Shown here: positions 1-64,000 of the stretch, piece by piece
How the letters are laid out: every line of letters starts with the position of its first letter
Numbering within the stretch: the stretch's first letter is position 1
Origin: Anaerobutyricum hallii
GTDB taxonomy: Bacteria > Bacillota > Clostridia > Lachnospirales > Lachnospiraceae
Direction: 5' to 3'
Assembly: GCF_900209925.1 (NCBI RefSeq)
Contig: NZ_LT907978.1
Span: 3,195,001 to 3,259,000 of the forward strand
Length of the DNA: 64,000 bases
The notes under the pieces: generated by a model
Seen by the model: the letters and a program-made list of their open reading frames with translations, nothing else
Told to the model about the DNA's origin: nothing
Database searches by the model: none
Translations under genes and position numbers: made by a program

Positions 1-172
1 CTAAACCTAAAACAACTTCGTTAGGATTTGTACCTTTTTCAGCGTCACCGATTTCAGTGATCTGCATACCAGGGCATTCATAAGCTTCTTCAGCTGCTGC
101 TGAGGAAGTTGTGTTCATTTCTTTAAGAACTTCAGCGATAACACTTTTTAATAATTTTTCATCAATTGCCAT
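1..172 (-). CDS. pduD: Propanediol/glycerol dehydratase medium subunit, N-terminal part (runs off the window)
   Basis: Only the first 57 codons are present, so this is a partial gene. The protein starts MAIDEKLLKSVIAEVLKEM, an amphipathic helix of the kind that targets PduD into the lumen of propanediol-utilization microcompartments. A Ser/Ala linker follows, then the stretch ITEIGDAEKGTNPNEVVLGL, which matches the conserved PduD core as I know it. The start ATG has an AAGGAAGG ribosome binding site. It follows pduC by 23 bp in the same direction, so the two are cotranscribed and form the B12-dependent dehydratase with a small subunit that should lie outside the window. Family is clear from motif and position. 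Confidence 0.9.
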   Translation of the reverse strand, partial: MAIDEKLLKSVIAEVLKEMNTTSSAAAEEAYECPGMQITEIGDAEKGTNPNEVVLGL

Positions 173-195
173 TATGGTTCACCTTCCTTACTCGA

Positions 196-1857
196 TTAAA
201 GTTTAGCCGGATCTACTGCAGTACGGATATCAGACAGTTTCTCCCAAAGTTCTGGGCTGATCTGGTAACCTGTCATAGGTCCTTCATAGCAGTTAGGGCT
301 GTTAACAGCAGAAATTACATGGAATTTATCATCAAGCATGGAAGCTGTATGTAAGTAGTCACCAACAACTTTAGCTTTCTGAATGTTGAAGATAGACTCT
401 GCAACGTCTTCGAAACCACCCTTGTAAAGAGCTTTAACGAAATCAATACCTGTAACACCACGGTTAAGCATATCTGTAGCAGCTTTAAGGTCAGCTACAA
501 CGTCACGGTCTGGCATATCCTGTGATCCACGAGCATATGTACCAGCTTCAACTTCTTCATCTGTAATTTCAGGTAAACCTAATTCACGGAACAGTGCCTG
601 AATAGCTCTTGCAGCTTTGTTACGTGCTGCAACAACTTCTTCTTCTCTTGCAGGAAGAAGACCAGCATCTACTCTTAAGTCACGCTGGATTACTACCCAG
701 TCATCATAATCGTCTGCATCCCAGTTAGATCCTGCGAACATGTTGTCGTAGTTAGGTGTTGCAGAATATCCGGAACAGATGTAGTCAGTTCCAGGAATGA
801 ACTGAGGGATAGAACGAGCAACTCTACGAAGATCAGAATGTGTAAATGTCTGGTCATTAGAGGAAGCGTTCTCAAGGTCAAGCATAGCAGCGATTAAGTT
901 CTCACATGCAACGGCGCGGATACCACCAGGTACAGCGGCTGGAACACCGATACAAGATACGGAACCATTCTGTGTTCCCTGAACACCAGCACCACGAGTA
1001 ACACCAAGACATCTAGCCTCAAGGTAAAGCATGGATTTTCCTTCTGCCATACCCATCTGAACTTCTGAACCAGTACCAGATGTAAATCTCATCTTAACAC
1101 CACGAGATGCGTAGCAGGATGCTAAGAAAGCTTTTGACCAAGGAGTATCATCACCATCCATGAATACGTCTTCAGTTCCGTATACGGATACTGTCTCAGC
1201 GTAAGCGGTGTAACCTCTCATACCTAAGTCAAGCTCTGTAGCTTCTTCTACAGCACACTGTGTAAGGATACCAGGACGTCCAACGTTAGCACCTAACATA
1301 ATAGCGATAGCGTTAAATGGAGCGTAACGTACGATACCTACTGTTGTCTCCATCTCAGCGAATCCACGAACTGCTGCTTCTGCTGCATCTGCTGCAATCT
1401 GAATCATGTTATCTTTTACGTTTGTAACGTGACACTGGTTAGCTGGTTTTAAACGACATCTCATCTTGGTAATACCCATCATAACTTCAAGTACGTTCAG
1501 GTTACCAACGATTTCAACTAACTTAGCAGGTGTAACTGCTGTAGTATATTTTAAGCACTCTGCTCTTGGTACGTTAATGTCTACTAACATACGTGCAATC
1601 TGCAGAGAATCTGTAGCCATAGCCTCTTCTGCAAAGTCAAGGTTAATAGCGTATTTAGCAATGAATGCATCAAGCATATCAAAGTCTTCTTTGGTTTTTC
1701 CATCCATCTCAACGACTTCGCCGTTTACGATCTTGATAGATGGAGTAGGATCGAATGGGCTGTTCATGGCAATGAAGCCTACTTCTGGCCATTCTTTTGC
1801 ATAACCATCCTGGTTAACAGGTCTTTGATCTAAATATTCAAAACGTTTACTTCTCAC
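196..1857 (-). CDS. pduC: B12-dependent propanediol/glycerol dehydratase large subunit
   Basis: Catalytic large subunit of diol/glycerol dehydratase, which uses adenosylcobalamin radical chemistry to turn 1,2-propanediol into propionaldehyde or glycerol into 3-hydroxypropionaldehyde. The sequence shows the near-universal stretches RPVNQDG, QCHVTNVKDN (catalytic His), EMETTVG (catalytic Glu), DGDDTPWSK and SSNDQTFTHSD. I place the start at the GTG at 1857, preceded by GAGAGGTG, giving VRSKRF, as in the Klebsiella protein MRSKRF, and about 553 residues, the family's usual length. An upstream in-frame TTG at 1875 is less likely. It lies between pduB and pduD. Whether glycerol or propanediol is preferred cannot be read with certainty. 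Confidence 0.96.
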   Translation of the reverse strand: MRSKRFEYLDQRPVNQDGYAKEWPEVGFIAMNSPFDPTPSIKIVNGEVVEMDGKTKEDFDMLDAFIAKYAINLDFAEEAMATDSLQIARMLVDINVPRAECLKYTTAVTPAKLVEIVGNLNVLEVMMGITKMRCRLKPANQCHVTNVKDNMIQIAADAAEAAVRGFAEMETTVGIVRYAPFNAIAIMLGANVGRPGILTQCAVEEATELDLGMRGYTAYAETVSVYGTEDVFMDGDDTPWSKAFLASCYASRGVKMRFTSGTGSEVQMGMAEGKSMLYLEARCLGVTRGAGVQGTQNGSVSCIGVPAAVPGGIRAVACENLIAAMLDLENASSNDQTFTHSDLRRVARSIPQFIPGTDYICSGYSATPNYDNMFAGSNWDADDYDDWVVIQRDLRVDAGLLPAREEEVVAARNKAARAIQALFRELGLPEITDEEVEAGTYARGSQDMPDRDVVADLKAATDMLNRGVTGIDFVKALYKGGFEDVAESIFNIQKAKVVGDYLHTASMLDDKFHVISAVNSPNCYEGPMTGYQISPELWEKLSDIRTAVDPAKL

Positions 1858-1943
1858 GGTCTCAACACCTCTCAAATTCTCAATTAAACTATCTTTTACT
1901 TTAAATCATCTGTTCAAAATCTATTTAAAATAAAAGGATTACA

Positions 1944-2016
1944 ATATCCATCTGCAGGCTCTCACCCCCGCTTTGTGGATATCTCATGCATTATTCCTTA
2001 TGCGGCTCTCACCCCG
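1944..2016 (-). promoter_or_regulatory. pduB-pduC intergenic hairpin with a duplicated 12-nt motif
   Basis: The roughly 190 bp between pduB and pduC contains the 12-nt word GGCTCTCACCCC twice on the plus strand (1957-1968 and 2004-2015), read GGGGTGAGAGCC in the mRNA. The downstream copy in the mRNA lies in the loop of a small hairpin with 7-bp arms ATATCCA/TGGATAT. Placed inside a microcompartment operon, it could set relative amounts of shell and enzyme by mRNA processing or protein binding. This is inference; no known riboswitch consensus was recognised. Confidence 0.4.
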
Positions 2017-2047
2017 TATAAAGAAGCTTTAAAAATCAGAGCGTTTC

Positions 2048-2860
2048 TTAGATATATGGAACAGTACCAGATTCCAGTGGCTCACTTGGCTCTAAAGCTT
2101 TGAGTAACTGTTTACCAACTTCTCTTGCACCAATGATAGCCTGTCTAACTGCTCCTGAATCTCCTGTGAAGAAGAAGTTAACCTCGTTAGAGAAGGATGT
2201 TCCACCATTACCTGGTGTAGCGATAGCGATAGGATCGATAGTAGCTGTCTTAGAAGCTGTATCGGCTAATACGATACCAATACCTGAAGGAGCTCCTACA
2301 GTGATACCAAATGCTTTACCAACAACTGCGCCAAATGCTTTCTCTAAGCAGTAAGAAGCACGTGCTGTGTACTGGAACTCAAGATGTCCAGCGGAGTTTC
2401 CGTATACATCACCGAAGTGTTTGCCAACGAAGCTTAATGCAACTTCTACAGCTCTTCTTGCATCAGAAACATCTTCTGCACCGAATACGATTAAGCATCC
2501 ATGTCCAGCGCCGCCTTCTGTATCACGAGGGCACTCGATCATGCAAACTTCTGTGTTTGTAGCTTTAACAGCTTCATCTGCTGCGAAGATCTGAGGACCT
2601 GCACCAGTACGATCTGCAAGGATACCGATTGAACGATATTTAGGGTCGATCTTTAATAATTCATGAACACTGTAGTCAAGGTTAGCGATTACTAAACCGA
2701 TTGTGTGTCCCATAGCTGTTCCAACATACTCTGTTAAACCGCAAAGGTCTTCATTGATTCCCTGAGGAGCTTCGCAAGCCATACTCTGAGCAGGAGCATC
2801 TGTGCCACCCATTTTTTTCATAACTTCGTCCATGATTTTAGCCATCATTTCATCTTTCAT
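2048..2860 (-). CDS. pduB: Microcompartment trimeric shell protein PduB (tandem BMC)
   Basis: Shell protein with two fused BMC domains that forms trimeric tiles. The 270-residue length fits PduB. The N-terminal 45 residues (Met-rich, MAKIMDEVMKKMGG) form the extension typical of full-length PduB, thought to bind cargo to the shell. BMC-like motifs include GLVIANLDYSVHELLKID, TGAGPQIFAADEAVKATN, GNGGTSFSNEVNFFFTGDSG and AVRQAIIGAREVGKQLL. The ATG has a GGAGG site. It lies 43 bp after pduA in the same operon. Confidence 0.94.
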   Translation of the reverse strand: MKDEMMAKIMDEVMKKMGGTDAPAQSMACEAPQGINEDLCGLTEYVGTAMGHTIGLVIANLDYSVHELLKIDPKYRSIGILADRTGAGPQIFAADEAVKATNTEVCMIECPRDTEGGAGHGCLIVFGAEDVSDARRAVEVALSFVGKHFGDVYGNSAGHLEFQYTARASYCLEKAFGAVVGKAFGITVGAPSGIGIVLADTASKTATIDPIAIATPGNGGTSFSNEVNFFFTGDSGAVRQAIIGAREVGKQLLKALEPSEPLESGTVPYI

Positions 2861-2903
2861 TGAATTATACCTCCATTAATAATTGATCAGACAAGGACTA
2901 ACT

Positions 2904-3176
2904 CTATTGTGGTAAGATCTTTTCTACGTCTGTATGTGGTCTTGGGATTACGTGGCTGGAAACTACTGTACCAACTTTATCTGCAGCAACTGTACCTGCG
3001 TCTACAGATGCTTTAACAGCTCCTACGTCACCTCTTACCATAACTGTAACTAAACCGGAACCGATTTTTTCGTATCCTACTAATGTTACGTTTGCTGATT
3101 TAACCATGGCATCGGCTGCTTCAATTGCGCCAACTAAACCTTTGGTTTCAATCATTCCTAAAGCTTCTTTCTGCAT
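2904..3176 (-). CDS. pduA: Microcompartment hexameric shell protein PduA (BMC-H)
   Basis: Single BMC-domain protein of 90 residues that tiles the shell facets as hexamers with a central pore for substrate. Motifs: [55 protein letters not shown] and [10 protein letters not shown] chose the ATG at 3176 (MQKEALGM) because TAAGGAGG lies just upstream; the open frame extends 29 codons further but without a ribosome binding site and without homology. First shell gene of the pduA-pduB-pduC-pduD run. Confidence 0.95.
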
Positions 3177-3261
3177 AATTGACCTCCTTATAAAATTCTT
3201 ATCTGCCCCGTGGTTGATTGTTCTGGCAGACTTTATTTTGGTTGATTTACAGGATAGTATC

Positions 3262-3267
3262 ATTATA
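3262..3267 (-). promoter_or_regulatory. Putative pduA promoter -10 box (TATAAT) lacking a clear -35
   Basis: In the 234 bp between the alcohol dehydrogenase and pduA there is a good -10 hexamer TATAAT on the minus strand but no recognisable TTGACA at 16-18 bp. That is what one expects from a promoter needing an activator such as the AraC-type regulator encoded upstream. The rest of the gap is AT-rich with no other feature seen. Confidence 0.45.
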
Positions 3268-3410
3268 TAGCACTTTTCACAAAATTACTTGGCTAGTGCC
3301 TATAATTTTTAGTTTTTAAACACATAAAAACTCATGCATTTATTTATATTCATGATACTTTGTTGCCATATTCACCACAGAGCAGCAAATGATTCTGTAT
3401 ACAAACGCTA

Positions 3411-4565
3411 CTATTTTGCAATATGATCAAGAATTTTATTAATATCTTCTGCTGTAACCTTTCTAGGGTTAGCCTGTGTACATGCATCAGCCAATGCACG
3501 ACGCACAATTTCTTCTCTGTGTTTATTAAATTCTTCTACACTGACGCCACATTCGGACATACACTGTGGACGATCCATATATTTTAACAGACGCTGGATC
3601 TCTGCAATCAGATTAGCCACACCAACTTTAGGTGTAGGAGCTGGCAGGCCAACGATTCTTGCCATCTTCTGATACTTCTTTGCTGCGTCATTGCTGTGTT
3701 TTGCGCCTTCTCTTGCCATATCAGCATTAAACTCAATAACATAAGGAAGCACTAACGCATTGGCTCTTCCATGTGGAATGTGGAAGATTGCTCCTAAAGC
3801 ATGAGCGATACCATGGTTTACACCAAGATTTACAAGGTTAAATGCCATACCTGCAAGGCAGGATGCTCTGTGCATTTTATCTCTCGCCTTAATATCATAA
3901 CCATTGCGGTAAGCACGTGGAAGGAATTCAAAAGCAAGCTCTGCAGCTTTTTCTGCCAGACAGTCAGAACAATCGCTTGCTGTCTCTGAAACATAAGCTT
4001 CAAGAGCATGGGTAATAACATCCATTCCTGTATCCGCTGTAATAAACGGAGGTGCTGACTTAACAAGTTCCGGATCAAGGATAGCGATATCTGGCATAAG
4101 ACTCTCATCAATTAATGGAATCTTAACCCCTGTCTTGCTGTCTGTTACAACAGCAAACTGTGTAACTTCGGAACCTGTACCACTTGTTGTCGGCAGGGCA
4201 ATCAGTTTGATCTTCTTCTGATTATCAGGATTCTGCTTTTCGTCAATCTTCTTAGCCATATATACAATGGCCTTCGCCGCGTCAATGGAAGAACCTCCTC
4301 CAAGAGCAACTACGACATCACAGTCCTTATCCTGCAAAAATGCGATACCCCTTTCAATCAGATCCATTGGTGGATCAGGGACAACTTCACTGAAAACGGA
4401 AACCTCTTTACAATTAGACAGCTTCTTTAAGATTATGTCTGCCATACCTGAATCTACCATAAACTTATCAGTGATCAGGACCGCATTCTCATCTTTTTCT
4501 TCAAGAAGTGCGTCTATGGCGTCTTCACTGAATAAAACTTCAGTGGAAAGTTTAAACCGTTTCAT
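3411..4565 (-). CDS. Iron-containing alcohol dehydrogenase, PduQ / 1,3-propanediol dehydrogenase-like
   Basis: Group III Fe-dependent alcohol dehydrogenase of 384 residues. It shows the nucleotide-binding GGGSSIDAAKA (near residue 95), the TTSGTGSE motif, and the metal ligands in GMDVITHALEAY and NLGVNHGIAHALGAIFHIPHG (Asp and three His). In this context it would reduce propionaldehyde to propanol, or 3-hydroxypropionaldehyde to 1,3-propanediol, regenerating NAD+ for the microcompartment. No N-terminal encapsulation helix is obvious. Its ATG overlaps the end of the response regulator by 14 bp, so it is translationally linked to the sensory genes rather than to pduA. Exact substrate uncertain. 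Confidence 0.88.
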   Translation of the reverse strand: MKRFKLSTEVLFSEDAIDALLEEKDENAVLITDKFMVDSGMADIILKKLSNCKEVSVFSEVVPDPPMDLIERGIAFLQDKDCDVVVALGGGSSIDAAKAIVYMAKKIDEKQNPDNQKKIKLIALPTTSGTGSEVTQFAVVTDSKTGVKIPLIDESLMPDIAILDPELVKSAPPFITADTGMDVITHALEAYVSETASDCSDCLAEKAAELAFEFLPRAYRNGYDIKARDKMHRASCLAGMAFNLVNLGVNHGIAHALGAIFHIPHGRANALVLPYVIEFNADMAREGAKHSNDAAKKYQKMARIVGLPAPTPKVGVANLIAEIQRLLKYMDRPQCMSECGVSVEEFNKHREEIVRRALADACTQANPRKVTAEDINKILDHIAK

Positions 4566-5619
4566 TTTCCTCCTCCTTTCTGTTTCTGTACTTTTCTCTA
4601 TACTCAGACGGCGTTAATCCGGTCTTCTTCTTGAAGGCCTTACTGAAGTAATTCGCTTCATTATACGCCAGATCCAAGGCAATATTAAGCACCGGAATGT
4701 CTGTGTTGACCAGCATTTCTTTTGCTAGGTCCATCTTCCGGTCTGTGACATAGGTGATAAAGTTCACACCCATCTCTTTTTTGAATATCTTACTTAAATA
4801 ATAAGTGCTGATATTCACATGGTTTGCAACATCCTCAAGGCTGATTCCCTTCTTGAGATTTCTCTCTATGTAATCGATAACCGCCTTCATGCCCCCTTCT
4901 GAGAGCTTACCCTTGATATTCATCTTATCAAAGAGAATGTCTACCATCTTGATAATTTCATTATAGGCATCATGTTTATTATTATAAAGAAGGTACTTAA
5001 TCTTAAGCTTCTCCATCTGAACTACAAGTTCATTCGTATCAACGATTCCAAGTTCCTCACTGATCCGCACGATTGTCTTAGCAACCTCCTGCAGTCTCTT
5101 TGATATAATATTAACATCATGCTCCTCTAAGTATAACTGGTCTATGTAGTCTCTTAAAATGTCTACGGAAGCTTTATAAGAGCATTTTTTTAATTCCATT
5201 TCAAATTTGGAAAGCAATTTATTACTCTTACCGGTCTGTCTACCCTCTCCTAAACGACTTGAAAAAGACTTCACAGACTCAAGTAAAACCTCTTTTCTAA
5301 TAGGTTTCAGAAGGAAATCATCCACCTTCAACTTTATTGCTCTATGCGCAATATTAAAATCATCGTATGCAGTTGTTATAATAATAACAGCTTTTGGAAG
5401 TTTTTTCCTCGCATACTTGATTACTTCCATACCATCAATTCCAGGTATGTTAATATCTACCAGTAGAAGATTAATATCTTTTGAATCAATCATCTCTACT
5501 GCCTCAAAACCGCTCTTCGCTTCTCCGACAATCTCTACATCTAATAAATTCTCCTCCAGAAAAATCTTCATGGAGGTTCTTTCTAATTCTTCATCCTCTA
5601 CAATTAATATCTTATACAA
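4552..5619 (-). CDS. AraC-type response regulator of the pdu locus (YesN class)
   Basis: Response regulator of 355 residues: an N-terminal receiver (acidic pocket near residues 8-9, phosphoacceptor Asp in LLVDINIPGIDG, conserved Lys in FLLKPI), a helical linker, and a C-terminal double helix-turn-helix of AraC type (ISLEDVANHVNISTYYLSKI ... TGLTPSEYREKYR). It pairs with the kinase encoded just upstream and probably activates pduA and the dehydrogenase. The functional name PocR is used in Salmonella for a one-protein version in which sensor and AraC domains are fused; here the two are split. Confidence 0.9.
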   Translation of the reverse strand: MYKILIVEDEELERTSMKIFLEENLLDVEIVGEAKSGFEAVEMIDSKDINLLLVDINIPGIDGMEVIKYARKKLPKAVIIITTAYDDFNIAHRAIKLKVDDFLLKPIRKEVLLESVKSFSSRLGEGRQTGKSNKLLSKFEMELKKCSYKASVDILRDYIDQLYLEEHDVNIISKRLQEVAKTIVRISEELGIVDTNELVVQMEKLKIKYLLYNNKHDAYNEIIKMVDILFDKMNIKGKLSEGGMKAVIDYIERNLKKGISLEDVANHVNISTYYLSKIFKKEMGVNFITYVTDRKMDLAKEMLVNTDIPVLNIALDLAYNEANYFSKAFKKKTGLTPSEYREKYRNRKEEENETV

Positions 5620-5738
5620 GGTTTCTCTGCCTTTCTATTTCTGCTGTTTCTACTATTTTTACTACTTCTACTATTTTTACTATCCCTGTTATTTCTGCTA
5701 TCATTCTGTAATTCCGCTGTTTCGCCGTTCTATTTTCT

Positions 5739-6974
5739 TTATTCCTGGATCAACGGCACTTTTATCGTTACCTTCATTCCCATAGAAGGTTTATTCTCAC
5801 TTTCAATTACGAGAGCATATTCATTTCCAAAGTAATGAAGCAATCTGGAATTAATATTATAAAGTCCAACAGAGCCTTTTTCATTATCTTTATAGGCATC
5901 TCCACGCAAAACACTGACGATCTTTGAAGGTGACATTCCATCTCCATTATCAATAATATCAATGCACAAATCTCCATCTTCTTCTCTTCCGTTCACTTCG
6001 ATCATCCCACCGGAAGCCTTATTCTCTACAGCATACTTGATCGAATTCTCTACCAGAGTAGTCAGGGAAAGAAACGGAAGCTTCACACTGTAATATGCTT
6101 CTGATATATTAATTGAATACTGCAGCCGGCTTCCCAGTCTTATCTTCTGAATCTTAAGATAATTCTGCACATGTGTCAGCTCATCTCGAAGTGAACTCAA
6201 CGGGTCTCTGCTCTTTCTTAAAATGTAACGCATCATATCTGCAAATGCATATACGACATCTTCTGTCATCTTTGCATTTTCAAAAAATGCAAGTCTTCCT
6301 ATCGTGTTCAGCACATTAAAAAGAAAATGCGGGTTAATCTGATAATGCAGTGCTTTTAACTCGATATCCCGAAGAGACTTCTCCATCTCTATACGAAGCT
6401 TCTCTTCTTTCATGAGCTTATAATCCTTTTCACGAAGTTCTGCATTTACCTTATTCGCATATTCTCTCTCCACAGAATAATTATAGCTGTCACAGATAAT
6501 CTGTGCTACAGCCTCAATCTTCTCCACAGATACCTCTTTTACCTGGCTGTAGAGTTCAACCAGTTCCTGATTGTCCTTCCAATCCTCACTCTGTGTCGTA
6601 ATCTTCTTTAAATCTGCAAAATCTGTACTGGTAACCTGTCCGGCAAGAAAGGCTCCCACATACTGTCCCTTTATCATAATAGGAATTGCAAAATCAATTA
6701 GTCCTGCATGACATATATATACATATGCTCTGCCAATCCTTCTTGCTTTCCGTCCTCCGCAGGCATCACAGTAGTAACACTTTTCACGAAATGCATCCAG
6801 CTCACGAAGCCTTTTACAAAAAGGTGTAAAATTACTCTGCTTTGTAATCGGTGTTCCGTTACAGTCTACCGTTACAAAAGCCAGGTCTGTCGCTTTTGCC
6901 CAGTTATCCTGCAGAGTTTGAAGTTCTTTTACATCTACTACGTCCTCAATATAGATATTATTCTTTTCCGTCAA
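5739..6974 (-). CDS. PocR-domain sensor histidine kinase (LytS/YesM class)
   Basis: Sensor kinase of about 411 residues without membrane segments, so a cytosolic sensor. The N-terminal ~170 residues form a PocR ligand-binding domain (LQDNWAKATDLAFVTVDCNG, Cys-rich CYYCDACGG, GLIDFAIPI), which in the family binds small hydrocarbon derivatives such as propanediol. A coiled-coil linker leads to a His_kinase/HATPase module: LHYQINPHFLFNVLNT (phospho-His), LVENSIKYAVENK and IIDNGDGM. I favour the TTG start at 6974, 8 nt after GGAGG; the TTG at 6989 lies inside that site. The 120 bp after the gene hold repetitive TTTCTACTA/TTTTTACTA units. Confidence 0.9.
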   Translation of the reverse strand: MTEKNNIYIEDVVDVKELQTLQDNWAKATDLAFVTVDCNGTPITKQSNFTPFCKRLRELDAFREKCYYCDACGGRKARRIGRAYVYICHAGLIDFAIPIMIKGQYVGAFLAGQVTSTDFADLKKITTQSEDWKDNQELVELYSQVKEVSVEKIEAVAQIICDSYNYSVEREYANKVNAELREKDYKLMKEEKLRIEMEKSLRDIELKALHYQINPHFLFNVLNTIGRLAFFENAKMTEDVVYAFADMMRYILRKSRDPLSSLRDELTHVQNYLKIQKIRLGSRLQYSINISEAYYSVKLPFLSLTTLVENSIKYAVENKASGGMIEVNGREEDGDLCIDIIDNGDGMSPSKIVSVLRGDAYKDNEKGSVGLYNINSRLLHYFGNEYALVIESENKPSMGMKVTIKVPLIQE

Positions 6975-7022
6975 CGCTTTGTCCTCCAAACATCAGTATG
7001 ATCCAACCTAACTGGTCAGAAA

Positions 7023-7685
7023 TCAACGCTTTTTCTTCTTTCTATCCTTCTTTGTCAGATAACGACAGGCCTTCTCTGCGCAGTTACATGCATCCTCCGT
7101 ATAACAGTCTGCTCCAATTTCTTTCGCCTGTTTCTCTGTAAGGAAATAACCGCCCACCATAAAGTAAAACTGATTCCGAATACCTTTCATCTCAAACTCT
7201 TCAACAACAGCTCTCATATCCTCTTCAGAATGAGGCATAATACCGCTTAAACATACAATCTGAGCATGACTTCCCACTGCCTCCTCAAGAAATCTTCTTG
7301 GTGAAACATCCACGCCCAGATCAATCACTCTTATATTCTTACTCTCCATCATAATCTTTACAAGATTCTTTCCGATGTCATGTAAGTCCCCTTTTACTGT
7401 TCCTATTATAACTGTCCCAATTTCTTTTTTGGCACGTCCCACACTATAATGCCGCAGAGTAGAAACACCTCTGTCCAGTGCCCTGGTAACGCTCAAAATC
7501 TCCGGTACTCCGACCTCTTCTTTTCGAAACTTCTCTGCTACTTGTTCCATTCCGGACAAAAAACCTTCCTCCAGAATTGTTTGCGGATTTGTTCCTTCTT
7601 CTAATGCCATTTTTACCAAATCTGAGACTCTTTTTCCCTGTCCCCTTTTCAGGGAATCAATAATTTCATCTATTGTTGCTCCCAT
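7023..7685 (-). CDS. Corrinoid (B12)-binding protein, MtaC/MtbC-like
   Basis: A 220-residue two-domain corrinoid protein: an N-terminal helical cap (B12-binding 2 type, LKRGQGKRVSDLVKMALEEG) and a C-terminal Rossmann-like B12 domain with the lower-ligand motif DLHDIGKN (D-x-H-x-x-G), then GVDVSPRRF, LSGIMPHSEEDM and a GG-turn. It ends in a lysine/arginine-rich tail KKDRKKKKR. Start at 7685 (MGATIDEI) has a perfect GGAGG site; an upstream in-frame Met does not. No methyltransferase partner is nearby; its neighbour is the PocR kinase. It may carry, store or sense cobalamin for the dehydratase; function is inference. Confidence 0.85.
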   Translation of the reverse strand: MGATIDEIIDSLKRGQGKRVSDLVKMALEEGTNPQTILEEGFLSGMEQVAEKFRKEEVGVPEILSVTRALDRGVSTLRHYSVGRAKKEIGTVIIGTVKGDLHDIGKNLVKIMMESKNIRVIDLGVDVSPRRFLEEAVGSHAQIVCLSGIMPHSEEDMRAVVEEFEMKGIRNQFYFMVGGYFLTEKQAKEIGADCYTEDACNCAEKACRYLTKKDRKKKKR

Positions 7686-7886
7686 CTTTCCCTCCAAAAA
7701 TCTATCAGAGTGTTCCATGGGTTTATTTTATACTTTTTACACCTAAAAAGCAAATTATTATCGTATTTTTTGCAAAATACTTTTTTAAAATATAAAATTT
7801 AACTAATTTATTCTAGTAATCAATAAATTTTTTTATTCAAACAGGCAATAAAAACGGTAAAAAAAGGAATCGGGGAAATTTTAGGC

Positions 7887-7961
7887 AAAAAAAGAACCCC
7901 AAGAAAGAAAAAATCCCAATATTTGTAATCTTAGGATATTTTCTTTCTTAGGGTTCGTCTG
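7887..7961. terminator. Palindromic terminator after glgP (repeat family with TTCGTCT end)
   Basis: A stem of AGAACCCCAAGAAAG pairing with CTTTCTTAGGGTT, with an A/T-rich interior, lies 14 bp after the glgP stop. The right end reads GGTTCGTCTG and the left end AAAGAACC, so the two arms pair except for an extra CG on one side, the same end signature as the larger palindromes elsewhere in the window. The 290 bp between glgP and the corrinoid gene otherwise shows only AT-rich sequence. Confidence 0.7.
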
Positions 7962-7974
7962 TTTATTTAATAAA

Positions 7975-10410
7975 TTACAGTGTCACTTTTTCAAGATGCC
8001 ACATCTCTTTTGCGTACTCTTCAATCGTACGGTCAGAGGAGAACTTACCTGCGGATGCTGTCTGGAGCATTGCTGTTCTAGCCCAGTGCTGTTCATCGCG
8101 GTAAGCGGCGTCGATTCTGTTATGAGCTTCTTTGTAAGAATCGAAGTCTAACAGTGTGAAGTAAGTGTCTTTCTCAAGGAGTGCGTCGTAAAGTGCTCTG
8201 AACAGTTCTGGGTTCTCTGGTGAGTAGAATCCATTTACTAACTGTGTAAGTACCTGACGAACGTCCTGGTTGTTGTTGTATACATCTCTTGGATTGTAGT
8301 TTCCGTTTTTCTCATATTCCATTACCTGCTCTGCAGATAAACCGAAGATAAATGCGTTATCTTTACCAACTTCTTCTACAATCTCAACGTTAGCTCCATC
8401 CATTGTTCCTAATGTGAGAGCACCGTTTAACATGAACTTCATGTTACCTGTTCCTGATGCTTCTTTGGAAGCTGTGGAAATCTGTTCGCTGACATCGGCT
8501 GCTGCAAAGATAAGCTCCGCGTTAGATACGCGGTAATCTTCAATGAATACAACTTTGATCTTTCCGTTGATGGATGGATCGTTATTAATCTTGTCTGCTA
8601 CTGCATTAATCAACTTGATTGTAAGCTTTGCTGTGTAGTAACCAGCTGCTGCTTTTGCTCCAAAGATAAATGTTCTTGGAACAATATCCATATCCGGATG
8701 TGCTTTTAATTCGTTATAAAGATACATTACATGAAGAATGTTCATTAACTGACGTTTGTATTCATGTAATCTCTTAACCTGACAGTCAAAGATGGAACGT
8801 GGGTCTACATCTATTCCGTTATGTTCTTTGATGTACTTCGCAAGGCGTACTTTGTTCTGGTATTTGATGTTCATGAATTCCTGCTGGCACTTTTCATCAT
8901 CTACATATACTTTTAAATGTTTAAGATGATCTAAGTTAGTGATCCAGTCATCACCAATCTTATCTGTTACCCAGCTTGCCAGTAATGGGTTACCATGAAG
9001 AAGGAATCTTCTCTGTGTAATACCATTTGTCTTGTTGTTGAACTTCTCAGGCATCATCTCATAGAAATCTCTTAACTCACGTTTCTTAAGGATTTCTGTA
9101 TGAAGACGGGCAACACCGTTTACGGAATAACTTCCTGCGATTGCAAGATGAGCCATTCTTACCTGTCCATCATAGAGGATCGCCATCTTGCGGATCTTCT
9201 CCTGATCTCCAGGATATTTGTTCTGGATTTCAATTACGAAGCGGCGGTTAATCTCTTCTACGATCTGGTAAACTCGTGGAAGTAATCTTGAGAAAAGCTC
9301 AATAGGCCACTTTTCAAGAGCTTCTGCCATGATGGTATGGTTTGTATAAGCACAAGTCTTTCTTGTAACTTCCCATGCCTCATCCCACTCTAAACCTTCT
9401 TCGTCAACGAGAATTCTCATTAACTCTGCTACTGCTACAGTAGGATGTGTATCATTCAGCTGGAATGTTACTTTCTCGTGGAACTTACGGATATCGTCAT
9501 GTGTCTGTTTATACTTTGCAACTGCGCGCTGAACAGATGCAGAAATGAAGAAATACTGCTGTTTCAGACGAAGTTCTTTACCTGCCATATGATTATCGTT
9601 TGGATATAATACTTCACAGATTGTTCTTGCAAGATTCTCCTGCTCAACTGCTTTTTCGTACTCACCCTTATCGAAAGAATCTAAGTTAAAGTTATTGATT
9701 GCTTCTGCATCCCAGATACGAAGTGTGTTTACGATATGGTTGCCATAACCTACGATTGGCATATCATATGGTACGGCACGTACACTCTGATATCCCTTCT
9801 GAACGAACTTCTGTCTTCCATTATGCATCTCAACGTCTACATAACCGCCAAACTTAACTTCTACAGCATACTCATCTCTCTTGATTTCAAAAGGATTTCC
9901 GTATTTAAGCCAGTTATCCGGTACTTCTACCTGATAGCCGTTCTCAATCTTTTGTTTGAACATACCATAACGGTAACGGATTCCACATCCGTAAGCCGGG
10001 TATCCAAGTGTGGCAAGAGAGTCAAGGAAACAGGCTGCTAAACGTCCAAGACCACCATTACCAAGAGCTGCATCCGGCTCCTGATCTTCAATAAGGTTCA
10101 TGTCAAGTCCTAATTCCTCTAATGTTTCTCTTACTTCATCATAGCAAAGAAGGTTAATCATGTTGTTTCCAAGAGCTCTTCCCATAAGGAACTCCATGGA
10201 CATGTAATAAACCATTTTCTTGTCCTGCTTTTCGTATGCTTTGTGTGTCTCGATCCAGTTGTCAATAATGTCGTCTTTTACTGAGTAGGCAACAGCCTGG
10301 TAAATCTGCTGTGTTGTTGCCTCGTCAAGATTACGACGAAACAGCATACGGACATTGGACTCTAATTCTTTTTTGAACTTTTCTTTGTCGAAAGTATCCT
10401 TTTTAATCAA
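7975..10410 (-). CDS. glgP: Glycogen/maltodextrin phosphorylase
   Basis: Family GT35 phosphorylase of 811 residues, full length, releasing glucose-1-phosphate from alpha-1,4-glucans. It carries ALGNGGLGRLAACFLDSLAT, the glycogen-site region, CQVKRLHEYKRQLMNILH, and the pyridoxal-phosphate lysine motif EASGTGNMKFMLNGAL. The start is a TTG at 10410, well placed after AGGAGG. It stands alone between ileS and the pdu locus, with a palindromic terminator after it and a repeat copy in front. Glycogen versus maltodextrin preference cannot be told. Confidence 0.96.
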   Translation of the reverse strand: MIKKDTFDKEKFKKELESNVRMLFRRNLDEATTQQIYQAVAYSVKDDIIDNWIETHKAYEKQDKKMVYYMSMEFLMGRALGNNMINLLCYDEVRETLEELGLDMNLIEDQEPDAALGNGGLGRLAACFLDSLATLGYPAYGCGIRYRYGMFKQKIENGYQVEVPDNWLKYGNPFEIKRDEYAVEVKFGGYVDVEMHNGRQKFVQKGYQSVRAVPYDMPIVGYGNHIVNTLRIWDAEAINNFNLDSFDKGEYEKAVEQENLARTICEVLYPNDNHMAGKELRLKQQYFFISASVQRAVAKYKQTHDDIRKFHEKVTFQLNDTHPTVAVAELMRILVDEEGLEWDEAWEVTRKTCAYTNHTIMAEALEKWPIELFSRLLPRVYQIVEEINRRFVIEIQNKYPGDQEKIRKMAILYDGQVRMAHLAIAGSYSVNGVARLHTEILKKRELRDFYEMMPEKFNNKTNGITQRRFLLHGNPLLASWVTDKIGDDWITNLDHLKHLKVYVDDEKCQQEFMNIKYQNKVRLAKYIKEHNGIDVDPRSIFDCQVKRLHEYKRQLMNILHVMYLYNELKAHPDMDIVPRTFIFGAKAAAGYYTAKLTIKLINAVADKINNDPSINGKIKVVFIEDYRVSNAELIFAAADVSEQISTASKEASGTGNMKFMLNGALTLGTMDGANVEIVEEVGKDNAFIFGLSAEQVMEYEKNGNYNPRDVYNNNQDVRQVLTQLVNGFYSPENPELFRALYDALLEKDTYFTLLDFDSYKEAHNRIDAAYRDEQHWARTAMLQTASAGKFSSDRTIEEYAKEMWHLEKVTL

Positions 10411-10440
10411 TGAACTGATCCTCCTAAATTATCTCGTGCA

Positions 10441-10588
10441 ATCCCGGAATCTTTTTCGTGCCTGCTTTCGTGAGAAGATTTTTATCAGTCAGCCTCAGAT
10501 TTTGAGACATACACAGTACATACGCCGCAAAATCTGAGTGCCGCTGGTCAAAAACCGATTGCTAAAAACAAGTGTTTAAAAGGTTTTA
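10441..10588. repeat. Diverged long copy of the GTACTC hairpin repeat, between ileS and glgP
   Basis: This stretch reads CGGAATCTTTTTCGTGCCTG then GTGAGAAGATTTTTATCAG, and its inner part contains AGTACATACGCCGC and AAACAAGTG. It aligns over its whole length with the long repeat at 45671-45831. It fills the gap between the ileS stop and glgP. Unlike the other copies it lies antisense to the downstream gene. Confidence 0.6.
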
Positions 10589-10591
10589 AGA

Positions 10592-13500
10592 TTACATTTT
10601 TTTCTCGACACCTAATCTTACTTTTTCTCCATTAATATCCCATTCCTTGGAATATCCACCTTCTGCGTCTACACGCATATCGTCTGCCAATACATCATTC
10701 TTAATCTCATCAGCGTATTTGGTCATGATTTCTTTAATCTTATCATTTCCATCTTCGTATACAGTAATGTGGTCTGTCACTTCAAAGCCGGCTTCTTTTC
10801 TCATTGTCTGTACTTTACTGATGATTTCTCTTACAAATCCCTCTTCCAAAAGTGCCGGTGTCAGATTCGTGTCGAGTACTACGGTAACTCCATGATCTGT
10901 CTGTGAAACATATCCTTCTTTCTGTGACATATCAATTAATAATTCTTCCGGCAATAACTTGATTTTATCATCGTTTAACTCTATTGTCAAAAAGCCATTT
11001 GCGTCTAATTCTTTTTTAGCCGCACTTCCGTTAAGGTTTGCTAAAATATTACGGATTTTTCCTAAATCTTTACCGTATTTTGGTCCAAGAATACGCATCT
11101 GTGGCTTAAATGTATAATCGGTAAGATCAGATACATCTTCTTTAAAGATAACATCTTTTACATTAAGCTCACCTTCGATAATCTGCTTGTAGTAGTCTGT
11201 TAAGGCGGCTTCGCCATTTACAAACATCTGTCCGATTGGCTGACGATTCTTAATTCCTGAAGCATTACGTGCTGCACGTCCAAGAACAACAATATCAAGA
11301 ACCTCACCCATATCTCTCTCAAGTTTTTCGTCGATCATCGCTTCATCTACAGCAGGGAAGTCACATAAATGAATACTTTCCGGTGCATCTGGATTTACGC
11401 TCTTTACGAGGTTCTGGTAAATATCTTCTGTCATAAACGGAATCATTGGTGCAGATGCTTTAATAAACGTAACAAGTGCTGTATACAGAGTCATGTAAGC
11501 ATTGATCTTATCCTGCTCCATTCCTTTTGCCCAGAAACGCTGACGGGAACGACGTACATACCAGTTACTCATGTCATCAACAAATGCCTGTAATGCCTTT
11601 GTTGTTTCTGGAATCTTGTAGTTTGCAAGACACTCATCCACTGTTTTTACGCAGGAATTCAGTCTTGATAATAACCATTTATCCATAACAGACAACTTAT
11701 CATACTCTAAGCTGTACTTTGTAGGGTCAAATTCATCGATATTGGCATAAAGTACATAGAATGCATACGTATTCCATAAAGTACCCATGAATTTACGCTG
11801 TCCCTCTGTTACCGCATCTGCGTGGAAACGGTTTGGCAGCCAAGGTGCACTGTTTGAGTAGAAGTACCAGCGGATTGCATCTGCTCCATGCTGCTCTAAT
11901 GCATCAAACGGATCTACGGCATTTCCTTTACTCTTACTCATCTTCTGTCCATTTTCATCCTGTACGTGACCAAGAACGATTACATTCTTATATGGAGCCT
12001 TGTTAAATAACAGTGTGGACTCTGCAAGTAAGGAATAGAACCATCCTCTTGTCTGATCTACTGCCTCAGAAATGAACTGTGCAGGGAACTGCTGCTCAAA
12101 AAGTTCTTTATTTTCAAATGGATAATGGTGCTGTGCAAAAGGCATTGCTCCTGAATCAAACCAGCAGTCAATAACTTCTGGTACTCTCTTCATTGGCTTG
12201 CCACAATCAGGACAAGTCAGAGTGATCGCATCAATATATGGTCTGTGAAGCTCTACTGTACGTGCTTCTGGATTTCCGCTCTTTTCTTCTAATTCCTGAC
12301 GGCTTCCGATACACTCCATCTTTCCACAGCCTTCACACTGCCATACGTTTAATGGTGTTCCCCAGTAACGGTTACGGGAAATACCCCAATCCTGAATATT
12401 ATTTAACCAGTCACCAAATCTACCTTCACCAATGCTCTTTGGAATCCAGTTGATTGTATTATTATTACGGATCAGGTCATCTTTTACTGCTGTCATCTTG
12501 ATGAACCAGGATTCTCTTGCGTAGTAGATCAGTGGTGTATCACATCTCCAGCAGAAAGGATAATCATGCTCGAATTTAGGCGCATCAAAAAGAAGACCTT
12601 CTTTATCTAAGTCAACAAGAACCTTCGGATCAGCATCTTTTACAAATAATCCGGCATAAGGTGTATCTTCTGTCATATTACCTTTTCCGTCTACAAACTG
12701 AACAAATGGAAGGTCGTACTTTCTTCCAACCTGTGCATCGTCCTCACCAAATGCAGGAGCGATGTGTACGATACCTGTACCGTCTGACATAGTTACATAA
12801 TCTGCACATGTTACAAAATGTGCTTTCTTATGCTGTTTTTCCGCAGCCTTTGCAGCCCCTTCAAATAATGGCTTATATTCTTTATATTCAAGGTCCGTAC
12901 CCTTATATGTTTCAAGAACCTCATAAGCTGGTGTTTCCTCTGTTCCAAGTCCACCAAGAACCTTATCTAGTAATTCTTTTGCCATGTAATAAACATAACC
13001 GTCTGCAGCCTTTACTTTACAGTAAGTCTCTTCAGGGTTTACACAAAGAGCTACGTTACTTGGAAGTGTCCAAGGTGTTGTTGTCCATGCAAGGAAATAG
13101 GCATCCTCACCAACAACTTTAAAACGAACAACTGCGGAACGTTCCTTTACAGCCTTATATCCCTGTGCTACTTCGTGAGAAGATAAAGGTGTTCCACAAC
13201 GAGGGCAGTAAGGTACGATCTTAAATCCTTTATAAAGAAGGCCCTTATCCCAGATTGTCTTTAAAGCCCACCACTCAGACTCAATAAAGTCATCGTTGTA
13301 TGTTACGTATGGATTATCCATATCAGCCCAGAAACCAACTGTCTTTGAGAAATCTTCCCACATTCCTTTGTATTTCCAGACAGATTCCTTACACTGGCGG
13401 ATAAATGGGTCTAAACCATACTCTTCGATCTGTTCCTTTCCGTCAAGACCAAGAAGCTTCTCTACTTCAAGCTCTACAGGAAGTCCATGGGTATCCCATC

Positions 13501-13750
13501 CGGCCTTTCTTGGAACCATATATCCCTTCATTGTACGGTAACGAGGAATCATATCCTTAATAACACGAGTTAAAACATGTCCGATATGAGGCTTACCATT
13601 CGCTGTTGGCGGTCCGTCATAGAAAGTGTAAACAGGGTCACCTTCTCTTGTTTCGATACTTTTCTTAAAAATATCATGATCTTTCCAAAACTGTGCAGTT
13701 TCTTTTTCTCTCTCTACAAAATTGAGATTCGTGGATACTTTTTTGTACAC
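10592..13750 (-). CDS. ileS: Isoleucyl-tRNA synthetase
   Basis: Class I synthetase of 1052 residues that charges tRNA-Ile. Signatures: DGPPTANGKPHIGHV (HIGH), PRKAGWDTHGLPVELEVEK, the CP1 editing domain with AWTTTPWTLPSN and TGIVHIAPAFGEDD, the zinc-type cysteines in CPDCGKPM and WQCEGCG, and KMSKSKGNAVDPFD. It starts at a GTG (13750) after AAGGAGG. The size and editing-domain type resemble the mupirocin-tolerant (IleS2-like, eukaryote-like) group, but I cannot confirm that without alignment. It is preceded by an isoleucine T-box leader. Confidence 0.97.
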   Translation of the reverse strand: MYKKVSTNLNFVEREKETAQFWKDHDIFKKSIETREGDPVYTFYDGPPTANGKPHIGHVLTRVIKDMIPRYRTMKGYMVPRKAGWDTHGLPVELEVEKLLGLDGKEQIEEYGLDPFIRQCKESVWKYKGMWEDFSKTVGFWADMDNPYVTYNDDFIESEWWALKTIWDKGLLYKGFKIVPYCPRCGTPLSSHEVAQGYKAVKERSAVVRFKVVGEDAYFLAWTTTPWTLPSNVALCVNPEETYCKVKAADGYVYYMAKELLDKVLGGLGTEETPAYEVLETYKGTDLEYKEYKPLFEGAAKAAEKQHKKAHFVTCADYVTMSDGTGIVHIAPAFGEDDAQVGRKYDLPFVQFVDGKGNMTEDTPYAGLFVKDADPKVLVDLDKEGLLFDAPKFEHDYPFCWRCDTPLIYYARESWFIKMTAVKDDLIRNNNTINWIPKSIGEGRFGDWLNNIQDWGISRNRYWGTPLNVWQCEGCGKMECIGSRQELEEKSGNPEARTVELHRPYIDAITLTCPDCGKPMKRVPEVIDCWFDSGAMPFAQHHYPFENKELFEQQFPAQFISEAVDQTRGWFYSLLAESTLLFNKAPYKNVIVLGHVQDENGQKMSKSKGNAVDPFDALEQHGADAIRWYFYSNSAPWLPNRFHADAVTEGQRKFMGTLWNTYAFYVLYANIDEFDPTKYSLEYDKLSVMDKWLLSRLNSCVKTVDECLANYKIPETTKALQAFVDDMSNWYVRRSRQRFWAKGMEQDKINAYMTLYTALVTFIKASAPMIPFMTEDIYQNLVKSVNPDAPESIHLCDFPAVDEAMIDEKLERDMGEVLDIVVLGRAARNASGIKNRQPIGQMFVNGEAALTDYYKQIIEGELNVKDVIFKEDVSDLTDYTFKPQMRILGPKYGKDLGKIRNILANLNGSAAKKELDANGFLTIELNDDKIKLLPEELLIDMSQKEGYVSQTDHGVTVVLDTNLTPALLEEGFVREIISKVQTMRKEAGFEVTDHITVYEDGNDKIKEIMTKYADEIKNDVLADDMRVDAEGGYSKEWDINGEKVRLGVEKKM

Positions 13751-13859
13751 GACGTTTCCTCCTTAATCTAATGTCTTCAACTTAAATTTAAACATTTTTA
13801 TAGAATTAAATAAATTTTTATTATTATGCCCGATGTGCAGACCAAACTTTCTGGCAAAA

Positions 13860-14095
13860 GAAAAAGCTTCCATCCCCAGTAAAAGGATGAAAGCCTGAAC
13901 TATCATTATACCACCTGTACATACTGACATATGCTTCTCTGTTAACGGTGAGATTCCGTCACTGCTTACTGTAACTCTTCAGCAGTGCAACTCAGGAGTG
14001 ATATTCAGATATTCTCTACTGACAACGGGTTCCCACTATCTCCGTCTCACTGAAGCGTTCAAAAATTCTTACTGTCTCCATCAACGTTTTTATCA
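13860..14095 (-). ncRNA. T-box leader (tRNA-Ile) controlling ileS
   Basis: The leader contains the T-box core AGGTGGTATAATG followed by a terminator with arms GGCTTTCATCC / GGATGGAAGC and a TTTTTCTTTT tail (13850s-13900). In the Stem I specifier loop the sequence GAATATCACTCCTGAG places the codon ATC (14000-14002), an Ile codon, in the specifier position. Uncharged tRNA-Ile should stabilise the antiterminator and allow ileS transcription. Confidence 0.9.
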
Positions 14096-14101
14096 CAGAT
14101 A

Positions 14102-14130
14102 ATCATATACTAGGCAGAATAAATTGTCAA
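14102..14130 (-). promoter_or_regulatory. ileS leader promoter
   Basis: TTGACA (14125-14130), a 17-bp spacer and TATGAT (14102-14107) on the minus strand form a near-consensus sigma-A promoter. It starts the T-box leader a few bases downstream. Confidence 0.8.
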
Positions 14131-14193
14131 CAAATTTTCTTTCATTTTACATTATATTATGCTACAATACTCCTTAATTAGAAAGGAGTTCCT

Positions 14194-14628
14194 ATGTTTA
14201 AAAAACTGATTGTATCTTTTCTTTGTTCGATTGTTGTTGCATGCACCGTCTTTGGCGGATTTTGCCTGCTTTATTTTGCCATTCCAAGCCAGAAGGCAAA
14301 GGCGTCTATTTCCCTGCCTTCTACCGTAGAAGATAGCGAGAATGCAGCGGAATCTACTACAGAAGATACTGATTCCGAGAATAAGAATGTTTATGTGGCT
14401 GATGTATACCAGTCTCTCACTCTTCGTTCCGAAGCCAGTGCAGACTCTGATGCAATTACTGATCTTGAACCGATGACACATCTTGAAGTTCTTGAATTTA
14501 CTGCCGGCACAAATTATGCATATGTTGAAGTCTTAAGCGGAGAAAAAAAGAGCTACAAAGGCTATGTAAACAGCGATTATATTACTAAATTAGGAGAACC
14601 AACCGTTCGTATTGGAACAGAGGAGTAA
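14194..14628 (+). CDS. Membrane-anchored bacterial SH3-domain protein
   Basis: A 144-residue protein with an N-terminal hydrophobic segment (residues 5-30, LIVSFLCSIVVACTVFGGF), an acidic Ser/Glu/Thr linker, and a C-terminal SH3b domain (NVYVADVYQSLTLRSEASAD ... GYVNSDYITKLG). SH3b domains bind peptidoglycan or other cell-wall ligands, so it is likely tethered to the outer face of the membrane. The ATG has AGAAAGGAG upstream. It ends 5 bp before pncB and is probably cotranscribed with it, though no functional link is evident. Confidence 0.75.
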   Translation: MFKKLIVSFLCSIVVACTVFGGFCLLYFAIPSQKAKASISLPSTVEDSENAAESTTEDTDSENKNVYVADVYQSLTLRSEASADSDAITDLEPMTHLEVLEFTAGTNYAYVEVLSGEKKSYKGYVNSDYITKLGEPTVRIGTEE

Positions 14629-14633
14629 GAATT

Positions 14634-16079
14634 ATGTTTTCTAACAATTTAACTATGATGACCGACCTGTATGAGCTCACTATGATGCAGGGATATTTTT
14701 TTGAAGGCAACAATGATACCGTTGTCTTTGATGTTTTTTATCGTAAAAATCCATCCGGCAGTGCCTATGCCATTGCCTGTGGACTCGATCAGGTAATTGA
14801 TTATATAAAGAATCTGTCATTTTCTTATGAAGATATTGATTATTTAAGAGGACTCGGCATTTTTAAAGAAGATTTTCTTTCCTATCTTGCCGGTTTTCAT
14901 TTTAGCGGAGATATTTACGCAATCCCTGAAGGAAGCGTTGTATTTCCTAAAGAACCACTTGTCAAAGTTATCGCTCCTATCATGGAAGCACAGCTTGTCG
15001 AAACAGCGATTTTAAATATTATCAACCACCAGAGTCTCATCGCAACAAAGGCTTCTCGTGTTGACTATGCTGCTGGCGGTGGTGTCATGGAATTTGGTCT
15101 TCGTCGTGCACAGGGACCAGATGCCGGAACACTCGGTGCAAGAGCTGCCGTTATCGGCGGATGTACCGGAACTTCCAACGTACTCGCCGGAGAACTTTAC
15201 GGCATTCCTGTACAGGGAACACATGCCCACAGCTGGATTATGAGCTTTCCGGATGAGCTTACTGCCTTCCGCACTTACGCAAAGATGTATCCGGATGCCT
15301 GCATCCTTTTAGTAGATACTTACGACACCTTAAAGTCTGGTGTTCCACATGCAATCGAAGTATTTAAAGAGATGCGTGATGCAGGAATCACATCCAAACT
15401 CATGGGAATCCGTTTAGACAGCGGCGATATCGCCTATCTGTCCAAAAAGGCCCGCAAAATGTTAGATGATGCAGGATTTACAAATGCGATCATTTCCGCT
15501 TCCAGCGACCTTGACGAATACCTGATCAACAGTTTAAAAACACAGGGCTGTACGGTAACTTCATGGGGTGTCGGTACCAACCTTATCACTTCATCAGATA
15601 ACCCGGCCTTTGGTGGTGTATACAAACTTGCCGCTATTAAAAAGCCTGGTGACAAAGAATTTACCGCCAAGATCAAGATTTCCGAAAATCCGGAAAAGAT
15701 CACAAACCCAGGCAACAAAACAATCTATCGTATTTATGATAAAGAAAGCAGTAAGATTAAGGCTGACTTAATCTGCCTCGTCGGTGAAACATTTGACCCT
15801 TCAGAAGATTTGAAGATTTTTGATCCGATCTCCACCTGGAAAAAGTCCATTCTTCCAGCCGGCAGCTATCAGATCCGCGAAATGCTCGTTCCAATATTCT
15901 TAAACGGACAGTGCGTCTACTCCTCTCCTACTGTTATGGACATCAAAGCATACTGCCAGCAGGAACTGAATACACTGTGGGATGAGAACAGAAGACTGAT
16001 GAACCCTCAGACCGTATATGTGGACCTTTCACAGAAACTGTTTGATCTGAAACACAAGTTATTAGGAGACGAAAAATAA
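14634..16079 (+). CDS. pncB: Nicotinate phosphoribosyltransferase
   Basis: 481 residues, the full length of the Firmicutes NAPRTase. It joins nicotinate and PRPP to make nicotinate mononucleotide in the Preiss-Handler salvage route. Motifs: NLTMMTDLYELTMMQGYF at the N-terminus, EFGLRRAQGPDAG, GTSNVLAGELYGIPVQGTHAHSW, RLDSGDIAYLSKK and SWGVGTNL. It faces the nadABC-niaR operon across the acetyltransferase island, so de novo and salvage NAD routes lie within 5 kb. A NiaR site was not found in front of it. Confidence 0.96.
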   Translation: MFSNNLTMMTDLYELTMMQGYFFEGNNDTVVFDVFYRKNPSGSAYAIACGLDQVIDYIKNLSFSYEDIDYLRGLGIFKEDFLSYLAGFHFSGDIYAIPEGSVVFPKEPLVKVIAPIMEAQLVETAILNIINHQSLIATKASRVDYAAGGGVMEFGLRRAQGPDAGTLGARAAVIGGCTGTSNVLAGELYGIPVQGTHAHSWIMSFPDELTAFRTYAKMYPDACILLVDTYDTLKSGVPHAIEVFKEMRDAGITSKLMGIRLDSGDIAYLSKKARKMLDDAGFTNAIISASSDLDEYLINSLKTQGCTVTSWGVGTNLITSSDNPAFGGVYKLAAIKKPGDKEFTAKIKISENPEKITNPGNKTIYRIYDKESSKIKADLICLVGETFDPSEDLKIFDPISTWKKSILPAGSYQIREMLVPIFLNGQCVYSSPTVMDIKAYCQQELNTLWDENRRLMNPQTVYVDLSQKLFDLKHKLLGDEK

Positions 16080-16102
16080 ATACTAATTTGTAGATTTCGT
16101 AT

Positions 16103-16225
16103 AGACGAAAAAAGAAACCATACCCTATCCCATCTGCTCTATAGTCGCTGTGTTTAAAATGCTCGTCCGCATCTTAAACACGCTCCCAAGCCGCATCTGG
16201 GATAGGGTATGGTTTCTTTTTTCTG
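16103..16225. repeat. 123-bp palindromic repeat/terminator, left flank of the acetyltransferase gene
   Basis: A nearly perfect long hairpin 23 bp after pncB. The outer arms AAAAAAGAAACCATACCC / GGGTATGGTTTCTTTTTT carry T-tracts in both directions, so it can end transcription both ways. Inside is a second hairpin (GTGTTTAAAATGC / GCATCTTAAACAC). Ends are AGACGAA on the left and TTCTG on the right. It is an inverted copy of 17658-17781. The 390-bp gap up to the acetyltransferase also holds a decayed repeat tail (16226-16330) and an AT-rich promoter region. Confidence 0.85.
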
Positions 16226-16473
16226 ACTATTCTAAATCCACAGTTGGTGAGAATGGGGATTCTCCAGAAGTGAGTATATTTTTGCTGAATTGTATACATT
16301 CTTCTAAAGAAAAATTTATAGAATATTTAAAATATAGGGAAAGGGTTCCTGCTATATAATTAATAGTCAAAAAAGAAAAAACATTGTATAATAAATATAT
16401 CTTAAGAGTAAGTATTGTATAACATTTTTTAGTTTATCAACCAGAAAATATAACACATGGAGGAGGGTTACAT

Positions 16474-17115
16474 ATGACGGGCTGCAAAAAAATTGATATG
16501 GATACCTGGGCACGCAGGGAACATTACGAATACTATACTAAACAATTAAAAGTTGAATACAATATTACCGCTAATGTTGATGTGAAAAATGTATTGGATT
16601 TTTGTCATTCAAAAGGTTACAAATTTTACCCTGCTATGATTTATCTTGTTACTAAGACATTAAACCGCATCGAGAATTTTAAAATGTTTAAAGATAAATA
16701 TGGATACCTTTGTGCCTGGGACAAAATCATTCCGAATTATACCATTTTTCATAATGATGACCATACTTTTTCTGATTGCTGGACAGATTTTTCCGAAGAT
16801 TTTGATACATTTTATCCAAATATTCTAAAAGATATGGCTACTGCCGCAACGAAAAAAGGGATTAAAGCAAAAGAAGGACAACCTGCTAATTTTTACTGTA
16901 TATCCTGCACGCCATGGACAACATTTACCGGTTATGGCAGCAGAGTCTCTAATGGCGAACCTTCTTTTTTCCCAATTGTATTGATGGGAAAGTATACGCA
17001 GCATGGCGGAAAGGTGTTGATGCCTGTTAATATCACAATTGCTCACGCGGTAGCAGATGGTTATCATGTAGGATTATTCTTTCAATATCTTCAGGAAGAA
17101 ATTAATAACTACTAA
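16474..17115 (+). CDS. Chloramphenicol acetyltransferase-family (CAT type A-like) acyltransferase
   Basis: 213 residues, the size of trimeric CAT enzymes that move acetyl from acetyl-CoA to a hydroxyl. The catalytic motif reads NITIAHAVADGYHVGLFF: the catalytic His is kept, but the usual HHAVCDG is AHAVADG. Other family marks are WARREHYEYYTK at the N-terminus, YPAMIYLVTK and CTPWTTFTGYG. A strong AGGAGG precedes the ATG. The substrate need not be chloramphenicol; many gut CAT-like proteins are untested. It sits alone between inverted palindromic repeats (16103-16225 and 17658-17781), which suggests acquisition or mobility as a unit. Confidence 0.85.
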   Translation: MTGCKKIDMDTWARREHYEYYTKQLKVEYNITANVDVKNVLDFCHSKGYKFYPAMIYLVTKTLNRIENFKMFKDKYGYLCAWDKIIPNYTIFHNDDHTFSDCWTDFSEDFDTFYPNILKDMATAATKKGIKAKEGQPANFYCISCTPWTTFTGYGSRVSNGEPSFFPIVLMGKYTQHGGKVLMPVNITIAHAVADGYHVGLFFQYLQEEINNY

Positions 17116-17178
17116 TTTGCTGGGGACACAGACGCCGCTTTAGTAGAAGATATTGAGCTGAATTGTAGTATGTCTTCT

Positions 17179-17350
17179 AAAGAAAAAAGAATGGTTATAA
17201 GTTTGATTTTGTTCCGTTGCGCTAAGCATTCCATTCTGCCCAGAAAAACAGGAACTTGGGAAAAACGAATCCCAAGTTCCTGTTTTTCTGGGCAGAATTC
17301 CATAGCGCAAAGTCACAAAATGCAATACTTATAACCATTCTTTTTTCTTT
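17179..17350. repeat. 172-bp long palindrome with a 29-bp perfect inner stem
   Basis: The arms AAAGAAAAAAGAATGGTTAT and their complement enclose an inner 29-bp perfect inverted repeat around ATTCTGCCCAGAAAAACAGG with loop AAAACGAA. The left half also carries GTTCCGTTGCGCTAAGC. A diverged copy in the opposite orientation lies at 59251-59413. It follows the acetyltransferase stop by about 60 bp and could act as its terminator. The rest of the 17116-17784 gap holds decayed repeat fragments (GCTGAATTGTA, GGGGATTCTCCAGAAG) and the repeat at 17658. Confidence 0.8.
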
Positions 17351-17657
17351 ACCATAGTTTCCTTACAATTCAGCATAAAAGTTTATTTCAGCGACTGACT
17401 GTTTTTGATAACAAAGAACAAATTAGTGATTTCTGTTGGAAAGAGAAGGGGATTCTCCAGAAGATTATGAGAGTTAACCAGAGAAAAATTCTCCATAAGG
17501 TAGGAGTAGGTAAATTAACTAAGTTGTAGGATGAGATTAGACAGCCGCTATAATAGAACTTCTTGCTGAATTGCAAGGAAACTACAACCAGTAATCTTCA
17601 GATTTCTCTCCCATCTCTCCAAAGACTATTGCATTCATTCCATGTGAAGCCAAAACA

Positions 17658-17781
17658 CAGAAAAAAGAAATAATACTCTATCCCAGATGCGGCTTGGGAG
17701 CGTGTTTAAGATGCGGATGAGCATCTTAAACACAGCGACTACAGAGCAGATGGGATATGGTATTATTTCTTTTTTCGTCTG
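17658..17781. repeat. 124-bp palindromic repeat/terminator, right flank of the acetyltransferase gene
   Basis: The reverse complement of this element matches 16103-16225 almost base for base, including GGGAGCGTGTTTAAGATGC and the junction AGCGACTACAGAGCAG. Ends are CAGAAAAAAG and CTTTTTTCGTCTG. It directly follows the niaR stop (minus strand), so it can terminate niaR as well as transcription from the left. Confidence 0.85.
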
Positions 17782-17784
17782 TTT

Positions 17785-18297
17785 TCATACTTCTGTAATT
17801 AAGTATCCTTTTTCTTCAAGTGTTTTTTCAATCAAATCGAGTGTTTTTTCGGAATCTGCTTCTACTGTATGGTAATGGTAGTTAGATGTGATGTTTTTAA
17901 GAGGGCTTGACTTGCCGTTCTTAATATCATCGATAAATGCCTTTACTTTTAATCGGGAAGAAATGCCAAGTGGGGCTTCCATATGACCGTATACCCGGTG
18001 ATTGACCATTACGTTTACAACAGTGCCGCCTAAATCCACAATCGAGTAAAGTTCATCTTCTGTCTGGGCATCTGTGTGACTGACTTTAAATACTCTTGTA
18101 ATTGCATGCGGAGCATTCAAAATGTATCCACGGTTGGTAGAGATAATGTCATAACCTGCGGTACGAAGCAGAGCGATATCCTGCACGATTACCTGACGGC
18201 TGACATCATAAAGCTGTGCCAGAGTCTTACCGGAAATTGGTGAAGTGCTGCTTTTTATTGTATTAATTAATTCTTCTCTTCGTTTCGAACCAGTCAT
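17785..18297 (-). CDS. niaR: NiaR-type nicotinate-responsive repressor of NAD synthesis
   Basis: A 170-residue regulator: an N-terminal HTH_11 winged helix (EELINTIKSSTSPISGKTLA ... YDVSRQVIVQDIALLR) and a C-terminal 3H domain with the three metal/ligand histidines in VSHTDAQ, GHMEAPLG and NYHYHTVEA. In Firmicutes NiaR (YrxA) binds nicotinic acid and represses nad and niacin uptake genes. It is the last gene of the nadA-nadB-nadC-niaR run, so autoregulation is expected. Confidence 0.92.
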   Translation of the reverse strand: MTGSKRREELINTIKSSTSPISGKTLAQLYDVSRQVIVQDIALLRTAGYDIISTNRGYILNAPHAITRVFKVSHTDAQTEDELYSIVDLGGTVVNVMVNHRVYGHMEAPLGISSRLKVKAFIDDIKNGKSSPLKNITSNYHYHTVEADSEKTLDLIEKTLEEKGYLITEV

Positions 18298-18322
18298 TGT
18301 GTATCATTTTCCCTTTCATTAA

Positions 18323-19174
18323 TTACAGAGCGTGAAGATTCTTCAGTGAAATATCAAGAACAGGTGCGGAATGAGTCAGCGCACCACTTGATATATAGTC
18401 TACTCCAAGAGAAGTCAGATGGTCAATATTTTCTTTTGTTACATTACCAGAACATTCTGTTTGAGCACGTCCGTCAATAATACGAATCGCTTCTTTCATT
18501 TCCTCAACAGACATGTTGTCAAGCATGATAATATCCGCACCAGCTTCTACTGCTTCTTTTACCATTTCAAGATTTTCAACTTCAACTTCTATCTTACGTA
18601 CAAATGGAGCATATTCCTTTGCCATCTGCACAGCCTTTGCTACGCTGCCTGCTGCACCGATATGGTTGTCCTTTAAAAGAACCCCATCGGAAAGATTATA
18701 GCGGTGATTAAATCCGCCGCCGGCACGAACAGCATATTTTTCAAAAATACGCATGTTAGGGGTTGTCTTTCTTGTATCTAAAAGCTTTGTCTTTGTTCCT
18801 TTTAAAAGAGCAGAAACCGTATGTGTGTAAGTGGCGATTCCACTCATACGCTGAAGATAGTTCAGTGCAACACGTTCACCGGATAAAAGCACACGAATAT
18901 CTCCGGTAACTGTTCCCATGAGCTGTCCCTTCTTTACGGCATCCCCATCTTTACAGAGAAATTCTGTCTTTGTGTTCTCATCTAATAATTCAAATACTCT
19001 TTTAAATACATCCAGTCCGGCAACAATACCATCCTGCTTACAGATGAGCTGTACTTCACCTTCTACAGCCTCTTTCATAACAGAGTTGGTTGTAACATCC
19101 TCGCTGGAAATGTCTTCCTGCAGAGCGAGACGAATCAATTCGTCTGCCTGAAGTTTCATGGAAATTGTATTCAT
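18323..19174 (-). CDS. nadC: Quinolinate phosphoribosyltransferase
   Basis: 283 residues, the usual length. It converts quinolinate plus PRPP to nicotinate mononucleotide and CO2. Motifs: LQEDISSEDVTTNSV, GERVALNYLQRMSGIAT, DTRKTTPNMRIFEKYAVRAG, DGVLLKDNH, EVEVENLEM and IMLDNMS. Start ATG at 19174 has GAAAGGA. It follows nadB by about 48 bp and precedes niaR by 25 bp. Confidence 0.96.
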   Translation of the reverse strand: MNTISMKLQADELIRLALQEDISSEDVTTNSVMKEAVEGEVQLICKQDGIVAGLDVFKRVFELLDENTKTEFLCKDGDAVKKGQLMGTVTGDIRVLLSGERVALNYLQRMSGIATYTHTVSALLKGTKTKLLDTRKTTPNMRIFEKYAVRAGGGFNHRYNLSDGVLLKDNHIGAAGSVAKAVQMAKEYAPFVRKIEVEVENLEMVKEAVEAGADIIMLDNMSVEEMKEAIRIIDGRAQTECSGNVTKENIDHLTSLGVDYISSGALTHSAPVLDISLKNLHAL

Positions 19175-19222
19175 AGGTAGTTTCCTTTCTATATAAATAA
19201 TACATAAATTTATACGATAAGT

Positions 19223-20428
19223 TTATACAGCTGCAGATTCACTGAAGTCTACAGGTTTAACGGTCTGTTCTAAACCACAGATCTTACGTGCGGCTCTTTT
19301 TGCAAAGACAAGACTTTCAAGAAGAGAGTTACTTGCCAGACGATTCGCTCCATGTACACCATTACAACTTGTCTCACCAACAGCATAAAGATGGTCCATA
19401 GAAGTCTTGCTGTCACTGTCTACCCAGATACCACCCATAAAATAATGCTGTGCAGGGACAACCGGTATCCACTCTTTTAATACATCATATCCCTCTTCCA
19501 GACATCTCTGATAAATATTAGGGAAATGATTGAGAATCGTCTCTTTATCAATATGTTCCATAGAAAGCCAGACATGATTGGTTCCGTCTTTTTCCATCTG
19601 TGCCTTGATTGCTTTCGTAACAACATCACGTGGAAGAAGCTCATTTACAAAACGTTCTCCGTTCTTATTATAGAGAACCGCACCTTCTCCACGTACCGAT
19701 TCAGAAATCAAAAATCTTCTTCCCGGTTCTTTGGAATAAAGAGTGGTAGGATGAATCTGAACATAGTCAAGATGCTCTAAACGAATCCCATGCTTCTTAG
19801 AAATGTCTAACGCATCTCCTGTCAGATGAGGGAAGTTTGTGGAGTGCTTATAACATCCACCGATACCACCGCTTGCAAAAATCGTATCCTCAGCATGGAT
19901 GTGCATGATCTCGCCATCCTTTGTCTTAGCGATAATACCTGCACAATGTCCGTCCTGTACAATAATATCTGTCATGGTCGTATATTCATAAATCGTTACA
20001 TTCGAAAGCTTTTTCACCTGTGCAAGAAGCTTGCTCGTAATCTCCTGTCCTGTGATATCCTCGTGAAAAAGAATTCTCGGTCTGGAATGTGCCCCTTCTC
20101 TTGTATAAAGAAGTTTATCACCGTCATGAGCAAAATCAACACCATAACCAATCAGGTCATGAATAATCTCCTGAGAACTGCGAATCATAATGTCAACTGA
20201 TTCTTTACGGTTCTCGTAATGCCCTGCCTTCATCGTATCTTCAAAATAGTTGTCATAATCATTCTCATCTGTTAAAACACAGATACCGCCCTGTGCAAGA
20301 AAAGAATCACTGCTCTCTAAATCTGATTTGGTAATCATAATAATATTTTTATCTTTTGGAAGATTTAACGCAGAAAATGCACCGGCTACACCTGTACCGA
20401 CTATTACTACATCTGTCCTAAAATCCAT
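19223..20428 (-). CDS. nadB: L-aspartate oxidase, short form
   Basis: FAD enzyme that oxidises L-aspartate to iminoaspartate, the substrate of NadA. It shows the dinucleotide fold VVIVGTGVAGAFSAL, DSFLAQGGICV, HEDITGQEI, YVQIHPTTLY, SVRGEGAVL and GANRLASNSLLESLVF. At 401 residues it stops near the end of the FAD/capping domains and lacks most of the C-terminal helical domain of the ~540-residue E. coli enzyme. Short NadB forms are known in Clostridia and Thermotoga, so I read it as intact. An AGGAGG precedes the ATG. Confidence 0.94.
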   Translation of the reverse strand: MDFRTDVVIVGTGVAGAFSALNLPKDKNIIMITKSDLESSDSFLAQGGICVLTDENDYDNYFEDTMKAGHYENRKESVDIMIRSSQEIIHDLIGYGVDFAHDGDKLLYTREGAHSRPRILFHEDITGQEITSKLLAQVKKLSNVTIYEYTTMTDIIVQDGHCAGIIAKTKDGEIMHIHAEDTIFASGGIGGCYKHSTNFPHLTGDALDISKKHGIRLEHLDYVQIHPTTLYSKEPGRRFLISESVRGEGAVLYNKNGERFVNELLPRDVVTKAIKAQMEKDGTNHVWLSMEHIDKETILNHFPNIYQRCLEEGYDVLKEWIPVVPAQHYFMGGIWVDSDSKTSMDHLYAVGETSCNGVHGANRLASNSLLESLVFAKRAARKICGLEQTVKPVDFSESAAV

Positions 20429-20448
20429 TGCTGTTTACCTCCTGCTTA

Positions 20449-21357
20449 CTACTTTGCAGCCAGCTCAAGCATCTTTTCGAGAGGTTTTTTAGAATTCTCT
20501 CTTAACGCATCGCTGACATGCACTTCATTCTCTCCTGTTTTTAATACATGGAGAATCTTCTCTAAAGTATTTTTCTTCATATTCGGGCAGACTGGAAGCC
20601 TGTCTGGATAATAAAATGTCTTATCTGGATTCTGTGTCTTTAACTTATAACCAACACCTTCTTCTGTACATACGATAAATTCCTGACAGTCACTCTCTGT
20701 AACATAATTAATAATACCGGAAGTACTTCCAACATAATCTGCCATTAAGAGAATGGACTCCTGACATTCTCCATGGGCAACAATCTGTGCATCTGGATGC
20801 TGTGCCTTTACATTCGCAACATCTTCCGCCTCAATACGCTCATGTGTCGGGCAAAATCCATTATTATAAACAAAATTCTTCTCCGGTACCTGACTGGCAA
20901 CATAGTGAGCCAGATTACGGTCAGGGATAAAGAAAATATTCTTCTGTGGCAGTTCCTTTACAATCTTAACTGCATTTGCGGAAGTAACACAAACATCAGA
21001 ATACTCCTTGAGCGCTGCAGTAGAATTGATGTAACATACTACTGCAAGATCATCATATTCCGAACGAACCTTCTTGATCGTCTCGATTTCTGCCATATGC
21101 GCCATCGGACAGTCCGCATTCATATCTGGCATTAAAACGGTCTTCTCTGGATTTAAAATCTTTGCGCTCTCGCCCATAAAAGAAACACCACAAAAAACGA
21201 TTGTCTGCTCCTTTAACTTTGTAGCAACCTTGCTCAAATAAAATGAATCTCCTATGTAATCAGCAATCTCCTGCACCTCAGGACGCACATAGTAATGTGC
21301 AAGAATCACTGCATCTTTTTCTTCTTTTAACTTCTTTATTTCTTCTACAATTGTCAT
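20449..21357 (-). CDS. nadA: Quinolinate synthase A
   Basis: 302-residue [4Fe-4S] enzyme joining iminoaspartate and dihydroxyacetone phosphate to quinolinate. The three cluster cysteines are visible in MNADCPMAHM, AHGECQES and PVCPNMKK. Other motifs: AHYYVRPEVQ, GDSFYLS, FCGVSFMGESAKIL and STSGIINYV. The first gene of the nad operon, starting at an ATG with AGGAGG and 60-100 bp behind a promoter with an overlapping NiaR-type operator. Confidence 0.96.
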   Translation of the reverse strand: MTIVEEIKKLKEEKDAVILAHYYVRPEVQEIADYIGDSFYLSKVATKLKEQTIVFCGVSFMGESAKILNPEKTVLMPDMNADCPMAHMAEIETIKKVRSEYDDLAVVCYINSTAALKEYSDVCVTSANAVKIVKELPQKNIFFIPDRNLAHYVASQVPEKNFVYNNGFCPTHERIEAEDVANVKAQHPDAQIVAHGECQESILLMADYVGSTSGIINYVTESDCQEFIVCTEEGVGYKLKTQNPDKTFYYPDRLPVCPNMKKNTLEKILHVLKTGENEVHVSDALRENSKKPLEKMLELAAK

Positions 21358-21422
21358 GAAATACCCTCCTGTAAGGTATGGCCTTTAAAGACCCCCTTCT
21401 GATTTTTGCCAAATTTCTGTCC

Positions 21423-21460
21423 ATTATAACACCAAAGTTTACATCTGACAAGACACCTGT
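21423..21460 (-). promoter_or_regulatory. nadA promoter with overlapping NiaR-type operator
   Basis: On the minus strand TTGTCA (21446-21451), a 17-bp spacer and TATAAT (21423-21428) make a promoter for nadA. Directly upstream and touching the -35 is ACAGGTGTC (21452-21460), giving ACAGGTGTCTTGTCA, which resembles the NiaR recognition half-site as I remember it. A repressor bound there would block RNA polymerase. Confidence 0.65.
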
Positions 21461-21491
21461 TAAAAAAGTGTAAAGAAGTTTCTGATAGTGT

Positions 21492-21521
21492 TTGACCCAG
21501 TCTTCTTTCCTATGTTACAAT
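21492..21521 (+). promoter_or_regulatory. Promoter for the 33-residue ORF
   Basis: TTGACC (21492-21497), an 18-bp spacer and TACAAT (21516-21521) on the plus strand, only about 10 bp before the AGGAGG of the small ORF. It diverges from the nadA promoter. Confidence 0.7.
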
Positions 21522-21543
21522 TAATTAAGAGGAGGTGCCGGAT

Positions 21544-21645
21544 ATGATCTATTTGACAATTCTCAATACAACATCTATTCTATTTTTAAAAATCGGGCGA
21601 ACGCTTTTGTTCGGTTTTCGTGATGTGATGAAGCTGATTTTTTAA
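21544..21645 (+). CDS. 33-residue small hydrophobic protein (unrecognised)
   Basis: The ORF MIYLTILNTTSILFLKIGRT then LLFGFRDVMKLIF* is a complete transcription unit: promoter at 21492, AGGAGG at 21530-21535, 8 nt spacing to ATG, and an intrinsic terminator right behind. The peptide is hydrophobic with three to four positive charges, compatible with a membrane-associated peptide, and is too short for domain recognition. I know no homologue. It could also be a leader peptide, but the terminator separates it from the Big2 gene downstream. Confidence 0.55.
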   Translation: MIYLTILNTTSILFLKIGRTLLFGFRDVMKLIF

Positions 21646-21681
21646 GCGTCTTTTTGTAATGTACAAAAAGGCGCTTTTTTT
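21644..21681 (+). terminator. Intrinsic terminator of the 33-residue ORF
   Basis: Arms AGCGTCTTTTTGTA and TACAAAAAGGCGCT (one mismatch) followed by a run of T. It starts at the stop codon of the small ORF. Confidence 0.85.
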
Positions 21682-21751
21682 GACCCGGAAACTCTATGAG
21701 CAAATACAGTAAAGACTCTAATGATACATTATTAAGAATGGAGGTCACTTT

Positions 21752-22666
21752 ATGAATACATATTTTAAAAAATCCACAAAGCGGTCTGTTATTTCCATGC
21801 TGAGCATTGCCATTACTCTTTGCCTGCTATTTTCCCTTCTTTTTCCGGGAAAAGCTGTTAATGCAGCTCCAAGAATGAGGCTGAATAAAACTGCTGTTAC
21901 ACTGATTCAAGGAAAAACTGTAAAGCTACGAGTAATTGGAACTAAAAAGAAAGTAACATGGAAAAGCAGTAATAAAAAGATTGCAAAGGTAAACAAAAAG
22001 GGAGTTGTAAAAGCTTTAAGCCCTGGCAAATGCACCATTACTGCAAAGGTAAGAGGCAAAAAGCTAAAATGTAAAGTAACGGTAGATACCGTTGAACGAA
22101 TCAATGCGAACAGACTATATGACCTTATACGAAAAAAAGGTAAAAAAGGTACAGGAGAAGAAAAGAATCTAAGAACGATTTCTACAAAGTTTCATCCTAA
22201 AGGCACAGATGATTCTATTGAAGTCCGTATTACTGCCTGCCCGGAAAAAGGAAAGCTCCTTTTTAGCTATGATTACGTTCTAGATTCTCCATGGGATAGT
22301 TATCATACAGAATTAACCATGAATCTCCTGAAAAAGAAAAATGGTACAATTTCCAGCTCTTATAGAGACCTGTATGTCGATCCTGTATATACTCATTCTG
22401 TAAATGGTACGATCTCTACCTTATATGATGGAAAGTCACAGGGGCTTTTCCTGACGGAATGTTATGATGGAGATGATCCAGATGAGGCTTATGATGATGA
22501 TGTAGAAACTTCTGTTCCTTATAAAGGCAAACCGCGGCCAGAAGATATTAGCAAAGGAATCTACCGAATAAATGATGCTTTTGCCAATTATAACATTTTA
22601 CTTAAAAAATATGGATACAGCATGAAAAAGATTGGTTTTACCAAATGGAAAAATACAAATAACTAA
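21752..22666 (+). CDS. Secreted Big2 (bacterial Ig-like) domain protein
   Basis: 304 residues with a signal peptide (residues 1-38, ending KAVNAA) and one Big_2 domain at about residues 40-110 (RLNKTAVTLIQGKTVKLRV ... KITWKSSN-type core ... KGVVKALSPGKCTITAKV). The remaining 190 residues, with acidic DGDDPDEAYDDDVET near residue 245, are not recognised. No LPXTG or membrane anchor is seen. The ATG has GGAGG. It probably acts at the cell surface; no function can be given. Confidence 0.8.
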   Translation: MNTYFKKSTKRSVISMLSIAITLCLLFSLLFPGKAVNAAPRMRLNKTAVTLIQGKTVKLRVIGTKKKVTWKSSNKKIAKVNKKGVVKALSPGKCTITAKVRGKKLKCKVTVDTVERINANRLYDLIRKKGKKGTGEEKNLRTISTKFHPKGTDDSIEVRITACPEKGKLLFSYDYVLDSPWDSYHTELTMNLLKKKNGTISSSYRDLYVDPVYTHSVNGTISTLYDGKSQGLFLTECYDGDDPDEAYDDDVETSVPYKGKPRPEDISKGIYRINDAFANYNILLKKYGYSMKKIGFTKWKNTNN

Positions 22667-22745
22667 TACGGTACCAAAGCCTCTTTTCGGTATTCCGTCA
22701 TATATCATTATAATACAGTAAATGAATAATTAGTTCTTCATAAAT

Positions 22746-22840
22746 GCAAAAATGAGAGCAGCCACGATCGCTGCTCTCTTTGGAGAAGGTATTCTTGTTA
22801 CACTAAATGCAACAAAACTTATAATGTATTGGGGGGGGTT
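22746..22840 (-). ncRNA. Candidate small RNA A (C-rich, ~95 nt)
   Basis: On the minus strand a promoter-like TATAAT (22847-22852, with TGCTATTAT as a possible extended -10) is followed by a C8 run (22831-22838), the segment ATACCTTCTCCAAA, and an intrinsic terminator with arms GAGAGCAGC/GCTGCTCTC (22754-22778) and a short T-tract. No ORF fits. Both the C-run and CCTTCTCC could pair with Shine-Dalgarno sequences. It shares its promoter and body with candidate B at 23283-23377, while the terminator stems differ. It lies in the 830-bp gap between two convergent genes. Confidence 0.55.
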
Positions 22841-23046
22841 ACGAGTATTATAATAGCATTCCCTACCACGAAAGTGTGCATAAACATGAAGAAATTTCAA
22901 AATATTTTTTATGCATTTTTCGCAATGAAATACCCTCCATTGCCAATATTAAACTCAATCTTTTGTTCATATATAACAACTTCCTACAGTATTCAACGAA
23001 AAACACCAATTTTGTACTTGTAAAAATACTTTTTATGAAGAAAAGA

Positions 23047-23175
23047 AACAGCAACCAGAAATGATATACAGGATAAAATGCTAAGATTGTCACAGCACAA
23101 AAAATCTTGTTCGGCATTTTTATTTGCTCTGTCATCAGATTCTATGCTGTATATCATTTCTGGTTTTCTGTTTTT
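23047..23175. repeat. Long inverted repeat between the two candidate small RNAs
   Basis: 17-bp perfect arms CCAGAAATGATATACAG (23055-23071) and complement (23147-23163), with partial extension outward (AACAG/CTGTTT), enclose 75 bp that hold a smaller stem AAAATGC/GCATTTT. It may be a decayed member of the palindrome superfamily or the upstream flank of candidate A. The rest of the 22667-23495 gap outside the two RNAs shows no gene. Confidence 0.6.
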
Positions 23176-23282
23176 GATATAAATATAGAAATAAATAGTT
23201 TTTGGTGGATAGAGTAAAGGATTGGTCAAAATGATGTAACTTTTATTTTGCAAGAATCTATGAAATAATTTGAGAAAAACAC

Positions 23283-23377
23283 AAAAAAAGATGACCAACG
23301 AACGGTCATCTTTTTGGAGAAGGTATTTTTGTTACTTATTGGGTGTAGCAAAACTATATAATGTATTGGGGGGGTTA
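23283..23377 (-). ncRNA. Candidate small RNA B (C-rich, ~95 nt)
   Basis: Paralogue of candidate A: TATAAT at 23383-23388 with the same upstream block TTTATGCACACTTTCG at the same distance, a C7 run (23368-23374), conserved CAATACATTATA and ATACCTTCTCCAAA, and a strong terminator (AAAGATGACC/GGTCATCTTT then seven T). The terminator's stem sequence is unlike A's though the fold is the same, so structure rather than sequence is kept there. The next gene downstream in this direction is over 600 bp away and on the other strand, arguing against a leader. Confidence 0.6.
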
Positions 23378-23495
23378 CGAGTATTATAATAGCATTGGGT
23401 CACCCGAAAGTGTGCATAAAGTTTTATTTAATTGAAAAAAATTTTTGTGCAGATTCATTCGAATTCTGACGTCTTTTGTCAATTTGTCGAAAAGA

Positions 23496-25349
23496 CTATA
23501 AATTCTCTTCGTCTGCTTCGTTATTTTTAAACAATGCCTCAAATTCTTCTCTGCTTATGCGTTCTTTTTCAAGAAGAAGGCTTGCACAGGAATGAAGAAC
23601 ATCCATATTTTCTGTGAGGATTCTCTTTGCATCTGTATAACAGTCATCCACAAGCTTCTTTACTTCTTTATCAATGATACTTGCAACTTCCTCGCTAAAG
23701 CTTCTGGAATGTCCAAGATCACGTCCAAGAAATACTTCGTCTGTATTCTCTTCATAGTTGATAAAGCCAAGTTTTTCGGACATACCAAACTTCGTGATCA
23801 TACTTCGTGCAGTATCGGTTACCTGTTTGATATCCTGAGAAGCTCCTGTAGTTACATCATCAAAAATTAATTCTTCGGCAATACGTCCACCCATACCTAC
23901 TTTGATTTCCTGGATCATACGACCTCTTGTTTCAAATACGTTATCATTCTCCGGTACCGGCATCGTATAGCCTGCGGCCCCCATACCAGTAGGGATGATC
24001 GATACCGTATAAACAGGTCCTACGTCTGGAAGAAGGTGGAAAAGAATCGCATGACCTGCCTCATGATAGGCTGTGATCTTACGCTCTAATTCTGGCACAA
24101 GACGGCTCTTCTTCTCTGTTCCGATTCCTACTTTAATGAAAGACTTTCTAATATCCTCCATACGGATAAAGCGTGCATTATTTCTTGCTGCATGAATTGC
24201 CGCTTCATTCATAAGGTTCTCAAGGTCTGCTCCGGAAAATCCCGGTGTTGTGCGGGCAATCTGATGTAAATCTACATCTTCCGCAAGCGGTTTGCCCTTC
24301 ACGTGAACTTTAAGGATTTCTTCTCTTCCTTTTACATCTGGTCTGCCAACTGCTACTTTACGGTCAAAACGACCCGGTCTTAAAATAGCAGGGTCAAGAA
24401 TATCTACGCGGTTTGTTGCTGCCATCACGATGATTCCTTCATTCACACCAAAACCATCCATCTCTACGAGAAGCTGGTTCAATGTCTGCTCTCTTTCATC
24501 ATGACCGCCGCCAAGACCAGTTCCTCTTCTTCTTGCGACCGCATCAATCTCATCAATAAAAACAATACATGGTGCGTTCTTCTTCGCATCTTCAAATAAA
24601 TCTCTTACTCGAGAAGCTCCGACACCGACAAACATTTCCACAAAGTCAGAACCGGAAATACTGAAAAATGGTACTCCTGCCTCGCCGGAAACAGCTTTGG
24701 CAAGTAATGTTTTACCGGTTCCTGGAGGGCCTACTAAGATAACTCCTTTTGGAATTCTGGCTCCCACTTCAATATACTTTTGCGGATTCTTTAAGAAATC
24801 TACGATTTCTTTTAATTCTTCCTTTTCTTCCTGTAATCCGGCAACCTGATCAAAGCGGATATTCTGTGTTCCCGGATCCTGCATCTTTGCGCGGCTCTTT
24901 CCAAAATTCATCATCTTGTTTCCACCGCCGCCTCCTCCGGATGCACGACTCATCATAGCAAACATAAACATTAGAATCACACCGATAACGATCCAGGGAA
25001 GTATCATAGAAAGCCAGCCTGCATCAGATGACTTTACATCATCTACATGGCAGGTTACTTTATACTGCTGTGCCAGTTCAATGATTTTATTCACATCTGT
25101 CACGTGAACTACCTTTTTCTCCCCGTCACTTAGCTTTACGATCGCTGAACCAGTCGGTACCTGTGCATTCTGCACTACCTCTACTGATCTTACTTTATTC
25201 TTTGCAATATCGGACTCGAATCTCTCATAAGAGTACGAGCTGCTTCTGCCTCCTGACATGAGGCTCTTCTCGGCAAAATAATTGCCAAACATATATACCG
25301 CTAAGAATACCACCAGTAAAATGGCGGTATTTCTCATATTTTTATTCAA
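23496..25349 (-). CDS. ftsH: ATP-dependent zinc metalloprotease FtsH
   Basis: Membrane AAA+ protease that degrades misfolded membrane and regulatory proteins. Two N-terminal membrane segments ([18 protein letters not shown] and [19 protein letters not shown]) flank the external domain. Walker A GPPGTGKT, Walker [12 protein letters not shown] region [20 protein letters not shown], and zinc site HEAGH follow. I prefer the TTG at 25349, 6 nt after AAAGGAG and overlapping the hpt stop; longer versions run back into hpt. About 617 residues, normal length. Confidence 0.96.
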
Positions 25350-25941
25350 CGTTTTCTCCTTTCTCTTCCCCGGTAACATTCTCTGCTCCCTCTGCTGTTT
25401 CCGGAGCATCTTCTGCTGCATCCGGCTCTACAACTCCGATAAATGGAAGATTTCTATATTTCTGCGCATAATCAAGTCCGTATCCTACAACGAACTCATC
25501 CGGGATATCAAATCCAAGATAATCAATCTGAACTTCTACTTCACGACGGTCTGGCTTATTTAAAAGAGCACACAGACGAATACTTGCCGGATTTCTCTGT
25601 TTTAATACAGGAATAAGGTAATGAAGTGTTCTTCCGGAATCGATGATATCCTCCACGATAATTACTTCTTTATTCTCCATCGTATCATCAAGGTCCTTCT
25701 TAATACGTACGATTCCTGAACTTTCTGTTGCATTACCATAACTGGATACCTGCATAAAGTCAAGAGAAACCGGTACAGTGATTCTCTTTGCCAGTTCACA
25801 TGCAAAAAATACACCGCCCTTTAAAATACAGATTAAATGCACTTCTTTACCTGCATAATCTTTACTGATCTGTTCTCCGATTTCTTTAATCTTCGCATCC
25901 ACTGTCTCTTCTGGAATTAAAACATTAATTTTATCTGCCAT
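25342..25941 (-). CDS. hpt: Hypoxanthine phosphoribosyltransferase
   Basis: Purine salvage enzyme turning hypoxanthine or guanine plus PRPP into IMP or GMP. It shows LICILKGGVFFACELAKRI, VSLDFMQVSSYG, the PRPP loop VIIVEDIIDSGRTL and DFDIPDEFVVGYGLDY-type end. It has an acidic C-terminal extension of about 25 residues (AAEDAPETAEGAENVTGEEK) not usual in the family. Start ATG at 25941 is preceded by GGAGG. Lies between tilS and ftsH as in Bacillus subtilis. Confidence 0.95.
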   Translation of the reverse strand: MADKINVLIPEETVDAKIKEIGEQISKDYAGKEVHLICILKGGVFFACELAKRITVPVSLDFMQVSSYGNATESSGIVRIKKDLDDTMENKEVIIVEDIIDSGRTLHYLIPVLKQRNPASIRLCALLNKPDRREVEVQIDYLGFDIPDEFVVGYGLDYAQKYRNLPFIGVVEPDAAEDAPETAEGAENVTGEEKGENVE

Positions 25942-25957
25942 CTTTGTGTCCTCCATT

Positions 25958-27358
25958 TTAAAATTCTTTACTTTCTTCTCTTTTTTGCACCGATACTTTA
26001 AGCACTCGCTTTGTATCGCTGCTTACCTTGTAAAACTCACTGATCCGTCCTCCCAGGATCCACATGATATGGGAGCCATCTGCCAGCAAAACCTGCTTTT
26101 CTCTGTCGGCAGAAGGAACTTTCGCATCAATAAAATAACGTGCCAGAGATTTATGGTGGCCTTCTTTATCCATAATAAAATAATCGCCGCTCTCTCTGGT
26201 TCTTAAACAGGGTTTATATTTCATTTTATCATAATCAAAGTATTTCACACAATCCCTTTTTGCAACTTTACCGCCATTCCATGGTAAAATAGAAAATTCT
26301 ACTTCTAATGAATCTTCTATCGCATTTTCTAAGGAATTTTCTAACGTATGCTCTGCGGATTTCGCAGATTTCGATTTCTTTGTTAAAACCAATCCTTCTC
26401 CTGTCTTTCTTGCGAGAACATTATAAGGACAATCCTGCTGTTTTCCTTCCTGATTCCCCATGAGCGTAAGAAGCTGCTCAATATGTACAAGTGAAATATC
26501 TTTTTGATGTCCACATGTTTCAAAAAGCATCCGCCGCAAGATTTCTTTTTGTTCAAACAGATCCATCTCATAAAATACCTGTTCTTCCAGAAGCAATTCT
26601 CCGTTTTCCCTGTGAACTACCTTTTCCTTATATAATGCATCCATTTTGGGCGCAATATACGCTAATAATTCCTGCATCTGCATTCCAAGTTCACTGACAT
26701 GTACCGTTGCTTTCTTATTAATATGTTCCATTTCCGGTAAAATGCGGTGCCTGATATAATTCCGGCTATATTCCTCACATTTATTTGTACTGTCATCCAC
26801 ATAATCCTGCTTTAATTCTTTTAAAACATCTATGATTTCTTCTCTGGACAGACATAAAAACGGTCGAATAATCTCCCCGTTTACAGGTAAGATTCCCGCC
26901 ATTCCCTGCACGCCTGTCCCACGTATCATCCGGAAAAGAATCGTTTCCGCCACATCATTTTGGTGATGGGCTACTGCTATCTTACTACACTGATGCTTCC
27001 TGGCATAGTTTGTAAAACACTCATATCGGGCAAGTCTCCCTGCCTCTTCCTCTGAACACTTTTTCTCACGACTTTCTTTTTTTATGTCACGATATTCTAC
27101 ATGCAGAGGAATATTCCACTGCCGGCAAAATTCCCGGACAAACTCTTCATCTCGCTTTGCCTCATCTCCCCGAAGCATGTGATTCACATGTACTGCGTAC
27201 AAATTTAGAGCAAGAGATTCCTTTTTTGCAAGGAAATATCTCGCCAGACAGACAGAATCTGCCCCACCGGAAATCCCAAGCAAAATATGGTCTCCTCTTT
27301 CTATCAGCTTCCATTTTTTCAAAAAGCGGTCCACGCGCTCCCATTGTTTATTCCACAT
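25958..27358 (-). CDS. tilS: tRNA(Ile)-lysidine synthetase
   Basis: Modifies the wobble C of tRNA-Ile(CAU) to lysidine so that it reads AUA. Contains the PP-loop ILLGISGGADSVCLARYF, HVNHMLRGDEAKRDEEFV, AVAHHQNDVAETILFRMIRG and GMAGILPVNG, then the C-terminal substrate-binding domain (GDYFIMDKEGHHKSLARYFI). Start ATG at 27358 (MWNKQWERVD) has GAAAGGA and overlaps the spoIIE-like stop by 11 bp. 466 residues, normal. The cognate tRNA is not in this window. Confidence 0.95.
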   Translation of the reverse strand: MWNKQWERVDRFLKKWKLIERGDHILLGISGGADSVCLARYFLAKKESLALNLYAVHVNHMLRGDEAKRDEEFVREFCRQWNIPLHVEYRDIKKESREKKCSEEEAGRLARYECFTNYARKHQCSKIAVAHHQNDVAETILFRMIRGTGVQGMAGILPVNGEIIRPFLCLSREEIIDVLKELKQDYVDDSTNKCEEYSRNYIRHRILPEMEHINKKATVHVSELGMQMQELLAYIAPKMDALYKEKVVHRENGELLLEEQVFYEMDLFEQKEILRRMLFETCGHQKDISLVHIEQLLTLMGNQEGKQQDCPYNVLARKTGEGLVLTKKSKSAKSAEHTLENSLENAIEDSLEVEFSILPWNGGKVAKRDCVKYFDYDKMKYKPCLRTRESGDYFIMDKEGHHKSLARYFIDAKVPSADREKQVLLADGSHIMWILGGRISEFYKVSSDTKRVLKVSVQKREESKEF

Positions 27359-28739
27359 TTCTGTGTCCTTTCTCCCAGATTGACGCAACCAGTACTGTGC
27401 GGTCATCATCATAACCATCCTCAAGCACCGGAACGGCCTCTATCAGTTGATCTGCAAAGACCTGTGCGTTGTCTGTCTTTATTTTTTCAATCAGGCTTTC
27501 CATGCGAAATGGAATTTCAGGCATATTTTCAAACTCCAACATTCCATCTGACACCATGATGACCATATCTCCATCATATAGCTTTTTATATTTCAAGTCA
27601 AACTGCTGGTTGATTCGACAGCCCGGGGGAAGTGCCGCCGGCACGATACGTTCTACTGAATTTCGATGCCGGATAAATGTAGCCATCCCTCCCGCTTTTA
27701 AAAGTTTCAGTATTCCTGTTTTTAACGAAATTACGGCCGCATCAATGGTAGAAAATGCTTTCCTGTCCTGAAAAAGCAAGGCGTCCTGTATCATTTCCAG
27801 CGCAAATTCTTCGGAAAGACCAGCCTCTAACAAGTCCTCTAATGTCTCGATCAGTCTCCGGCTATCCTCATATGCCTTTTTCCCTGTTCCCATTCCATCT
27901 GAAAGAAGCATCACTGCCCTCTTTCGTCCAAAATTCGTAAACGAAAACGTATCTCCGCATACATTCTCACCCTTTTTATTACAACACTTCTGTCCAAAAA
28001 GAATATGGAATCCATTTTCTTCTATAAAAGAAAGACGATTTTCTCCCGGATGAAGCCAGCTTCCTTCCATCCCTTTATAAAAGGCCTTTTCATAATATTT
28101 CTCAAGACATTCTTTTACAAGTACACTCTTCTTCGTCCCCAAAATCGGGCATACGAGTACCGTAAGCTGTAACAGACCGCTTCCATCCACATATTCCCGT
28201 CCTCTTATAAAGCGAAGTCCATTCCTGAAAAAAAGATTCTTTAGAGCAATCTTCTTTCTCCCCTGTATTTCTTCTCCCTTTTTCATATGGCCTCTACATT
28301 CTTTTATAAACAGACGCTGTTCATCTAATTGCCTGCACATCACCTGCTTCAACTCATCATATCGCTGTTCCCAGTAAATATTTTGATAAATGAGGCGATA
28401 CAGCCAGGAGATTTCCTCCATAAATGGCTGAAAAAACACACAGGCTCTGCGAAACTTTGCTGAAGCCATACGTCCATCTACACCGGAACACTGGTAAGCC
28501 TGTTCTAATATAGCTGCGATCTCTCCAATCGTCTCCTTTTGCTTTACTCCATAACATTCTCTATATTTGGGACATTTTCTGCATACATCCTGTGTAAGGG
28601 ACTGACATAAAAAGTCCATATCATCTTTCGAAACATCCTTTTTTTCTTCTTTCATCAGACCAATAATTCCAGAAAGTCCTTCTTCAAAAAGGAGCAGGCG
28701 CTGTATGGCATCCTGCTCGGTATAATTTCTATTATGCAT
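27348..28739 (-). CDS. SpoIIE-family PP2C phosphatase without membrane domain
   Basis: 463 residues. The C-terminal ~200 residues are a SpoIIE-type PP2C serine phosphatase: GDTFSFTNFGRKRAVMLLSD then GMGTGKKAYEDS, GGMATFIRHRN and MVSDGMLEF ... DDRTVLVASIW hold the metal aspartates. The N-terminal part is soluble, with cysteines CRKCPKYRECYG near residue 55 as in SpoIIE central regions. The ten membrane segments of Bacillus SpoIIE are absent. Gene order (tRNA-Met, divIC, yabQ, yabP upstream; tilS, hpt, ftsH downstream) is that of Bacillus spoIIE, so it probably activates sigma-F in sporulation. Start ATG at 28739 follows GGAGGGG. Confidence 0.85.
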   Translation of the reverse strand: MHNRNYTEQDAIQRLLLFEEGLSGIIGLMKEEKKDVSKDDMDFLCQSLTQDVCRKCPKYRECYGVKQKETIGEIAAILEQAYQCSGVDGRMASAKFRRACVFFQPFMEEISWLYRLIYQNIYWEQRYDELKQVMCRQLDEQRLFIKECRGHMKKGEEIQGRKKIALKNLFFRNGLRFIRGREYVDGSGLLQLTVLVCPILGTKKSVLVKECLEKYYEKAFYKGMEGSWLHPGENRLSFIEENGFHILFGQKCCNKKGENVCGDTFSFTNFGRKRAVMLLSDGMGTGKKAYEDSRRLIETLEDLLEAGLSEEFALEMIQDALLFQDRKAFSTIDAAVISLKTGILKLLKAGGMATFIRHRNSVERIVPAALPPGCRINQQFDLKYKKLYDGDMVIMVSDGMLEFENMPEIPFRMESLIEKIKTDNAQVFADQLIEAVPVLEDGYDDDRTVLVASIWEKGHRNVE

Positions 28740-28859
28740 AATGCTCCCCTCCACATACAACCTAGGAAACATTATAATAAATCTCGCCAGATAATAATGT
28801 CGAAAACAGCATTCTGCTTTATTAAAAAACAAAGAATGTTCCTTGGCACATTCTCGCGC

Positions 28860-28984
28860 CTGCGGCGGTCGCTTGCGACCTCTACCTTATCCGCCGCAGT
28901 GCGCATCCTCGCGGAGCGTTTTTTACTTTACAGGAAAGCAATTTCCTGTAAAGTAAAAAAAGACCCATTCGGGTCTTAATCGTA
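28860..28984. other. tRNA terminator and GC-rich hairpin cluster
   Basis: After the tRNA (minus direction) AAGACCCGAATGGGTCTT plus a T-run forms its terminator (about 28955-28978). Next is a perfect inverted repeat TTTTTTACTTTACAGGAAA with its complement, and then a GC-rich hairpin CTGCGGCGGtcgcttgcg paired with CCGCCGCAG. The GC-rich part stands out from the AT-rich surroundings and looks like a small REP-type element. Confidence 0.6.
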
Positions 28985-28985
28985 G

Positions 28986-29059
28986 TAGCGGGAACTGGAT
29001 TTGAACCAGCGACACCGCGGGTATGAACCGCGTGCTCTAGCCAACTGAGCTATCCCGCC
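28986..29059 (-). tRNA. tRNA-Met (anticodon CAT)
   Basis: A 74-nt cloverleaf: acceptor GGCGGGA/TCCCGCT, D-arm AGCTCAGTTGGCTAGAGC, anticodon arm CGCGG-TTCATAC-CCGCG with anticodon CAT, T-arm GCTGGTTCAAATCCAGT, discriminator A. CCA is not encoded. Anticodon CAT could in principle be tRNA-Ile(lysidine), but the body resembles elongator Met and the position between divIC and spoIIE matches the Met tRNA of Bacillus. Confidence 0.93.
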
Positions 29060-29146
29060 GCACTCAACAGGCAATATCATACCATGTTTCTTCAAATGTG
29101 TCAAGCAATTCTTATGAATTATTTTAAATATTATTTTAAATATTTT

Positions 29147-29632
29147 CTATGGAGTATCCGTTTCAGAACCTGCAGATTCTGTTGTCTGTGTCTCTTCTTT
29201 GCTGCTCTCTTCACTGCTCTCCTCACTGCTTTCTTTACTACTCTCTTCACTGGTATCTTCTGATGAAATACCTGTACTGGCTTCTTCTCCCTCTTTTGCT
29301 TCCTGTAAAGAAATCTCACCTTCTTTGATCATTCCAAGACGTTCTCTGGCAATCCGCTCTTTAAACTCGTCCGTATTGATTCCCTTATTCTCCTTCTCAA
29401 GTGTTTTATTCGTTTGTTCTATATTCTTAACATCCGTTTTTAATTCATCTATCGTTTTCTGATATTTGGCCGCTTTCTTCTCAACTTTCTGATATCCTAT
29501 GCCAAATGCTCCGAGAATAACAACTGTGCAGATTATAATGATCGCTGACTTCTTCGTAAAAAACTTCTTTTTAAATTGTCTGTTAAACTGCTTACTATTC
29601 TTTTGTTTTTTGCGTTTTTTTATTTTTTTCAT
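29147..29632 (-). CDS. DivIC/FtsB-family septum protein
   Basis: 161 residues: a basic cytoplasmic N-terminus (KKIKKRKKQKNSKQ), one membrane helix (residues 29-47, AIIIICTVVILGAFGIGY), a coiled coil (VEKKAAKYQKTIDELKTDVK), and the FtsB-type motif EFKERIARERLGMIKEGE. It bridges FtsL and FtsQ/DivIB in the divisome. The last 45 residues are a low-complexity Ser/Glu tail built on SSEESSKE repeats, unlike most family members. Placed as divIC is in Bacillus, downstream of yabQ. Confidence 0.88.
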   Translation of the reverse strand: MKKIKKRKKQKNSKQFNRQFKKKFFTKKSAIIIICTVVILGAFGIGYQKVEKKAAKYQKTIDELKTDVKNIEQTNKTLEKENKGINTDEFKERIARERLGMIKEGEISLQEAKEGEEASTGISSEDTSEESSKESSEESSEESSKEETQTTESAGSETDTP

Positions 29633-29654
29633 TTTCTCTGCTTTTCCTTTATTA

Positions 29655-30104
29655 TTATTTATGGTTTCTTATTATTTTAATAGTTTTACGCATATTTTTC
29701 AATGTTTTACCCGTATTTTTCACAATTACTTTTCCGGGAAAACCAAAAATCCCTCTTGCAATTTTTATAATCCTGCAAAAAAATCCAACAAGATAAGAAA
29801 GAAATTTTCCAACCCACCTGCTCAATACAAAAAAATAAAGAAGCACACCACCTTCTACTCCAAAAAGGCAATAAAAACGTATCATTCCCTGGTTATATAC
29901 CTGAAATAAAATAAACAGTCCGATTGCCGCCGTAAGGCAGAAAATGATGTCTTCCAAATGGACAATTCTGTTTTTATGTACAAAAGTTTTTCGCAATATC
30001 CGGAAGAATTCATACCAGATTCCAAGAAGAACACCATATACCCCACTAAGAGAAAAAAGCTGCAGTTGTCTTATGATTTCCTCTGCTATTTTCCTGTTTT
30101 CCAT
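29655..30104 (-). CDS. yabQ: Spore cortex biosynthesis protein YabQ
   Basis: 149-residue membrane protein with three to four hydrophobic helices (FSLSGVYGVLLGIWYEFFRI, IIFCLTAAIGLFILFQVY, CLFGVEGGVLLYFFVL) and a basic C-terminus. YabQ is needed for spore cortex formation. It abuts yabP with no gap, in the conserved yabP-yabQ-divIC order. Confidence 0.85.
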   Translation of the reverse strand: MENRKIAEEIIRQLQLFSLSGVYGVLLGIWYEFFRILRKTFVHKNRIVHLEDIIFCLTAAIGLFILFQVYNQGMIRFYCLFGVEGGVLLYFFVLSRWVGKFLSYLVGFFCRIIKIARGIFGFPGKVIVKNTGKTLKNMRKTIKIIRNHK

Positions 30105-30386
30105 CTAATGGAATAACCTCCTTAGCAAGCCCCCTTTTTCCCCTGTCATTCCTCCTTCATCCGAATAAACCATGCTGTATACAAGTCCCTCTATTTCCAC
30201 TTCTCCTTTTTCCACCGTCAGTTTTGTTACATGCAGTTCTTCTCCCTGAATCATAAGCATTCCCTGTTCCGTATCTAAAATAATTTCATTGGGATCAAAC
30301 GAAATCACTTCTTTTACTCCGCTTATAATTCCGCTGCTCCGGTTAAAAATCGAAATCTTATGACTCTTCAAAATTCTTTCTTCCAT
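30105..30386 (-). CDS. yabP: Sporulation protein YabP
   Basis: 93 residues with the YabP family pattern HKISIFNRSSGIISGVKEVI then SFDPNEIILDTEQGMLMIQG and EELHVTKLTVEKGEVEIEG. Start ATG at 30386 (MEERILKSHK) has a GAGG upstream; the upstream hydrophobic extension of the frame is probably not translated. YabP is a sporulation factor related to YqfC. It is followed immediately by yabQ. Confidence 0.87.
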   Translation of the reverse strand: MEERILKSHKISIFNRSSGIISGVKEVISFDPNEIILDTEQGMLMIQGEELHVTKLTVEKGEVEIEGLVYSMVYSDEGGMTGEKGGLLRRLFH

Positions 30387-30567
30387 AAGTTTTATCCTCG
30401 TTTTTATTCCTTTTATTATATGTACTACAAATAAAATATATAACCCTGGAAAAATTACAGGAAACACCTTGACAAACATCGCTAAAACCGTTATAACTAT
30501 GGAAGTACATGCGCTTTTGCGCGATATTTCAACGAGTCAATTGTAAGAATATCAGGAGGAATTTATC

Positions 30568-30843
30568 ATGAATAAAACAGAATTAGTAGCAGCAATTGCA
30601 GAGAGAACAGAGTTAACAAAAAAAGATGCTGATCAGGCTTTAAAGGCATTCATTGATGTTGTTGGTGATGAACTCAGCAAAGGCGAGAAGATTCAGTTAG
30701 CTGGATTCGGTACTTTCGAAGTAACTGAAAGAGCAGCTCGTGACGGAATCAACCCTAGAACAAAAGAGACAATTCATATCCCAGCTTCCAAAGCTCCTAA
30801 GTTCAAAGCTATGAAGTCTTTAAAAGAGAAAGTAAACAACTAA
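30568..30843 (+). CDS. DNA-binding protein HU
   Basis: 91-residue histone-like protein: MNKTELVAAIAERTELTKKD, DVVGDELSKGEKIQLAGFGT and the DNA-inserting arm ARDGINPRTKETIHIPASK with its conserved Asn-Pro-Arg. It bends and compacts DNA as a dimer. It has CAGGAGG 10 nt before the ATG, and codon use is of the highly expressed type. It is divergent from yabP and precedes rqcP by 60 bp. Confidence 0.96.
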   Translation: MNKTELVAAIAERTELTKKDADQALKAFIDVVGDELSKGEKIQLAGFGTFEVTERAARDGINPRTKETIHIPASKAPKFKAMKSLKEKVNN

Positions 30844-30903
30844 TCTCTAGTTTGCTGACACATTCATAGAAGGCATTAAAGGTCAGCGTCCGGGAGGACA
30901 TTT

Positions 30904-31143
30904 ATGAGACTGGATAAATTTTTAAAAGTTTCACGCTTGATCAAGCGCCGCACCGTAGCGAATGAAGCCTGCGATGCCGGTCGTGTTCTTGTGAATGGCA
31001 AGACTGCCAAGGCAAGCCTTAACGTAAAGAATGGCGATATTCTTGAAATCCAATTTGGAAACAAGACCGTAAAAGCCGAGATCCTTGACGTAAAAGACAC
31101 CGCTAAGAAGGACGAAGCAAAGGAACTTTTCCGTTATTTATAA
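30904..31143 (+). CDS. rqcP: RqcP/YabO, S4-domain ribosome quality-control factor
   Basis: 79 residues, almost entirely an S4 RNA-binding domain: MRLDKFLKVSRLIKRRTVAN, EACDAGRVLVNGKTAKASL and VKNGDILEIQFGNKTVKAEI. RqcP (formerly YabO, Hsp15 family) acts with RqcH in adding Ala tails to stalled chains. In Bacillus it lies just before yabP on the same strand; here it is on the opposite strand with HU, a local inversion. Confidence 0.92.
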   Translation: MRLDKFLKVSRLIKRRTVANEACDAGRVLVNGKTAKASLNVKNGDILEIQFGNKTVKAEILDVKDTAKKDEAKELFRYL

Positions 31144-31148
31144 AAAGA

Positions 31149-31261
31149 TAAAAAAGTCATTATGTAATAACTGCGCCTTAGAGCAATGACGGATGTGGCT
31201 AAGCATTCATCCAACAGTGATACGAAGCAGTTTTACATAATGACTTTTTTAAGTTTTATCT
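31149..31261. repeat. 113-bp palindromic terminator between rqcP and spoVT
   Basis: Outer arms AAAAAAGTCATTATGTAA / TTACATAATGACTTTTTT; inside, GAGCAATGA, a small stem GGATG/CATCC, and CAGTGATACGAAGCAG. The GAGCAA and CAGTGATACG junction words are shared with the repeats at 35608 and 36135 although the arms are entirely different in sequence. Lies between convergent genes. Confidence 0.75.
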
Positions 31262-31293
31262 ATGACTAACTTACTGTTTTCATCGACATTCAA

Positions 31294-31346
31294 GTCGAGC
31301 AGTCACTCACCACCTAAAAGAGGTGGGAGTCTTCTTGACTGAGATA
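31294..31346. repeat. Small hairpin remnant (AGGTGGGAGTCTTC family)
   Basis: CCACCTAAAAGAGGTGG hairpin (31310-31326) followed by GAGTCTTCTTGACTGAGATAA. Related words occur at 40123-40152 and 35510-35525. The hairpin plus conserved flank resembles the right end of an IS200/IS605-type element; no transposase or TnpB is present. Confidence 0.45.
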
Positions 31347-31348
31347 AT

Positions 31349-31909
31349 TTAAATCGTAATTTGTTTGCCCAAAAACTCAGCAGCTACCATCGCAACCTTT
31401 TTCTCAAACTCTCCAACTTTATACTTTGGGTCTTTGGACTGTATAATAATAGAACCGATAATCTGTCCGTTACTGCGGATCATCTGACGGACCTGTTCTA
31501 CTTTTTTCACTTCATCTGCACCATCCATGCCCTCTACAACTGGAATAAAGCGACTTCGTTCAGCTAATGGCAACGATTCGTCTCGGTCATCTAAAATACG
31601 TTCTAAGCTATGGCTGATTTCCTTACCAACAATACCTTTTAAGCCATCTCCGGCAGCAGCAATTACCTTTTCCCTGTCTGTAATAAACACGATCTTATCT
31701 GTCTGATGTGCCACACATTGAGCAAATTCTTCTGAAAGAACAGACATCTCCGAAAAGGGCATAAACTTTCGCAATACGATTCCGCCCTCTTTATCCGTAT
31801 AAATTTCAAGCGGCATCCCTTCTTTTACCTTAAGAGTCTTTCTTATCTCTTTAGGGATAACAACTCTTCCAAGATCATCAATTCTTCTTACAATTCCTGT
31901 TGCCTTCAT
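31349..31909 (-). CDS. spoVT: Stage V sporulation regulator SpoVT
   Basis: 186 residues: N-terminal AbrB swapped-hairpin DNA-binding domain (MKATGIVRRIDDLGRVVIPK EIRKTL...) and a C-terminal GAF domain, the SpoVT architecture. It controls forespore genes under sigma-G. ATG at 31909 has GCAGGAGG. The upstream gap contains a short hairpin repeat (31947-31988) within the 5' region. Neighbourhood with rqcP and the yab block agrees with Bacillus. Confidence 0.94.
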   Translation of the reverse strand: MKATGIVRRIDDLGRVVIPKEIRKTLKVKEGMPLEIYTDKEGGIVLRKFMPFSEMSVLSEEFAQCVAHQTDKIVFITDREKVIAAAGDGLKGIVGKEISHSLERILDDRDESLPLAERSRFIPVVEGMDGADEVKKVEQVRQMIRSNGQIIGSIIIQSKDPKYKVGEFEKKVAMVAAEFLGKQITI

Positions 31910-31946
31910 AATATATTTCCTCCTGCATACTCCTTCATAACTATTA

Positions 31947-31988
31947 TGTACTCACAAAATCAAGCACAGGAAAGACTCCGGGAGTACA
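31947..31988 (-). repeat. Short GTACTC hairpin repeat upstream of spoVT
   Basis: In the sense of spoVT it reads TGTACTCCCGGAGTCTTTCC then TGTGCTTGATTTTGTGAGTA. It is a shortened copy of the hairpins at 46966-47020 and 63617-63671 and lies about 40 bp before the start codon in the same orientation relative to the gene. Confidence 0.7.
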
Positions 31989-32097
31989 TCAAATAAATCG
32001 CATAAATCACAACTTTATACTTTCATATCGAGTGTCTTATCGGTAGTATGTAGAAATTGGATAAAAATATACATTAGTATGATGGTTCTTCTTTCAC

Positions 32098-33168
32098 TTA
32101 GCAGTTCAGAAATTCTTCGATTTCTTTCCATGCATTTCTGGATTCTTTCATCATTTTCATTCCAAGCTGAAAGACATGGAACATTTCATCGTAAACTGTA
32201 AGGTGAACTTCACATCCGGCAGCTTTTGCCTTTTTCGCTGCTCTTACACTATCGCTTAAAAGCATTTCCGCTCCTCCTACCTGAAAAAGCATTGGAGGAA
32301 GCCCTTCATAATCACCGTAAAGCGGGGAAATGTATGGCAATTTCGAATCGTTATCCCCATAATATGCATTATTGTAGATCATACTGTCCGTCGTGTTGCC
32401 AAACAGTGGATCTTTTTCAAAGTTTGTTTCATAGGAATCTCCGGTCGCTGCCAAATCTGTCCATGGAGACATTAAAACCAACTTCTTTGGTAATGGTTTC
32501 TTTTTATCTTTTAAATAAAGACAAAGCGCTAAGGCAAGTCCACCTCCGGCAGAATCTCCGGCAACAACAATCTTGTCACTCGCACATCCCATCTCAAGAA
32601 GCCATTCATATGCTGCACAGGCATCTTCTAATGCGGCCGGATACGGATTTTCCGGTGCAACACGATAATCCACAGAAAGAACTGCCCTCTTTCCAGGCAT
32701 TTTCGCATATAATACTGCAAAGTCCCGATAAGCATTTCGAATCTTTCCAATATATCCACCACCATGAAGCTGTAAAACAACTTCTCGGTTCTCCATCAAT
32801 AATCTCTCGGCCGTATCTACCTGTTCAGAATCCCCCGCATTGTCTCCTATCTGATGCAACAATAATTCCATTGAAAAATTCGACATCTCAATCGGCACCA
32901 GCGAAAACCCTCTTGGCGGATGCCATGCCGGTTCCATATCTGCCACTCTCTTTCGTAATGTTCCGTCCTGAATCAACGGACCGATTCCATGAAGAGAAGT
33001 CGCAAGCGCGATTACATTCTTTGACACTGCCGCCGCCAGACTAATTGACTTTTGCTTCCTGCGTTTCTTACGCATCGCCCGTTCCCGCCGAAGCATCTGT
33101 TCCATTGCCGACTTGTCCACAGTCTTTCCTCTTCTTCTGATACTTGTCCCCAAATCTCTTCTGCTCAT
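32098..33168 (-). CDS. Alpha/beta hydrolase of the hormone-sensitive-lipase family (acetyl esterase-like)
   Basis: 356 residues. The oxyanion motif VVLQLHGGGYIG, nucleophile elbow VAGDSAGGGLALAL (Ser), VDYRVAPENPYPAA, an acid in the FQVGGAEMLLSDSV region and catalytic His in DEMFHVFQLGMK identify an HSL-type carboxylesterase. A basic, Arg/Lys-rich N-terminus of about 40 residues precedes a short hydrophobic patch. Third gene of a three-gene operon with a DUF6320 protein and an alcohol acyltransferase-like protein; the set suggests making and breaking an ester. Start ATG has CAGGAG. Confidence 0.85.
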   Translation of the reverse strand: MSRRDLGTSIRRRGKTVDKSAMEQMLRRERAMRKKRRKQKSISLAAAVSKNVIALATSLHGIGPLIQDGTLRKRVADMEPAWHPPRGFSLVPIEMSNFSMELLLHQIGDNAGDSEQVDTAERLLMENREVVLQLHGGGYIGKIRNAYRDFAVLYAKMPGKRAVLSVDYRVAPENPYPAALEDACAAYEWLLEMGCASDKIVVAGDSAGGGLALALCLYLKDKKKPLPKKLVLMSPWTDLAATGDSYETNFEKDPLFGNTTDSMIYNNAYYGDNDSKLPYISPLYGDYEGLPPMLFQVGGAEMLLSDSVRAAKKAKAAGCEVHLTVYDEMFHVFQLGMKMMKESRNAWKEIEEFLNC

Positions 33169-33227
33169 TCACATCTCCTGTTCATTTACTATTTTATAAT
33201 AAACTATAAATTCAAATTTCAAACATG

Positions 33228-33941
33228 CTATATATGCAGCTTTCTTTTTAATTCATTCTTTGCCTTACGGTCTCCGATGAGCATCGTTCCACTCCATAAA
33301 AGTACAGACAGCCCCAGTGCGATCCAGGCAAGTACAATATGATGAAAATACCCTTTAAAATGTAATACAACATCCACGATACTTAAAGCAATTGCCGCCA
33401 GCTGCATCAAAAGATAATTCTGCCAACTTGAGGAATTAACACTCATACATATGATAATCGCAAGAACCAGACCGTAAATAATACATGGTAAGCCAAATTC
33501 AAGTGACCACCCTTTCCAGTCAAGGGAATAGTCAATCAGCACCAGCAATCCCAGTATAACAAAAATCTGTGTATAAATCTTTCGAATATGCCCCTGTCTT
33601 CTGCTGAAAATATCCCAAAGAGTCAGGATCAGATACGCAATGATTCCCCCTGTTACAACCGACCAGTACTTCGGGGCAGCATCGAAGGTCAGATAATTGA
33701 TAAATGCAAGAAGCATCTCCACCGCCAGCGAAATAAATAAAAGAATTCTTCCTGCTTTTCGAAAGCGTCTTGTATTCTTCTTCACATCCGGATAACCCGG
33801 TCTCTGCACTCCCTGCATTTTATTTGCGTTATGATCCAAACTTTGTTCCATCGATTTATTTTCTGTCAGAATCGTGTGGCAGAGCGGGCACACCATCGTA
33901 TCATCTGCAACCCATACATTACATCTTTTACATTTATTCAT
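33228..33941 (-). CDS. DUF6320-type zinc-ribbon membrane protein
   Basis: About 237 residues: an N-terminal zinc ribbon (CKRCNVWVADDTMVCPLCHT, two CxxC pairs), a basic linker, and six hydrophobic helices (e.g. ILLFISLAVEMLLAFINYL, ILGLLVLIDYSL, WIALGLSVLLWSGTML). I chose ATG 33941, 11 nt after GGAGG. It lies between the acyltransferase and the esterase. Family name is from memory of this arrangement; function unknown. Confidence 0.65.
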   Translation of the reverse strand: MNKCKRCNVWVADDTMVCPLCHTILTENKSMEQSLDHNANKMQGVQRPGYPDVKKNTRRFRKAGRILLFISLAVEMLLAFINYLTFDAAPKYWSVVTGGIIAYLILTLWDIFSRRQGHIRKIYTQIFVILGLLVLIDYSLDWKGWSLEFGLPCIIYGLVLAIIICMSVNSSSWQNYLLMQLAAIALSIVDVVLHFKGYFHHIVLAWIALGLSVLLWSGTMLIGDRKAKNELKRKLHI

Positions 33942-33976
33942 GGGAAAACGCACCTCCCATCAAAAAACAGTTTTTA

Positions 33977-35263
33977 TCAATCATAATACACCCCATTCGT
34001 TTCAATCTCCACTTCAATACCATCCTCCACAAGGCTACGGAAAAATACTTTCTGTACAGATGTATCTTTTAAGAGAGAACTAAATGTAAATGTCAGCTCA
34101 TCTCCATAAGAACAGACCGTTGCTTTTGTATTCTGCCCGACAGAAGGCGATAATATGATCTGAAAACGCTTAATATATGGTTCATATGCTTTATCTACTA
34201 CCATTCTTCCCATATTTGTAATCGTTGTTGTTGTTGCCTTTGCACTCGTTAAATATACAAACTTTATTGCCGGTTTTTTCAAAAAAAGAGGGACGACCCG
34301 CAATGCATAATTCTTCTGATTCGACACATTATAGGCAATCATCCTTTCCAGATTTTCCTGCGTTATCTGCTTCTTCAACTCTTTCTGCACAAGCTTCATA
34401 ACTTCCTGCCGCTCATATTTTTCCTTTTCCGGTAAAAAGGCAGCACTCGCCATCGCAAAAAAGTTCCTTGTTGTCATTGATTCAAAAAACGACCGCAAAT
34501 TCACTGGAACACAAAGTACAATCGGCTTTTTCGAAGTATTTTCATGCAAATATCCTTTATAAATACTATATACAAAAATGCCAGATAAATATTCATTAAT
34601 ACTCATTCCAAGCTCTTTTGCCTTCTCTTTAAGCTGCTTCACTGACATATACCCATGAATAGTCCCTAGTTCACCTCGAACAAGATGTTCTCCCTTCATA
34701 TGCACTGCCGGAACAGACTTATAAGTCTTCTTCCCTGCCTTTTTATAATTCTTTAAATAACTGTCCTCCGTATCAAGCGATGTATCATCACAAAGCCGGT
34801 CACCCATCTCACCCGAAAGCTGCGGATAACAAATCCTCAAATACTGATATGTCAGCTCCCTTAAAAAATTCACTGCACCCATTCCATCTGCAAGCGCATG
34901 AAATACTTCCAAATTAATTCTATTTTTATAATAAGTAACACGAAAAAGATAATTTCTATTCTCATGACGTTCCACATAACGACAAGGAAAATCCTGTTCT
35001 TCCCGCACAACAGGCTTCCCTTTTGTATTTGTTTCAAAATAATACCAGAACATTCCTGTTCGCATCCGGACGTTCATCGTATTAAACCAGGGCAAAACCT
35101 GCTCTAACGCTTCCTGCAAACACTCCGGACGGATATCTTCAGAAAGAATCACCGCAATTCGATATACATTTGTCATCGTCTCATTCGCGATAACCGGAAA
35201 AAGATTCGCCGTATTATCAAGCTTCTCCCAACGCATTTCTTTTTTCTGAACCCTGCTTTTCAT
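33977..35263 (-). CDS. Alcohol acetyltransferase/condensation-like acyltransferase
   Basis: 428 residues with the HxxxD acyltransferase motif in EVFHALADGMGAVNFLREL, the signature of chloramphenicol-acetyltransferase-fold enzymes such as BAHD, condensation-domain and yeast ATF-type alcohol acyltransferases. A second conserved region (PVNLRSFFESMTTRNFFAM) lies near residue 255, typical of this superfamily. No carrier protein or ligase is nearby, so the acyl donor is probably an acyl-CoA. First gene of the operon with DUF6320 and the HSL esterase. Substrate unknown. Confidence 0.75.
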   Translation of the reverse strand: MKSRVQKKEMRWEKLDNTANLFPVIANETMTNVYRIAVILSEDIRPECLQEALEQVLPWFNTMNVRMRTGMFWYYFETNTKGKPVVREEQDFPCRYVERHENRNYLFRVTYYKNRINLEVFHALADGMGAVNFLRELTYQYLRICYPQLSGEMGDRLCDDTSLDTEDSYLKNYKKAGKKTYKSVPAVHMKGEHLVRGELGTIHGYMSVKQLKEKAKELGMSINEYLSGIFVYSIYKGYLHENTSKKPIVLCVPVNLRSFFESMTTRNFFAMASAAFLPEKEKYERQEVMKLVQKELKKQITQENLERMIAYNVSNQKNYALRVVPLFLKKPAIKFVYLTSAKATTTTITNMGRMVVDKAYEPYIKRFQIILSPSVGQNTKATVCSYGDELTFTFSSLLKDTSVQKVFFRSLVEDGIEVEIETNGVYYD

Positions 35264-35302
35264 CTCTATCTTATACTCCTGTCTGTATGATATTCTTCAC
35301 GC

Positions 35303-35547
35303 AGTTTTTTTCAAGAATGCCCCGGCATTCTTGCTGCGAGATGCGCGTCATGCAATGCATGACATACTTCTTCTGCGCATCTCTGCAAGTCTACACTCCG
35401 TTTCGGTCGGCGCAAAACCATTGTCCACCGGACAATGTGCGCCCTGCCGGAGGCTATATCAGATGGGAGATTGACTCCCCCACTGATACTGATTTGTTGC
35501 TCGCCACCTACAGAGGTGGGAGTCATCTCACATCTGATATATATATT
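35303..35547. other. Hairpin-rich intergenic segment, possible IS200/IS605-type remnant
   Basis: Five hairpins follow each other: AAGAATGCC/GGCATTCTT, GAGATGCGC/GCGCATCTC with inner TCATG/CATGA, GGCGCA with CATTGTCC/GGACAATG and TGCGCC, and an outer stem ATATCAGATGGGAGA with its partner near 35546 that encloses GACTCCC/GGGAGTC and CCACCTACAGAGGTGG. No ORF is convincing. The dense palindromes and shared word AGGTGGGAGTC suggest a transposable-element remnant. Confidence 0.5.
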
Positions 35548-35568
35548 AACACAAAATGTTGCATTCTT

Positions 35569-35753
35569 CCCCAAATCTTTGAATTAATTTTGTCGGATTG
35601 GAATAAACAGAACACCGGCAATGTAAATAGATATAAATTGTGACTTGGAGCAAGCTCTTAATGCAGTTGAGCATTAAGAGTGCAGTGATACGGAACAATT
35701 TATATCTATTTACATTGCCGGTGTTCGTCTATTTTACGACCTTACAAAATTAA
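35569..35753. repeat. 185-bp direct repeat, copy 1, carrying a palindromic terminator
   Basis: Identical to 36096-36280 except for three or four substitutions, with no indels (constant offset 527). It contains the palindrome 35608-35730 (arms CAGAACACCGGCAATG... and ...CATTGCCGGTGTTCGTCT, inner stem GCTCTTAATGC). It ends exactly at the stop codon of the Rpn fragment. Confidence 0.92.
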
Positions 35754-35959
35754 TCTATAATCTCTTTCACCCTCTCCACACTGATTTCTGCTATCGCTGC
35801 TATCTGCTCTAAAGGGAACTCTGCCTCATGCATTTTAGTAACTACTCTAACTAATTTTTGTTTTTCTCCTTTTTCCTGTCCTTCTTCAAATGCTTCTTCC
35901 CTAATCCCCTGACTTAAATTACACATTTCCTTCACATCCTTTCTTATATCATTCTCCAA
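35750..35959 (-). pseudogene. C-terminal fragment of an Rpn-family (PD-(D/E)XK) recombination-promoting nuclease
   Basis: 69 codons: acidic/basic coiled segment EEAFEEGQEKGEKQKLVRVV then FPLEQIAAIAEISVERVKEI, which is the typical C-terminal tail of Rpn/PD-(D/E)XK nuclease-transposase proteins. The nuclease domain (about 200 residues) is missing, and nothing upstream restores it, so this is probably a truncated remnant. It lies between the two 185-bp direct repeats. The ~140 bp upstream contain no recognisable gene. Confidence 0.65.
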
Positions 35960-36095
35960 TGAAAGATAATATCAAAACGTATCAGCTTTATGCAAGAGGA
36001 AGTTTAATTTGTAAGTCTATGAAAACGGCGAAATCAGTGATTATGAAGATGGAGCAGATAACATATTCCAGAGTTCTAATTTTTCCTGTCACCAT

Positions 36096-36280
36096 CCCCA
36101 AATCTTTGAATTAATTTTGTCGGATTGGAATAAACAGAACACCGGCAATGTAAATAGATATAAATTGTGACTTGGAGCAAGCTCTTAATGCGGTTGAGCA
36201 TTAAGAGTGCAGTGATACGGAACAATTTATATCTATTTACATTGCCGGTGTTCGTCTACTTTACAACCTTACAAAATTAA
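36096..36280. repeat. 185-bp direct repeat, copy 2, terminator of the Trp-regulated operon
   Basis: Second copy of 35569-35753; palindrome at 36135-36257. It starts at the stop codon of the ABC ATPase, so it serves as the operon's terminator. Near-identity with copy 1 implies recent duplication or gene conversion. The inner junction words are TTGGAGCAAG and GCAGTGATACGGAAC. Confidence 0.92.
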
Positions 36281-37053
36281 CCTCTCTTATGTGCTTTTCC
36301 ATAAAAGAGTTCGGCTAATTTCCCGGTTGTCATTTCTTCTCGTTCTTTTCCGGTCAAATCCATAACTATTTTTCCGGAATCAAGCATGATCGTCCTGCTG
36401 CCATATTCCAGAGCATATTCCATATCATGCGTAATCATCAACGTAGTAATTTTATTTTCCTCAACGATTTTTTTCGTTAATGCCATAACTTTTTCGGCTG
36501 CACCAGGGTCAAGCGCAGCGGTATGTTCATCAAGTAATAAAAGTTCCGGCTCCGCAATCGTTGCCATTAAAAGAGAGGCCGCCTGGCGCTGTCCTCCGGA
36601 AAGAAGTCCAATTTTCGTTTTCATCCTGTCTTCAAGCCCCATTCCAAGGGTGGAAAGAACTTCTCTGAAATAGGAGCTGTCTTTTTTATTTAAGGCAAAG
36701 AAAGATGGGGAAGCCTTTCTTGTGTAAGCAAGGGCAAGGTTTTCCTCAATGGTGAGGTTCGGAGCTGTTCCACGAAGTGGATTCTGGTAAAGGCATCCGA
36801 TGTTTAAGGCACGTTTGTAGTCTTTTAATTTCGTAATGTCTTTATCCCCTAAATATACTTTTCCTTCGTCTGGAAAAAGGCTTCCGAGAATAACATTAAA
36901 CATCGTTGATTTTCCGGAACCGTTTGAGCCTAAAACTGTGACAAACTGCCCCGGCTCTACTGTAAGATTCAAATGATCAAGGGCAACCTTTTCATTGACA
37001 GTATTCGCCTCAAACTTTTTTGTAATATCCACAAGTTTTAACTGACTACTCAT
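36277..37053 (-). CDS. ABC transporter ATP-binding protein, TrpZ-like
   Basis: 258 residues with Walker A GSNGSGKST, Q-loop QNP, signature LSGGQRQA, Walker B LLLLDEH and the His switch MITHDMEYA. It powers import with the permease and lipoprotein encoded upstream; this class resembles the TrpXYZ/ABC_sub_bind family. ATGA overlap with the permease gene shows translational coupling. It is the last gene of the T-box(Trp) operon. Confidence 0.88.
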   Translation of the reverse strand: MSSQLKLVDITKKFEANTVNEKVALDHLNLTVEPGQFVTVLGSNGSGKSTMFNVILGSLFPDEGKVYLGDKDITKLKDYKRALNIGCLYQNPLRGTAPNLTIEENLALAYTRKASPSFFALNKKDSSYFREVLSTLGMGLEDRMKTKIGLLSGGQRQAASLLMATIAEPELLLLDEHTAALDPGAAEKVMALTKKIVEENKITTLMITHDMEYALEYGSRTIMLDSGKIVMDLTGKEREEMTTGKLAELFYGKAHKRG

Positions 37054-37991
37054 TTGCGGCTGCCCCCTTTCTTTTTATAATTCTTCTGCAGCCATGGGAT
37101 AACTAATGCGATCACAACGATAACTGCTGATAATAATTTGACTGCATAGCTTGGCATATCAACTTTGTAAGCAAGCTGAATGATAATGCGGTATAGCAAT
37201 GATCCAAGAACAACACCAACTGCCTGCACTGTCACTGAATGGGTTCCAAAGAATGTAAGACCGATGATTACTGAGGCAAGCCCCATAACAAGCATACCAT
37301 TTCCACAGTTTAAGTCTGCGTATTTCTGATACTGGCAAAGCAATGCTCCGGAAAATGCAACTAACGCATTGGATATCATTACGCCGCCAATCCTTGACAC
37401 GTCTGCATTGATCGAGGAGGAACGAACCATCTCTTCATTATCTCCTGTCGCAATAATCGCCATACCATTTCTTGTACGAAAAAATGTAACAAGTACCGCA
37501 CAGGTTATAACCACAATAATCATAGTAAGTAAAAATGCAACCATACTAGAAGACATATTTTGCCCAAATGCTCTCTGAAACATCTTGTATACAGTATCTG
37601 CCGGTTTATTTACTGTAACCCCAAGGCTGTTCTTTGTCTCATACTGTAAATAACGATTAGACTGTCCGCCTAAAATAGCATAATTTACTGTATACAAGCC
37701 GGTCATTGTAAGGATACCGGATAAGATCGGTTCTATTTTTAACTTTGTCTGTAAAAGTCCTGTGCAAAGCCCTGCCGCCGCACCGGCAAGTGTACCGGCA
37801 ATAAGTCCTAAAATCGGATGACCTGCGATTGAAATGATAACACAAGAGGTCATTCCAAATACGAAACTCCCTTCCACAGTAAGGTCGGGAGTTTTTAAAA
37901 TACTAAATGTCAGAAAAACGCCCAGGGCCATAGGGGCATAAATAAACCCCTGGCCGAGAGCGGAAACTAACATACCTGCTATTTCACTCAT
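37050..37991 (-). CDS. ABC transporter permease, TrpY-like
   Basis: 313 residues, about nine hydrophobic segments of the LivH/BPD_transp_2 type (FIYAPMALGVFLTFSILKTP DLTVEGSF..., GTLAGAAAGLCTGLL, MVMGLASVIIGLTFFG, KLLSAVIVVIALVIPWLQ). It forms the membrane channel with the ATPase. The same fold and motifs (NFADLTVDGSF) appear in the second transporter at 61179-62117, so the two are paralogues. Confidence 0.87.
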   Translation of the reverse strand: MSEIAGMLVSALGQGFIYAPMALGVFLTFSILKTPDLTVEGSFVFGMTSCVIISIAGHPILGLIAGTLAGAAAGLCTGLLQTKLKIEPILSGILTMTGLYTVNYAILGGQSNRYLQYETKNSLGVTVNKPADTVYKMFQRAFGQNMSSSMVAFLLTMIIVVITCAVLVTFFRTRNGMAIIATGDNEEMVRSSSINADVSRIGGVMISNALVAFSGALLCQYQKYADLNCGNGMLVMGLASVIIGLTFFGTHSVTVQAVGVVLGSLLYRIIIQLAYKVDMPSYAVKLLSAVIVVIALVIPWLQKNYKKKGGSRK

Positions 37992-38045
37992 GTTTCTATC
38001 CTCAATTCTAATTATGTTTCATAATTTATCATCATATGCATTTAA

Positions 38046-39071
38046 TTATTTATTAAAATGACTTGTTCCGTCCTCTTCTACAAGTACATCAAATCCTTCA
38101 AATGCCTTTTTATCAAAGTTTCCGCCAAACTGTTTTACAGCCTGCATATTTACGTATTTGGCGTAATCAGAAATTGTCTCATAAGGAATATCGAAAGGCT
38201 TCTCCCCATTTGCAATTTTTTCTACCATGTCAGCAACCTGTTTTCCAAGCTGTACATAATTTACACCAACTGTTGCAAATCCACCATCTGCAACCATGGA
38301 ATCTGCACCACAGTAAATAGGAATCTTCTTTGCATAAGCAGCATCTGTATATGTTGCCATTGCGGAAGCGATTGTATTATCATTACCGGTATAAAGAGCA
38401 TCTACTCCTTTGGAAATCAGAGATTCTACAGCTGTCTGAAGTTCAGAAACGTTAGCAATAGAGGACTCTTCATAAGCAATCTTGTTATCATCACAGTATT
38501 TCTTTGCTGCTGTAATCGTTGATACGGAGTTTGTTTCGCTGGATGTATACAGGAAGCCAATCTTCTTATAATCCGGCTGGAAGTTCGCGATCAGCTTAAC
38601 GATTTCATCTGCTGGAATATTGTTAGAAACACCTGTGATGTTCGCACAATCTTCTCCTGTAAGACCTGCTGCTTCCGGATCAGAAACTGCTGCAAATACG
38701 ATCGGGGTATCTTCTCCATCATAAACACTCTTTGCTGTCTGCGCGGTAGAAGTTGCGATAGGCACAACAATATCAACGCCATCTGATTTATAGTTTTCAA
38801 TGATAGAGCTTAATGCAGTAGTATCCCCATTTGCATTATCCGTTACTACTTTAATATTCTCATCTTTTCCAAGTTCAGAAGTAATCGTATCACGAATCTG
38901 ATCAAGGGAAGTGTGTGACATCGGCTGTACAACTGCCACCGTAACCTGCTTTCCTGACTTATTTCCTGTACTTCCTTCTGCACTCTTATCAGAGCCACAT
39001 CCTGTTAAACAAAGCGTACCAACCATTGCTGCCATAATCACTGCACTTACAAATCTTTTCATCTTTCTCAT
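38046..39071 (-). CDS. ABC transporter substrate-binding lipoprotein, TrpX-like
   Basis: 341 residues starting at ATG 39071 (MRKMKRFVSAVIMAAMVGTL), with a lipobox LTGCGS (Cys near 25) and an ABC_sub_bind fold (VAVVQPMSHTSLDQIRDTI, IVFAAVSDPEAAGL, GVSNNIPADEIV, YTGNDNTIASAM). The longer frame overlapping the dehydrogenase lacks a ribosome binding site; GAAAGGA precedes the chosen ATG. With a tRNA-Trp T-box upstream it probably captures tryptophan or a close derivative; this is inference. Confidence 0.88.
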   Translation of the reverse strand: MRKMKRFVSAVIMAAMVGTLCLTGCGSDKSAEGSTGNKSGKQVTVAVVQPMSHTSLDQIRDTITSELGKDENIKVVTDNANGDTTALSSIIENYKSDGVDIVVPIATSTAQTAKSVYDGEDTPIVFAAVSDPEAAGLTGEDCANITGVSNNIPADEIVKLIANFQPDYKKIGFLYTSSETNSVSTITAAKKYCDDNKIAYEESSIANVSELQTAVESLISKGVDALYTGNDNTIASAMATYTDAAYAKKIPIYCGADSMVADGGFATVGVNYVQLGKQVADMVEKIANGEKPFDIPYETISDYAKYVNMQAVKQFGGNFDKKAFEGFDVLVEEDGTSHFNK

Positions 39072-39105
39072 TTTCTTTTCCTTTCTATATCTGTTGTCCG
39101 AAGTT

Positions 39106-40020
39106 CTAATCTTGACTTGCCGTTTCAATATGTTGCTTTATAATCTCGCAAGATCTATTAAGCATTTCCTGCTCTTCTTCTGTCAGTGGAAGTTCTATAA
39201 TCTTCTCAATTCCATTCTTTCCGATGAGGCAAGGAACACCGCAGTGTACATCATATTGTCCGTATTCACCCTGAAGAAGAACGGAAGCAGGCATGATTTT
39301 TTTCTCATCGCGTAGGATACAGGCTGCCATTTCAGTTAAAGCTCTGCCGATACCGAATTCCGTTGACTTTTTGCCCTCGATGATCGTCATTCCAATCTGT
39401 CTTGTTGCTTCTAAAACTTTCTCCTTTGAAATGTTATACTCATCAAATGGAATTCCTCCGATTGTTACTGTTGAAAATGGAATCATAGAAGAATCTCCAT
39501 GCTCTCCAAGTGAAAAAGCCTGGATGGAATGCCTTGACACACCAGATTCTTCACTGAGTGTCCGAATCAGTCTTGCTGTATCAAGCAAAGTTCCTGTACC
39601 AAATACTTTGTTTCGCTTTAATCCAAGCCCCTTTCTTACAAAATCCGCTACAATATCCGCCGGATTTGTAATCGTCACAACAATTCCTGAAATCTTGTAA
39701 GGACTCAGCTGTGCAAGCAGCTCTTTTAGCATTTCCACCGAACGACCTAACATATCAAGTCTTGTCTGTCCCGGCTTTCTCGCCTCTCCGATTGCTATAA
39801 CAACAATCGCTGCATCTTCACAATCCTTATAATCTCCGCTTCTGACCACTGTCTCCCTCTCACAGAAACTAACACTATCTGCAATATCAAGTGCCTGTGC
39901 ATATGCCTTATCTTTATCCACATCTACAAGAACAATCTCATCTGTTATCCCCGAATGTGCCAATGTATATCCACAGTGGGAACCGACATGACCAGCTCCG
40001 ATAATCACAACCTTTCGCAT
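39106..40020 (-). CDS. LDH/MDH-family L-2-hydroxyacid dehydrogenase in a Trp T-box operon
   Basis: 304 residues. NAD fold VVIIGAGHVGSHCGYTLA, the active loop GEARKPGQTRLDML, ITNPADIV, GTGTLLDTARL (substrate Arg) and the catalytic His in SLGEHGDSSMIPFS. In lactate dehydrogenases the specificity position (102) is Gln in NQKPGETR; here it is Arg (ARKPGQTR), which in this family usually marks malate dehydrogenase or another unusual substrate. The start ATG at 40020 is 6 nt after AAGGAGG. It is the first gene after the Trp T-box and is followed by the TrpXYZ-like transporter, so a role on indolelactate/indolepyruvate is attractive but the Arg argues for caution. Confidence 0.85.
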   Translation of the reverse strand: MRKVVIIGAGHVGSHCGYTLAHSGITDEIVLVDVDKDKAYAQALDIADSVSFCERETVVRSGDYKDCEDAAIVVIAIGEARKPGQTRLDMLGRSVEMLKELLAQLSPYKISGIVVTITNPADIVADFVRKGLGLKRNKVFGTGTLLDTARLIRTLSEESGVSRHSIQAFSLGEHGDSSMIPFSTVTIGGIPFDEYNISKEKVLEATRQIGMTIIEGKKSTEFGIGRALTEMAACILRDEKKIMPASVLLQGEYGQYDVHCGVPCLIGKNGIEKIIELPLTEEEQEMLNRSCEIIKQHIETASQD

Positions 40021-40117
40021 TTTCATCCTCCTTATCCACAATTATCAAAACATACTCATACAGCCTTTTCATTCCTCACCATTATAGAAATAGGAATCTT
40101 TTTACAGAAACGTAATC

Positions 40118-40151
40118 TCCTGAAAGAGATGGGATTCTTCTCGACTGAGAT
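40118..40151. repeat. Short hairpin remnant between T-box terminator and dehydrogenase
   Basis: CTCCTGAAAGAGATGGGATT then CTTCTCGACTGAGATAA resembles the remnant at 31310-31346 (AGGTGGGAGTCTTCTTGACT). It lies in the 5' untranslated region of the dehydrogenase mRNA. Confidence 0.4.
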
Positions 40152-40470
40152 AAAAAAACGTCCCTGACAAATATTCTCTATCTGTCAAGGACGGGTAAAA
40201 TTCTAAAACTTCTCCCGCGGTACCACCTTGCTTCATGAAACTCTTCATGCACTCACAGGATACGCATCATATCCCTGACAACTAACGTATGTCTTCACGT
40301 CACTGCTAATAAGCAGGTATCCTGCCGTTCACACTGCCCTCCATGGCCCACTTGACAATCTGCGTTCTGTCCGGTTCTCAGCATCCCGGTCTCTCTGTAA
40401 GTGCATCAATCGCCCTAACTTCCACATCATCGGTTTAATTAAATGTCCGCTGTATTCGTTTTTTAAGATG
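40152..40470 (-). ncRNA. T-box leader specific for tRNA-Trp
   Basis: Full T-box leader: AG-bulge region AGAGAGACCGGGATGCTGAG, specifier loop CAAGTGGGCCATGGAG with codon TGG (40348-40350), T-box core AAGGTGGTACCGCGGGAG (around 40216-40228), and a terminator with arms GTCCTTGACAGA / TTGTCAGGGAC plus T7 (40152-40193). Aligning it with the ileS leader (GAAT-ATC-ACTCCTGAG) puts TGG exactly in the specifier position. Uncharged tRNA-Trp should switch on the dehydrogenase and transporter operon. Confidence 0.9.
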
Positions 40471-40475
40471 AGTTG

Positions 40476-40505
40476 ATTATATACCCATATACCAGGGAAA
40501 GTCAA
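40476..40505 (-). promoter_or_regulatory. Promoter of the Trp T-box operon
   Basis: TTGACT (40500-40505), 18-bp spacer, TATAAT (40476-40481) on the minus strand, immediately after the blaI-like stop codon. No separate terminator for the blaI-like gene is seen between them. Confidence 0.8.
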
Positions 40506-40892
40506 CTATTGATTTGCTAATACTTTTAATCGTGCATCAATGTTTCTCTTAATATCTCTAAGAGATTCCGGATCGTCAATTTCCTTTAATAACTTTTTAT
40601 AAATATTCATTTTCTCTTCCGGTTTCATATGTCCAAGAACTTTACGAGTCAGATACTGTTCTCTTGTCATTGTCGGTTTAAATGTGCGGGCATAATTCTT
40701 AGTTGTTTTCTTAAAGCCTACCACTTCAATAAACTTCTTTTCAAGTAATGCATTTACCAATAAATGAACCGAACTGTTCTTCCACTCCTTATCCCCGGAT
40801 ACTTTAATAATTTCTGTTGCGGTAAGAGCGTCCTCCTGATCCCACATTACTTCCATAATGGCTAATTCACTTTTTGTCAGATGTTCTACCAT
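40506..40892 (-). CDS. BlaI/MecI-family winged-helix repressor
   Basis: 128 residues: LTKSELAIMEVMWDQEDALT ATEI..., SSVHLLVNALLEKKFIEVVG and a C-terminal dimerisation helix region. BlaI/MecI repressors control beta-lactamase or efflux genes and are normally released by a BlaR1 sensor protease, but no BlaR1 is adjacent. It lies 73 bp after the YfhO gene in the same direction. Target unknown. Confidence 0.85.
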   Translation of the reverse strand: MVEHLTKSELAIMEVMWDQEDALTATEIIKVSGDKEWKNSSVHLLVNALLEKKFIEVVGFKKTTKNYARTFKPTMTREQYLTRKVLGHMKPEEKMNIYKKLLKEIDDPESLRDIKRNIDARLKVLANQ

Positions 40893-40964
40893 AATAAATA
40901 TCTCTCCTTAAAATTTTTATATATGCACGTTATTACGTTTCATATAGTTTTCCTATCTGCCATT

Positions 40965-43900
40965 TTATTGATTCCCTTTTTGCTTCTTTTTCTTTGAAGC
41001 GACTGCTAATAGAATCCATATGATAATTCCTGCTGCAGATGCCATCATTCCAAGATGTAAGCCCGGTGAATTATAACGAAGTACCACTTTATGAGAACCT
41101 TTCGTTAAATTAATTCCCATATACATCGTATTCGCTCTGAAAACAGAAGTTTCTTTTCCATCCACGTATGCTTTCCAGCCAGAAGAATACGGAATAGAAA
41201 ATACCATAACCTTATCAGAAGAAAGGGTTACATTTCCACTGACCTCATTATTCTTATCTGTCAAGACATTCTGAAGCGACTCTTCATTCCTCTCCTCAAT
41301 CTGTGAAACATAATCATCCATTGGAACATAGCATACTTTTACATCGCTATAGTTAATCTTTGCCTTGATTGGAATCGTAAATGTCACATCTTCTGATTCT
41401 GAAGTATCGCTATACCCCAGATTAATAAGATAGCTGTCTCTTCCAAGCGCATAGGTCAGGTCATTATTACGGATCACAATATTTTTCTCCATATCATCTG
41501 TGCTGATTTTCGCCTTAATACGCGCTTTCTTCGTTGTCATTCCATCAATCATCAGATAAGCTTCATATCCCTTTTTCTTTTCATAAGAAAGAGTCAGTGT
41601 ACTTTCTTCTTTTTTGGAGCGAATCCGGTCTTCTTTCACAATAACACCATCTGTATCCTTTACCGTAACCGTTCCGTACTTAATCTTATCCGAAACGGAT
41701 CTGGTATCCCCCTTCGCAAGACTCTTTACATTCTTTGTATCAAGAACTGCCGCCTCAAGCATCACCTGTTGTTTTTCGATAGCAGACAGCTTCTCATACT
41801 CTTCACTATCAATATATTTATCATACGTATATCCGATAGATAACGGATAATCATTCTTGTAAATTGTATATTCATGAGCTTTTGTACTATAATCTTTATA
41901 CTTAGAAAATCCATATGGGAGATTCTGCGTAAATTCCTTTCGGATCATATAATATCGTACATTAGCAAGTGCTTCTAACGCTGTACGATTATCAAACGAA
42001 TAAATACGGTGCACCGCACTGATTCCTATACTGTCCAAATCCTTATGATACTTTACCATTCCTTTATTGATAACACTATTATACATGGATACGCCGTTAT
42101 AATCCAGTACCAGACCTGTATTTTCAAATTCATCATCTGTAGAAGAAGTATCCACACGATAAAAATTATCATCTGAAATATCTGTAAAGAACAGATACGG
42201 AGAGCGCTCAAACTTCACAGAAATAGAACCATTATACATAAAGGTATCTACTACACCACCAATGTCATATAGCATTCTTCCATGTACCGCTAAAGATACT
42301 ACTATAAATACCATCATCGCTGTATAATACTGCATCTTTGTTATCTTCTTCATACAGTTGATAAGTAAAATAAGCAGCACTGCTCCAACTAGCATTCGGA
42401 ATGTTGTCTCTGATTCCATTACATTATCCTCAATCATATATTTACAGATTGGATAATATGCCACTGTTACAACACAAAGTATAATTACCTGTATTTTAGA
42501 AAGACTTCGCAGATCATCAAACACAAGAACCATCATATAAGATAACGTAAATGTCACAATATAAACCCAGCGATTACTGATCGTACTAAATCCAGACATG
42601 GCAAATGCACAAAATGGAACTAGTAATGCAATGTATTCTAATATAATAATTCCCTTCAGTCCTCTTTCTTCCTTCTTCTTATTAAGGAAAAAGACAACCA
42701 GCGCCGGTACCATAAGCGCCACAAAACCAAGGCAGCTGTCATACTCCGGCACATACGAATTCGATATCAATCCTGCCAATATCTTTCCCGGTCTTTGGAT
42801 ATAATAAAACAACAGATTATCTGTAGCAATTTTAGCATTGCTCAAACCAACTCTGTCAGAATTTAACGTTCTTACAATCGTAGGCAGGAAAGAGACTGCT
42901 CCCATACAGCATCCCAGCAAATATGATAAAATAATTCGGACCATCATGGCAAAGAATTCTTTAACTTTGTCTTTTTTATAAGTCTGTGCAAAACGGATAA
43001 GCGCATATACTCCCATTGCTACGGTATTGATATATAAAAAGTAGTAGTTCGTAAACATGGAGATGCCTACAAACAAACTGTACATCAATACTTTTCTATC
43101 TGTAATCAGACGGTCTAATGCGATCAAAAGCATTGGCAGATAAATCAGCGGTGCTGTAAAAATAGGATGTCTGATTCCAAGACACATAATGTATCCACTA
43201 AATATGTATACATAAGAAACAATACAGGTAGGAATCCATGGTTTCTTTCTGTAACGGCAGTATGCGGTAAATGCAAGTCCTGCCAGATAATAACGTAATA
43301 CCATAAGGAAATTATAAAAAACTTCCATATAACGGTCTGGTACGAATACCCCAAGGAAATTCGTTGGATATGTTCTTACAACAGAACGAAGGTCTTCTCC
43401 CATCCCTATCGTAAAATCATACATTTTCAAGTTAAAGTCACCATGCAGCATACTTACTACAGATTCTCTCAAGAACTTTGCCATATATTTTAAATATGGA
43501 AAATACTGTGGCATCGCATCAATCTTCCACACCAATGCTTTATTCGATAAGATCATTGTAGAAAAAACGATGACAACTAAAACAAGAAAACCTCCGGTGT
43601 AACAGATCATATAACAAAGAAGTGGGTGTTTTTTCGCAAATGCTCCCACCTTCTGTTTCCATAAAGACTCCTCTTTCTTTAAGGAAACCGGCTGAACCTT
43701 TGCACGTTCCTGTGTTCTTTTATACACAAGATAAAAACCGGCATAATAAAAAATGCCAAACACCAAAATACCAAGAATCGTAAAATTCTTTCCGCCTATA
43801 ACAAGTTCTGTAAGTGCTGCTCTTTTCCAGACAAATAAGATTACTGCACTGACCACAGATACTCCGGCACTAATCAGCATACTCTTCTGCTTTTCCATAC

Positions 43901-44216
43901 CCTTTTTCAAAAGACCCGCCGCTGGAATCTCCAGTGCAAATATAACGGCTGCACATAAAAACAGACCTGCAATCGGCGCAATCTTCTGCATGGTAATCGT
44001 TTCTACCAGCGACAACGAAAACCCTTTATGACCGGTAATCATCTGTATGCAAAAACCACTTGCGAAATACATCATAAGAAATGTAAGAAAAATCCACATA
44101 AGCTTTTCTTCCCGCTGTTCCCTGTCTGGAAACTTTACAAAGAGTTTACCGGAAAAAGCACCTACACCAAAAAACGTAATTACAATTAGTAAACTGTACA
44201 TTGCTAACTTAACCAT
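40965..44216 (-). CDS. YfhO-family large membrane protein (GT-C fold)
   Basis: 1083 residues from ATG 44216 (MVKLAMYSLLIV), preceded by GAGGGAG. About 14 membrane segments in the first 700 residues, with the family landmark DAMPQYFPYLKYMAKFLRES near residue 265, then an extracytoplasmic beta-rich C-terminal domain and a last membrane helix (GMMASAAGIIIWILLAVASK). YfhO proteins are polyprenyl-sugar-dependent glycosyltransferases that decorate teichoic acids or similar wall polymers. It faces the WecE-like gene across a divergent promoter region (44217-44505). Confidence 0.88.
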   Translation of the reverse strand: MVKLAMYSLLIVITFFGVGAFSGKLFVKFPDREQREEKLMWIFLTFLMMYFASGFCIQMITGHKGFSLSLVETITMQKIAPIAGLFLCAAVIFALEIPAAGLLKKGMEKQKSMLISAGVSVVSAVILFVWKRAALTELVIGGKNFTILGILVFGIFYYAGFYLVYKRTQERAKVQPVSLKKEESLWKQKVGAFAKKHPLLCYMICYTGGFLVLVVIVFSTMILSNKALVWKIDAMPQYFPYLKYMAKFLRESVVSMLHGDFNLKMYDFTIGMGEDLRSVVRTYPTNFLGVFVPDRYMEVFYNFLMVLRYYLAGLAFTAYCRYRKKPWIPTCIVSYVYIFSGYIMCLGIRHPIFTAPLIYLPMLLIALDRLITDRKVLMYSLFVGISMFTNYYFLYINTVAMGVYALIRFAQTYKKDKVKEFFAMMVRIILSYLLGCCMGAVSFLPTIVRTLNSDRVGLSNAKIATDNLLFYYIQRPGKILAGLISNSYVPEYDSCLGFVALMVPALVVFFLNKKKEERGLKGIIILEYIALLVPFCAFAMSGFSTISNRWVYIVTFTLSYMMVLVFDDLRSLSKIQVIILCVVTVAYYPICKYMIEDNVMESETTFRMLVGAVLLILLINCMKKITKMQYYTAMMVFIVVSLAVHGRMLYDIGGVVDTFMYNGSISVKFERSPYLFFTDISDDNFYRVDTSSTDDEFENTGLVLDYNGVSMYNSVINKGMVKYHKDLDSIGISAVHRIYSFDNRTALEALANVRYYMIRKEFTQNLPYGFSKYKDYSTKAHEYTIYKNDYPLSIGYTYDKYIDSEEYEKLSAIEKQQVMLEAAVLDTKNVKSLAKGDTRSVSDKIKYGTVTVKDTDGVIVKEDRIRSKKEESTLTLSYEKKKGYEAYLMIDGMTTKKARIKAKISTDDMEKNIVIRNNDLTYALGRDSYLINLGYSDTSESEDVTFTIPIKAKINYSDVKVCYVPMDDYVSQIEERNEESLQNVLTDKNNEVSGNVTLSSDKVMVFSIPYSSGWKAYVDGKETSVFRANTMYMGINLTKGSHKVVLRYNSPGLHLGMMASAAGIIIWILLAVASKKKKQKGNQ

Positions 44217-44505
44217 TCTCTTCTCCCTCAAAGTTATTTTTATTTTCTTATAACAAAAAGATTTCTCCACTTTTTTCTTAAAAAAGCTACCTGTAACTAT
44301 CAAAAAACAAAAAAATTATTTTTTGTGAACAGATACAACTGTTTTATTATATAATTAAATATATTTGCCGTCAAGAAATGGCAGAAATTCATTACTCCTT
44401 CTCTATACAATTATTGTTATTTTTGCTATAATGATGAGAAGGTATGCCGTTTTACTTCATACCGTAACTGCTAACCACTTATTTTAATTTAAAGAAGGAA
44501 TTTTT

Positions 44506-45636
44506 ATGATTAATTTTAATATTCCCCCATTTACGGGAAAGGAAACAGAATACATGGCAAAAGCAATCCAGAACCACAAGATCAGTGGAGATGGAGAATT
44601 CACTAAGAAGTGTAACAAGTGGATCGAAGACCATACCGGAACAGCAAAGGCTCTTCTGACAACTTCCTGTACACACGCTACAGAGATGGCTGCTCTCCTT
44701 GCAGATATCAAACCTGGGGATGAAGTCATCATGCCATCCTACACCTTTGTATCTACCGCAGATGCTTTTGTTCTTCGTGGTGCTACTGCCGTCTTTGTAG
44801 ATATCCGTCCGGATACAATGAACATCGATGAGAAGTTAATCGAGGATGCTATCACAGAGAAGACTAGAGCAATCGTTCCTGTTCACTATGCCGGCGTTGC
44901 CTGCGAGATGGACACAATCATGGATATCGCAAAACGCCATAATCTTCTCGTAATCGAAGACGCTGCACAGGGGGTTATGTCCTCCTATAAAGGACAGGCT
45001 TTAGGCGCCATCGGTGATTACGGCTGTTTCAGTTTCCACGAAACAAAGAACTACAGCATGGGAGAGGGTGGCTGCCTTTTAATCCGCGATAAAGAGAATA
45101 TTGACAATGCGGAAATCATTCGTGAAAAGGGTACAAACCGAAGTAAGTTCTTCCGCGGCCAGATTGATAAATATACATGGGTAGAAGCGGGTTCCTCCTA
45201 CCTGCCAAGTGATATGAATGCCGCTTATCTCTACGCGCAGTTAGAAATGGCCGATGAGATTTACGATAACCGTATGCATACATGGAATACTTACTATGAG
45301 AACCTTACTTCTTTAAAAGAAGCCGGACACATTGAACTTCCATTTATTCCAGAAGGCTGTGTCCACAATGCGCATATGTTCTACATCAAGGCGAAAACTC
45401 TTGAAGAACGTACCGCTTTGATCCAGTACTTAAAAGAGAACGACATCTCTTCCGTATTCCACTACATTCCTCTTCACGGAGCACCTGCCGGACAGAAATA
45501 CGGTCGTTTCCATGGAGAAGATAAGTACACAACAAAAGAAAGCGAACGTCTCCTTCGTCTTCCTCTTTATTATGGATTAGAAGAAGAAAAAGTTCTTACT
45601 GTATGTGAAAAGATTAAAGAATTTTATTCAAAATAA
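44506..45636 (+). CDS. dTDP-4-amino-4,6-dideoxygalactose transaminase-like (WecE/RffA), DegT family
   Basis: 376-residue PLP aminotransferase of the DegT/DnrJ/EryC1 family. The PLP lysine motif GCFSFHETKNYSMGEGGCLL is that of WecE/RffA, and FNIPPFTGKETEYMAKAI at the N-terminus also matches. It would make a 4-amino-4,6-dideoxy sugar nucleotide for a surface glycan. AGAAGGA precedes the ATG; a promoter with TATAAT lies near 44430. It is followed by a glycosyltransferase and an ATP-grasp gene separated only by hairpin repeats. Confidence 0.88.
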   Translation: MINFNIPPFTGKETEYMAKAIQNHKISGDGEFTKKCNKWIEDHTGTAKALLTTSCTHATEMAALLADIKPGDEVIMPSYTFVSTADAFVLRGATAVFVDIRPDTMNIDEKLIEDAITEKTRAIVPVHYAGVACEMDTIMDIAKRHNLLVIEDAAQGVMSSYKGQALGAIGDYGCFSFHETKNYSMGEGGCLLIRDKENIDNAEIIREKGTNRSKFFRGQIDKYTWVEAGSSYLPSDMNAAYLYAQLEMADEIYDNRMHTWNTYYENLTSLKEAGHIELPFIPEGCVHNAHMFYIKAKTLEERTALIQYLKENDISSVFHYIPLHGAPAGQKYGRFHGEDKYTTKESERLLRLPLYYGLEEEKVLTVCEKIKEFYSK

Positions 45637-45831
45637 ATGTACTTCAGGAATCTTTTGAGTACATAATAAATGTACTCCGGCAATCTTTTTGTGCTTGATT
45701 TTGTGAGAAGATTTTTTGTCAGTTGTGCCCAAATTTTTGAGGCGTACGCGGTGCGTACGTTGATGAAATTCGGGTGCGGCTGGCGGAAAATCAGCCACAA
45801 AAGCAAGTGCAAGAAAGACTCCGAGAGTACA
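45636..45831 (+). repeat. Long GTACTC hairpin repeat with a mini-copy in front
   Basis: 45636-45664 is a mini-copy (TGTACTTCAGGAATCTTTTG then AGTACA). 45671-45831 is the long form: TGTACTCCGGCAATCTTTTT, GTGCTTGATTTTGTGAGAAG, an inner stem GCGTACGC/GCGTACG and CAAGAAAGACTCCGAGAGTA at the right end. The short copies at 46966 and 63617 equal its two ends joined. Ends 27 bp before the GTG of the glycosyltransferase. Confidence 0.85.
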
Positions 45832-45857
45832 TAATAAACTACCAGGAGGCAAAACTC

Positions 45858-46907
45858 GTGTTACACTCGATTATCATACCCTGCTATAAATCTTCACAAA
45901 CCATTCGTGAAGTAGTCGAACTGACCAGTGCGGAGCTAGATCGTTTGGGTCGTCCGGACTATGAATTTATTCTCGTAGACGACTATTCTCCAGACGATGG
46001 CGCAACACTGAAAGAACTTCGTTCTCTTGCTGCCGACTATCCTTTTGTAAAAGCAATTTCTTTAGCAAAGAATTCCGGACAGCATAATGCCGTTATGGCA
46101 GGGCTTAACTATGCACAGGGAGATCTGCTGATCGCGATGGATGATGATATGCAGACGCACCCTTCCCAGCTTCATTTTCTGCTGGAAGAGATTGAAAAAG
46201 GCTACGATATTGTTTATGGCTACTATCCCGATAAAAAGCATTCCACATTCCGCAACTTTGGAAGTTTTTTAAATTACATCACGGTTCGAATCCTTATCGG
46301 AAAACCCAAAGACATGAAGACATCCAGCTATTGGGTTATCCGTAAGTTCGTAAGAGACTACGTTATCCAGTACCAGAGTCCATACACACATTTACAGGGA
46401 CTCTTCTTACGTACTACCCGAAACATAAGCTGCGTTCCAATCAAACATTTTGAGCGTGAAGTCGGTCAGTCCGGTTACACATTAAAGAAGCTCATCCAGC
46501 TATATTCTAACATTATGGGCTACTCTGTTGTTCCTTTACGACTGTCCACCTACTGCGGATACTTCTTTTCTATTTTAAGTATCCTTGGCGCACTTATTAT
46601 CGTAATCCGTAAACTCGTCAATCCTATGATGGCTCTTGGATGGCCTTCCATGATGTGTGCCATCTGCTTCTTCTCCGGTCTTATCATGTTATTCATGGGA
46701 ACAATCGGAGAATACCTTGGACGCATGTTCCTTGGAATGAACAAACAGCCACAGTTCGTTGTACGGGAAGTAATTTCACAAAACAGCACTGCTGCAGCAA
46801 TCCAGGACACAGCGAATACTCCGGATACAGCAACATCTGTGGAACCTGTACTTCCAACAGAAACTATTTCTGCAAAGAATAGCTGCGAACCATCAGATAA
46901 CGAATAG
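45858..46907 (+). CDS. Family 2 glycosyltransferase with C-terminal membrane helices (ArnC/DPM-like)
   Basis: 349 residues from a GTG at 45858 placed 8 nt after CAGGAGG; the frame extends upstream into the repeat but that part has no ribosome binding site. GT-A motifs SIIIPCYKSSQTIREVVE, FILVDDYSPDDG, SLAKNSGQHNAVMAGL and the metal motif MDDDMQTHPSQL. Two membrane helices (YCGYFFSILSILGALIIVI, MMCAICFFSGLIMLFMG) anchor it, so it likely loads a sugar onto undecaprenyl phosphate or a glycan intermediate. The C-terminal 45 residues are low-complexity. Confidence 0.87.
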   Translation: MLHSIIIPCYKSSQTIREVVELTSAELDRLGRPDYEFILVDDYSPDDGATLKELRSLAADYPFVKAISLAKNSGQHNAVMAGLNYAQGDLLIAMDDDMQTHPSQLHFLLEEIEKGYDIVYGYYPDKKHSTFRNFGSFLNYITVRILIGKPKDMKTSSYWVIRKFVRDYVIQYQSPYTHLQGLFLRTTRNISCVPIKHFEREVGQSGYTLKKLIQLYSNIMGYSVVPLRLSTYCGYFFSILSILGALIIVIRKLVNPMMALGWPSMMCAICFFSGLIMLFMGTIGEYLGRMFLGMNKQPQFVVREVISQNSTAAAIQDTANTPDTATSVEPVLPTETISAKNSCEPSDNE

Positions 46908-46965
46908 ATAATGAATAAATAATGAATAGATAACGAAGAAATAACGAAAACTATATCATCATAAA

Positions 46966-47020
46966 TGTACTCTCGGAATCTTTTTGTGCTTGATTTTGTG
47001 AGAAAGACTCCGAGAGTACA
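46966..47020 (+). repeat. Short GTACTC hairpin repeat upstream of the ATP-grasp gene
   Basis: 55-bp palindrome: TGTACTCTCGGAATCTTTTT GTGC-type left arm, loop around GCTTGATTTTGTGAG and right arm AAAGACTCCGAGAGTACA. It ends 23 bp before the ATG and lies in the sense orientation. Confidence 0.85.
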
Positions 47021-47043
47021 TCATAATCAATCAGGAGGTCATC

Positions 47044-48225
47044 ATGAAGAAAATTATGATTCTCGGAGCCGGTATCTATCAGGTTCCTTTAATTAAAACA
47101 GCAAAAAGAATGGGATTATATACGATTGTTGTCAGCATTCCTGGAAACTATCCAGGATTTGCTTTAGCCGATAAAGTATATTATGAAAATACCGTAGATG
47201 ATGAAAAGATCCTTGAGATTGCAAGAGCAGAACAGATTGACGGAATCGTTACAACCGGTACCGATGTATGCGTTATCACTATCGGAAAAGTATGCGATGC
47301 CATGGGACTTGCCGGACTTTCCTATGAAGCCGCACAGATTGCAGTAGATAAGATGCTTATGAAAACCAAATACGAAGAATACGGTGTACGTACTGCCCGC
47401 TTCCGCCAGGTTCTCTTCACAGATCCAGATATTAAAAAGACAATCGAGGGACTGGAATTCCCACTGATCTTCAAGTCTGTAGACTCCTCAGGCAGCCGCG
47501 GAATCACTCGTGTAGATTCCTATGAAGAATTTGACTCTGCTATGCAGTATGTAAAAGAAAACACAAGAAAAGATTACTTCTTGATCGAAGAATTTGTAGA
47601 AGGCGAAGAATTTGGAGCACAAGCATTCGTATACAACGGAGAAGTACAGTTTATCCTTCCTCATGGAGATTATGTTTTCCATGGAGACACCGGCGTACCA
47701 ATCGGACACTTTGCACCATATAACTTAAGCGAAGATGTCATCGAAGATGCCAAAGCACAGCTTCGCGGCGCAGTAAAAGCAATGCAGCTTGACAACTGTG
47801 CTATCAATGCCGATTTCATCTTAAAAGACAACAAAACTTACGTCCTAGAACTCGGCGGACGCTGCGGCGCTACCTGCCTTGCTGAGCTAACATCTATTTA
47901 CTACGGATTTGACTACTACGAAAAGATTTTAAAAACTGCTCTTGGCGAAGATCCTGCCTTCACATTTGACAAACCATTTGTACCAAATGCCAGCCATCTT
48001 CTCATGAGTGATAAAGACGGAATCATCAAGTCCCAAACAGACCACAATGAACCAAATGATAATATTTATGAAGTTGAATTCGATTATCAACCGGGCGATG
48101 AAGTACATAAGTTCCACGTAGGACCACATCGTATCGGACATATCATCACCAAAGGAGAAACCTTAGAAGATGCCCAGAAACTGCTCTTCGAAGCTATGGA
48201 TAAAGTAGAGATCGTAGTAGAGTAG
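47044..48225 (+). CDS. ATP-grasp enzyme in the surface polysaccharide cluster
   Basis: 393 residues of the ATP-grasp/carbamoyl-phosphate-synthase-like fold: pre-grasp MKKIMILGAGIYQVPLIKTA, ATP-binding FPLIFKSVDSSGSRGITRV, LIEEFVEGEEFGAQAFV, and the metal site INADFILKDNKTYVLELGGR. Such enzymes join a carboxylate to an amine or alcohol; beside an amino-sugar aminotransferase it may attach an amino acid or other acid to the sugar. A good AGGAGG precedes the ATG. Substrate not deducible. Confidence 0.82.
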   Translation: MKKIMILGAGIYQVPLIKTAKRMGLYTIVVSIPGNYPGFALADKVYYENTVDDEKILEIARAEQIDGIVTTGTDVCVITIGKVCDAMGLAGLSYEAAQIAVDKMLMKTKYEEYGVRTARFRQVLFTDPDIKKTIEGLEFPLIFKSVDSSGSRGITRVDSYEEFDSAMQYVKENTRKDYFLIEEFVEGEEFGAQAFVYNGEVQFILPHGDYVFHGDTGVPIGHFAPYNLSEDVIEDAKAQLRGAVKAMQLDNCAINADFILKDNKTYVLELGGRCGATCLAELTSIYYGFDYYEKILKTALGEDPAFTFDKPFVPNASHLLMSDKDGIIKSQTDHNEPNDNIYEVEFDYQPGDEVHKFHVGPHRIGHIITKGETLEDAQKLLFEAMDKVEIVVE

Positions 48226-48236
48226 AAGATGATAAG

Positions 48237-48300
48237 CAAAAAAGAAGGAATGATTTTGTGTTTTCATTTTGTTCCGTTGCGCTAAACGCTTCTTTTTTGC
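48237..48300 (+). terminator. Terminator of the ATP-grasp gene (palindrome superfamily fragment)
   Basis: AGCAAAAAAGAAG pairs with CTTCTTTTTTGCT. The loop contains ATTTTGTTCCGTTGCGCTAA, the same inner word as in 17207-17226 and 59370-59390, so it is a short member of the palindrome superfamily. Confidence 0.7.
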
Positions 48301-48382
48301 TCTATCCGTAATACCTACCTCGATTTATCAAAGGTACATGGTAAAAATACCGGTAAAAATCATCCCTCCAATTTATCAAAGT

Positions 48383-48526
48383 CAGAAAATAAATACGAAA
48401 GTAAAAAACAATAGCATAGATCTGTAATGTCGGAGCAAGAGCAAATGCCAGACAGGCATTTGGCTCGCAGCGACTATCTTTACAGATCTATGCCATTGTT
48501 TTTTACTTTCGTATTTATTTTCGTCT
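48383..48526. repeat. ~145-bp palindromic terminator between convergent genes
   Basis: Arms CAGAAAATAAATACGAAAGT / CTTTCGTATTTATTTTCGTC pair except for the extra CG at the right end. Further in are CATAGATCTGTAA/TTACAGATCTATG, then GGAGCA, the inner stem GAGCAAATGCC/GGCATTTGGCTC, and CAGCGACTA. Serves the ATP-grasp gene and the flippase from both sides. Confidence 0.85.
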
Positions 48527-49975
48527 TTACTTTCGTTTTTTAAACATTTTCAATACTGCTGCCATCTGTTTTCTTAACGCGATTGCAGCTGCTGCTACCA
48601 CAAGAATCAATACAGCATATCGGAAATACCATGCTACTTTGTAAAGATTCATGGACAACAGGTTGATCGCACCGTATACCACTGCGATAAGAAGCGTTTT
48701 ACGAAGTGGAACAATAACCATTCCTGTGATTTTATGCTCAAGAATTCCCTGCACGAGCAGAAGTATGATATAACTGAACGCTGTCGTATAGGCAGCCGCC
48801 ATATAACCAAAATTCAGGATACATACATAATTTAAAATAACATTTAATACCATCGTTCCAATTGTTCCGGCTGCTACATACTGGGTTCTCTTGTAATAAT
48901 TCTGGAGAGCAGAATAGCTGTAACTATAGAAACGGAACAAGGTTCCGGATACCATTGGAGCAATGAGCCATACTGCCGGCCTGTACTTTGCCGGGCCAAG
49001 AATAGCGATTGCTTCCGGTGCGAGCATAACAATCACCCAGGAAAGAATTCCAAACATATGCATAACCGATGTCCATGGTTTCGCAACTTCTTTTTCTTCC
49101 CCCTGTGATATTTTGGCATAAAGCCATGGAATCCATGCATTCCATACCGAATCCTCAAGAATCCATATGATAAAAGAAATCGTTGTCGCAAGTGCAAAGA
49201 TTCCTGCCGCTTCATTGCTGATCATTTTCTGAATCATAATCTTGTCTGACTGATTCATAATCTGAATCGACAATGCTTCTGGTATAAGTGGAAGGCTGAA
49301 TGCCAGTCCGTATTTCCAATATTTTAAATTAATAAACTTCTTACCCTGTGTCCAGATAACAATAGCAACGATCGCCCCTCCGATAATCTGTGGAACATAG
49401 TAGCCGATCACACGACGGTCAACAAGCTGATCAACGAGTCCCTGCACCCGACCTCGGTAAATAAGCCAGATTGAAAGGAAGGTTCCCGGCACGATCGTAA
49501 GCAAGGTTGCCATCGTACTAAACTTATATTTAAGAACCTGTTTATCTCTTCGCTGTACATAGAGCATACTTGTATAAGTAAATACATAGAGGAAACAGGA
49601 ATAAAACATCAAATCATCCATCTGGCAGAAGTCCTGTACCTGCGTCTTAAAGATCATGCAGATTCCAAAGAAAAATGCGATCGCGATGTAAGATAATGTA
49701 TGTACGCTTGATACATACCCATTATAATCCTCTTCAAAATCATTCTTTGCTACATCCACACTTCTCCAAAGACATAATGACATGACCGTATATGCAATCA
49801 GTAGCCAGGATTCGTACGTACGGACTATACCATACTGCGCCTGTGTCAATAACCTAGAATAGATCGGGGTTACAGCAAAGGTCAGTCCTCTTGCAAAAAG
49901 CTGTGCCAGGATAAAGAAAAATCCTGAGGTAAAGGCTCTTTTATTCAAAGAGGCATCTTTATTCTTTCCTGCCAT
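48527..49975 (-). CDS. Polysaccharide flippase (Wzx/MATE-like)
   Basis: 482 residues with about 12-14 membrane helices and the polysaccharide-transport N-terminus AFTSGFFFILAQLFARGLTF. Middle landmark FSLPLIPEALSIQIMNQSDK is typical of Wzx proteins. It would flip undecaprenyl-linked glycan units across the membrane. ATG at 49975. It follows the PaaK-like gene by 84 bp in the same direction. Confidence 0.9.
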   Translation of the reverse strand: MAGKNKDASLNKRAFTSGFFFILAQLFARGLTFAVTPIYSRLLTQAQYGIVRTYESWLLIAYTVMSLCLWRSVDVAKNDFEEDYNGYVSSVHTLSYIAIAFFFGICMIFKTQVQDFCQMDDLMFYSCFLYVFTYTSMLYVQRRDKQVLKYKFSTMATLLTIVPGTFLSIWLIYRGRVQGLVDQLVDRRVIGYYVPQIIGGAIVAIVIWTQGKKFINLKYWKYGLAFSLPLIPEALSIQIMNQSDKIMIQKMISNEAAGIFALATTISFIIWILEDSVWNAWIPWLYAKISQGEEKEVAKPWTSVMHMFGILSWVIVMLAPEAIAILGPAKYRPAVWLIAPMVSGTLFRFYSYSYSALQNYYKRTQYVAAGTIGTMVLNVILNYVCILNFGYMAAAYTTAFSYIILLLVQGILEHKITGMVIVPLRKTLLIAVVYGAINLLSMNLYKVAWYFRYAVLILVVAAAAIALRKQMAAVLKMFKKRK

Positions 49976-50059
49976 AATCCGTCCTCCATCTAATAATTAT
50001 CCTGTTAGTTTCTCTGTCAGATACCTGTTGTAATCCATTATCGCTATTAAATACTTCCA

Positions 50060-51352
50060 TTAATCCTGTACCTTACATACGATCATACGAAGCTTACCAT
50101 TCTTATCCGGTGGAATAGAATCCATCCAATCATACACAATCTCAAACGGATGCTTGAACTTCGCATTTAACTTTGCGGTCATATCTTTCTCGACTTCTTC
50201 CTTACTCAGCTTAGACTCCGCCTTATTATGTACACACTGAATATGAATCTTATGATACGTTTCCTGAATAAAACGCATCTGAAGTATATCTTCACAGTGG
50301 GCAATGATCGGGGCAATTTCAAAGAAAGTAGTCACTTCTCCTGTCTCATAACGGAAAAAGTCATTCATTCTTCCCTGTACACTTGTGATATAGCGGACAC
50401 CATCCCGAACCTCGCAAGTTCCCCTGTCTCCAATCGCATAATTAATAAGTGGTAAATCTGTTTTATAAAGTGGTGTAACTACAATATTACCCTCTTTCGC
50501 CGGACGATTCTTTTCATCGTAAATATTTACCACAAAAGAATCATTATGGACCGTATATTCTTTATTATCAAAAAGCCGTACCATCGCCGCACCAGTCTCT
50601 GCAGTTCCATAAGAATCAATAATTCCCGGTCCAAGAATCTCCGCAAAGAGCTTTCTTGCTGTATCGTCTATCTTCTCTCCGGTAGGACAGTAAAACTTCG
50701 GCTTCTCAAGCTCCACATGATTCTGTTTACAGTACAGACAAATACGCATAAATTCACTCTTATTCATATATAAAAAGTCTGGCTTATAAGCATTAATCTG
50801 CTTCACAATCTCCGGCTCCGGCGCATACTGATCGACAAAGCCACGACGAAGAATCCCAAAATGCTGTAAAAATGTATCACTGCCTCCGGAAATACTATGG
50901 GCACTCTTACGACTCATTGTCTTGCCTTTAAATGGATTATAACCGGCACACATCATAACTCGGAACCAGTTCGCCATATTATATGCCTTCTCTTTCGGAG
51001 AAACAAGTAACATCAGAGGAATTCCTGAAGAACCACTCGTTGTATCATGAAACCAGCAATCATACTTCGGATCCTTCGCCTCCTCATTCATCCATGCACG
51101 AAGCTCATCCTTCGTAAGTAACGGAAGCTTAGACAGATCATCCCCTGTACGAATATCCTCCGGCTTCACTCCAGCCTCATCAAATCTCTTCCTGTAAAAT
51201 GGAATCTCATATGCCCGTTTTACAAGCTTTCTTACACGCTTATCCTGTGTGCGCATAACCCCGTTAAAATCCTCTGGAATCTTTGTCTTCATCTTAAACA
51301 GATCAAAAAAAAGCAACACATTAACCAGCTTTCTCTCTAACTTTTCAAACAT
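50060..51352 (-). CDS. PaaK/CapK-like adenylate-forming ligase in the polysaccharide cluster
   Basis: About 430 residues from ATG 51352 (MFEKLERKLVNV), preceded by GGAAAGGAAG. AMP-binding-like P-loop FHDTTSGSSGIPLMLLV, AETGAAM-type motif (DSYGTAETGAAMVRL) and a C-terminal domain ending PPDKNGKLRMIVCK with the conserved catalytic Lys region. CapK/phenylacetate-CoA-ligase-like proteins recur in capsule loci and probably activate an acid for glycan decoration. Gap 51353-51583 holds a terminator for the next gene upstream. Confidence 0.82.
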   Translation of the reverse strand: MFEKLERKLVNVLLFFDLFKMKTKIPEDFNGVMRTQDKRVRKLVKRAYEIPFYRKRFDEAGVKPEDIRTGDDLSKLPLLTKDELRAWMNEEAKDPKYDCWFHDTTSGSSGIPLMLLVSPKEKAYNMANWFRVMMCAGYNPFKGKTMSRKSAHSISGGSDTFLQHFGILRRGFVDQYAPEPEIVKQINAYKPDFLYMNKSEFMRICLYCKQNHVELEKPKFYCPTGEKIDDTARKLFAEILGPGIIDSYGTAETGAAMVRLFDNKEYTVHNDSFVVNIYDEKNRPAKEGNIVVTPLYKTDLPLINYAIGDRGTCEVRDGVRYITSVQGRMNDFFRYETGEVTTFFEIAPIIAHCEDILQMRFIQETYHKIHIQCVHNKAESKLSKEEVEKDMTAKLNAKFKHPFEIVYDWMDSIPPDKNGKLRMIVCKVQD

Positions 51353-51524
51353 AACTTCTTCCTTTCCGGCTTCCCCTGACCAATACCAATTCTCACAGGC
51401 TACCTTCATAACTCTACTTTATCTTTAAGAATTGCTCCATAGCTCCATCAAAAAAGCCTTCACAATCCTGTAAATATCTTAAATATTGTATATAAGAAAA
51501 ATTATTTTGTCAATCTTTGTTCTA

Positions 51525-51562
51525 TAAAAAAGAAAGACATCCTTCGTGGCCAGGATGCCTTA
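51525..51562 (-). terminator. Terminator of the secreted 195-residue protein
   Basis: In the minus direction AAGGCATCCT, a short loop and AGGATGTCTTTCTTTTTT form a stem with a T-tract 25-60 bp after the stop. Confidence 0.8.
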
Positions 51563-51583
51563 AAACTAACTATTTTAATTTAA

Positions 51584-52171
51584 TTATTTGATAACGATTT
51601 TAACTACTTTTTTACCAGCTTCAGTATTCTTAGTAGCTTTAACTTTGATTACAATTTTGTAAGTACCTTTCTTGATACCTTTTTTAACTGTAACTTTACC
51701 TTTTTTGCTTACTTTGATATACTTTTTAGCTTTTTTACCTTTTACTGTGTAAGTAGCACCAGCAACTTTTACGCTGAATTTCTTAGCTTTTTTCTTTAAA
51801 GAAGAAGCTTTGTAAGCTTTCTTAGCTGCAACTTTAGTTGTCTTTGTTGCAGCAACAGCTTTGCTTACTGTGTATGTTACTGTAGCAGTTCCTTCGAAAG
51901 CTCCAATACCTTTGATTGATACTGTGTATGTTCCAGCATCAGTCTTTGCTGCAGCGTTTACATAAACGAAATCCTGACCAGCGATTAATGTCTTTCCATT
52001 AATTGTAACTGTAGCTGGTAACTGAGCTTTTCCTGTATATACTGTAGATACAGCTGCTTTCTGTCCTGCGATAGTTGCCTTAGTTGCTGATGGTGCTGCA
52101 GCGTTTACTGCTGCAGGTGCCATAAGCATAACTGCAAGAAGAACTGCTACTACTTTTTTCATAGTTTTCAT
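51584..52171 (-). CDS. Secreted lysine-rich repeat protein (MBG/Ig-like)
   Basis: 195 residues: signal peptide (KKVVAVLLAVMLMAPAAVNA AA), a beta-rich domain with VTINGKTLIAGQDFVYVNAA then GTYTVSIKGIGAFEGTATVT YTV (MBG/YDG-type Ig-like), and a very basic C-terminal half (KKAKKFSVKVAGATYTVKGK KAKKYIKV). Codons are uniform (GCT, GTT, ACT), as in very highly expressed genes, and AAGGAGG precedes the ATG. No anchor is seen; the charge could hold it on the acidic wall or capsule. It stands between cpsD and the PaaK-like gene as its own unit. Confidence 0.78.
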   Translation of the reverse strand: MKTMKKVVAVLLAVMLMAPAAVNAAAPSATKATIAGQKAAVSTVYTGKAQLPATVTINGKTLIAGQDFVYVNAAAKTDAGTYTVSIKGIGAFEGTATVTYTVSKAVAATKTTKVAAKKAYKASSLKKKAKKFSVKVAGATYTVKGKKAKKYIKVSKKGKVTVKKGIKKGTYKIVIKVKATKNTEAGKKVVKIVIK

Positions 52172-52283
52172 AATTTATTTGCCTCCTTTTGACAAAAACC
52201 TTTTTTTGCCACGACAGGTTTATGTCCTAAATTATAATAAATACTTATTAAATATACAATATATTTAATTAAGTATTATTAGC

Positions 52284-53000
52284 TTATCTAATTTTTTTCT
52301 CATCTGGTCCATAATAAGATCCATACTTCGTATACTTACCATAACGACCATAATACTTCTGGAATGCTCCACCTTTTACCTCTGCACGGTTCAATACCAC
52401 ACCAAGGAGAGGACATCCTACTCGGTCTATCTGCTGCAGGGACTGTTTAACAATATTTTTAGGAGTCTCTGCGCAACGCACTACCAAGACCGCTCCATCA
52501 CTCATACTTGCAATTAACGCACCATCTGAAATATTATCCAGCGGTGGTGTATCAATAATCACATATCTATAATCTTCTGATAAACGATTCAAAAGTTCTT
52601 CTAACCTTGGATCTTCTAATAAAGCGGATGGATTCTCTAACAGTTCCGCAATCGGAACCCAATGTCCATTCGGAATATTTGTTTCATAAACAACATCCTC
52701 ATATTCCGCCATTCCGGAGAGATAATGATTAATTCCCTCTTCAACACCTTGCATCTTCAAAATGGTATTATGCTCTGACTTACGTAAATCTACATCTACC
52801 AATACTGTAGGAAAACCAGCTTCTGCCAAAAGCTTCCACAAATGAACAGACACTGTACTTTTCCCTTCATTAGGAACACCACTTGTAATCAATATCTTTT
52901 TTGTATTCTTTCCACAAAACTTTATATTTACTCTTAAACGATTTAACGCTTCTTCTGCCGCATACGGCATATCCTCTATTGTTAAATTTAACTTCTTCAT
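52284..53000 (-). CDS. cpsD: Capsule tyrosine kinase CpsD (BY-kinase)
   Basis: 238 residues. Walker A ILITSGVPNEGKSTVSVHLW, A' VLVDVDLRKSEHN, Walker B YVIIDTPPLDNISDGALIA and a C-terminal tyrosine cluster YYGRYGKYTKYGSYYG that is autophosphorylated. With CpsC it controls polysaccharide chain length and export, and CpsB removes the phosphates. It follows cpsC by 3 bp. Confidence 0.94.
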   Translation of the reverse strand: MKKLNLTIEDMPYAAEEALNRLRVNIKFCGKNTKKILITSGVPNEGKSTVSVHLWKLLAEAGFPTVLVDVDLRKSEHNTILKMQGVEEGINHYLSGMAEYEDVVYETNIPNGHWVPIAELLENPSALLEDPRLEELLNRLSEDYRYVIIDTPPLDNISDGALIASMSDGAVLVVRCAETPKNIVKQSLQQIDRVGCPLLGVVLNRAEVKGGAFQKYYGRYGKYTKYGSYYGPDEKKIR

Positions 53001-53003
53001 TAT

Positions 53004-53816
53004 TTACTTTTCCTTTCCTGCTGCCTTTTTATATTCCTTTAATTCTTGTAATGCTTCAATATCAGGAATAACTGCTAAAGGTACGATATCAAAATATTTT
53101 TCCATATCTTCTGCTGTGTGAATCGTATCATCCATCAAATATTTGATAACGATATATAAACAGTAAAGGAATGCTCCAAGGAATGCTCCAATTAAAGTAA
53201 ACTTCATATAACTTGGACCATCCTGTGTGTCAGGAAGCTTTGCCTTCTGCGCCATATTCGGTGCATTCGTACTCATTGTCTTCGGCAAATAATCTACCGA
53301 TATTTCCATTAATGTGTTGGCAATATCTCTTGCCTCTTTCGGATCTGTACTTATGACATCAATATTCAAAATTCGAGTATCCTGTGGATTATCCAGAGTA
53401 ATCATCTTAGCCAACTCATCAGAATCCATATCTAAATTCAGTTTATTAATTACCTGTTCAAGAACCGGATAACTTAACATCAACTGCTCATAATCCGCTG
53501 TAAGAGATGTACCAATATTTAAAGCGTCTAAATCTACCACTGAATTCTTAGACGCAGATACAACATACATCTTCGCTGTAGACTTATATGTAGGCTCGAT
53601 ACAAAAATAAGAAATCGCATTAAACAATACCGCCCCGATAAGAAAGCTCAATACGATATAATGTAACTTATCTAATAAGGTCCAGCCAATCTCTACTAAA
53701 TCAATTTCTGCTTCATCATCCATTCCTTCCGAAAAATTCATCGGTGAAATAGTTCTTCCGCCTTTAATCACTTCAAATTCCGGACTGTTTTCTTCTTGTT
53801 TATTAATCAGACTCAT
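53004..53816 (-). CDS. cpsC: Capsule chain-length/kinase-activator protein CpsC (Wzz family)
   Basis: 270 residues: membrane helix 1 (YIVLSFLIGAVLFNAISYF), an external Wzz domain (TYKSTAKMYVVSASKNSVVD ... LPKTM), and membrane helix 2 (FTLIGAFLGAFLYCLYIVIK) followed by a cytoplasmic tail that activates CpsD. Next to cpsD and the interrupted LCP gene in the expected order. Confidence 0.92.
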   Translation of the reverse strand: MSLINKQEENSPEFEVIKGGRTISPMNFSEGMDDEAEIDLVEIGWTLLDKLHYIVLSFLIGAVLFNAISYFCIEPTYKSTAKMYVVSASKNSVVDLDALNIGTSLTADYEQLMLSYPVLEQVINKLNLDMDSDELAKMITLDNPQDTRILNIDVISTDPKEARDIANTLMEISVDYLPKTMSTNAPNMAQKAKLPDTQDGPSYMKFTLIGAFLGAFLYCLYIVIKYLMDDTIHTAEDMEKYFDIVPLAVIPDIEALQELKEYKKAAGKEK

Positions 53817-53837
53817 TTTTCCCCTCGTTCCTCTTAT

Positions 53838-54713
53838 TTATTCTGCTTTTTTAAAAAATAACTTCATTGCAACATCACCCAGACTAGTTTTATCCACAGT
53901 AAATGCATTAAACCCAAGCCTGTCTAGCGCATTGGTTCCATCTATAGATAACTCACCTTTATCTTCACTCATAATAATGGTATTCGCAAGATTACCCATC
54001 TCTCCAACACTCATATCTGTTACCATATAGTCACTTAGATCATTATAAAAAGTATTGATAAACCCACTATCACTTTTCAACTTATTCTTAAAAATCGGAT
54101 AAAGTGCGTCGATATATTCCTTCTGTCTTCGCATACGACAAACATTCGTCCCATCACCTACATTCATACGATCATGAACATAATGTAATGCCTGGTCATC
54201 CGTAAGAGTAACCGTCTCTCCCATCTTCAGTGAAGAATCAGATTGAGAAAAATCATCCTCTATTGTAACAGGCACTCCGCCCGCAAGATGATTAATAACC
54301 TTAATCGCATCAATATTCATCGCAATATATCCATCTATCTTAATTCCATAAAGCATATTAGATACTGCATCAACTGTATTCTCACAACTAGATTCCATTC
54401 CATCCCCATTTGCATGAGCAAAAGCGATCTGTACCTTTGTCGTTGCCAAATAAGAGCCATCTTCATCAAGAGACTTCACATCGGTTATCGAATCACGATT
54501 AATCGGAAGCTTATAATAGGTATTCTCCTTTGTATTTAAAACAATCAACTCCAAAACATCACTCTGTCCAGTTCCGTTTGTCTCGGAATTCCTTTTCTTA
54601 ATACCTCTGCTGTCTTCTCCAATATAAAGATACGTCTTTACATCCCAATTCGGCTTACACTTCACACCGTTAATTGTCACAATATCTTTATCCAATGGTA
54701 TGCTTCCTTTTAG
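53838..54713 (-). pseudogene. LytR-CpsA-Psr (LCP) ligase, 3' part, cut off by an IS
   Basis: 291 codons of an LCP domain: VKTYLYIGEDSRGIKKRN, GQSDVLELIVLNTKENTYYKL then INRDSI, INHLAGGVPVTIEDDFSQ, LTDDQALHYVHDRMNVGDGT and VCRMRRQKEYI. LCP enzymes attach capsule or teichoic acids to peptidoglycan. The membrane anchor and first residues are on the far side of the insertion (56386-56577). Joining 56386 to 54713 gives a continuous frame of 355 codons (...CASRQ-LKGSIPLDKD...). A TTG could start translation at MDKDIV, but the product would lack a signal anchor and be nonfunctional outside the cell. Confidence 0.9.
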
Positions 54714-54763
54714 GTAGACAGTTGAAAAAAATAAAACTGTTTATCTGAAAGGGGGCATTTTTT

Positions 54764-55423
54764 ATGGATAAGATTTCTCCAGAAGAAAAAATACAATGGA
54801 TGGAAAAAATTCTTCAGAAAAAAGAATCCATCAGTTCTGTTGCATCAAAAATAGGAGTTTATTATACGACCGTTGATAAATGGCTTAGAAATTATCAATC
54901 AATTGGACCGGAAGCTTTTTTTCGAAAAGGTCATACCTATCGAACTCCTGCTCAAAAAGAAGCAGCTGTTTTCGATTATCTTTCTGGAAAAGGTTCTCTC
55001 CGGGATATCTGTGCCAAACACAAAATTTCAGATGCACAGATACTCAGAAGATGGATTATGAAGTATAATAGTCATGATAAGGAAACAGGAGGTAGACCAA
55101 TCATGACTAAAGGCAGAAAAACTACATTTGAAGAACGTGTCGAGATCGTTCAATATTGCATAAAACATTCTCATAACTATTCGGAAACAGCAAAAAAATT
55201 TCACATTTCTTATCATCAGGCCAGAAGTTATACTATAAGATATGAAGAAAACGGGGTGGATGGGCTGCAAGATAAGCGGGGAAAGAGAAAATCCCCAGAG
55301 GAAATGACGGAAGTAGAAAAACTGCGTGCAGAAGTAAGACTTCTGCGTGCGGAAAAAAGACGGGCAGAAATAGAGATATCTTTCTTAAAAAAATTAGAAG
55401 AGATAGAGAGGAGGGGAGGCTGA
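54764..55423 (+). CDS. IS3-family transposase OrfA
   Basis: 219 residues with two helix-turn-helix segments (SVASKIGVYYTTVDKWLRNY and NYSETAKKFHISYHQARSYT) and a C-terminal leucine zipper (EVEKLRAEVRLLRAEKRRAE). Start ATG follows GAAAGGGGG. Near the end is the slippery heptamer A-AAA-AAA (55387-55393); a -1 shift there continues into OrfB, making the OrfAB transposase. Confidence 0.9.
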   Translation: MDKISPEEKIQWMEKILQKKESISSVASKIGVYYTTVDKWLRNYQSIGPEAFFRKGHTYRTPAQKEAAVFDYLSGKGSLRDICAKHKISDAQILRRWIMKYNSHDKETGGRPIMTKGRKTTFEERVEIVQYCIKHSHNYSETAKKFHISYHQARSYTIRYEENGVDGLQDKRGKRKSPEEMTEVEKLRAEVRLLRAEKRRAEIEISFLKKLEEIERRGG

Positions 55424-56325
55424 GCCTGATACGCCAGGAACATATCTATCGGGCAATCAAGGAAGAACACGAAAAATATAACTATCCAATCCTGTTATTA
55501 TGTGAAATAGGTGGAATCGCCAGATCATCCTACTACAAATGGCTCTATCACGTAGAGACACCGAACGAGAGATTTAACGAGGAATTGGCAGAGAAACTGG
55601 AACAATTACATGAAAAACATCCAGATATGGGATATAGAAGGTTAAATGACAAGCTGCGCCACGATGAAGACATTCGGGTAAATGATAAGAGAATCCTCCG
55701 TATTTGCAGAAAAAAACAGATCCGGTCCAACTTAAAGAGCCGGTATAATGGCTGTACCAGAGCATCAAACAACCCAGCATTTATTGCAGAAAACATTCTT
55801 AATAGAGAATTTAAGGCAGAACACCTTAATGAGAAATGGGTTACTGATGTAACGGAATTCAAATATGGAAACACCTTAGACAGTGTTCATAAAATATATT
55901 TAAGCGCTATATTAGACTTATGTGATAGACGGCCCGTTGCATATGTTATTGGGGATAGTAATAATAATGCGCTGGTATTTGAAACTTTTGATAAAGCAGT
56001 AAAGGCAAATCCAGAAGCCCATCCTATTTTTCACAGTGACAGAGGATATCAGTATACCTCCCGAAGATTCCATCAGAAATTGGAAGAAGCAGGAATGATA
56101 CAGAGTATGTCGAGGGTAGCACACTGTACAGATAATGGAGTAATGGAAGGCTTTTGGGGAATCTTGAAACGGGAAATGTATTATGGAAAGAAATTTGAGA
56201 GCAGAGAAGAATTAGTGAAGGCAATCACAGAATATATAGATTACTATACAAACGACCGACCACAGAGAGGACTTGGAGTATTAACACCAATGGAATTTCA
56301 TGAAAAGCAACGATTGGCGGCATAA
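55394..56325 (+). CDS. IS3-family transposase OrfB (DDE integrase), made by -1 frameshift
   Basis: In the -1 frame the protein continues LSLIRQEHIYRAIKEEHEKY, then HTH_21 (MGYRRLNDKLRHDEDIRVND) and the rve core: WVTDVTEFKYG (first Asp), FHSDRGYQYTS (second Asp) and DNGVMEGFWGILKREMY (Glu). All catalytic residues are present, so it looks active. Independent start at 55585 (ATG) or near the GGAGGGGAGG at 55410 is possible. Confidence 0.9.
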
Positions 56326-56385
56326 AAATGTTGCCCGATATCCAACCGGGCAACACAAAAATTTTATATTTTTTTAATTGTCTAC

Positions 56386-56577
56386 TTGACGGGATGCACA
56401 CCACAACTCTGCTGTACTCTGTTCTTGATCCACTTTTTTCTTACTATTATTATGTTCAGGCAAAACCGTTGCAACACCAACTATCGCAATACAGATTACC
56501 GCAAATACCAGCACTACTAAAGAAAACTTTTTGTAAAGCTTTACTTTTTCTCCCTTTGCGTAATGCTTTCTTTTCAT
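56386..56577 (-). pseudogene. LCP ligase, 5' part (membrane anchor)
   Basis: 64 codons before the insertion: basic N-terminus MKRKHYAKGEKVKLYKK, membrane helix (FSLVVLVFAVICIAIVGVAT) and an external linker that runs into the IS and stops after VDN. It is the missing front of 53838-54713. Weak ribosome site TAGGGGTG. Confidence 0.88.
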
Positions 56578-56594
56578 TTAAAACACCCCTATCA

Positions 56595-56714
56595 TTAAAA
56601 AATGCTATGAATTAATGCGGTCCCAGCCTCCGGATTCATCTTCTCACACACAATAAGTACCATGAGTATTATAAACAAAATAACACTTATAACAATCGAA
56701 ATCTTCTTTGACAT
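56595..56714 (-). CDS. 39-residue single-pass membrane protein in the cps operon
   Basis: MSKKISIVISVILFIILMVL then IVCEKMNPEAGTALIHSIF*. The ATG follows the cpsB stop TAA directly, and AGGGAGGAAAGG in the end of cpsB is its ribosome site. One hydrophobic helix (residues 6-23) and a short external or internal tail with one Cys. Next gene is LCP, 17 bp on. The strict operon packing argues for a real gene; I recognise no family. Confidence 0.65.
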   Translation of the reverse strand: MSKKISIVISVILFIILMVLIVCEKMNPEAGTALIHSIF

Positions 56715-57431
56715 TTACCTTTCCTCCCTATTTAGTAAATAAAGGGCCTGTGCATCCATCTCATCCATAAAAGCCTTTCCCATCTTCTTTTCCAAAGCAT
56801 TACGACCTTTTATGAGATTCGGTGCCCTATGATGAACACCGTGACAATCACTTCCTAAAAAAATCATACCCTTCTTCTTAAGCATTTTAAAAATCTGTCT
56901 TCGTTCCCCCCACTGTTCAAAACTCTCTGCATTAATCTGAACATAAACAGGAAGTTCCAACAATTCATATATCTTCTTTTTATTCCCCGGGATTGTTAAA
57001 AATCTCTCTAAATGAGCCAGCAAAACTTTCATTCTGCGTCGTTCTAATATATATTTAATCTCATCTATATCCGCCTTCGTCCATGGAGAAAACGGCATCT
57101 CTAAAAGAAGCAAATCAGTACCCTGATATGTTAAATCTTCTAGACGCTCTGCTCGACTTATGCCCGAAAAAAAAGCCACTTCCGCCCCTACCACAATCTC
57201 AGGATATTCGTCTTTTTCTGTCAAACACTGCTTTAATTGTTCAAAAGCATTCTGCCTTCTGTCCAGAAATGAAGAAATTCTATCCTCTGTGGCATAAAAA
57301 TGAGACGTAGCCGCTATAATATCTACACCTTGTGAAGCCGAGATTTGCAGCATCCCCAATGATTTTTCAACATTACGACTCCCATCATCTATCCCCGGCA
57401 AAATATGAGAGTGAAAATCTATTACTAGCAT
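56715..57431 (-). CDS. cpsB: Capsule tyrosine phosphatase CpsB (PHP family)
   Basis: 238 residues with PHP metal motifs FHSHILPGIDDGSRN, ATSHFYA, GAEVAF, LLAHLERF and FLGSDCHGVHHR. It dephosphorylates CpsD. First gene of the operon cpsB / 39-residue protein / LCP / cpsC / cpsD. The 150 bp upstream contain three ATTACAGATA-like repeats just before the GAAGGGAAAAGAG ribosome site, and then the second IS3 element. Confidence 0.93.
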   Translation of the reverse strand: MLVIDFHSHILPGIDDGSRNVEKSLGMLQISASQGVDIIAATSHFYATEDRISSFLDRRQNAFEQLKQCLTEKDEYPEIVVGAEVAFFSGISRAERLEDLTYQGTDLLLLEMPFSPWTKADIDEIKYILERRRMKVLLAHLERFLTIPGNKKKIYELLELPVYVQINAESFEQWGERRQIFKMLKKKGMIFLGSDCHGVHHRAPNLIKGRNALEKKMGKAFMDEMDAQALYLLNREER

Positions 57432-57663
57432 TCTCTTTTCCCTTCTATGTAATTTATCTGTAACCTATCTGTAATTTATCCTTAATCACAAAACTAAGAG
57501 GTATTCTCTCCATATAATTACAAGAAGAAAATAACCCCTCTCTTTCTTTTTACTATTCTATACTAAGCGGTGCTAGAATATAAATAGTACAAGTCAAAAT
57601 GAGAATTCCTAATCTAATATTTCATGGTACAATGTAGGTACCGCACTGAAGGAGGATCTCATT

Positions 57664-57948
57664 ATGGCAAAGCACTATGACAAACAGTTTAAACTGGATG
57701 CAGTCCAGTATTATCATGATCACAGAGACTTAGGACTGCAGGGCTGTGCATCAAATTTAGGAATCAGTCAACAAACATTATCACGCTGGCAAAAGGAGCT
57801 ACGTGAGACAGGTGATATCGAATGCCGTGGTTCCGGTAATTATGCTTCTGATGAAGCAAAAGAAATCGCACGATTAAAACGTGAACTTCGTGATGCACAG
57901 GACGCTCTTGATGTACTAAAAAAAGCAATCAACATTCTGGGAAAATGA
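57664..57948 (+). CDS. IS3-family transposase OrfA (IS911/IS150-like)
   Basis: 94 residues: HTH_Tnp_1 domain (MAKHYDKQFKLDAVQYYHDH ... LGISQQTLSRWQKEL) and a leucine-zipper tail (IARLKRELRDAQDALDVLKK). AAGGAGG precedes the ATG. Its stop overlaps the orfB start as ATGA. Confidence 0.93.
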   Translation: MAKHYDKQFKLDAVQYYHDHRDLGLQGCASNLGISQQTLSRWQKELRETGDIECRGSGNYASDEAKEIARLKRELRDAQDALDVLKKAINILGK

Positions 57949-58859
57949 CGGAAGCCATTTATCTCGAAGTTGCTGAGAAGGCAGAAACTGCCCATAAGGC
58001 TGGACGCCGGGTTTCTGTCTCCGGAATGTTGAAATATCTCGGCGTTTCCCGTTCTGGTTACCGTGCATGGCTAAAACATGTTCCTTCAAACGCTGAACAG
58101 CGTCGTGAAACGGTAAAAGCCAAAATCAAGGATATTTATGATGAATCAAAACAGAATTACGGTGCCCCAAAGATTACCAAAGAACTGCGAAAATCAGGGG
58201 AAATAATCTCTGAACGTACAGTTGGTAAATACATGAGGCAAATGGGAATCAAAGCACAATGGGTAAAACCATGGACTATTACCACAAAAGATTCTGACTT
58301 CAGTAGCGAATTGCAAAATATCCTTGATGAACAGTTTAATCCGGAACGCCCAAATGCTGTCTGGTGTTCTGATATCACATATATCTGGACGATAGACGGA
58401 TTTGTTTATCTAACCAGTATTATGGATTTATATTCCAGAAAAATCATTGCCTGGACACTTTCTAAAACACTGGAAGTATCCTGCGTGATTGAAACAATAA
58501 ATAAAGCTAAAGCAAGACGTAAAATCGAAGAACCATTGATTCTGCATTCCGATCGTGGCAGCCAGTATGTATCCAAAGAATACAAGAGGATAACTGCCGG
58601 TATACAGTGTAGCTATTCGAAAAAAGCTTATCCTTGGGACAACGCATGTATTGAATCATTCCATTCATTGATCAAACGTGAATGGCTGAACCGCTTCAAA
58701 ATCCGCGATTATGATCATGCGTACCGATTGGTCTTCGAATATCTGGAAGCATTTTACAATACAAAACGTATTCATAGCCATTGTGACTATATGTCTCCAA
58801 ATGATTATGAAGAACTGTATCGTAGAATCCAGAAAGACGAATTGCTGATGGCAAGTTAA
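57945..58859 (+). CDS. IS3-family transposase OrfB (DDE integrase)
   Basis: 304 residues: HTH_21 (QNYGAPKITKELRKSGEIIS) and rve domain with VWCSDITYIW (Asp), LILHSDRGSQYVS (Asp) and WDNACIESFHSLIKREWL (Glu), followed by YNTKRIHSHCDYMSPNDYEE. All catalytic residues are kept and the frame is intact. Confidence 0.94.
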   Translation: MTEAIYLEVAEKAETAHKAGRRVSVSGMLKYLGVSRSGYRAWLKHVPSNAEQRRETVKAKIKDIYDESKQNYGAPKITKELRKSGEIISERTVGKYMRQMGIKAQWVKPWTITTKDSDFSSELQNILDEQFNPERPNAVWCSDITYIWTIDGFVYLTSIMDLYSRKIIAWTLSKTLEVSCVIETINKAKARRKIEEPLILHSDRGSQYVSKEYKRITAGIQCSYSKKAYPWDNACIESFHSLIKREWLNRFKIRDYDHAYRLVFEYLEAFYNTKRIHSHCDYMSPNDYEELYRRIQKDELLMAS

Positions 58860-59250
58860 GATGAGGAAAACCTCATTTTAACTTGTACTAAATCTTGACA
58901 TAGGACCAAAGATATAAAAAATTGCAATGTATTATATCACAATAATATTCAAAAAAATAAGATTTTCTTTACAAAATATACAATTTTTGATTTGCATATT
59001 TGATATAGACGAAAAAAAGAAAGCAATCTATCCGAGAAATTAAATCTCAAGTGACTGACATTCAAATTGCTATATATACTTGAAATTTAGTTACATCAGA
59101 TACACCAGATGTGGAATGATTTATTGCAGGATTACAGAGATGCACAATAGAATTTTATGCTGAATTGTAAGAAGACTGAGTACAATTCAGCATAAAGATA
59201 CTCACTTCTGGACAATCCCCATTCTTATCAATTGTAGGTTTCAGATAGTC

Positions 59251-59413
59251 AGAAAAAAGAATGGTTATAAGTATTGCATTTTGTGACTTTGTGCTATGGA
59301 ATTCTGACCATAGGAACTTGGGACTCGTTTTTTCCAAGTTCCTGTTTTTCTGAGCAGAATGGAATGCTTAGCACAACGGAACAAAATCAAACTTATAACC
59401 ATTCTTTTTTCGT
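59251..59413. repeat. 163-bp palindrome, diverged inverted copy of 17179-17350
   Basis: Ends CAGAAAAAAGAATGGTTATA and complement with CGTCTA; inner arms GGAACTTGGGA / CCAAGTTCC, and TTAGCACAACGGAAC near the right. Just outside the left end, 59165-59245 carries the decayed tail (reverse complement TCTGACTATCTGAAACC ... TGCTGAATTGTA) also seen at 16221-16310. The 58894-59430 gap holds nothing else. It lies just after the AEC gene stop. Confidence 0.8.
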
Positions 59414-59430
59414 CTACACCAAATCTACAA

Positions 59431-60342
59431 TCAAACTTTCATTAATATCAGGCTCCATATTGGAGTTGTGATCAATGAAGCTGCTGTGGAAAATACAACG
59501 AGTTTTACGGAAAATTCTTCTTCACAGTCATATTTAGAAGCAAGGATCGTTGTAGTCGCTCCAGCCGGCATTGCTGCAAGAAGTACACTGACACCCTTAA
59601 CAAGACTGTCTATATGAAACATCAAGCATGGAATAAATACACAGAACGGAATAATGATTAAACGAATCACACTATAAAAAAGCACATCTTTATCCACCAG
59701 AGTTCTTGGATCCGCATCGGCAAGTATCATTCCAATTACAAGCATGGACATTGCCGTATTACAGTTACTTATCGAAGTAATCGTTTCCTGTAAGAAATGT
59801 GGCGGCCGCCATCCGGTCAACATTAAAACTACTCCGATCTCGCAGGCAATGATACATGGATGACTAAATATCTTTTTTAACATTTCCTTTTTCGTCGGTG
59901 CTTCCGTAAATACAGAAACACCTTCTGACCACATCATGATTCTTTGCGGAATCAGATAGATAGAAGCCAGTGTAAGACCCATCATTCCATATACACCCTG
60001 TGCGATTGGGTTGCCAAGAAAACCTGCATTCGAGCAAATGGTTGCATAACGCAGACATTTCTTTCTTTTTACAGAACATTTATTATATAATACACTGCCT
60101 AAGATAACACAAAACACTTGAATTAATATAGAAATGATCAGAATTACCATAAAGTCCTGCGCAATTTTCGATGAAAACTTTATCATAAAAGAAAAGATAA
60201 TATTACATGGCAAAATAAGGTCAATAACAAGATTCGTCATGCTTTTCTGTCCTTCCTTGCCAATCACTTTGGCCTTTTTCAAAATCAACCCAATAATAAT
60301 CAGGGCAAACATCATCAACTGTAAATTTACTAATTCTTTCAC
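59431..60342 (-). CDS. AEC (auxin efflux carrier) family transporter
   Basis: 303 residues, about ten membrane helices: LMMFALIIIGLILKKA, LVIDLILPCNIIFSFM, CSNAGFLGNPIAQGVYGMMG (unwound-helix motif) and VLLAAMPAGATTTILASKYD. AEC carriers move anions such as malate, other organic acids or auxin-like indole acids. It follows the ABC transporter ATPase by 40 bp in the same direction, so it is probably in that operon. Substrate not deducible. Confidence 0.87.
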   Translation of the reverse strand: MKELVNLQLMMFALIIIGLILKKAKVIGKEGQKSMTNLVIDLILPCNIIFSFMIKFSSKIAQDFMVILIISILIQVFCVILGSVLYNKCSVKRKKCLRYATICSNAGFLGNPIAQGVYGMMGLTLASIYLIPQRIMMWSEGVSVFTEAPTKKEMLKKIFSHPCIIACEIGVVLMLTGWRPPHFLQETITSISNCNTAMSMLVIGMILADADPRTLVDKDVLFYSVIRLIIIPFCVFIPCLMFHIDSLVKGVSVLLAAMPAGATTTILASKYDCEEEFSVKLVVFSTAASLITTPIWSLILMKV

Positions 60343-60382
60343 TCTTGTGTATCTCCGTTTCTCTGTTTAGAAAAAATACTTT

Positions 60383-61177
60383 CTACGCTAATAGCGCTTT
60401 ATCACTGCTAAATTCTTCTCCGGCAACTACTTCAAATTTACGAAGTAAATCTTCTACGGTAAGTTTTTTCTTTTCCTCGCCAGCAATATTTAAAACAATT
60501 TTTCCTTCATGCATCATAATCAGGCGGTTACCATGTGCGATCGCATCCTTCATGTTATGGGTAACCATCATCGCTGTCAGATTATTTTCTTTAATAATAC
60601 GGTCAGAAATCTCTAATACCTTCTGCGCTGTCTTGGGGTCAAGGGCAGCTGTATGCTCATCAAGAAGTAATAGCTTCGGCTTTTGTAATGTCGCCATCAA
60701 CAGTGTTAACGCCTGTCTCTGTCCGCCTGAGAGAAGTCCTACCTTTGCTTCCATACGATCTTCTAATCCCAGATCAAGCATCTTTAAAAGTTCTCTGTAC
60801 TTCTCTTTTTCTGCCTTAGTAATACCCCAGCAAAGTCCACGACCCTTTCCACGACGCGCCGCAAGTGCAAGATTCTCCTGAATCTCCATTGTTGCCGCTG
60901 TACCTGTCATCGGATCCTGAAAGACACGCCCAAGATACTTTGCTCTCTTAAATTCTGGAATACCTGTAACGTTAATCCCATCAATTGTAATACTTCCGTT
61001 ATCTACTGGCCACACACCGGCAATCGCATTCAATGTTGTGGACTTTCCTGCACCATTTCCACCAATAATTGTAACAAAATCACCATCATCAAGATGAAGA
61101 TTAACTCCATTTAACGCCTTCTTTTCATGAATTGTTCCCGGATTAAATGTCTTTTTAATATTTACAAGGTCTAACAT
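60383..61177 (-). CDS. ABC transporter ATP-binding protein (second TrpZ-like paralogue)
   Basis: 264 residues from ATG 61177 (MLDLVNIKKTFN), whose GGAG lies in the end of the permease gene. Walker A IGGNGAGKSTTLNA, Q-loop FQDP, signature LSGGQRQALTL, Walker B LLLLDEH, switch MVTHNMKDA. Close in pattern to the ATPase at 36277-37053. Confidence 0.88.
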   Translation of the reverse strand: MLDLVNIKKTFNPGTIHEKKALNGVNLHLDDGDFVTIIGGNGAGKSTTLNAIAGVWPVDNGSITIDGINVTGIPEFKRAKYLGRVFQDPMTGTAATMEIQENLALAARRGKGRGLCWGITKAEKEKYRELLKMLDLGLEDRMEAKVGLLSGGQRQALTLLMATLQKPKLLLLDEHTAALDPKTAQKVLEISDRIIKENNLTAMMVTHNMKDAIAHGNRLIMMHEGKIVLNIAGEEKKKLTVEDLLRKFEVVAGEEFSSDKALLA

Positions 61178-61178
61178 A

Positions 61179-62117
61179 CTATTCGGCTCCTTTCTTTGCG
61201 GCTTTAGCAAAAGAATTCCTTGATTTTGCTCGAAGATACGGCACAGCAAGGAAAATAGCTACGATAATCGCAGTAAATAACTTCAGATCATTTGTCGGCA
61301 TCTTAAGCCAAAGTACAATACCAACAACAATGTAATAGATGATTCCACCGATTACTACAAAAATAAGTCTTCCCATAAAGTTCAGGTGCTTAGCCAATAA
61401 TGCTTCTCCAAGAACTTCTCCGATTATTACAGCCGCAAGACCAATAACGATGGCGCCACGACCCATGTTGATATCCGCAAATCCCTGGTATTGTGCAATA
61501 AGCCCACCTGCAAGAGCAACCAGTCCATTAGAAAGAGCAAGGGCAAGAATCTTCATAAAATCTACATTAATTCCCTGTGCCTTTGCCATATTCGGATTAC
61601 ATCCTGTCGCACGAAGTGCACAACCCTGCTCTGTTCCAAAATACCAATATAAAATACAGATAATAACAAATGCAAATATTACGCTGACAAGAATGGATTT
61701 CTGTACCTCCCGTAAAGAAACAAGAAGATTATACTTATCTACACTCAATGCCTGATTTGCCATACCCATAATATTTAAGTTAATAGAATACAGGGCAATC
61801 TGACTTAAAATGCCTGCCAAAATATCTGGAATTCCAAGTACCGTATGTAAAAATCCTGTTACAAAACCAGCCACAAGCCCTGCTGCAAAAGCTATAAGAA
61901 GTGCAGTTGGCACTGACCAGCCGTTAATGACGAGCATAACCGTAACCGCTCCACCAGTAGCAAAAGAGCCATCCACTGTCAGATCTGCAAAATTCAGTAC
62001 ACGAAATGTCAAATACACTCCTAAAGCCATAATTCCCCAAATAACACCCTGCGCGATATTTCCCGGCAAAGCACCGATCAGTGTCGGTACACTCAAAGAA
62101 GCAAAATACGCTGTCAT
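61179..62117 (-). CDS. ABC transporter permease (second TrpY-like paralogue)
   Basis: 312 residues, eight to nine hydrophobic segments: IAQGVIWGIMALGVYLTFRV LNFADLTVDGSF, LLIAFAAGLVAGFVTGFLH, IVIGLAAVIIGEVLGEALL, LKLFTAIIVAIFLAVPYL. Same family and motif order as 37050-37991. It precedes the ATPase with a start inside the stop region. Confidence 0.88.
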   Translation of the reverse strand: MTAYFASLSVPTLIGALPGNIAQGVIWGIMALGVYLTFRVLNFADLTVDGSFATGGAVTVMLVINGWSVPTALLIAFAAGLVAGFVTGFLHTVLGIPDILAGILSQIALYSINLNIMGMANQALSVDKYNLLVSLREVQKSILVSVIFAFVIICILYWYFGTEQGCALRATGCNPNMAKAQGINVDFMKILALALSNGLVALAGGLIAQYQGFADINMGRGAIVIGLAAVIIGEVLGEALLAKHLNFMGRLIFVVIGGIIYYIVVGIVLWLKMPTNDLKLFTAIIVAIFLAVPYLRAKSRNSFAKAAKKGAE

Positions 62118-62227
62118 ATTCCTAATTCCTCCTAACTTCTAACAGCAACTTAGGGTGTCGCAAAATATCACGACACCCTTCTGTTACTATTGATTAAAAT
62201 ACTTTATAAAGTAAAATACATTAGACC

Positions 62228-63250
62228 CTACTGTGCAATTGCTGTATATCCATCTGGAACCTTGATTCCCAGCTCGTTACAGATGTCTTTGTTGTATTCC
62301 TTTGTTACCTTTGGTGCAGATTGTACTTCCATAGTAGAAACATCCGTACCCTTTGTAAGAATCTCTGCAGCCATCTTACCTGTTTCATATCCAAGATCAT
62401 AGTAGCTGATAGATAAAGTAGCTACACCACAACCAGAACAAATTCCCTCTTCACCTGCAATAATAGGTTTCTTTGCTGGCACCGCAATATTTTTAATAAT
62501 CTCTGTACAAGATGCCGCTGTATTATCTGTAGGAACATAAAGAACATCACTTCCAGAACATGCAGAAGTTGTTACAGAAGCAACATCATTAGAATCTGCA
62601 AAACTGTACTCTGTACATTTATATCCGTATTTATTAAGGGACTCTTCAATCTTTTTAGCCTGATATACTGAGTTAGGCTCCGCAGAACAGTAGAGAATAC
62701 CAACATTCTTCGCATCCGGGAACATCTCATGAAGTAAATCCGCCTGCTGATCTAATGGTGCAAGATCAGAAGTACCAGAAATATTTCTTCCTGTTGTTCC
62801 AGACCAGTCACTAAGATCCAACGCTGTCGCATAATCTGTTACAGCAGTTCCGAGAATCGGAATCGTATCTGTAGCTGCTGCCGCTGCCTGAAGAGAAGCT
62901 GTCGCATTCGCAAGAATCAAATCATCTCCATCAGATACAAACTGATTCGTAATAGTTGTACACATTGCAGAATCACCCGCTGCATTCTGCTCATCAAATT
63001 TAACTTTATCCTTACCAAGTTCATCAATCAAGGATTCCTTAAATCCCTTTGTTGCAGCATCAAGCGCTTTATGCTGCACTAACTGGCAAATACCAATCTT
63101 ATATACCTTATCTCCAGAAGCCTGAGACTGTGTAGCCTGTGCCTCACTTCCCGCTTCACTTCCACTATTGCTGCTTCCGCAGCCACATAATCCGAGTGCC
63201 ATAACACCTGCAAGCATAACTGCAAGTATCTTATTCATATGTTTTCTCAT
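62228..63250 (-). CDS. ABC transporter substrate-binding lipoprotein (second TrpX-like paralogue)
   Basis: 340 residues: signal peptide MNKILAVMLAGVMALGLCGC (lipobox LCGC) and ABC_sub_bind motifs (KIGICQLVQHKALDAATKGF, DLILANATASLQAAAAATDT, GILYCSAEPNSVYQ, PVYVPTDNTAAS-type VLYVPTDNTAAS). GGGAGG precedes the ATG. No T-box or TGG specifier is found upstream, so regulation differs from the first copy. Confidence 0.88.
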   Translation of the reverse strand: MRKHMNKILAVMLAGVMALGLCGCGSSNSGSEAGSEAQATQSQASGDKVYKIGICQLVQHKALDAATKGFKESLIDELGKDKVKFDEQNAAGDSAMCTTITNQFVSDGDDLILANATASLQAAAAATDTIPILGTAVTDYATALDLSDWSGTTGRNISGTSDLAPLDQQADLLHEMFPDAKNVGILYCSAEPNSVYQAKKIEESLNKYGYKCTEYSFADSNDVASVTTSACSGSDVLYVPTDNTAASCTEIIKNIAVPAKKPIIAGEEGICSGCGVATLSISYYDLGYETGKMAAEILTKGTDVSTMEVQSAPKVTKEYNKDICNELGIKVPDGYTAIAQ

Positions 63251-63442
63251 CTTTCATTCCTCCCGAAAATTTAAATTAAAACTGTGTATTCAAGCCCGAT
63301 CTGCCAAATCTTCTGTCTTATACTGTATCTTATACTACTTATACAAACCACATCCAGAAATACCTCAATATTCTTATTACAAGATGCGCATCATACAACA
63401 CATGACCTAACATAACAAGGCACTTTCTCATTCACAGTTCTG

Positions 63443-63462
63443 CACTTTTAACATTAAAAGTG
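63443..63462. promoter_or_regulatory. 20-bp near-perfect palindrome, candidate operator
   Basis: CACTTTTAACATTAAAAGTG is a palindrome with one mismatch at the centre. It lies about 190 bp before the lipoprotein gene and 260 bp before the PsiE-like gene, between the two divergent units. Binding protein unknown. Confidence 0.45.
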
Positions 63463-63498
63463 TTAAATTTATTATCTATTCTATTCCTTTTCCTTCCA

Positions 63499-63545
63499 AA
63501 ATGCAAGTAAAAAATGAATTTTTTTTATTTTTTCTTGCATTTTAA
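63499..63545. terminator. AT-rich inverted repeat
   Basis: AAAATGCAAG and CTTGCATTTT enclose a T-rich loop. It could end transcription or be an insulator in the 470-bp divergent gap; the rest of the gap shows only AT-rich sequence and a degraded GATGCGCATCATACAACACA segment (63383 on) like that at 35338. Confidence 0.5.
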
Positions 63546-63616
63546 GTGACCTGCAAGCAAACTTATGTTATGATAGTTTTTGGGATTATTACTATAAATT
63601 TTTCAGTTATTTTACA

Positions 63617-63671
63617 TGTATTCTCGGAATCTTTTTGTGCTTGATTTTGTGAGAAAGACTCCGAGAGTACG
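63617..63671 (+). repeat. Short GTACTC hairpin repeat upstream of the PsiE-like gene
   Basis: TGTATTCTCGGAATCTTTTT, loop GCTTGATTTTGTGAG and AAAGACTCCGAGAGTAC, nearly identical to 46966-47020. It is in sense orientation, 53 bp before the ATG. Confidence 0.85.
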
Positions 63672-63723
63672 TTTACATCGAATGGAGGTTATTTTTTTGG
63701 ATAATGTACATTGGAGGAACATT

Positions 63724-64000
63724 ATGACAGAAAAACTAGAGAAACTGAAGCAGGGTTACACAAACTTAAGCGAATGGTTAGAACACATCATGGCCGCGAT
63801 CGTTCTCATCGCCATCGTAATCGCTATTGCTTCCTTATGGGAACCATTTAAAGAATTCCTACATACCCGTACGGAATCCGGTTCCTTCCTTGAATACATG
63901 GCAAGCGTATTCGATATCGTTATCGGCATCGAATTTTTCAAACTCTTATGCAAACCACGAAAAGATACAATGTTAGAAGTTCTCATGTTCGTAATCGCAC
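63724..64000 (+). CDS. PsiE-like membrane protein, N-terminal part (runs off the window)
   Basis: 92 codons from ATG 63724, preceded by TGGAGGAAC. A short helical N-terminus (MTEKLEKLKQGYTNLSEWLE), then hydrophobic helices AAIVLIAIVIAIASLWEPF, SVFDIVIGIEFFKLLC and VLMFVIA. The layout recalls phosphate-starvation-inducible PsiE proteins (four helices), but with the end missing this is tentative. Confidence 0.5.
   Translation, partial: MTEKLEKLKQGYTNLSEWLEHIMAAIVLIAIVIAIASLWEPFKEFLHTRTESGSFLEYMASVFDIVIGIEFFKLLCKPRKDTMLEVLMFVIA

Follow-up and report, generated by a model that had tools for sequence, protein, structure and literature searches.

TrpXYZ of S. suis serves Trp uptake, and according to the main text of the paper on it (PMC9382623), where the word 'dehydrogenase' does not occur, its genes stand in the order lipoprotein, permease and ATPase under a T-box with a Trp specifier. 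The aromatic lactate dehydrogenase of Bifidobacterium (ALDH, a type 4 LDH) is reported to prefer indolepyruvate and to make indolelactate, its gene lying in a genetic element with a transaminase gene (PMC8556157, from whose main text the word 'transporter' is absent). A further relative, the tyrosine-binding lipoprotein CD0873 of C. difficile (6HNI), belongs to the family of TrpX, in whose pockets only two selecting residues separate Phe, Tyr and Trp binders (PMC6816091). The window analysed here, a stretch of 64,000 nucleotides from Anaerobutyricum hallii, carries an operon with the Trp-specifier T-box, the gene order and a homologue of the binding protein of the S. suis system, together with a gene of the LDH family, to which ALDH also belongs (Table 1). 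A literature search found no dehydrogenase paired with a Trp T-box, a gene order that earlier T-box surveys could still record. With moderate confidence we propose that the operon serves, under Trp starvation, to recover Trp from its 2-hydroxy analogue: it would import indole-3-lactate for oxidation to indolepyruvate and transamination to Trp.

Table 1. Features of the dehydrogenase-TrpXYZ operon, in window coordinates
Feature	Position	Strand	Basis
Sigma-70-type promoter TTGACT-18-TATAAT	40476..40505	(-)	predicted, consensus match only, 11/12 positions
T-box leader, Rfam RF00230	40184..40439	(-)	cmscan 71.8 bits, E 1.3e-15, match over model positions 1-219 of 219
Specifier codon UGG (Trp)	40348..40350	(-)	RF00230 model alignment; matching place in 18 related leaders
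T-box sequence AAGGTGGTACCGCG, antiterminator side	40216..40229	(-)	sequence and model alignment
Intrinsic terminator with U-run	40152..40193	(-)	folding energy, terminator scan
LDH-family 2-hydroxyacid dehydrogenase, 304 aa	39106..40020	(-)	Pfam Ldh_1_N/C, NCBIfam, PDB relatives
TrpX-like lipoprotein solute-binding protein	38046..39071	(-)	PF04392 (ABC_sub_bind) 198.9 bits
AAC codon, Asn where ligand-site Asp expected (S. suis D152)	38622..38624	(-)	alignments
ABC permease, TrpY-like	37050..37991	(-)	PF02653 (BPD_transp_2)
ABC ATPase, TrpZ-like	36277..37053	(-)	PF00005

The earlier note had read a TGG codon in the specifier position of a leader at 40152-40470, with a terminator ahead of the dehydrogenase, and both readings hold: the covariance model matches the leader (E value computed on a 600-base stretch) and sets UGG in the specifier place, while the terminator (40159-40193, -20.9 kcal/mol, z -7.3, equalled in stability by 0 of 200 shuffles) stands beside the antiterminator in both model alignment and folding. 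The leader does not reach the RF00230 gathering score of 93, and a default scan therefore lacks it; a covariance search of its own genome recovered it (E 1.8e-15) among 11 T-boxes, five of which, this one included, score below 93. UGG is the specifier in all 19 leaders examined (18 loci and the window), and the helix adjoining it (TGTGG/CCATG) covaries across the 18 related leaders. The specifier script gave no UGG for L225, L226 and trpE, the first two being read from the cmscan alignment and the last by eye. In the same genome, two further UGG T-boxes lie ahead of a gene resembling trpE and one resembling trpD (by eye, for trpD also by script). The promoter is the best of 10 candidates in its region, where 11.4 of any quality are expected by chance. 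By analogy with the T-box family, rising uncharged tRNA-Trp would pair with the specifier and stop termination.

Pfam and NCBIfam domains and the tight spacing (34 nt, 54 nt, then a 4-nt overlap, in gene order) bear out the operon order of dehydrogenase, lipoprotein, permease and ATPase given in the earlier note; the folds of the first two products are clear from solved relatives, and none of the four genes encodes an aminotransferase. Among 31 loci of LDH relatives, 19 share this gene order, 17 of them complete with four genes and two truncated where the contig stops; they range from Lachnospiraceae to Spirochaetaceae. A T-box motif precedes 19 of the 21 LDH genes of the operon group with readable upstream DNA and none of 10 more distant relatives, which, with the uniform UGG specifier, confirms that the arrangement is not due to chance. 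Two Spirochaetaceae operons keep the order without a T-box, L047 has T-box and LDH without a transporter, and L050 has them with transporter fragments only. The locus could instead encode an ordinary Trp importer under Trp control, with a dehydrogenase beside it that does something unrelated, such as pyruvate or malate turnover, and an Asn change that is neutral or tunes affinity; this would agree with the role of the S. suis transporter and with the dehydrogenase-free TrpXYZ under Trp T-boxes that are common in the same family. We regard it as unlikely, and the constant place of the LDH gene at the head of the cassette, in different families and in two phyla, argues against it.

The lipoprotein finds its best model in NCBIfam TrpX (NF041285; 243.1 bits, below the equivalog cut-off of 390) and has PDB relatives with Trp (3LFT) and Tyr (6HNI) bound. 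At the position of S. suis D152, TrpX proteins in complex with Trp, Tyr or Phe carry Asp, and we deduce that this Asp contacts the ammonium group of the ligand; the position is Asn in the window protein, unlike that of S. suis, and in all 20 operon TrpX copies aligned. CD0873 shares most ligand-site residues with the window protein, but has Glu for the tyrosine OH and the ligand-site Asp where the latter has Ala and Asn. The window's genome has a second TrpX-like gene. The cargo might also be phenyllactate, 4-hydroxyphenyllactate, a mixture, or a keto acid itself, taken up under the same logic; the small number of selecting residues in the family and the Tyr that operon copies keep in place of Gln284 of the Trp binder SP1069 speak for this. 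We hold such a cargo to be quite improbable, given the UGG specifier in every leader examined, and for a keto acid the dehydrogenase would be unnecessary. Twelve Asp-type TrpXYZ with UGG T-boxes and no linked dehydrogenase share that Tyr, and we rejected it as an argument against an indole cargo.

A hydroxy acid as cargo draws support from the distribution of the Asn, which occurs in 31 of 31 rows of dehydrogenase-linked TrpX, whereas 93 of 96 unlinked rows have Asp, counts that leave out two PDB rows and the loosely placed L067 (Asp-type, 0.8 kb from a divergent LDH relative), with which the first becomes 31 of 32. Unlinked TrpX of the same family is Asp-type in 26 of 28 cases (neighbours rechecked), and among 76 genes sampled across the class Asn was found in 8/8 dehydrogenase-adjacent copies and Asp in 67/68 others; within L103-L131, L112 alone has an Fe-ADH or LDH neighbour. 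Since the twelve Asp-type unlinked loci are also under Trp T-boxes, the contrast is not due to the regulator. Asn-type TrpX without an adjacent dehydrogenase occurs in L121, L128 and L290_2, and S. pyogenes TrpX is likewise reported as Asn (PMC9382623), as an ordinary importer would allow; the tracking of the dehydrogenase in all 31 linked rows speaks against that reading. The association has few independent origins: on a tree of 130 rows one label switches 4 times and the other 5 times, and a sign test on independent pairs is not significant (p 0.5).

The dehydrogenase passes the L-lactate dehydrogenase model TIGR01771 (322.5 bits, cut-off 303.55) and fails the malate dehydrogenase model TIGR01763 (209.8 bits, cut-off 351.85), and a plain malate dehydrogenase identity was rejected on this score. 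Residue tables place the catalytic D147, R150, H174 and R87, so that the catalytic Asp, Arg, His and Arg of L-lactate dehydrogenase are retained. It differs from L-lactate dehydrogenase in carrying STEFGIG (including T220-E221) instead of an ATYYGI-like motif, and Arg instead of Gln at position 102 (its R81), as do all Trp-linked operon LDHs aligned. Arg at 102 is what we take to be the malate dehydrogenase determinant, Gln102 being presumably the hallmark of lactate dehydrogenases, and the residue would suit an enzyme of malate turnover beside an ordinary importer; the operon LDHs, however, form a clade of their own outside the branches of the other two LDH-family genes of the genome. Hydroxy-acid salvage, if right, would explain why the gene at the head of the operon, which fits the model of L-lactate dehydrogenase, is controlled by Trp.

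An iron-type alcohol dehydrogenase (Fe-ADH), unrelated to LDH, lies directly upstream of Asn-type TrpX in nine other loci, a recurrence in the same slot that an ordinary importer would not lead one to expect; four of these have a UGG T-box before it (L225, L226, L326, L327), and for five no T-box was found. The LDH of L162 and L165 adjoins, convergently, an Asn-type TrpXYZ with a UGG T-box. Sister LDHs lie within four MetNIQ-type clusters (L077, L078, L079, L163), with an aminotransferase in four, an FAD oxidase in three and an M20 amidohydrolase in two. A search for RNA elements near L077-L079 and the two Spirochaetaceae operons returned one tRNA and nothing else, and a literature search on methionine hydroxy analogue clusters yielded no lead. 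The earlier note had left open whether the transporter imports Trp or the hydroxy acid; the Asn change, the Fe-ADH in the same slot and the Met-type clusters with their aminotransferase point to the hydroxy acid and favour salvage over plain Trp import.

The TrpX-like protein, with Asn for the Asp of the putative ammonium site, would thus bind a 2-hydroxy acid, most likely L-indole-3-lactate made by neighbouring gut bacteria, which the permease and ATPase would bring into the cell; the presumably NAD-dependent LDH-family enzyme would turn it into indole-3-pyruvate, and an aminotransferase encoded elsewhere would complete Trp. NAD oxidation of hydroxy acids is uphill and needs pull. Thermodynamics favours the opposite course, in which the enzyme reduces imported or transaminated indolepyruvate to indolelactate and regenerates NAD, as in Bifidobacterium, where ALDH forms indolelactate and its gene adjoins that of the transaminase (PMC8556157). 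We consider this very unlikely here: a UGG T-box would turn on Trp disposal just when Trp is scarce, and the cassette has an importer and lacks an aminotransferase. The salvage route that the earlier note had drawn from indolelactate or indolepyruvate to Trp is partly supported, gaining from the Asn change, the second dehydrogenase and the Met-type parallel; counted against it are Arg102, the uphill energetics, the lack of an operon aminotransferase, the few independent origins and the distribution of trpA. Of 19 operon genomes, 12 lack this gene (without those of L070 and L047; one of the seven matches is truncated where its contig stops), as against 106 of 150 in a background sample drawn from a single Oscillospiraceae-type family, showing no enrichment of trpA-less genomes, and the window's genome has it; the operon as a marker of Trp auxotrophs was rejected.

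Among the bioactive metabolites of the infant gut is indole-3-lactate, whose makers are reported (PMC8556157); a literature search found no dedicated users. Tentatively, and at somewhat less than an even chance, gut Clostridia may possess a general class of salvage cassettes for amino-acid hydroxy analogues, in which a starvation-controlled amino acid importer was retuned from Asp to Asn for a 2-hydroxy acid and joined by a stereospecific dehydrogenase, drawn on two or more occasions from unrelated families (of LDH type for L-indolelactate and perhaps of iron type for the D-form); clusters of MetNIQ type, with hydroxyacid dehydrogenases and an aminotransferase, would be their methionine counterpart. 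The bearers of such cassettes would be dedicated consumers of indole-3-lactate from bifidobacteria and other gut microbes. For the window, comparative sequence evidence yields the testable prediction that a dehydrogenase and an importer with an apparently altered binding pocket, under Trp-starvation control, probably recover the hydroxy form of Trp from other microbes. If this is true, Asn in TrpX and an adjacent dehydrogenase would provide a genome-readable rule separating hydroxy-acid from amino acid importers of one family, and a common gut genus would return indole-3-lactate to Trp, in a cross-feeding loop altering the amount that reaches the host.

The operon of the window opens with a T-box leader that matches RF00230 over its full length (71.8 bits, E = 1.3e-15) and carries UGG as its specifier codon, as the earlier note had read it. 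A default scan of the window returned tRNA only, because this score lies under the Rfam gathering score for the family (93); the 3.5-Mb genome has 11 T-boxes, and five, including that of the operon, fall below the threshold. The leader ends in a terminator (-20.9 kcal/mol, z = -7.3, by folding), followed by genes for an LDH-family dehydrogenase and for the lipoprotein (TrpX-like), permease and ATPase of an ABC transporter, in that order; the proposed gene order was also borne out. Two further T-boxes of this genome have UGG specifiers and precede trpE-like and trpD-like genes (names assigned by eye), with trpA about 5 kb past the former; the T-box dedicated to the trpD-like gene (L011, G000:C1:1967744-1968018) is separate from the trpE-trpA region. 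Homologues of the 428-residue protein encoded 3' of the operon occupy the same place in A. hallii DSM 3353 (L045) and Eubacterium SUG709 (L063).

Features in and around the operon (positions in the window)
Feature	Position	Strand	Remark
Sigma-70-type promoter	40505-40476	minus	a BlaI/MecI-like repressor gene has its stop codon directly before it
T-box leader (RF00230)	40184-40439	minus	
Inverted repeat	36137-36168 / 36222-36253		32 bp, perfect, arms 53 nt apart, just 3' of the ATPase gene; exceeds a usual terminator in length
428-aa protein	33977-35263		condensation-like HxxxDG motif (by eye)

Gene order was compared at 31 loci with an LDH relative from named genomes: 17 show LDH, TrpX, permease and ATPase matches in this order, two more (L058, L062) reach a contig end, L050 has fragments of the transporter, L047 has none, L075 falls at a contig end, and the set is missing at nine more distant relatives. 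Two of the hosts are Spirochaetaceae; the others are Lachnospiraceae, Oscillospiraceae and related bacteria. Among the 21 operon-group members with readable upstream DNA, 19 have a T-box motif ahead of the LDH; none was found in the two Spirochaetaceae operons or upstream of ten more distant LDH relatives. The specifier was UGG in all 19 leaders from which it was extracted (18 loci and the window; the truncated L059 was omitted), and the adjoining helix varies with compensation (TGTGG/CCACG, CGCAGG/CCTGCG, AGCAGA/TCTGCT). The cassette is rare: within one Oscillospiraceae-type family, 4 of 150 genomes (sample centre included) encode an LDH with 59% identity or more, and 200 genomes of the window's family yielded no other LDH above 53% identity.

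The dehydrogenase scores 322.5 bits against the L-lactate dehydrogenase model, above the cut-off of 303.55. It shares 91% identity with the A. hallii DSM 3353 enzyme and retains the catalytic residues of the LDH family, D147, R150, H174 and R87. In the tree, the operon LDHs sit in a clade of 38 rows (support 100/99), mostly with the motif TEFGIG; the other two LDH-family genes of the genome (L012, L013) branch elsewhere, and the operon enzyme is thus neither of these. Every aligned operon copy, and the two convergently transcribed LDHs next to TrpXYZ genes (L162, L165), have Arg at position 102, presumably the oxaloacetate determinant in this family.

The ligand site of the binding protein is altered. 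The S. suis TrpX study places T108, A127, T129, D152, N233 and Q273 in the ligand site; among the proteins it compares, the D152 position is Asp except in S. pyogenes, where it is Asn (PMC9382623). Proteins with Tyr, Phe or Trp bound are reported to contact the amino and acid groups in the same manner, and two residues that select the side chain set them apart (PMC6816091); taken together, these accounts suggest that the ammonium group of the ligand is held by the Asp. All 20 aligned operon copies have Asn in its place, with T108, A127 and N233 unchanged and T129 replaced by Ser or Ala.

As a control we took, besides the window's own gene, the best 29 TrpX-family genes found across 200 genomes from the same family: 26 are Asp-type and three Asn-type (L112, L121, L128); these three make up a subtype of their own that has other changes as well. 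Only L112, which sits behind an iron-type alcohol dehydrogenase (Fe-ADH), has an LDH or Fe-ADH match within 1.5-kb flanks. A cmscan of 17 of the 29 loci found T-boxes at 14; twelve of these belong to the Asp type, all 12 with UGG (by eye). A class-level sample of 391 genomes (30 top-listed loci and 40 picked further down among the matches listed, passing over certain loci close to contig ends and most members of the window's own family) gave 76 TrpX genes: 67 Asp-type, none beside an LDH or Fe-ADH, and nine Asn-type, namely five beside an Fe-ADH, the window's own, two beside the convergent LDHs of L162 and L165, which lie outside the short flanks of the neighbour count, and one with neither (L290_2); at three loci fewer than 900 bases lie upstream and a neighbour could be overlooked. 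L290_2 is the third of three tandem TrpX-like genes (G663:C1:3423000-3436500), in a genome that also carries, at another place, a tandem pair of LDHs from the TEFGIG clade (L164). Fisher's test, which ignores kinship, gave 4.8e-10 (4.0e-9 with the window excluded).

In a kinship-aware set of 130 rows, all 31 linked genes are Asn-type; of the 99 treated as unlinked, 96 have Asp and 3 have Asn (93 of 96 Asp without L067 and two PDB rows of unseen gene neighbourhood). At L067 the start of an LDH relative lies 0.8 kb from a TrpX of the Asp type; if this locus is taken as linked, Asn occurs in 31 of 32. On the tree the two labels switch 4 and 5 times, and four independent pairs on starred branches gave Asn the same way twice and the opposite way never (p = 0.5). 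Asn therefore goes with an adjacent dehydrogenase almost without exception, but the number of origins behind this is small. An informative case is L103, which is Asp-type and sister to L162 and L165, both Asn-type and LDH-linked (support 100/98, outside the operon clade); the genome of L103 returned no LDH at E 1e-20. That the operon encodes a plain tryptophan importer with an unrelated dehydrogenase alongside seems unlikely.

Fe-ADH (PF00465) lies directly upstream of an Asn-type TrpX at nine loci (G071, G170, G017, G174, L258, L259, L260, L295, L304; also handled as L225-L228 and L326-L328). A UGG T-box precedes it in four of the nine: G071 and G170 (L225, L226), G455 and G549 (L326, L327); none was detected in 1.5 kb upstream in G017 and G174, nor before the gene in L328, L295 and L304. 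In G059 (L229, G059:C18) an Fe-ADH lies behind a UGG T-box and has no adjacent transporter. Members of the same Fe-ADH family lie downstream of an LDH relative in L064 (59% identity to the G071 gene), and adjoin an aminotransferase in L239, L241, L243 and L245; one in the window's genome is divergent from an aminotransferase-like gene (L281, G000:C1:962000-975000). Fe-ADH-linked TrpX proteins show further changes, N233 to Ser or Ala and Q273 to Asp, which, speculatively, might fit the other enantiomer.

Sister LDHs lie between MetI- and MetQ-like genes in four clusters (L077, L078, L079, L163); they are 66-82% identical to the L077 copy, 42-44% identical to the window's enzyme (three compared), and differ in the loop (PDMS or PDKN). 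All four clusters have an aminotransferase resembling methionine aminotransferases, three an FAD-linked oxidase and two an M20 amidohydrolase; in L217, L218 and L219, MetNIQ-like genes are accompanied by the oxidase and some of the other genes. At L077, the matches to MetN, MetI, MetQ and aminotransferase models all score under the curated cut-offs. These clusters look like candidates for salvage of hydroxy forms of methionine, perhaps also N-acyl forms, and they lend independent weight to hydroxy-acid oxidation as the function of this LDH clade.

The earlier note had suggested tryptophan salvage, and this fared unevenly: the Asn in the ligand site, the Fe-ADH in the same slot and the methionine parallel speak for it, and Arg102 in all aligned operon LDHs, the presence of trpA and the uphill chemistry of hydroxy-acid oxidation count against it. 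Absence of trpA is not enriched among operon genomes (12 of 19, against 106 of 150 in the background, both including drafts). If the dehydrogenase worked in the reducing direction, this would conflict with the sign of regulation by a Trp T-box, and such a role is disfavoured for that reason. The aromatic lactate dehydrogenase (ALDH) of Bifidobacterium is reported to convert indolepyruvate, its preferred substrate, to indolelactate (PMC8556157). The words 'dehydrogenase' and 'lactate' are absent from the main text of PMC2494555 and PMC3766115; among the papers listed in literature searches, none dealt with a dehydrogenase under a Trp T-box or with indolelactate users, which falls short of showing absence from print. 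Under tryptophan shortage the operon would be predicted to import indolelactate, which the dehydrogenase would oxidise, feeding tryptophan; this is the cheapest account of the T-box, the importer, the altered ligand site and the dehydrogenase together.
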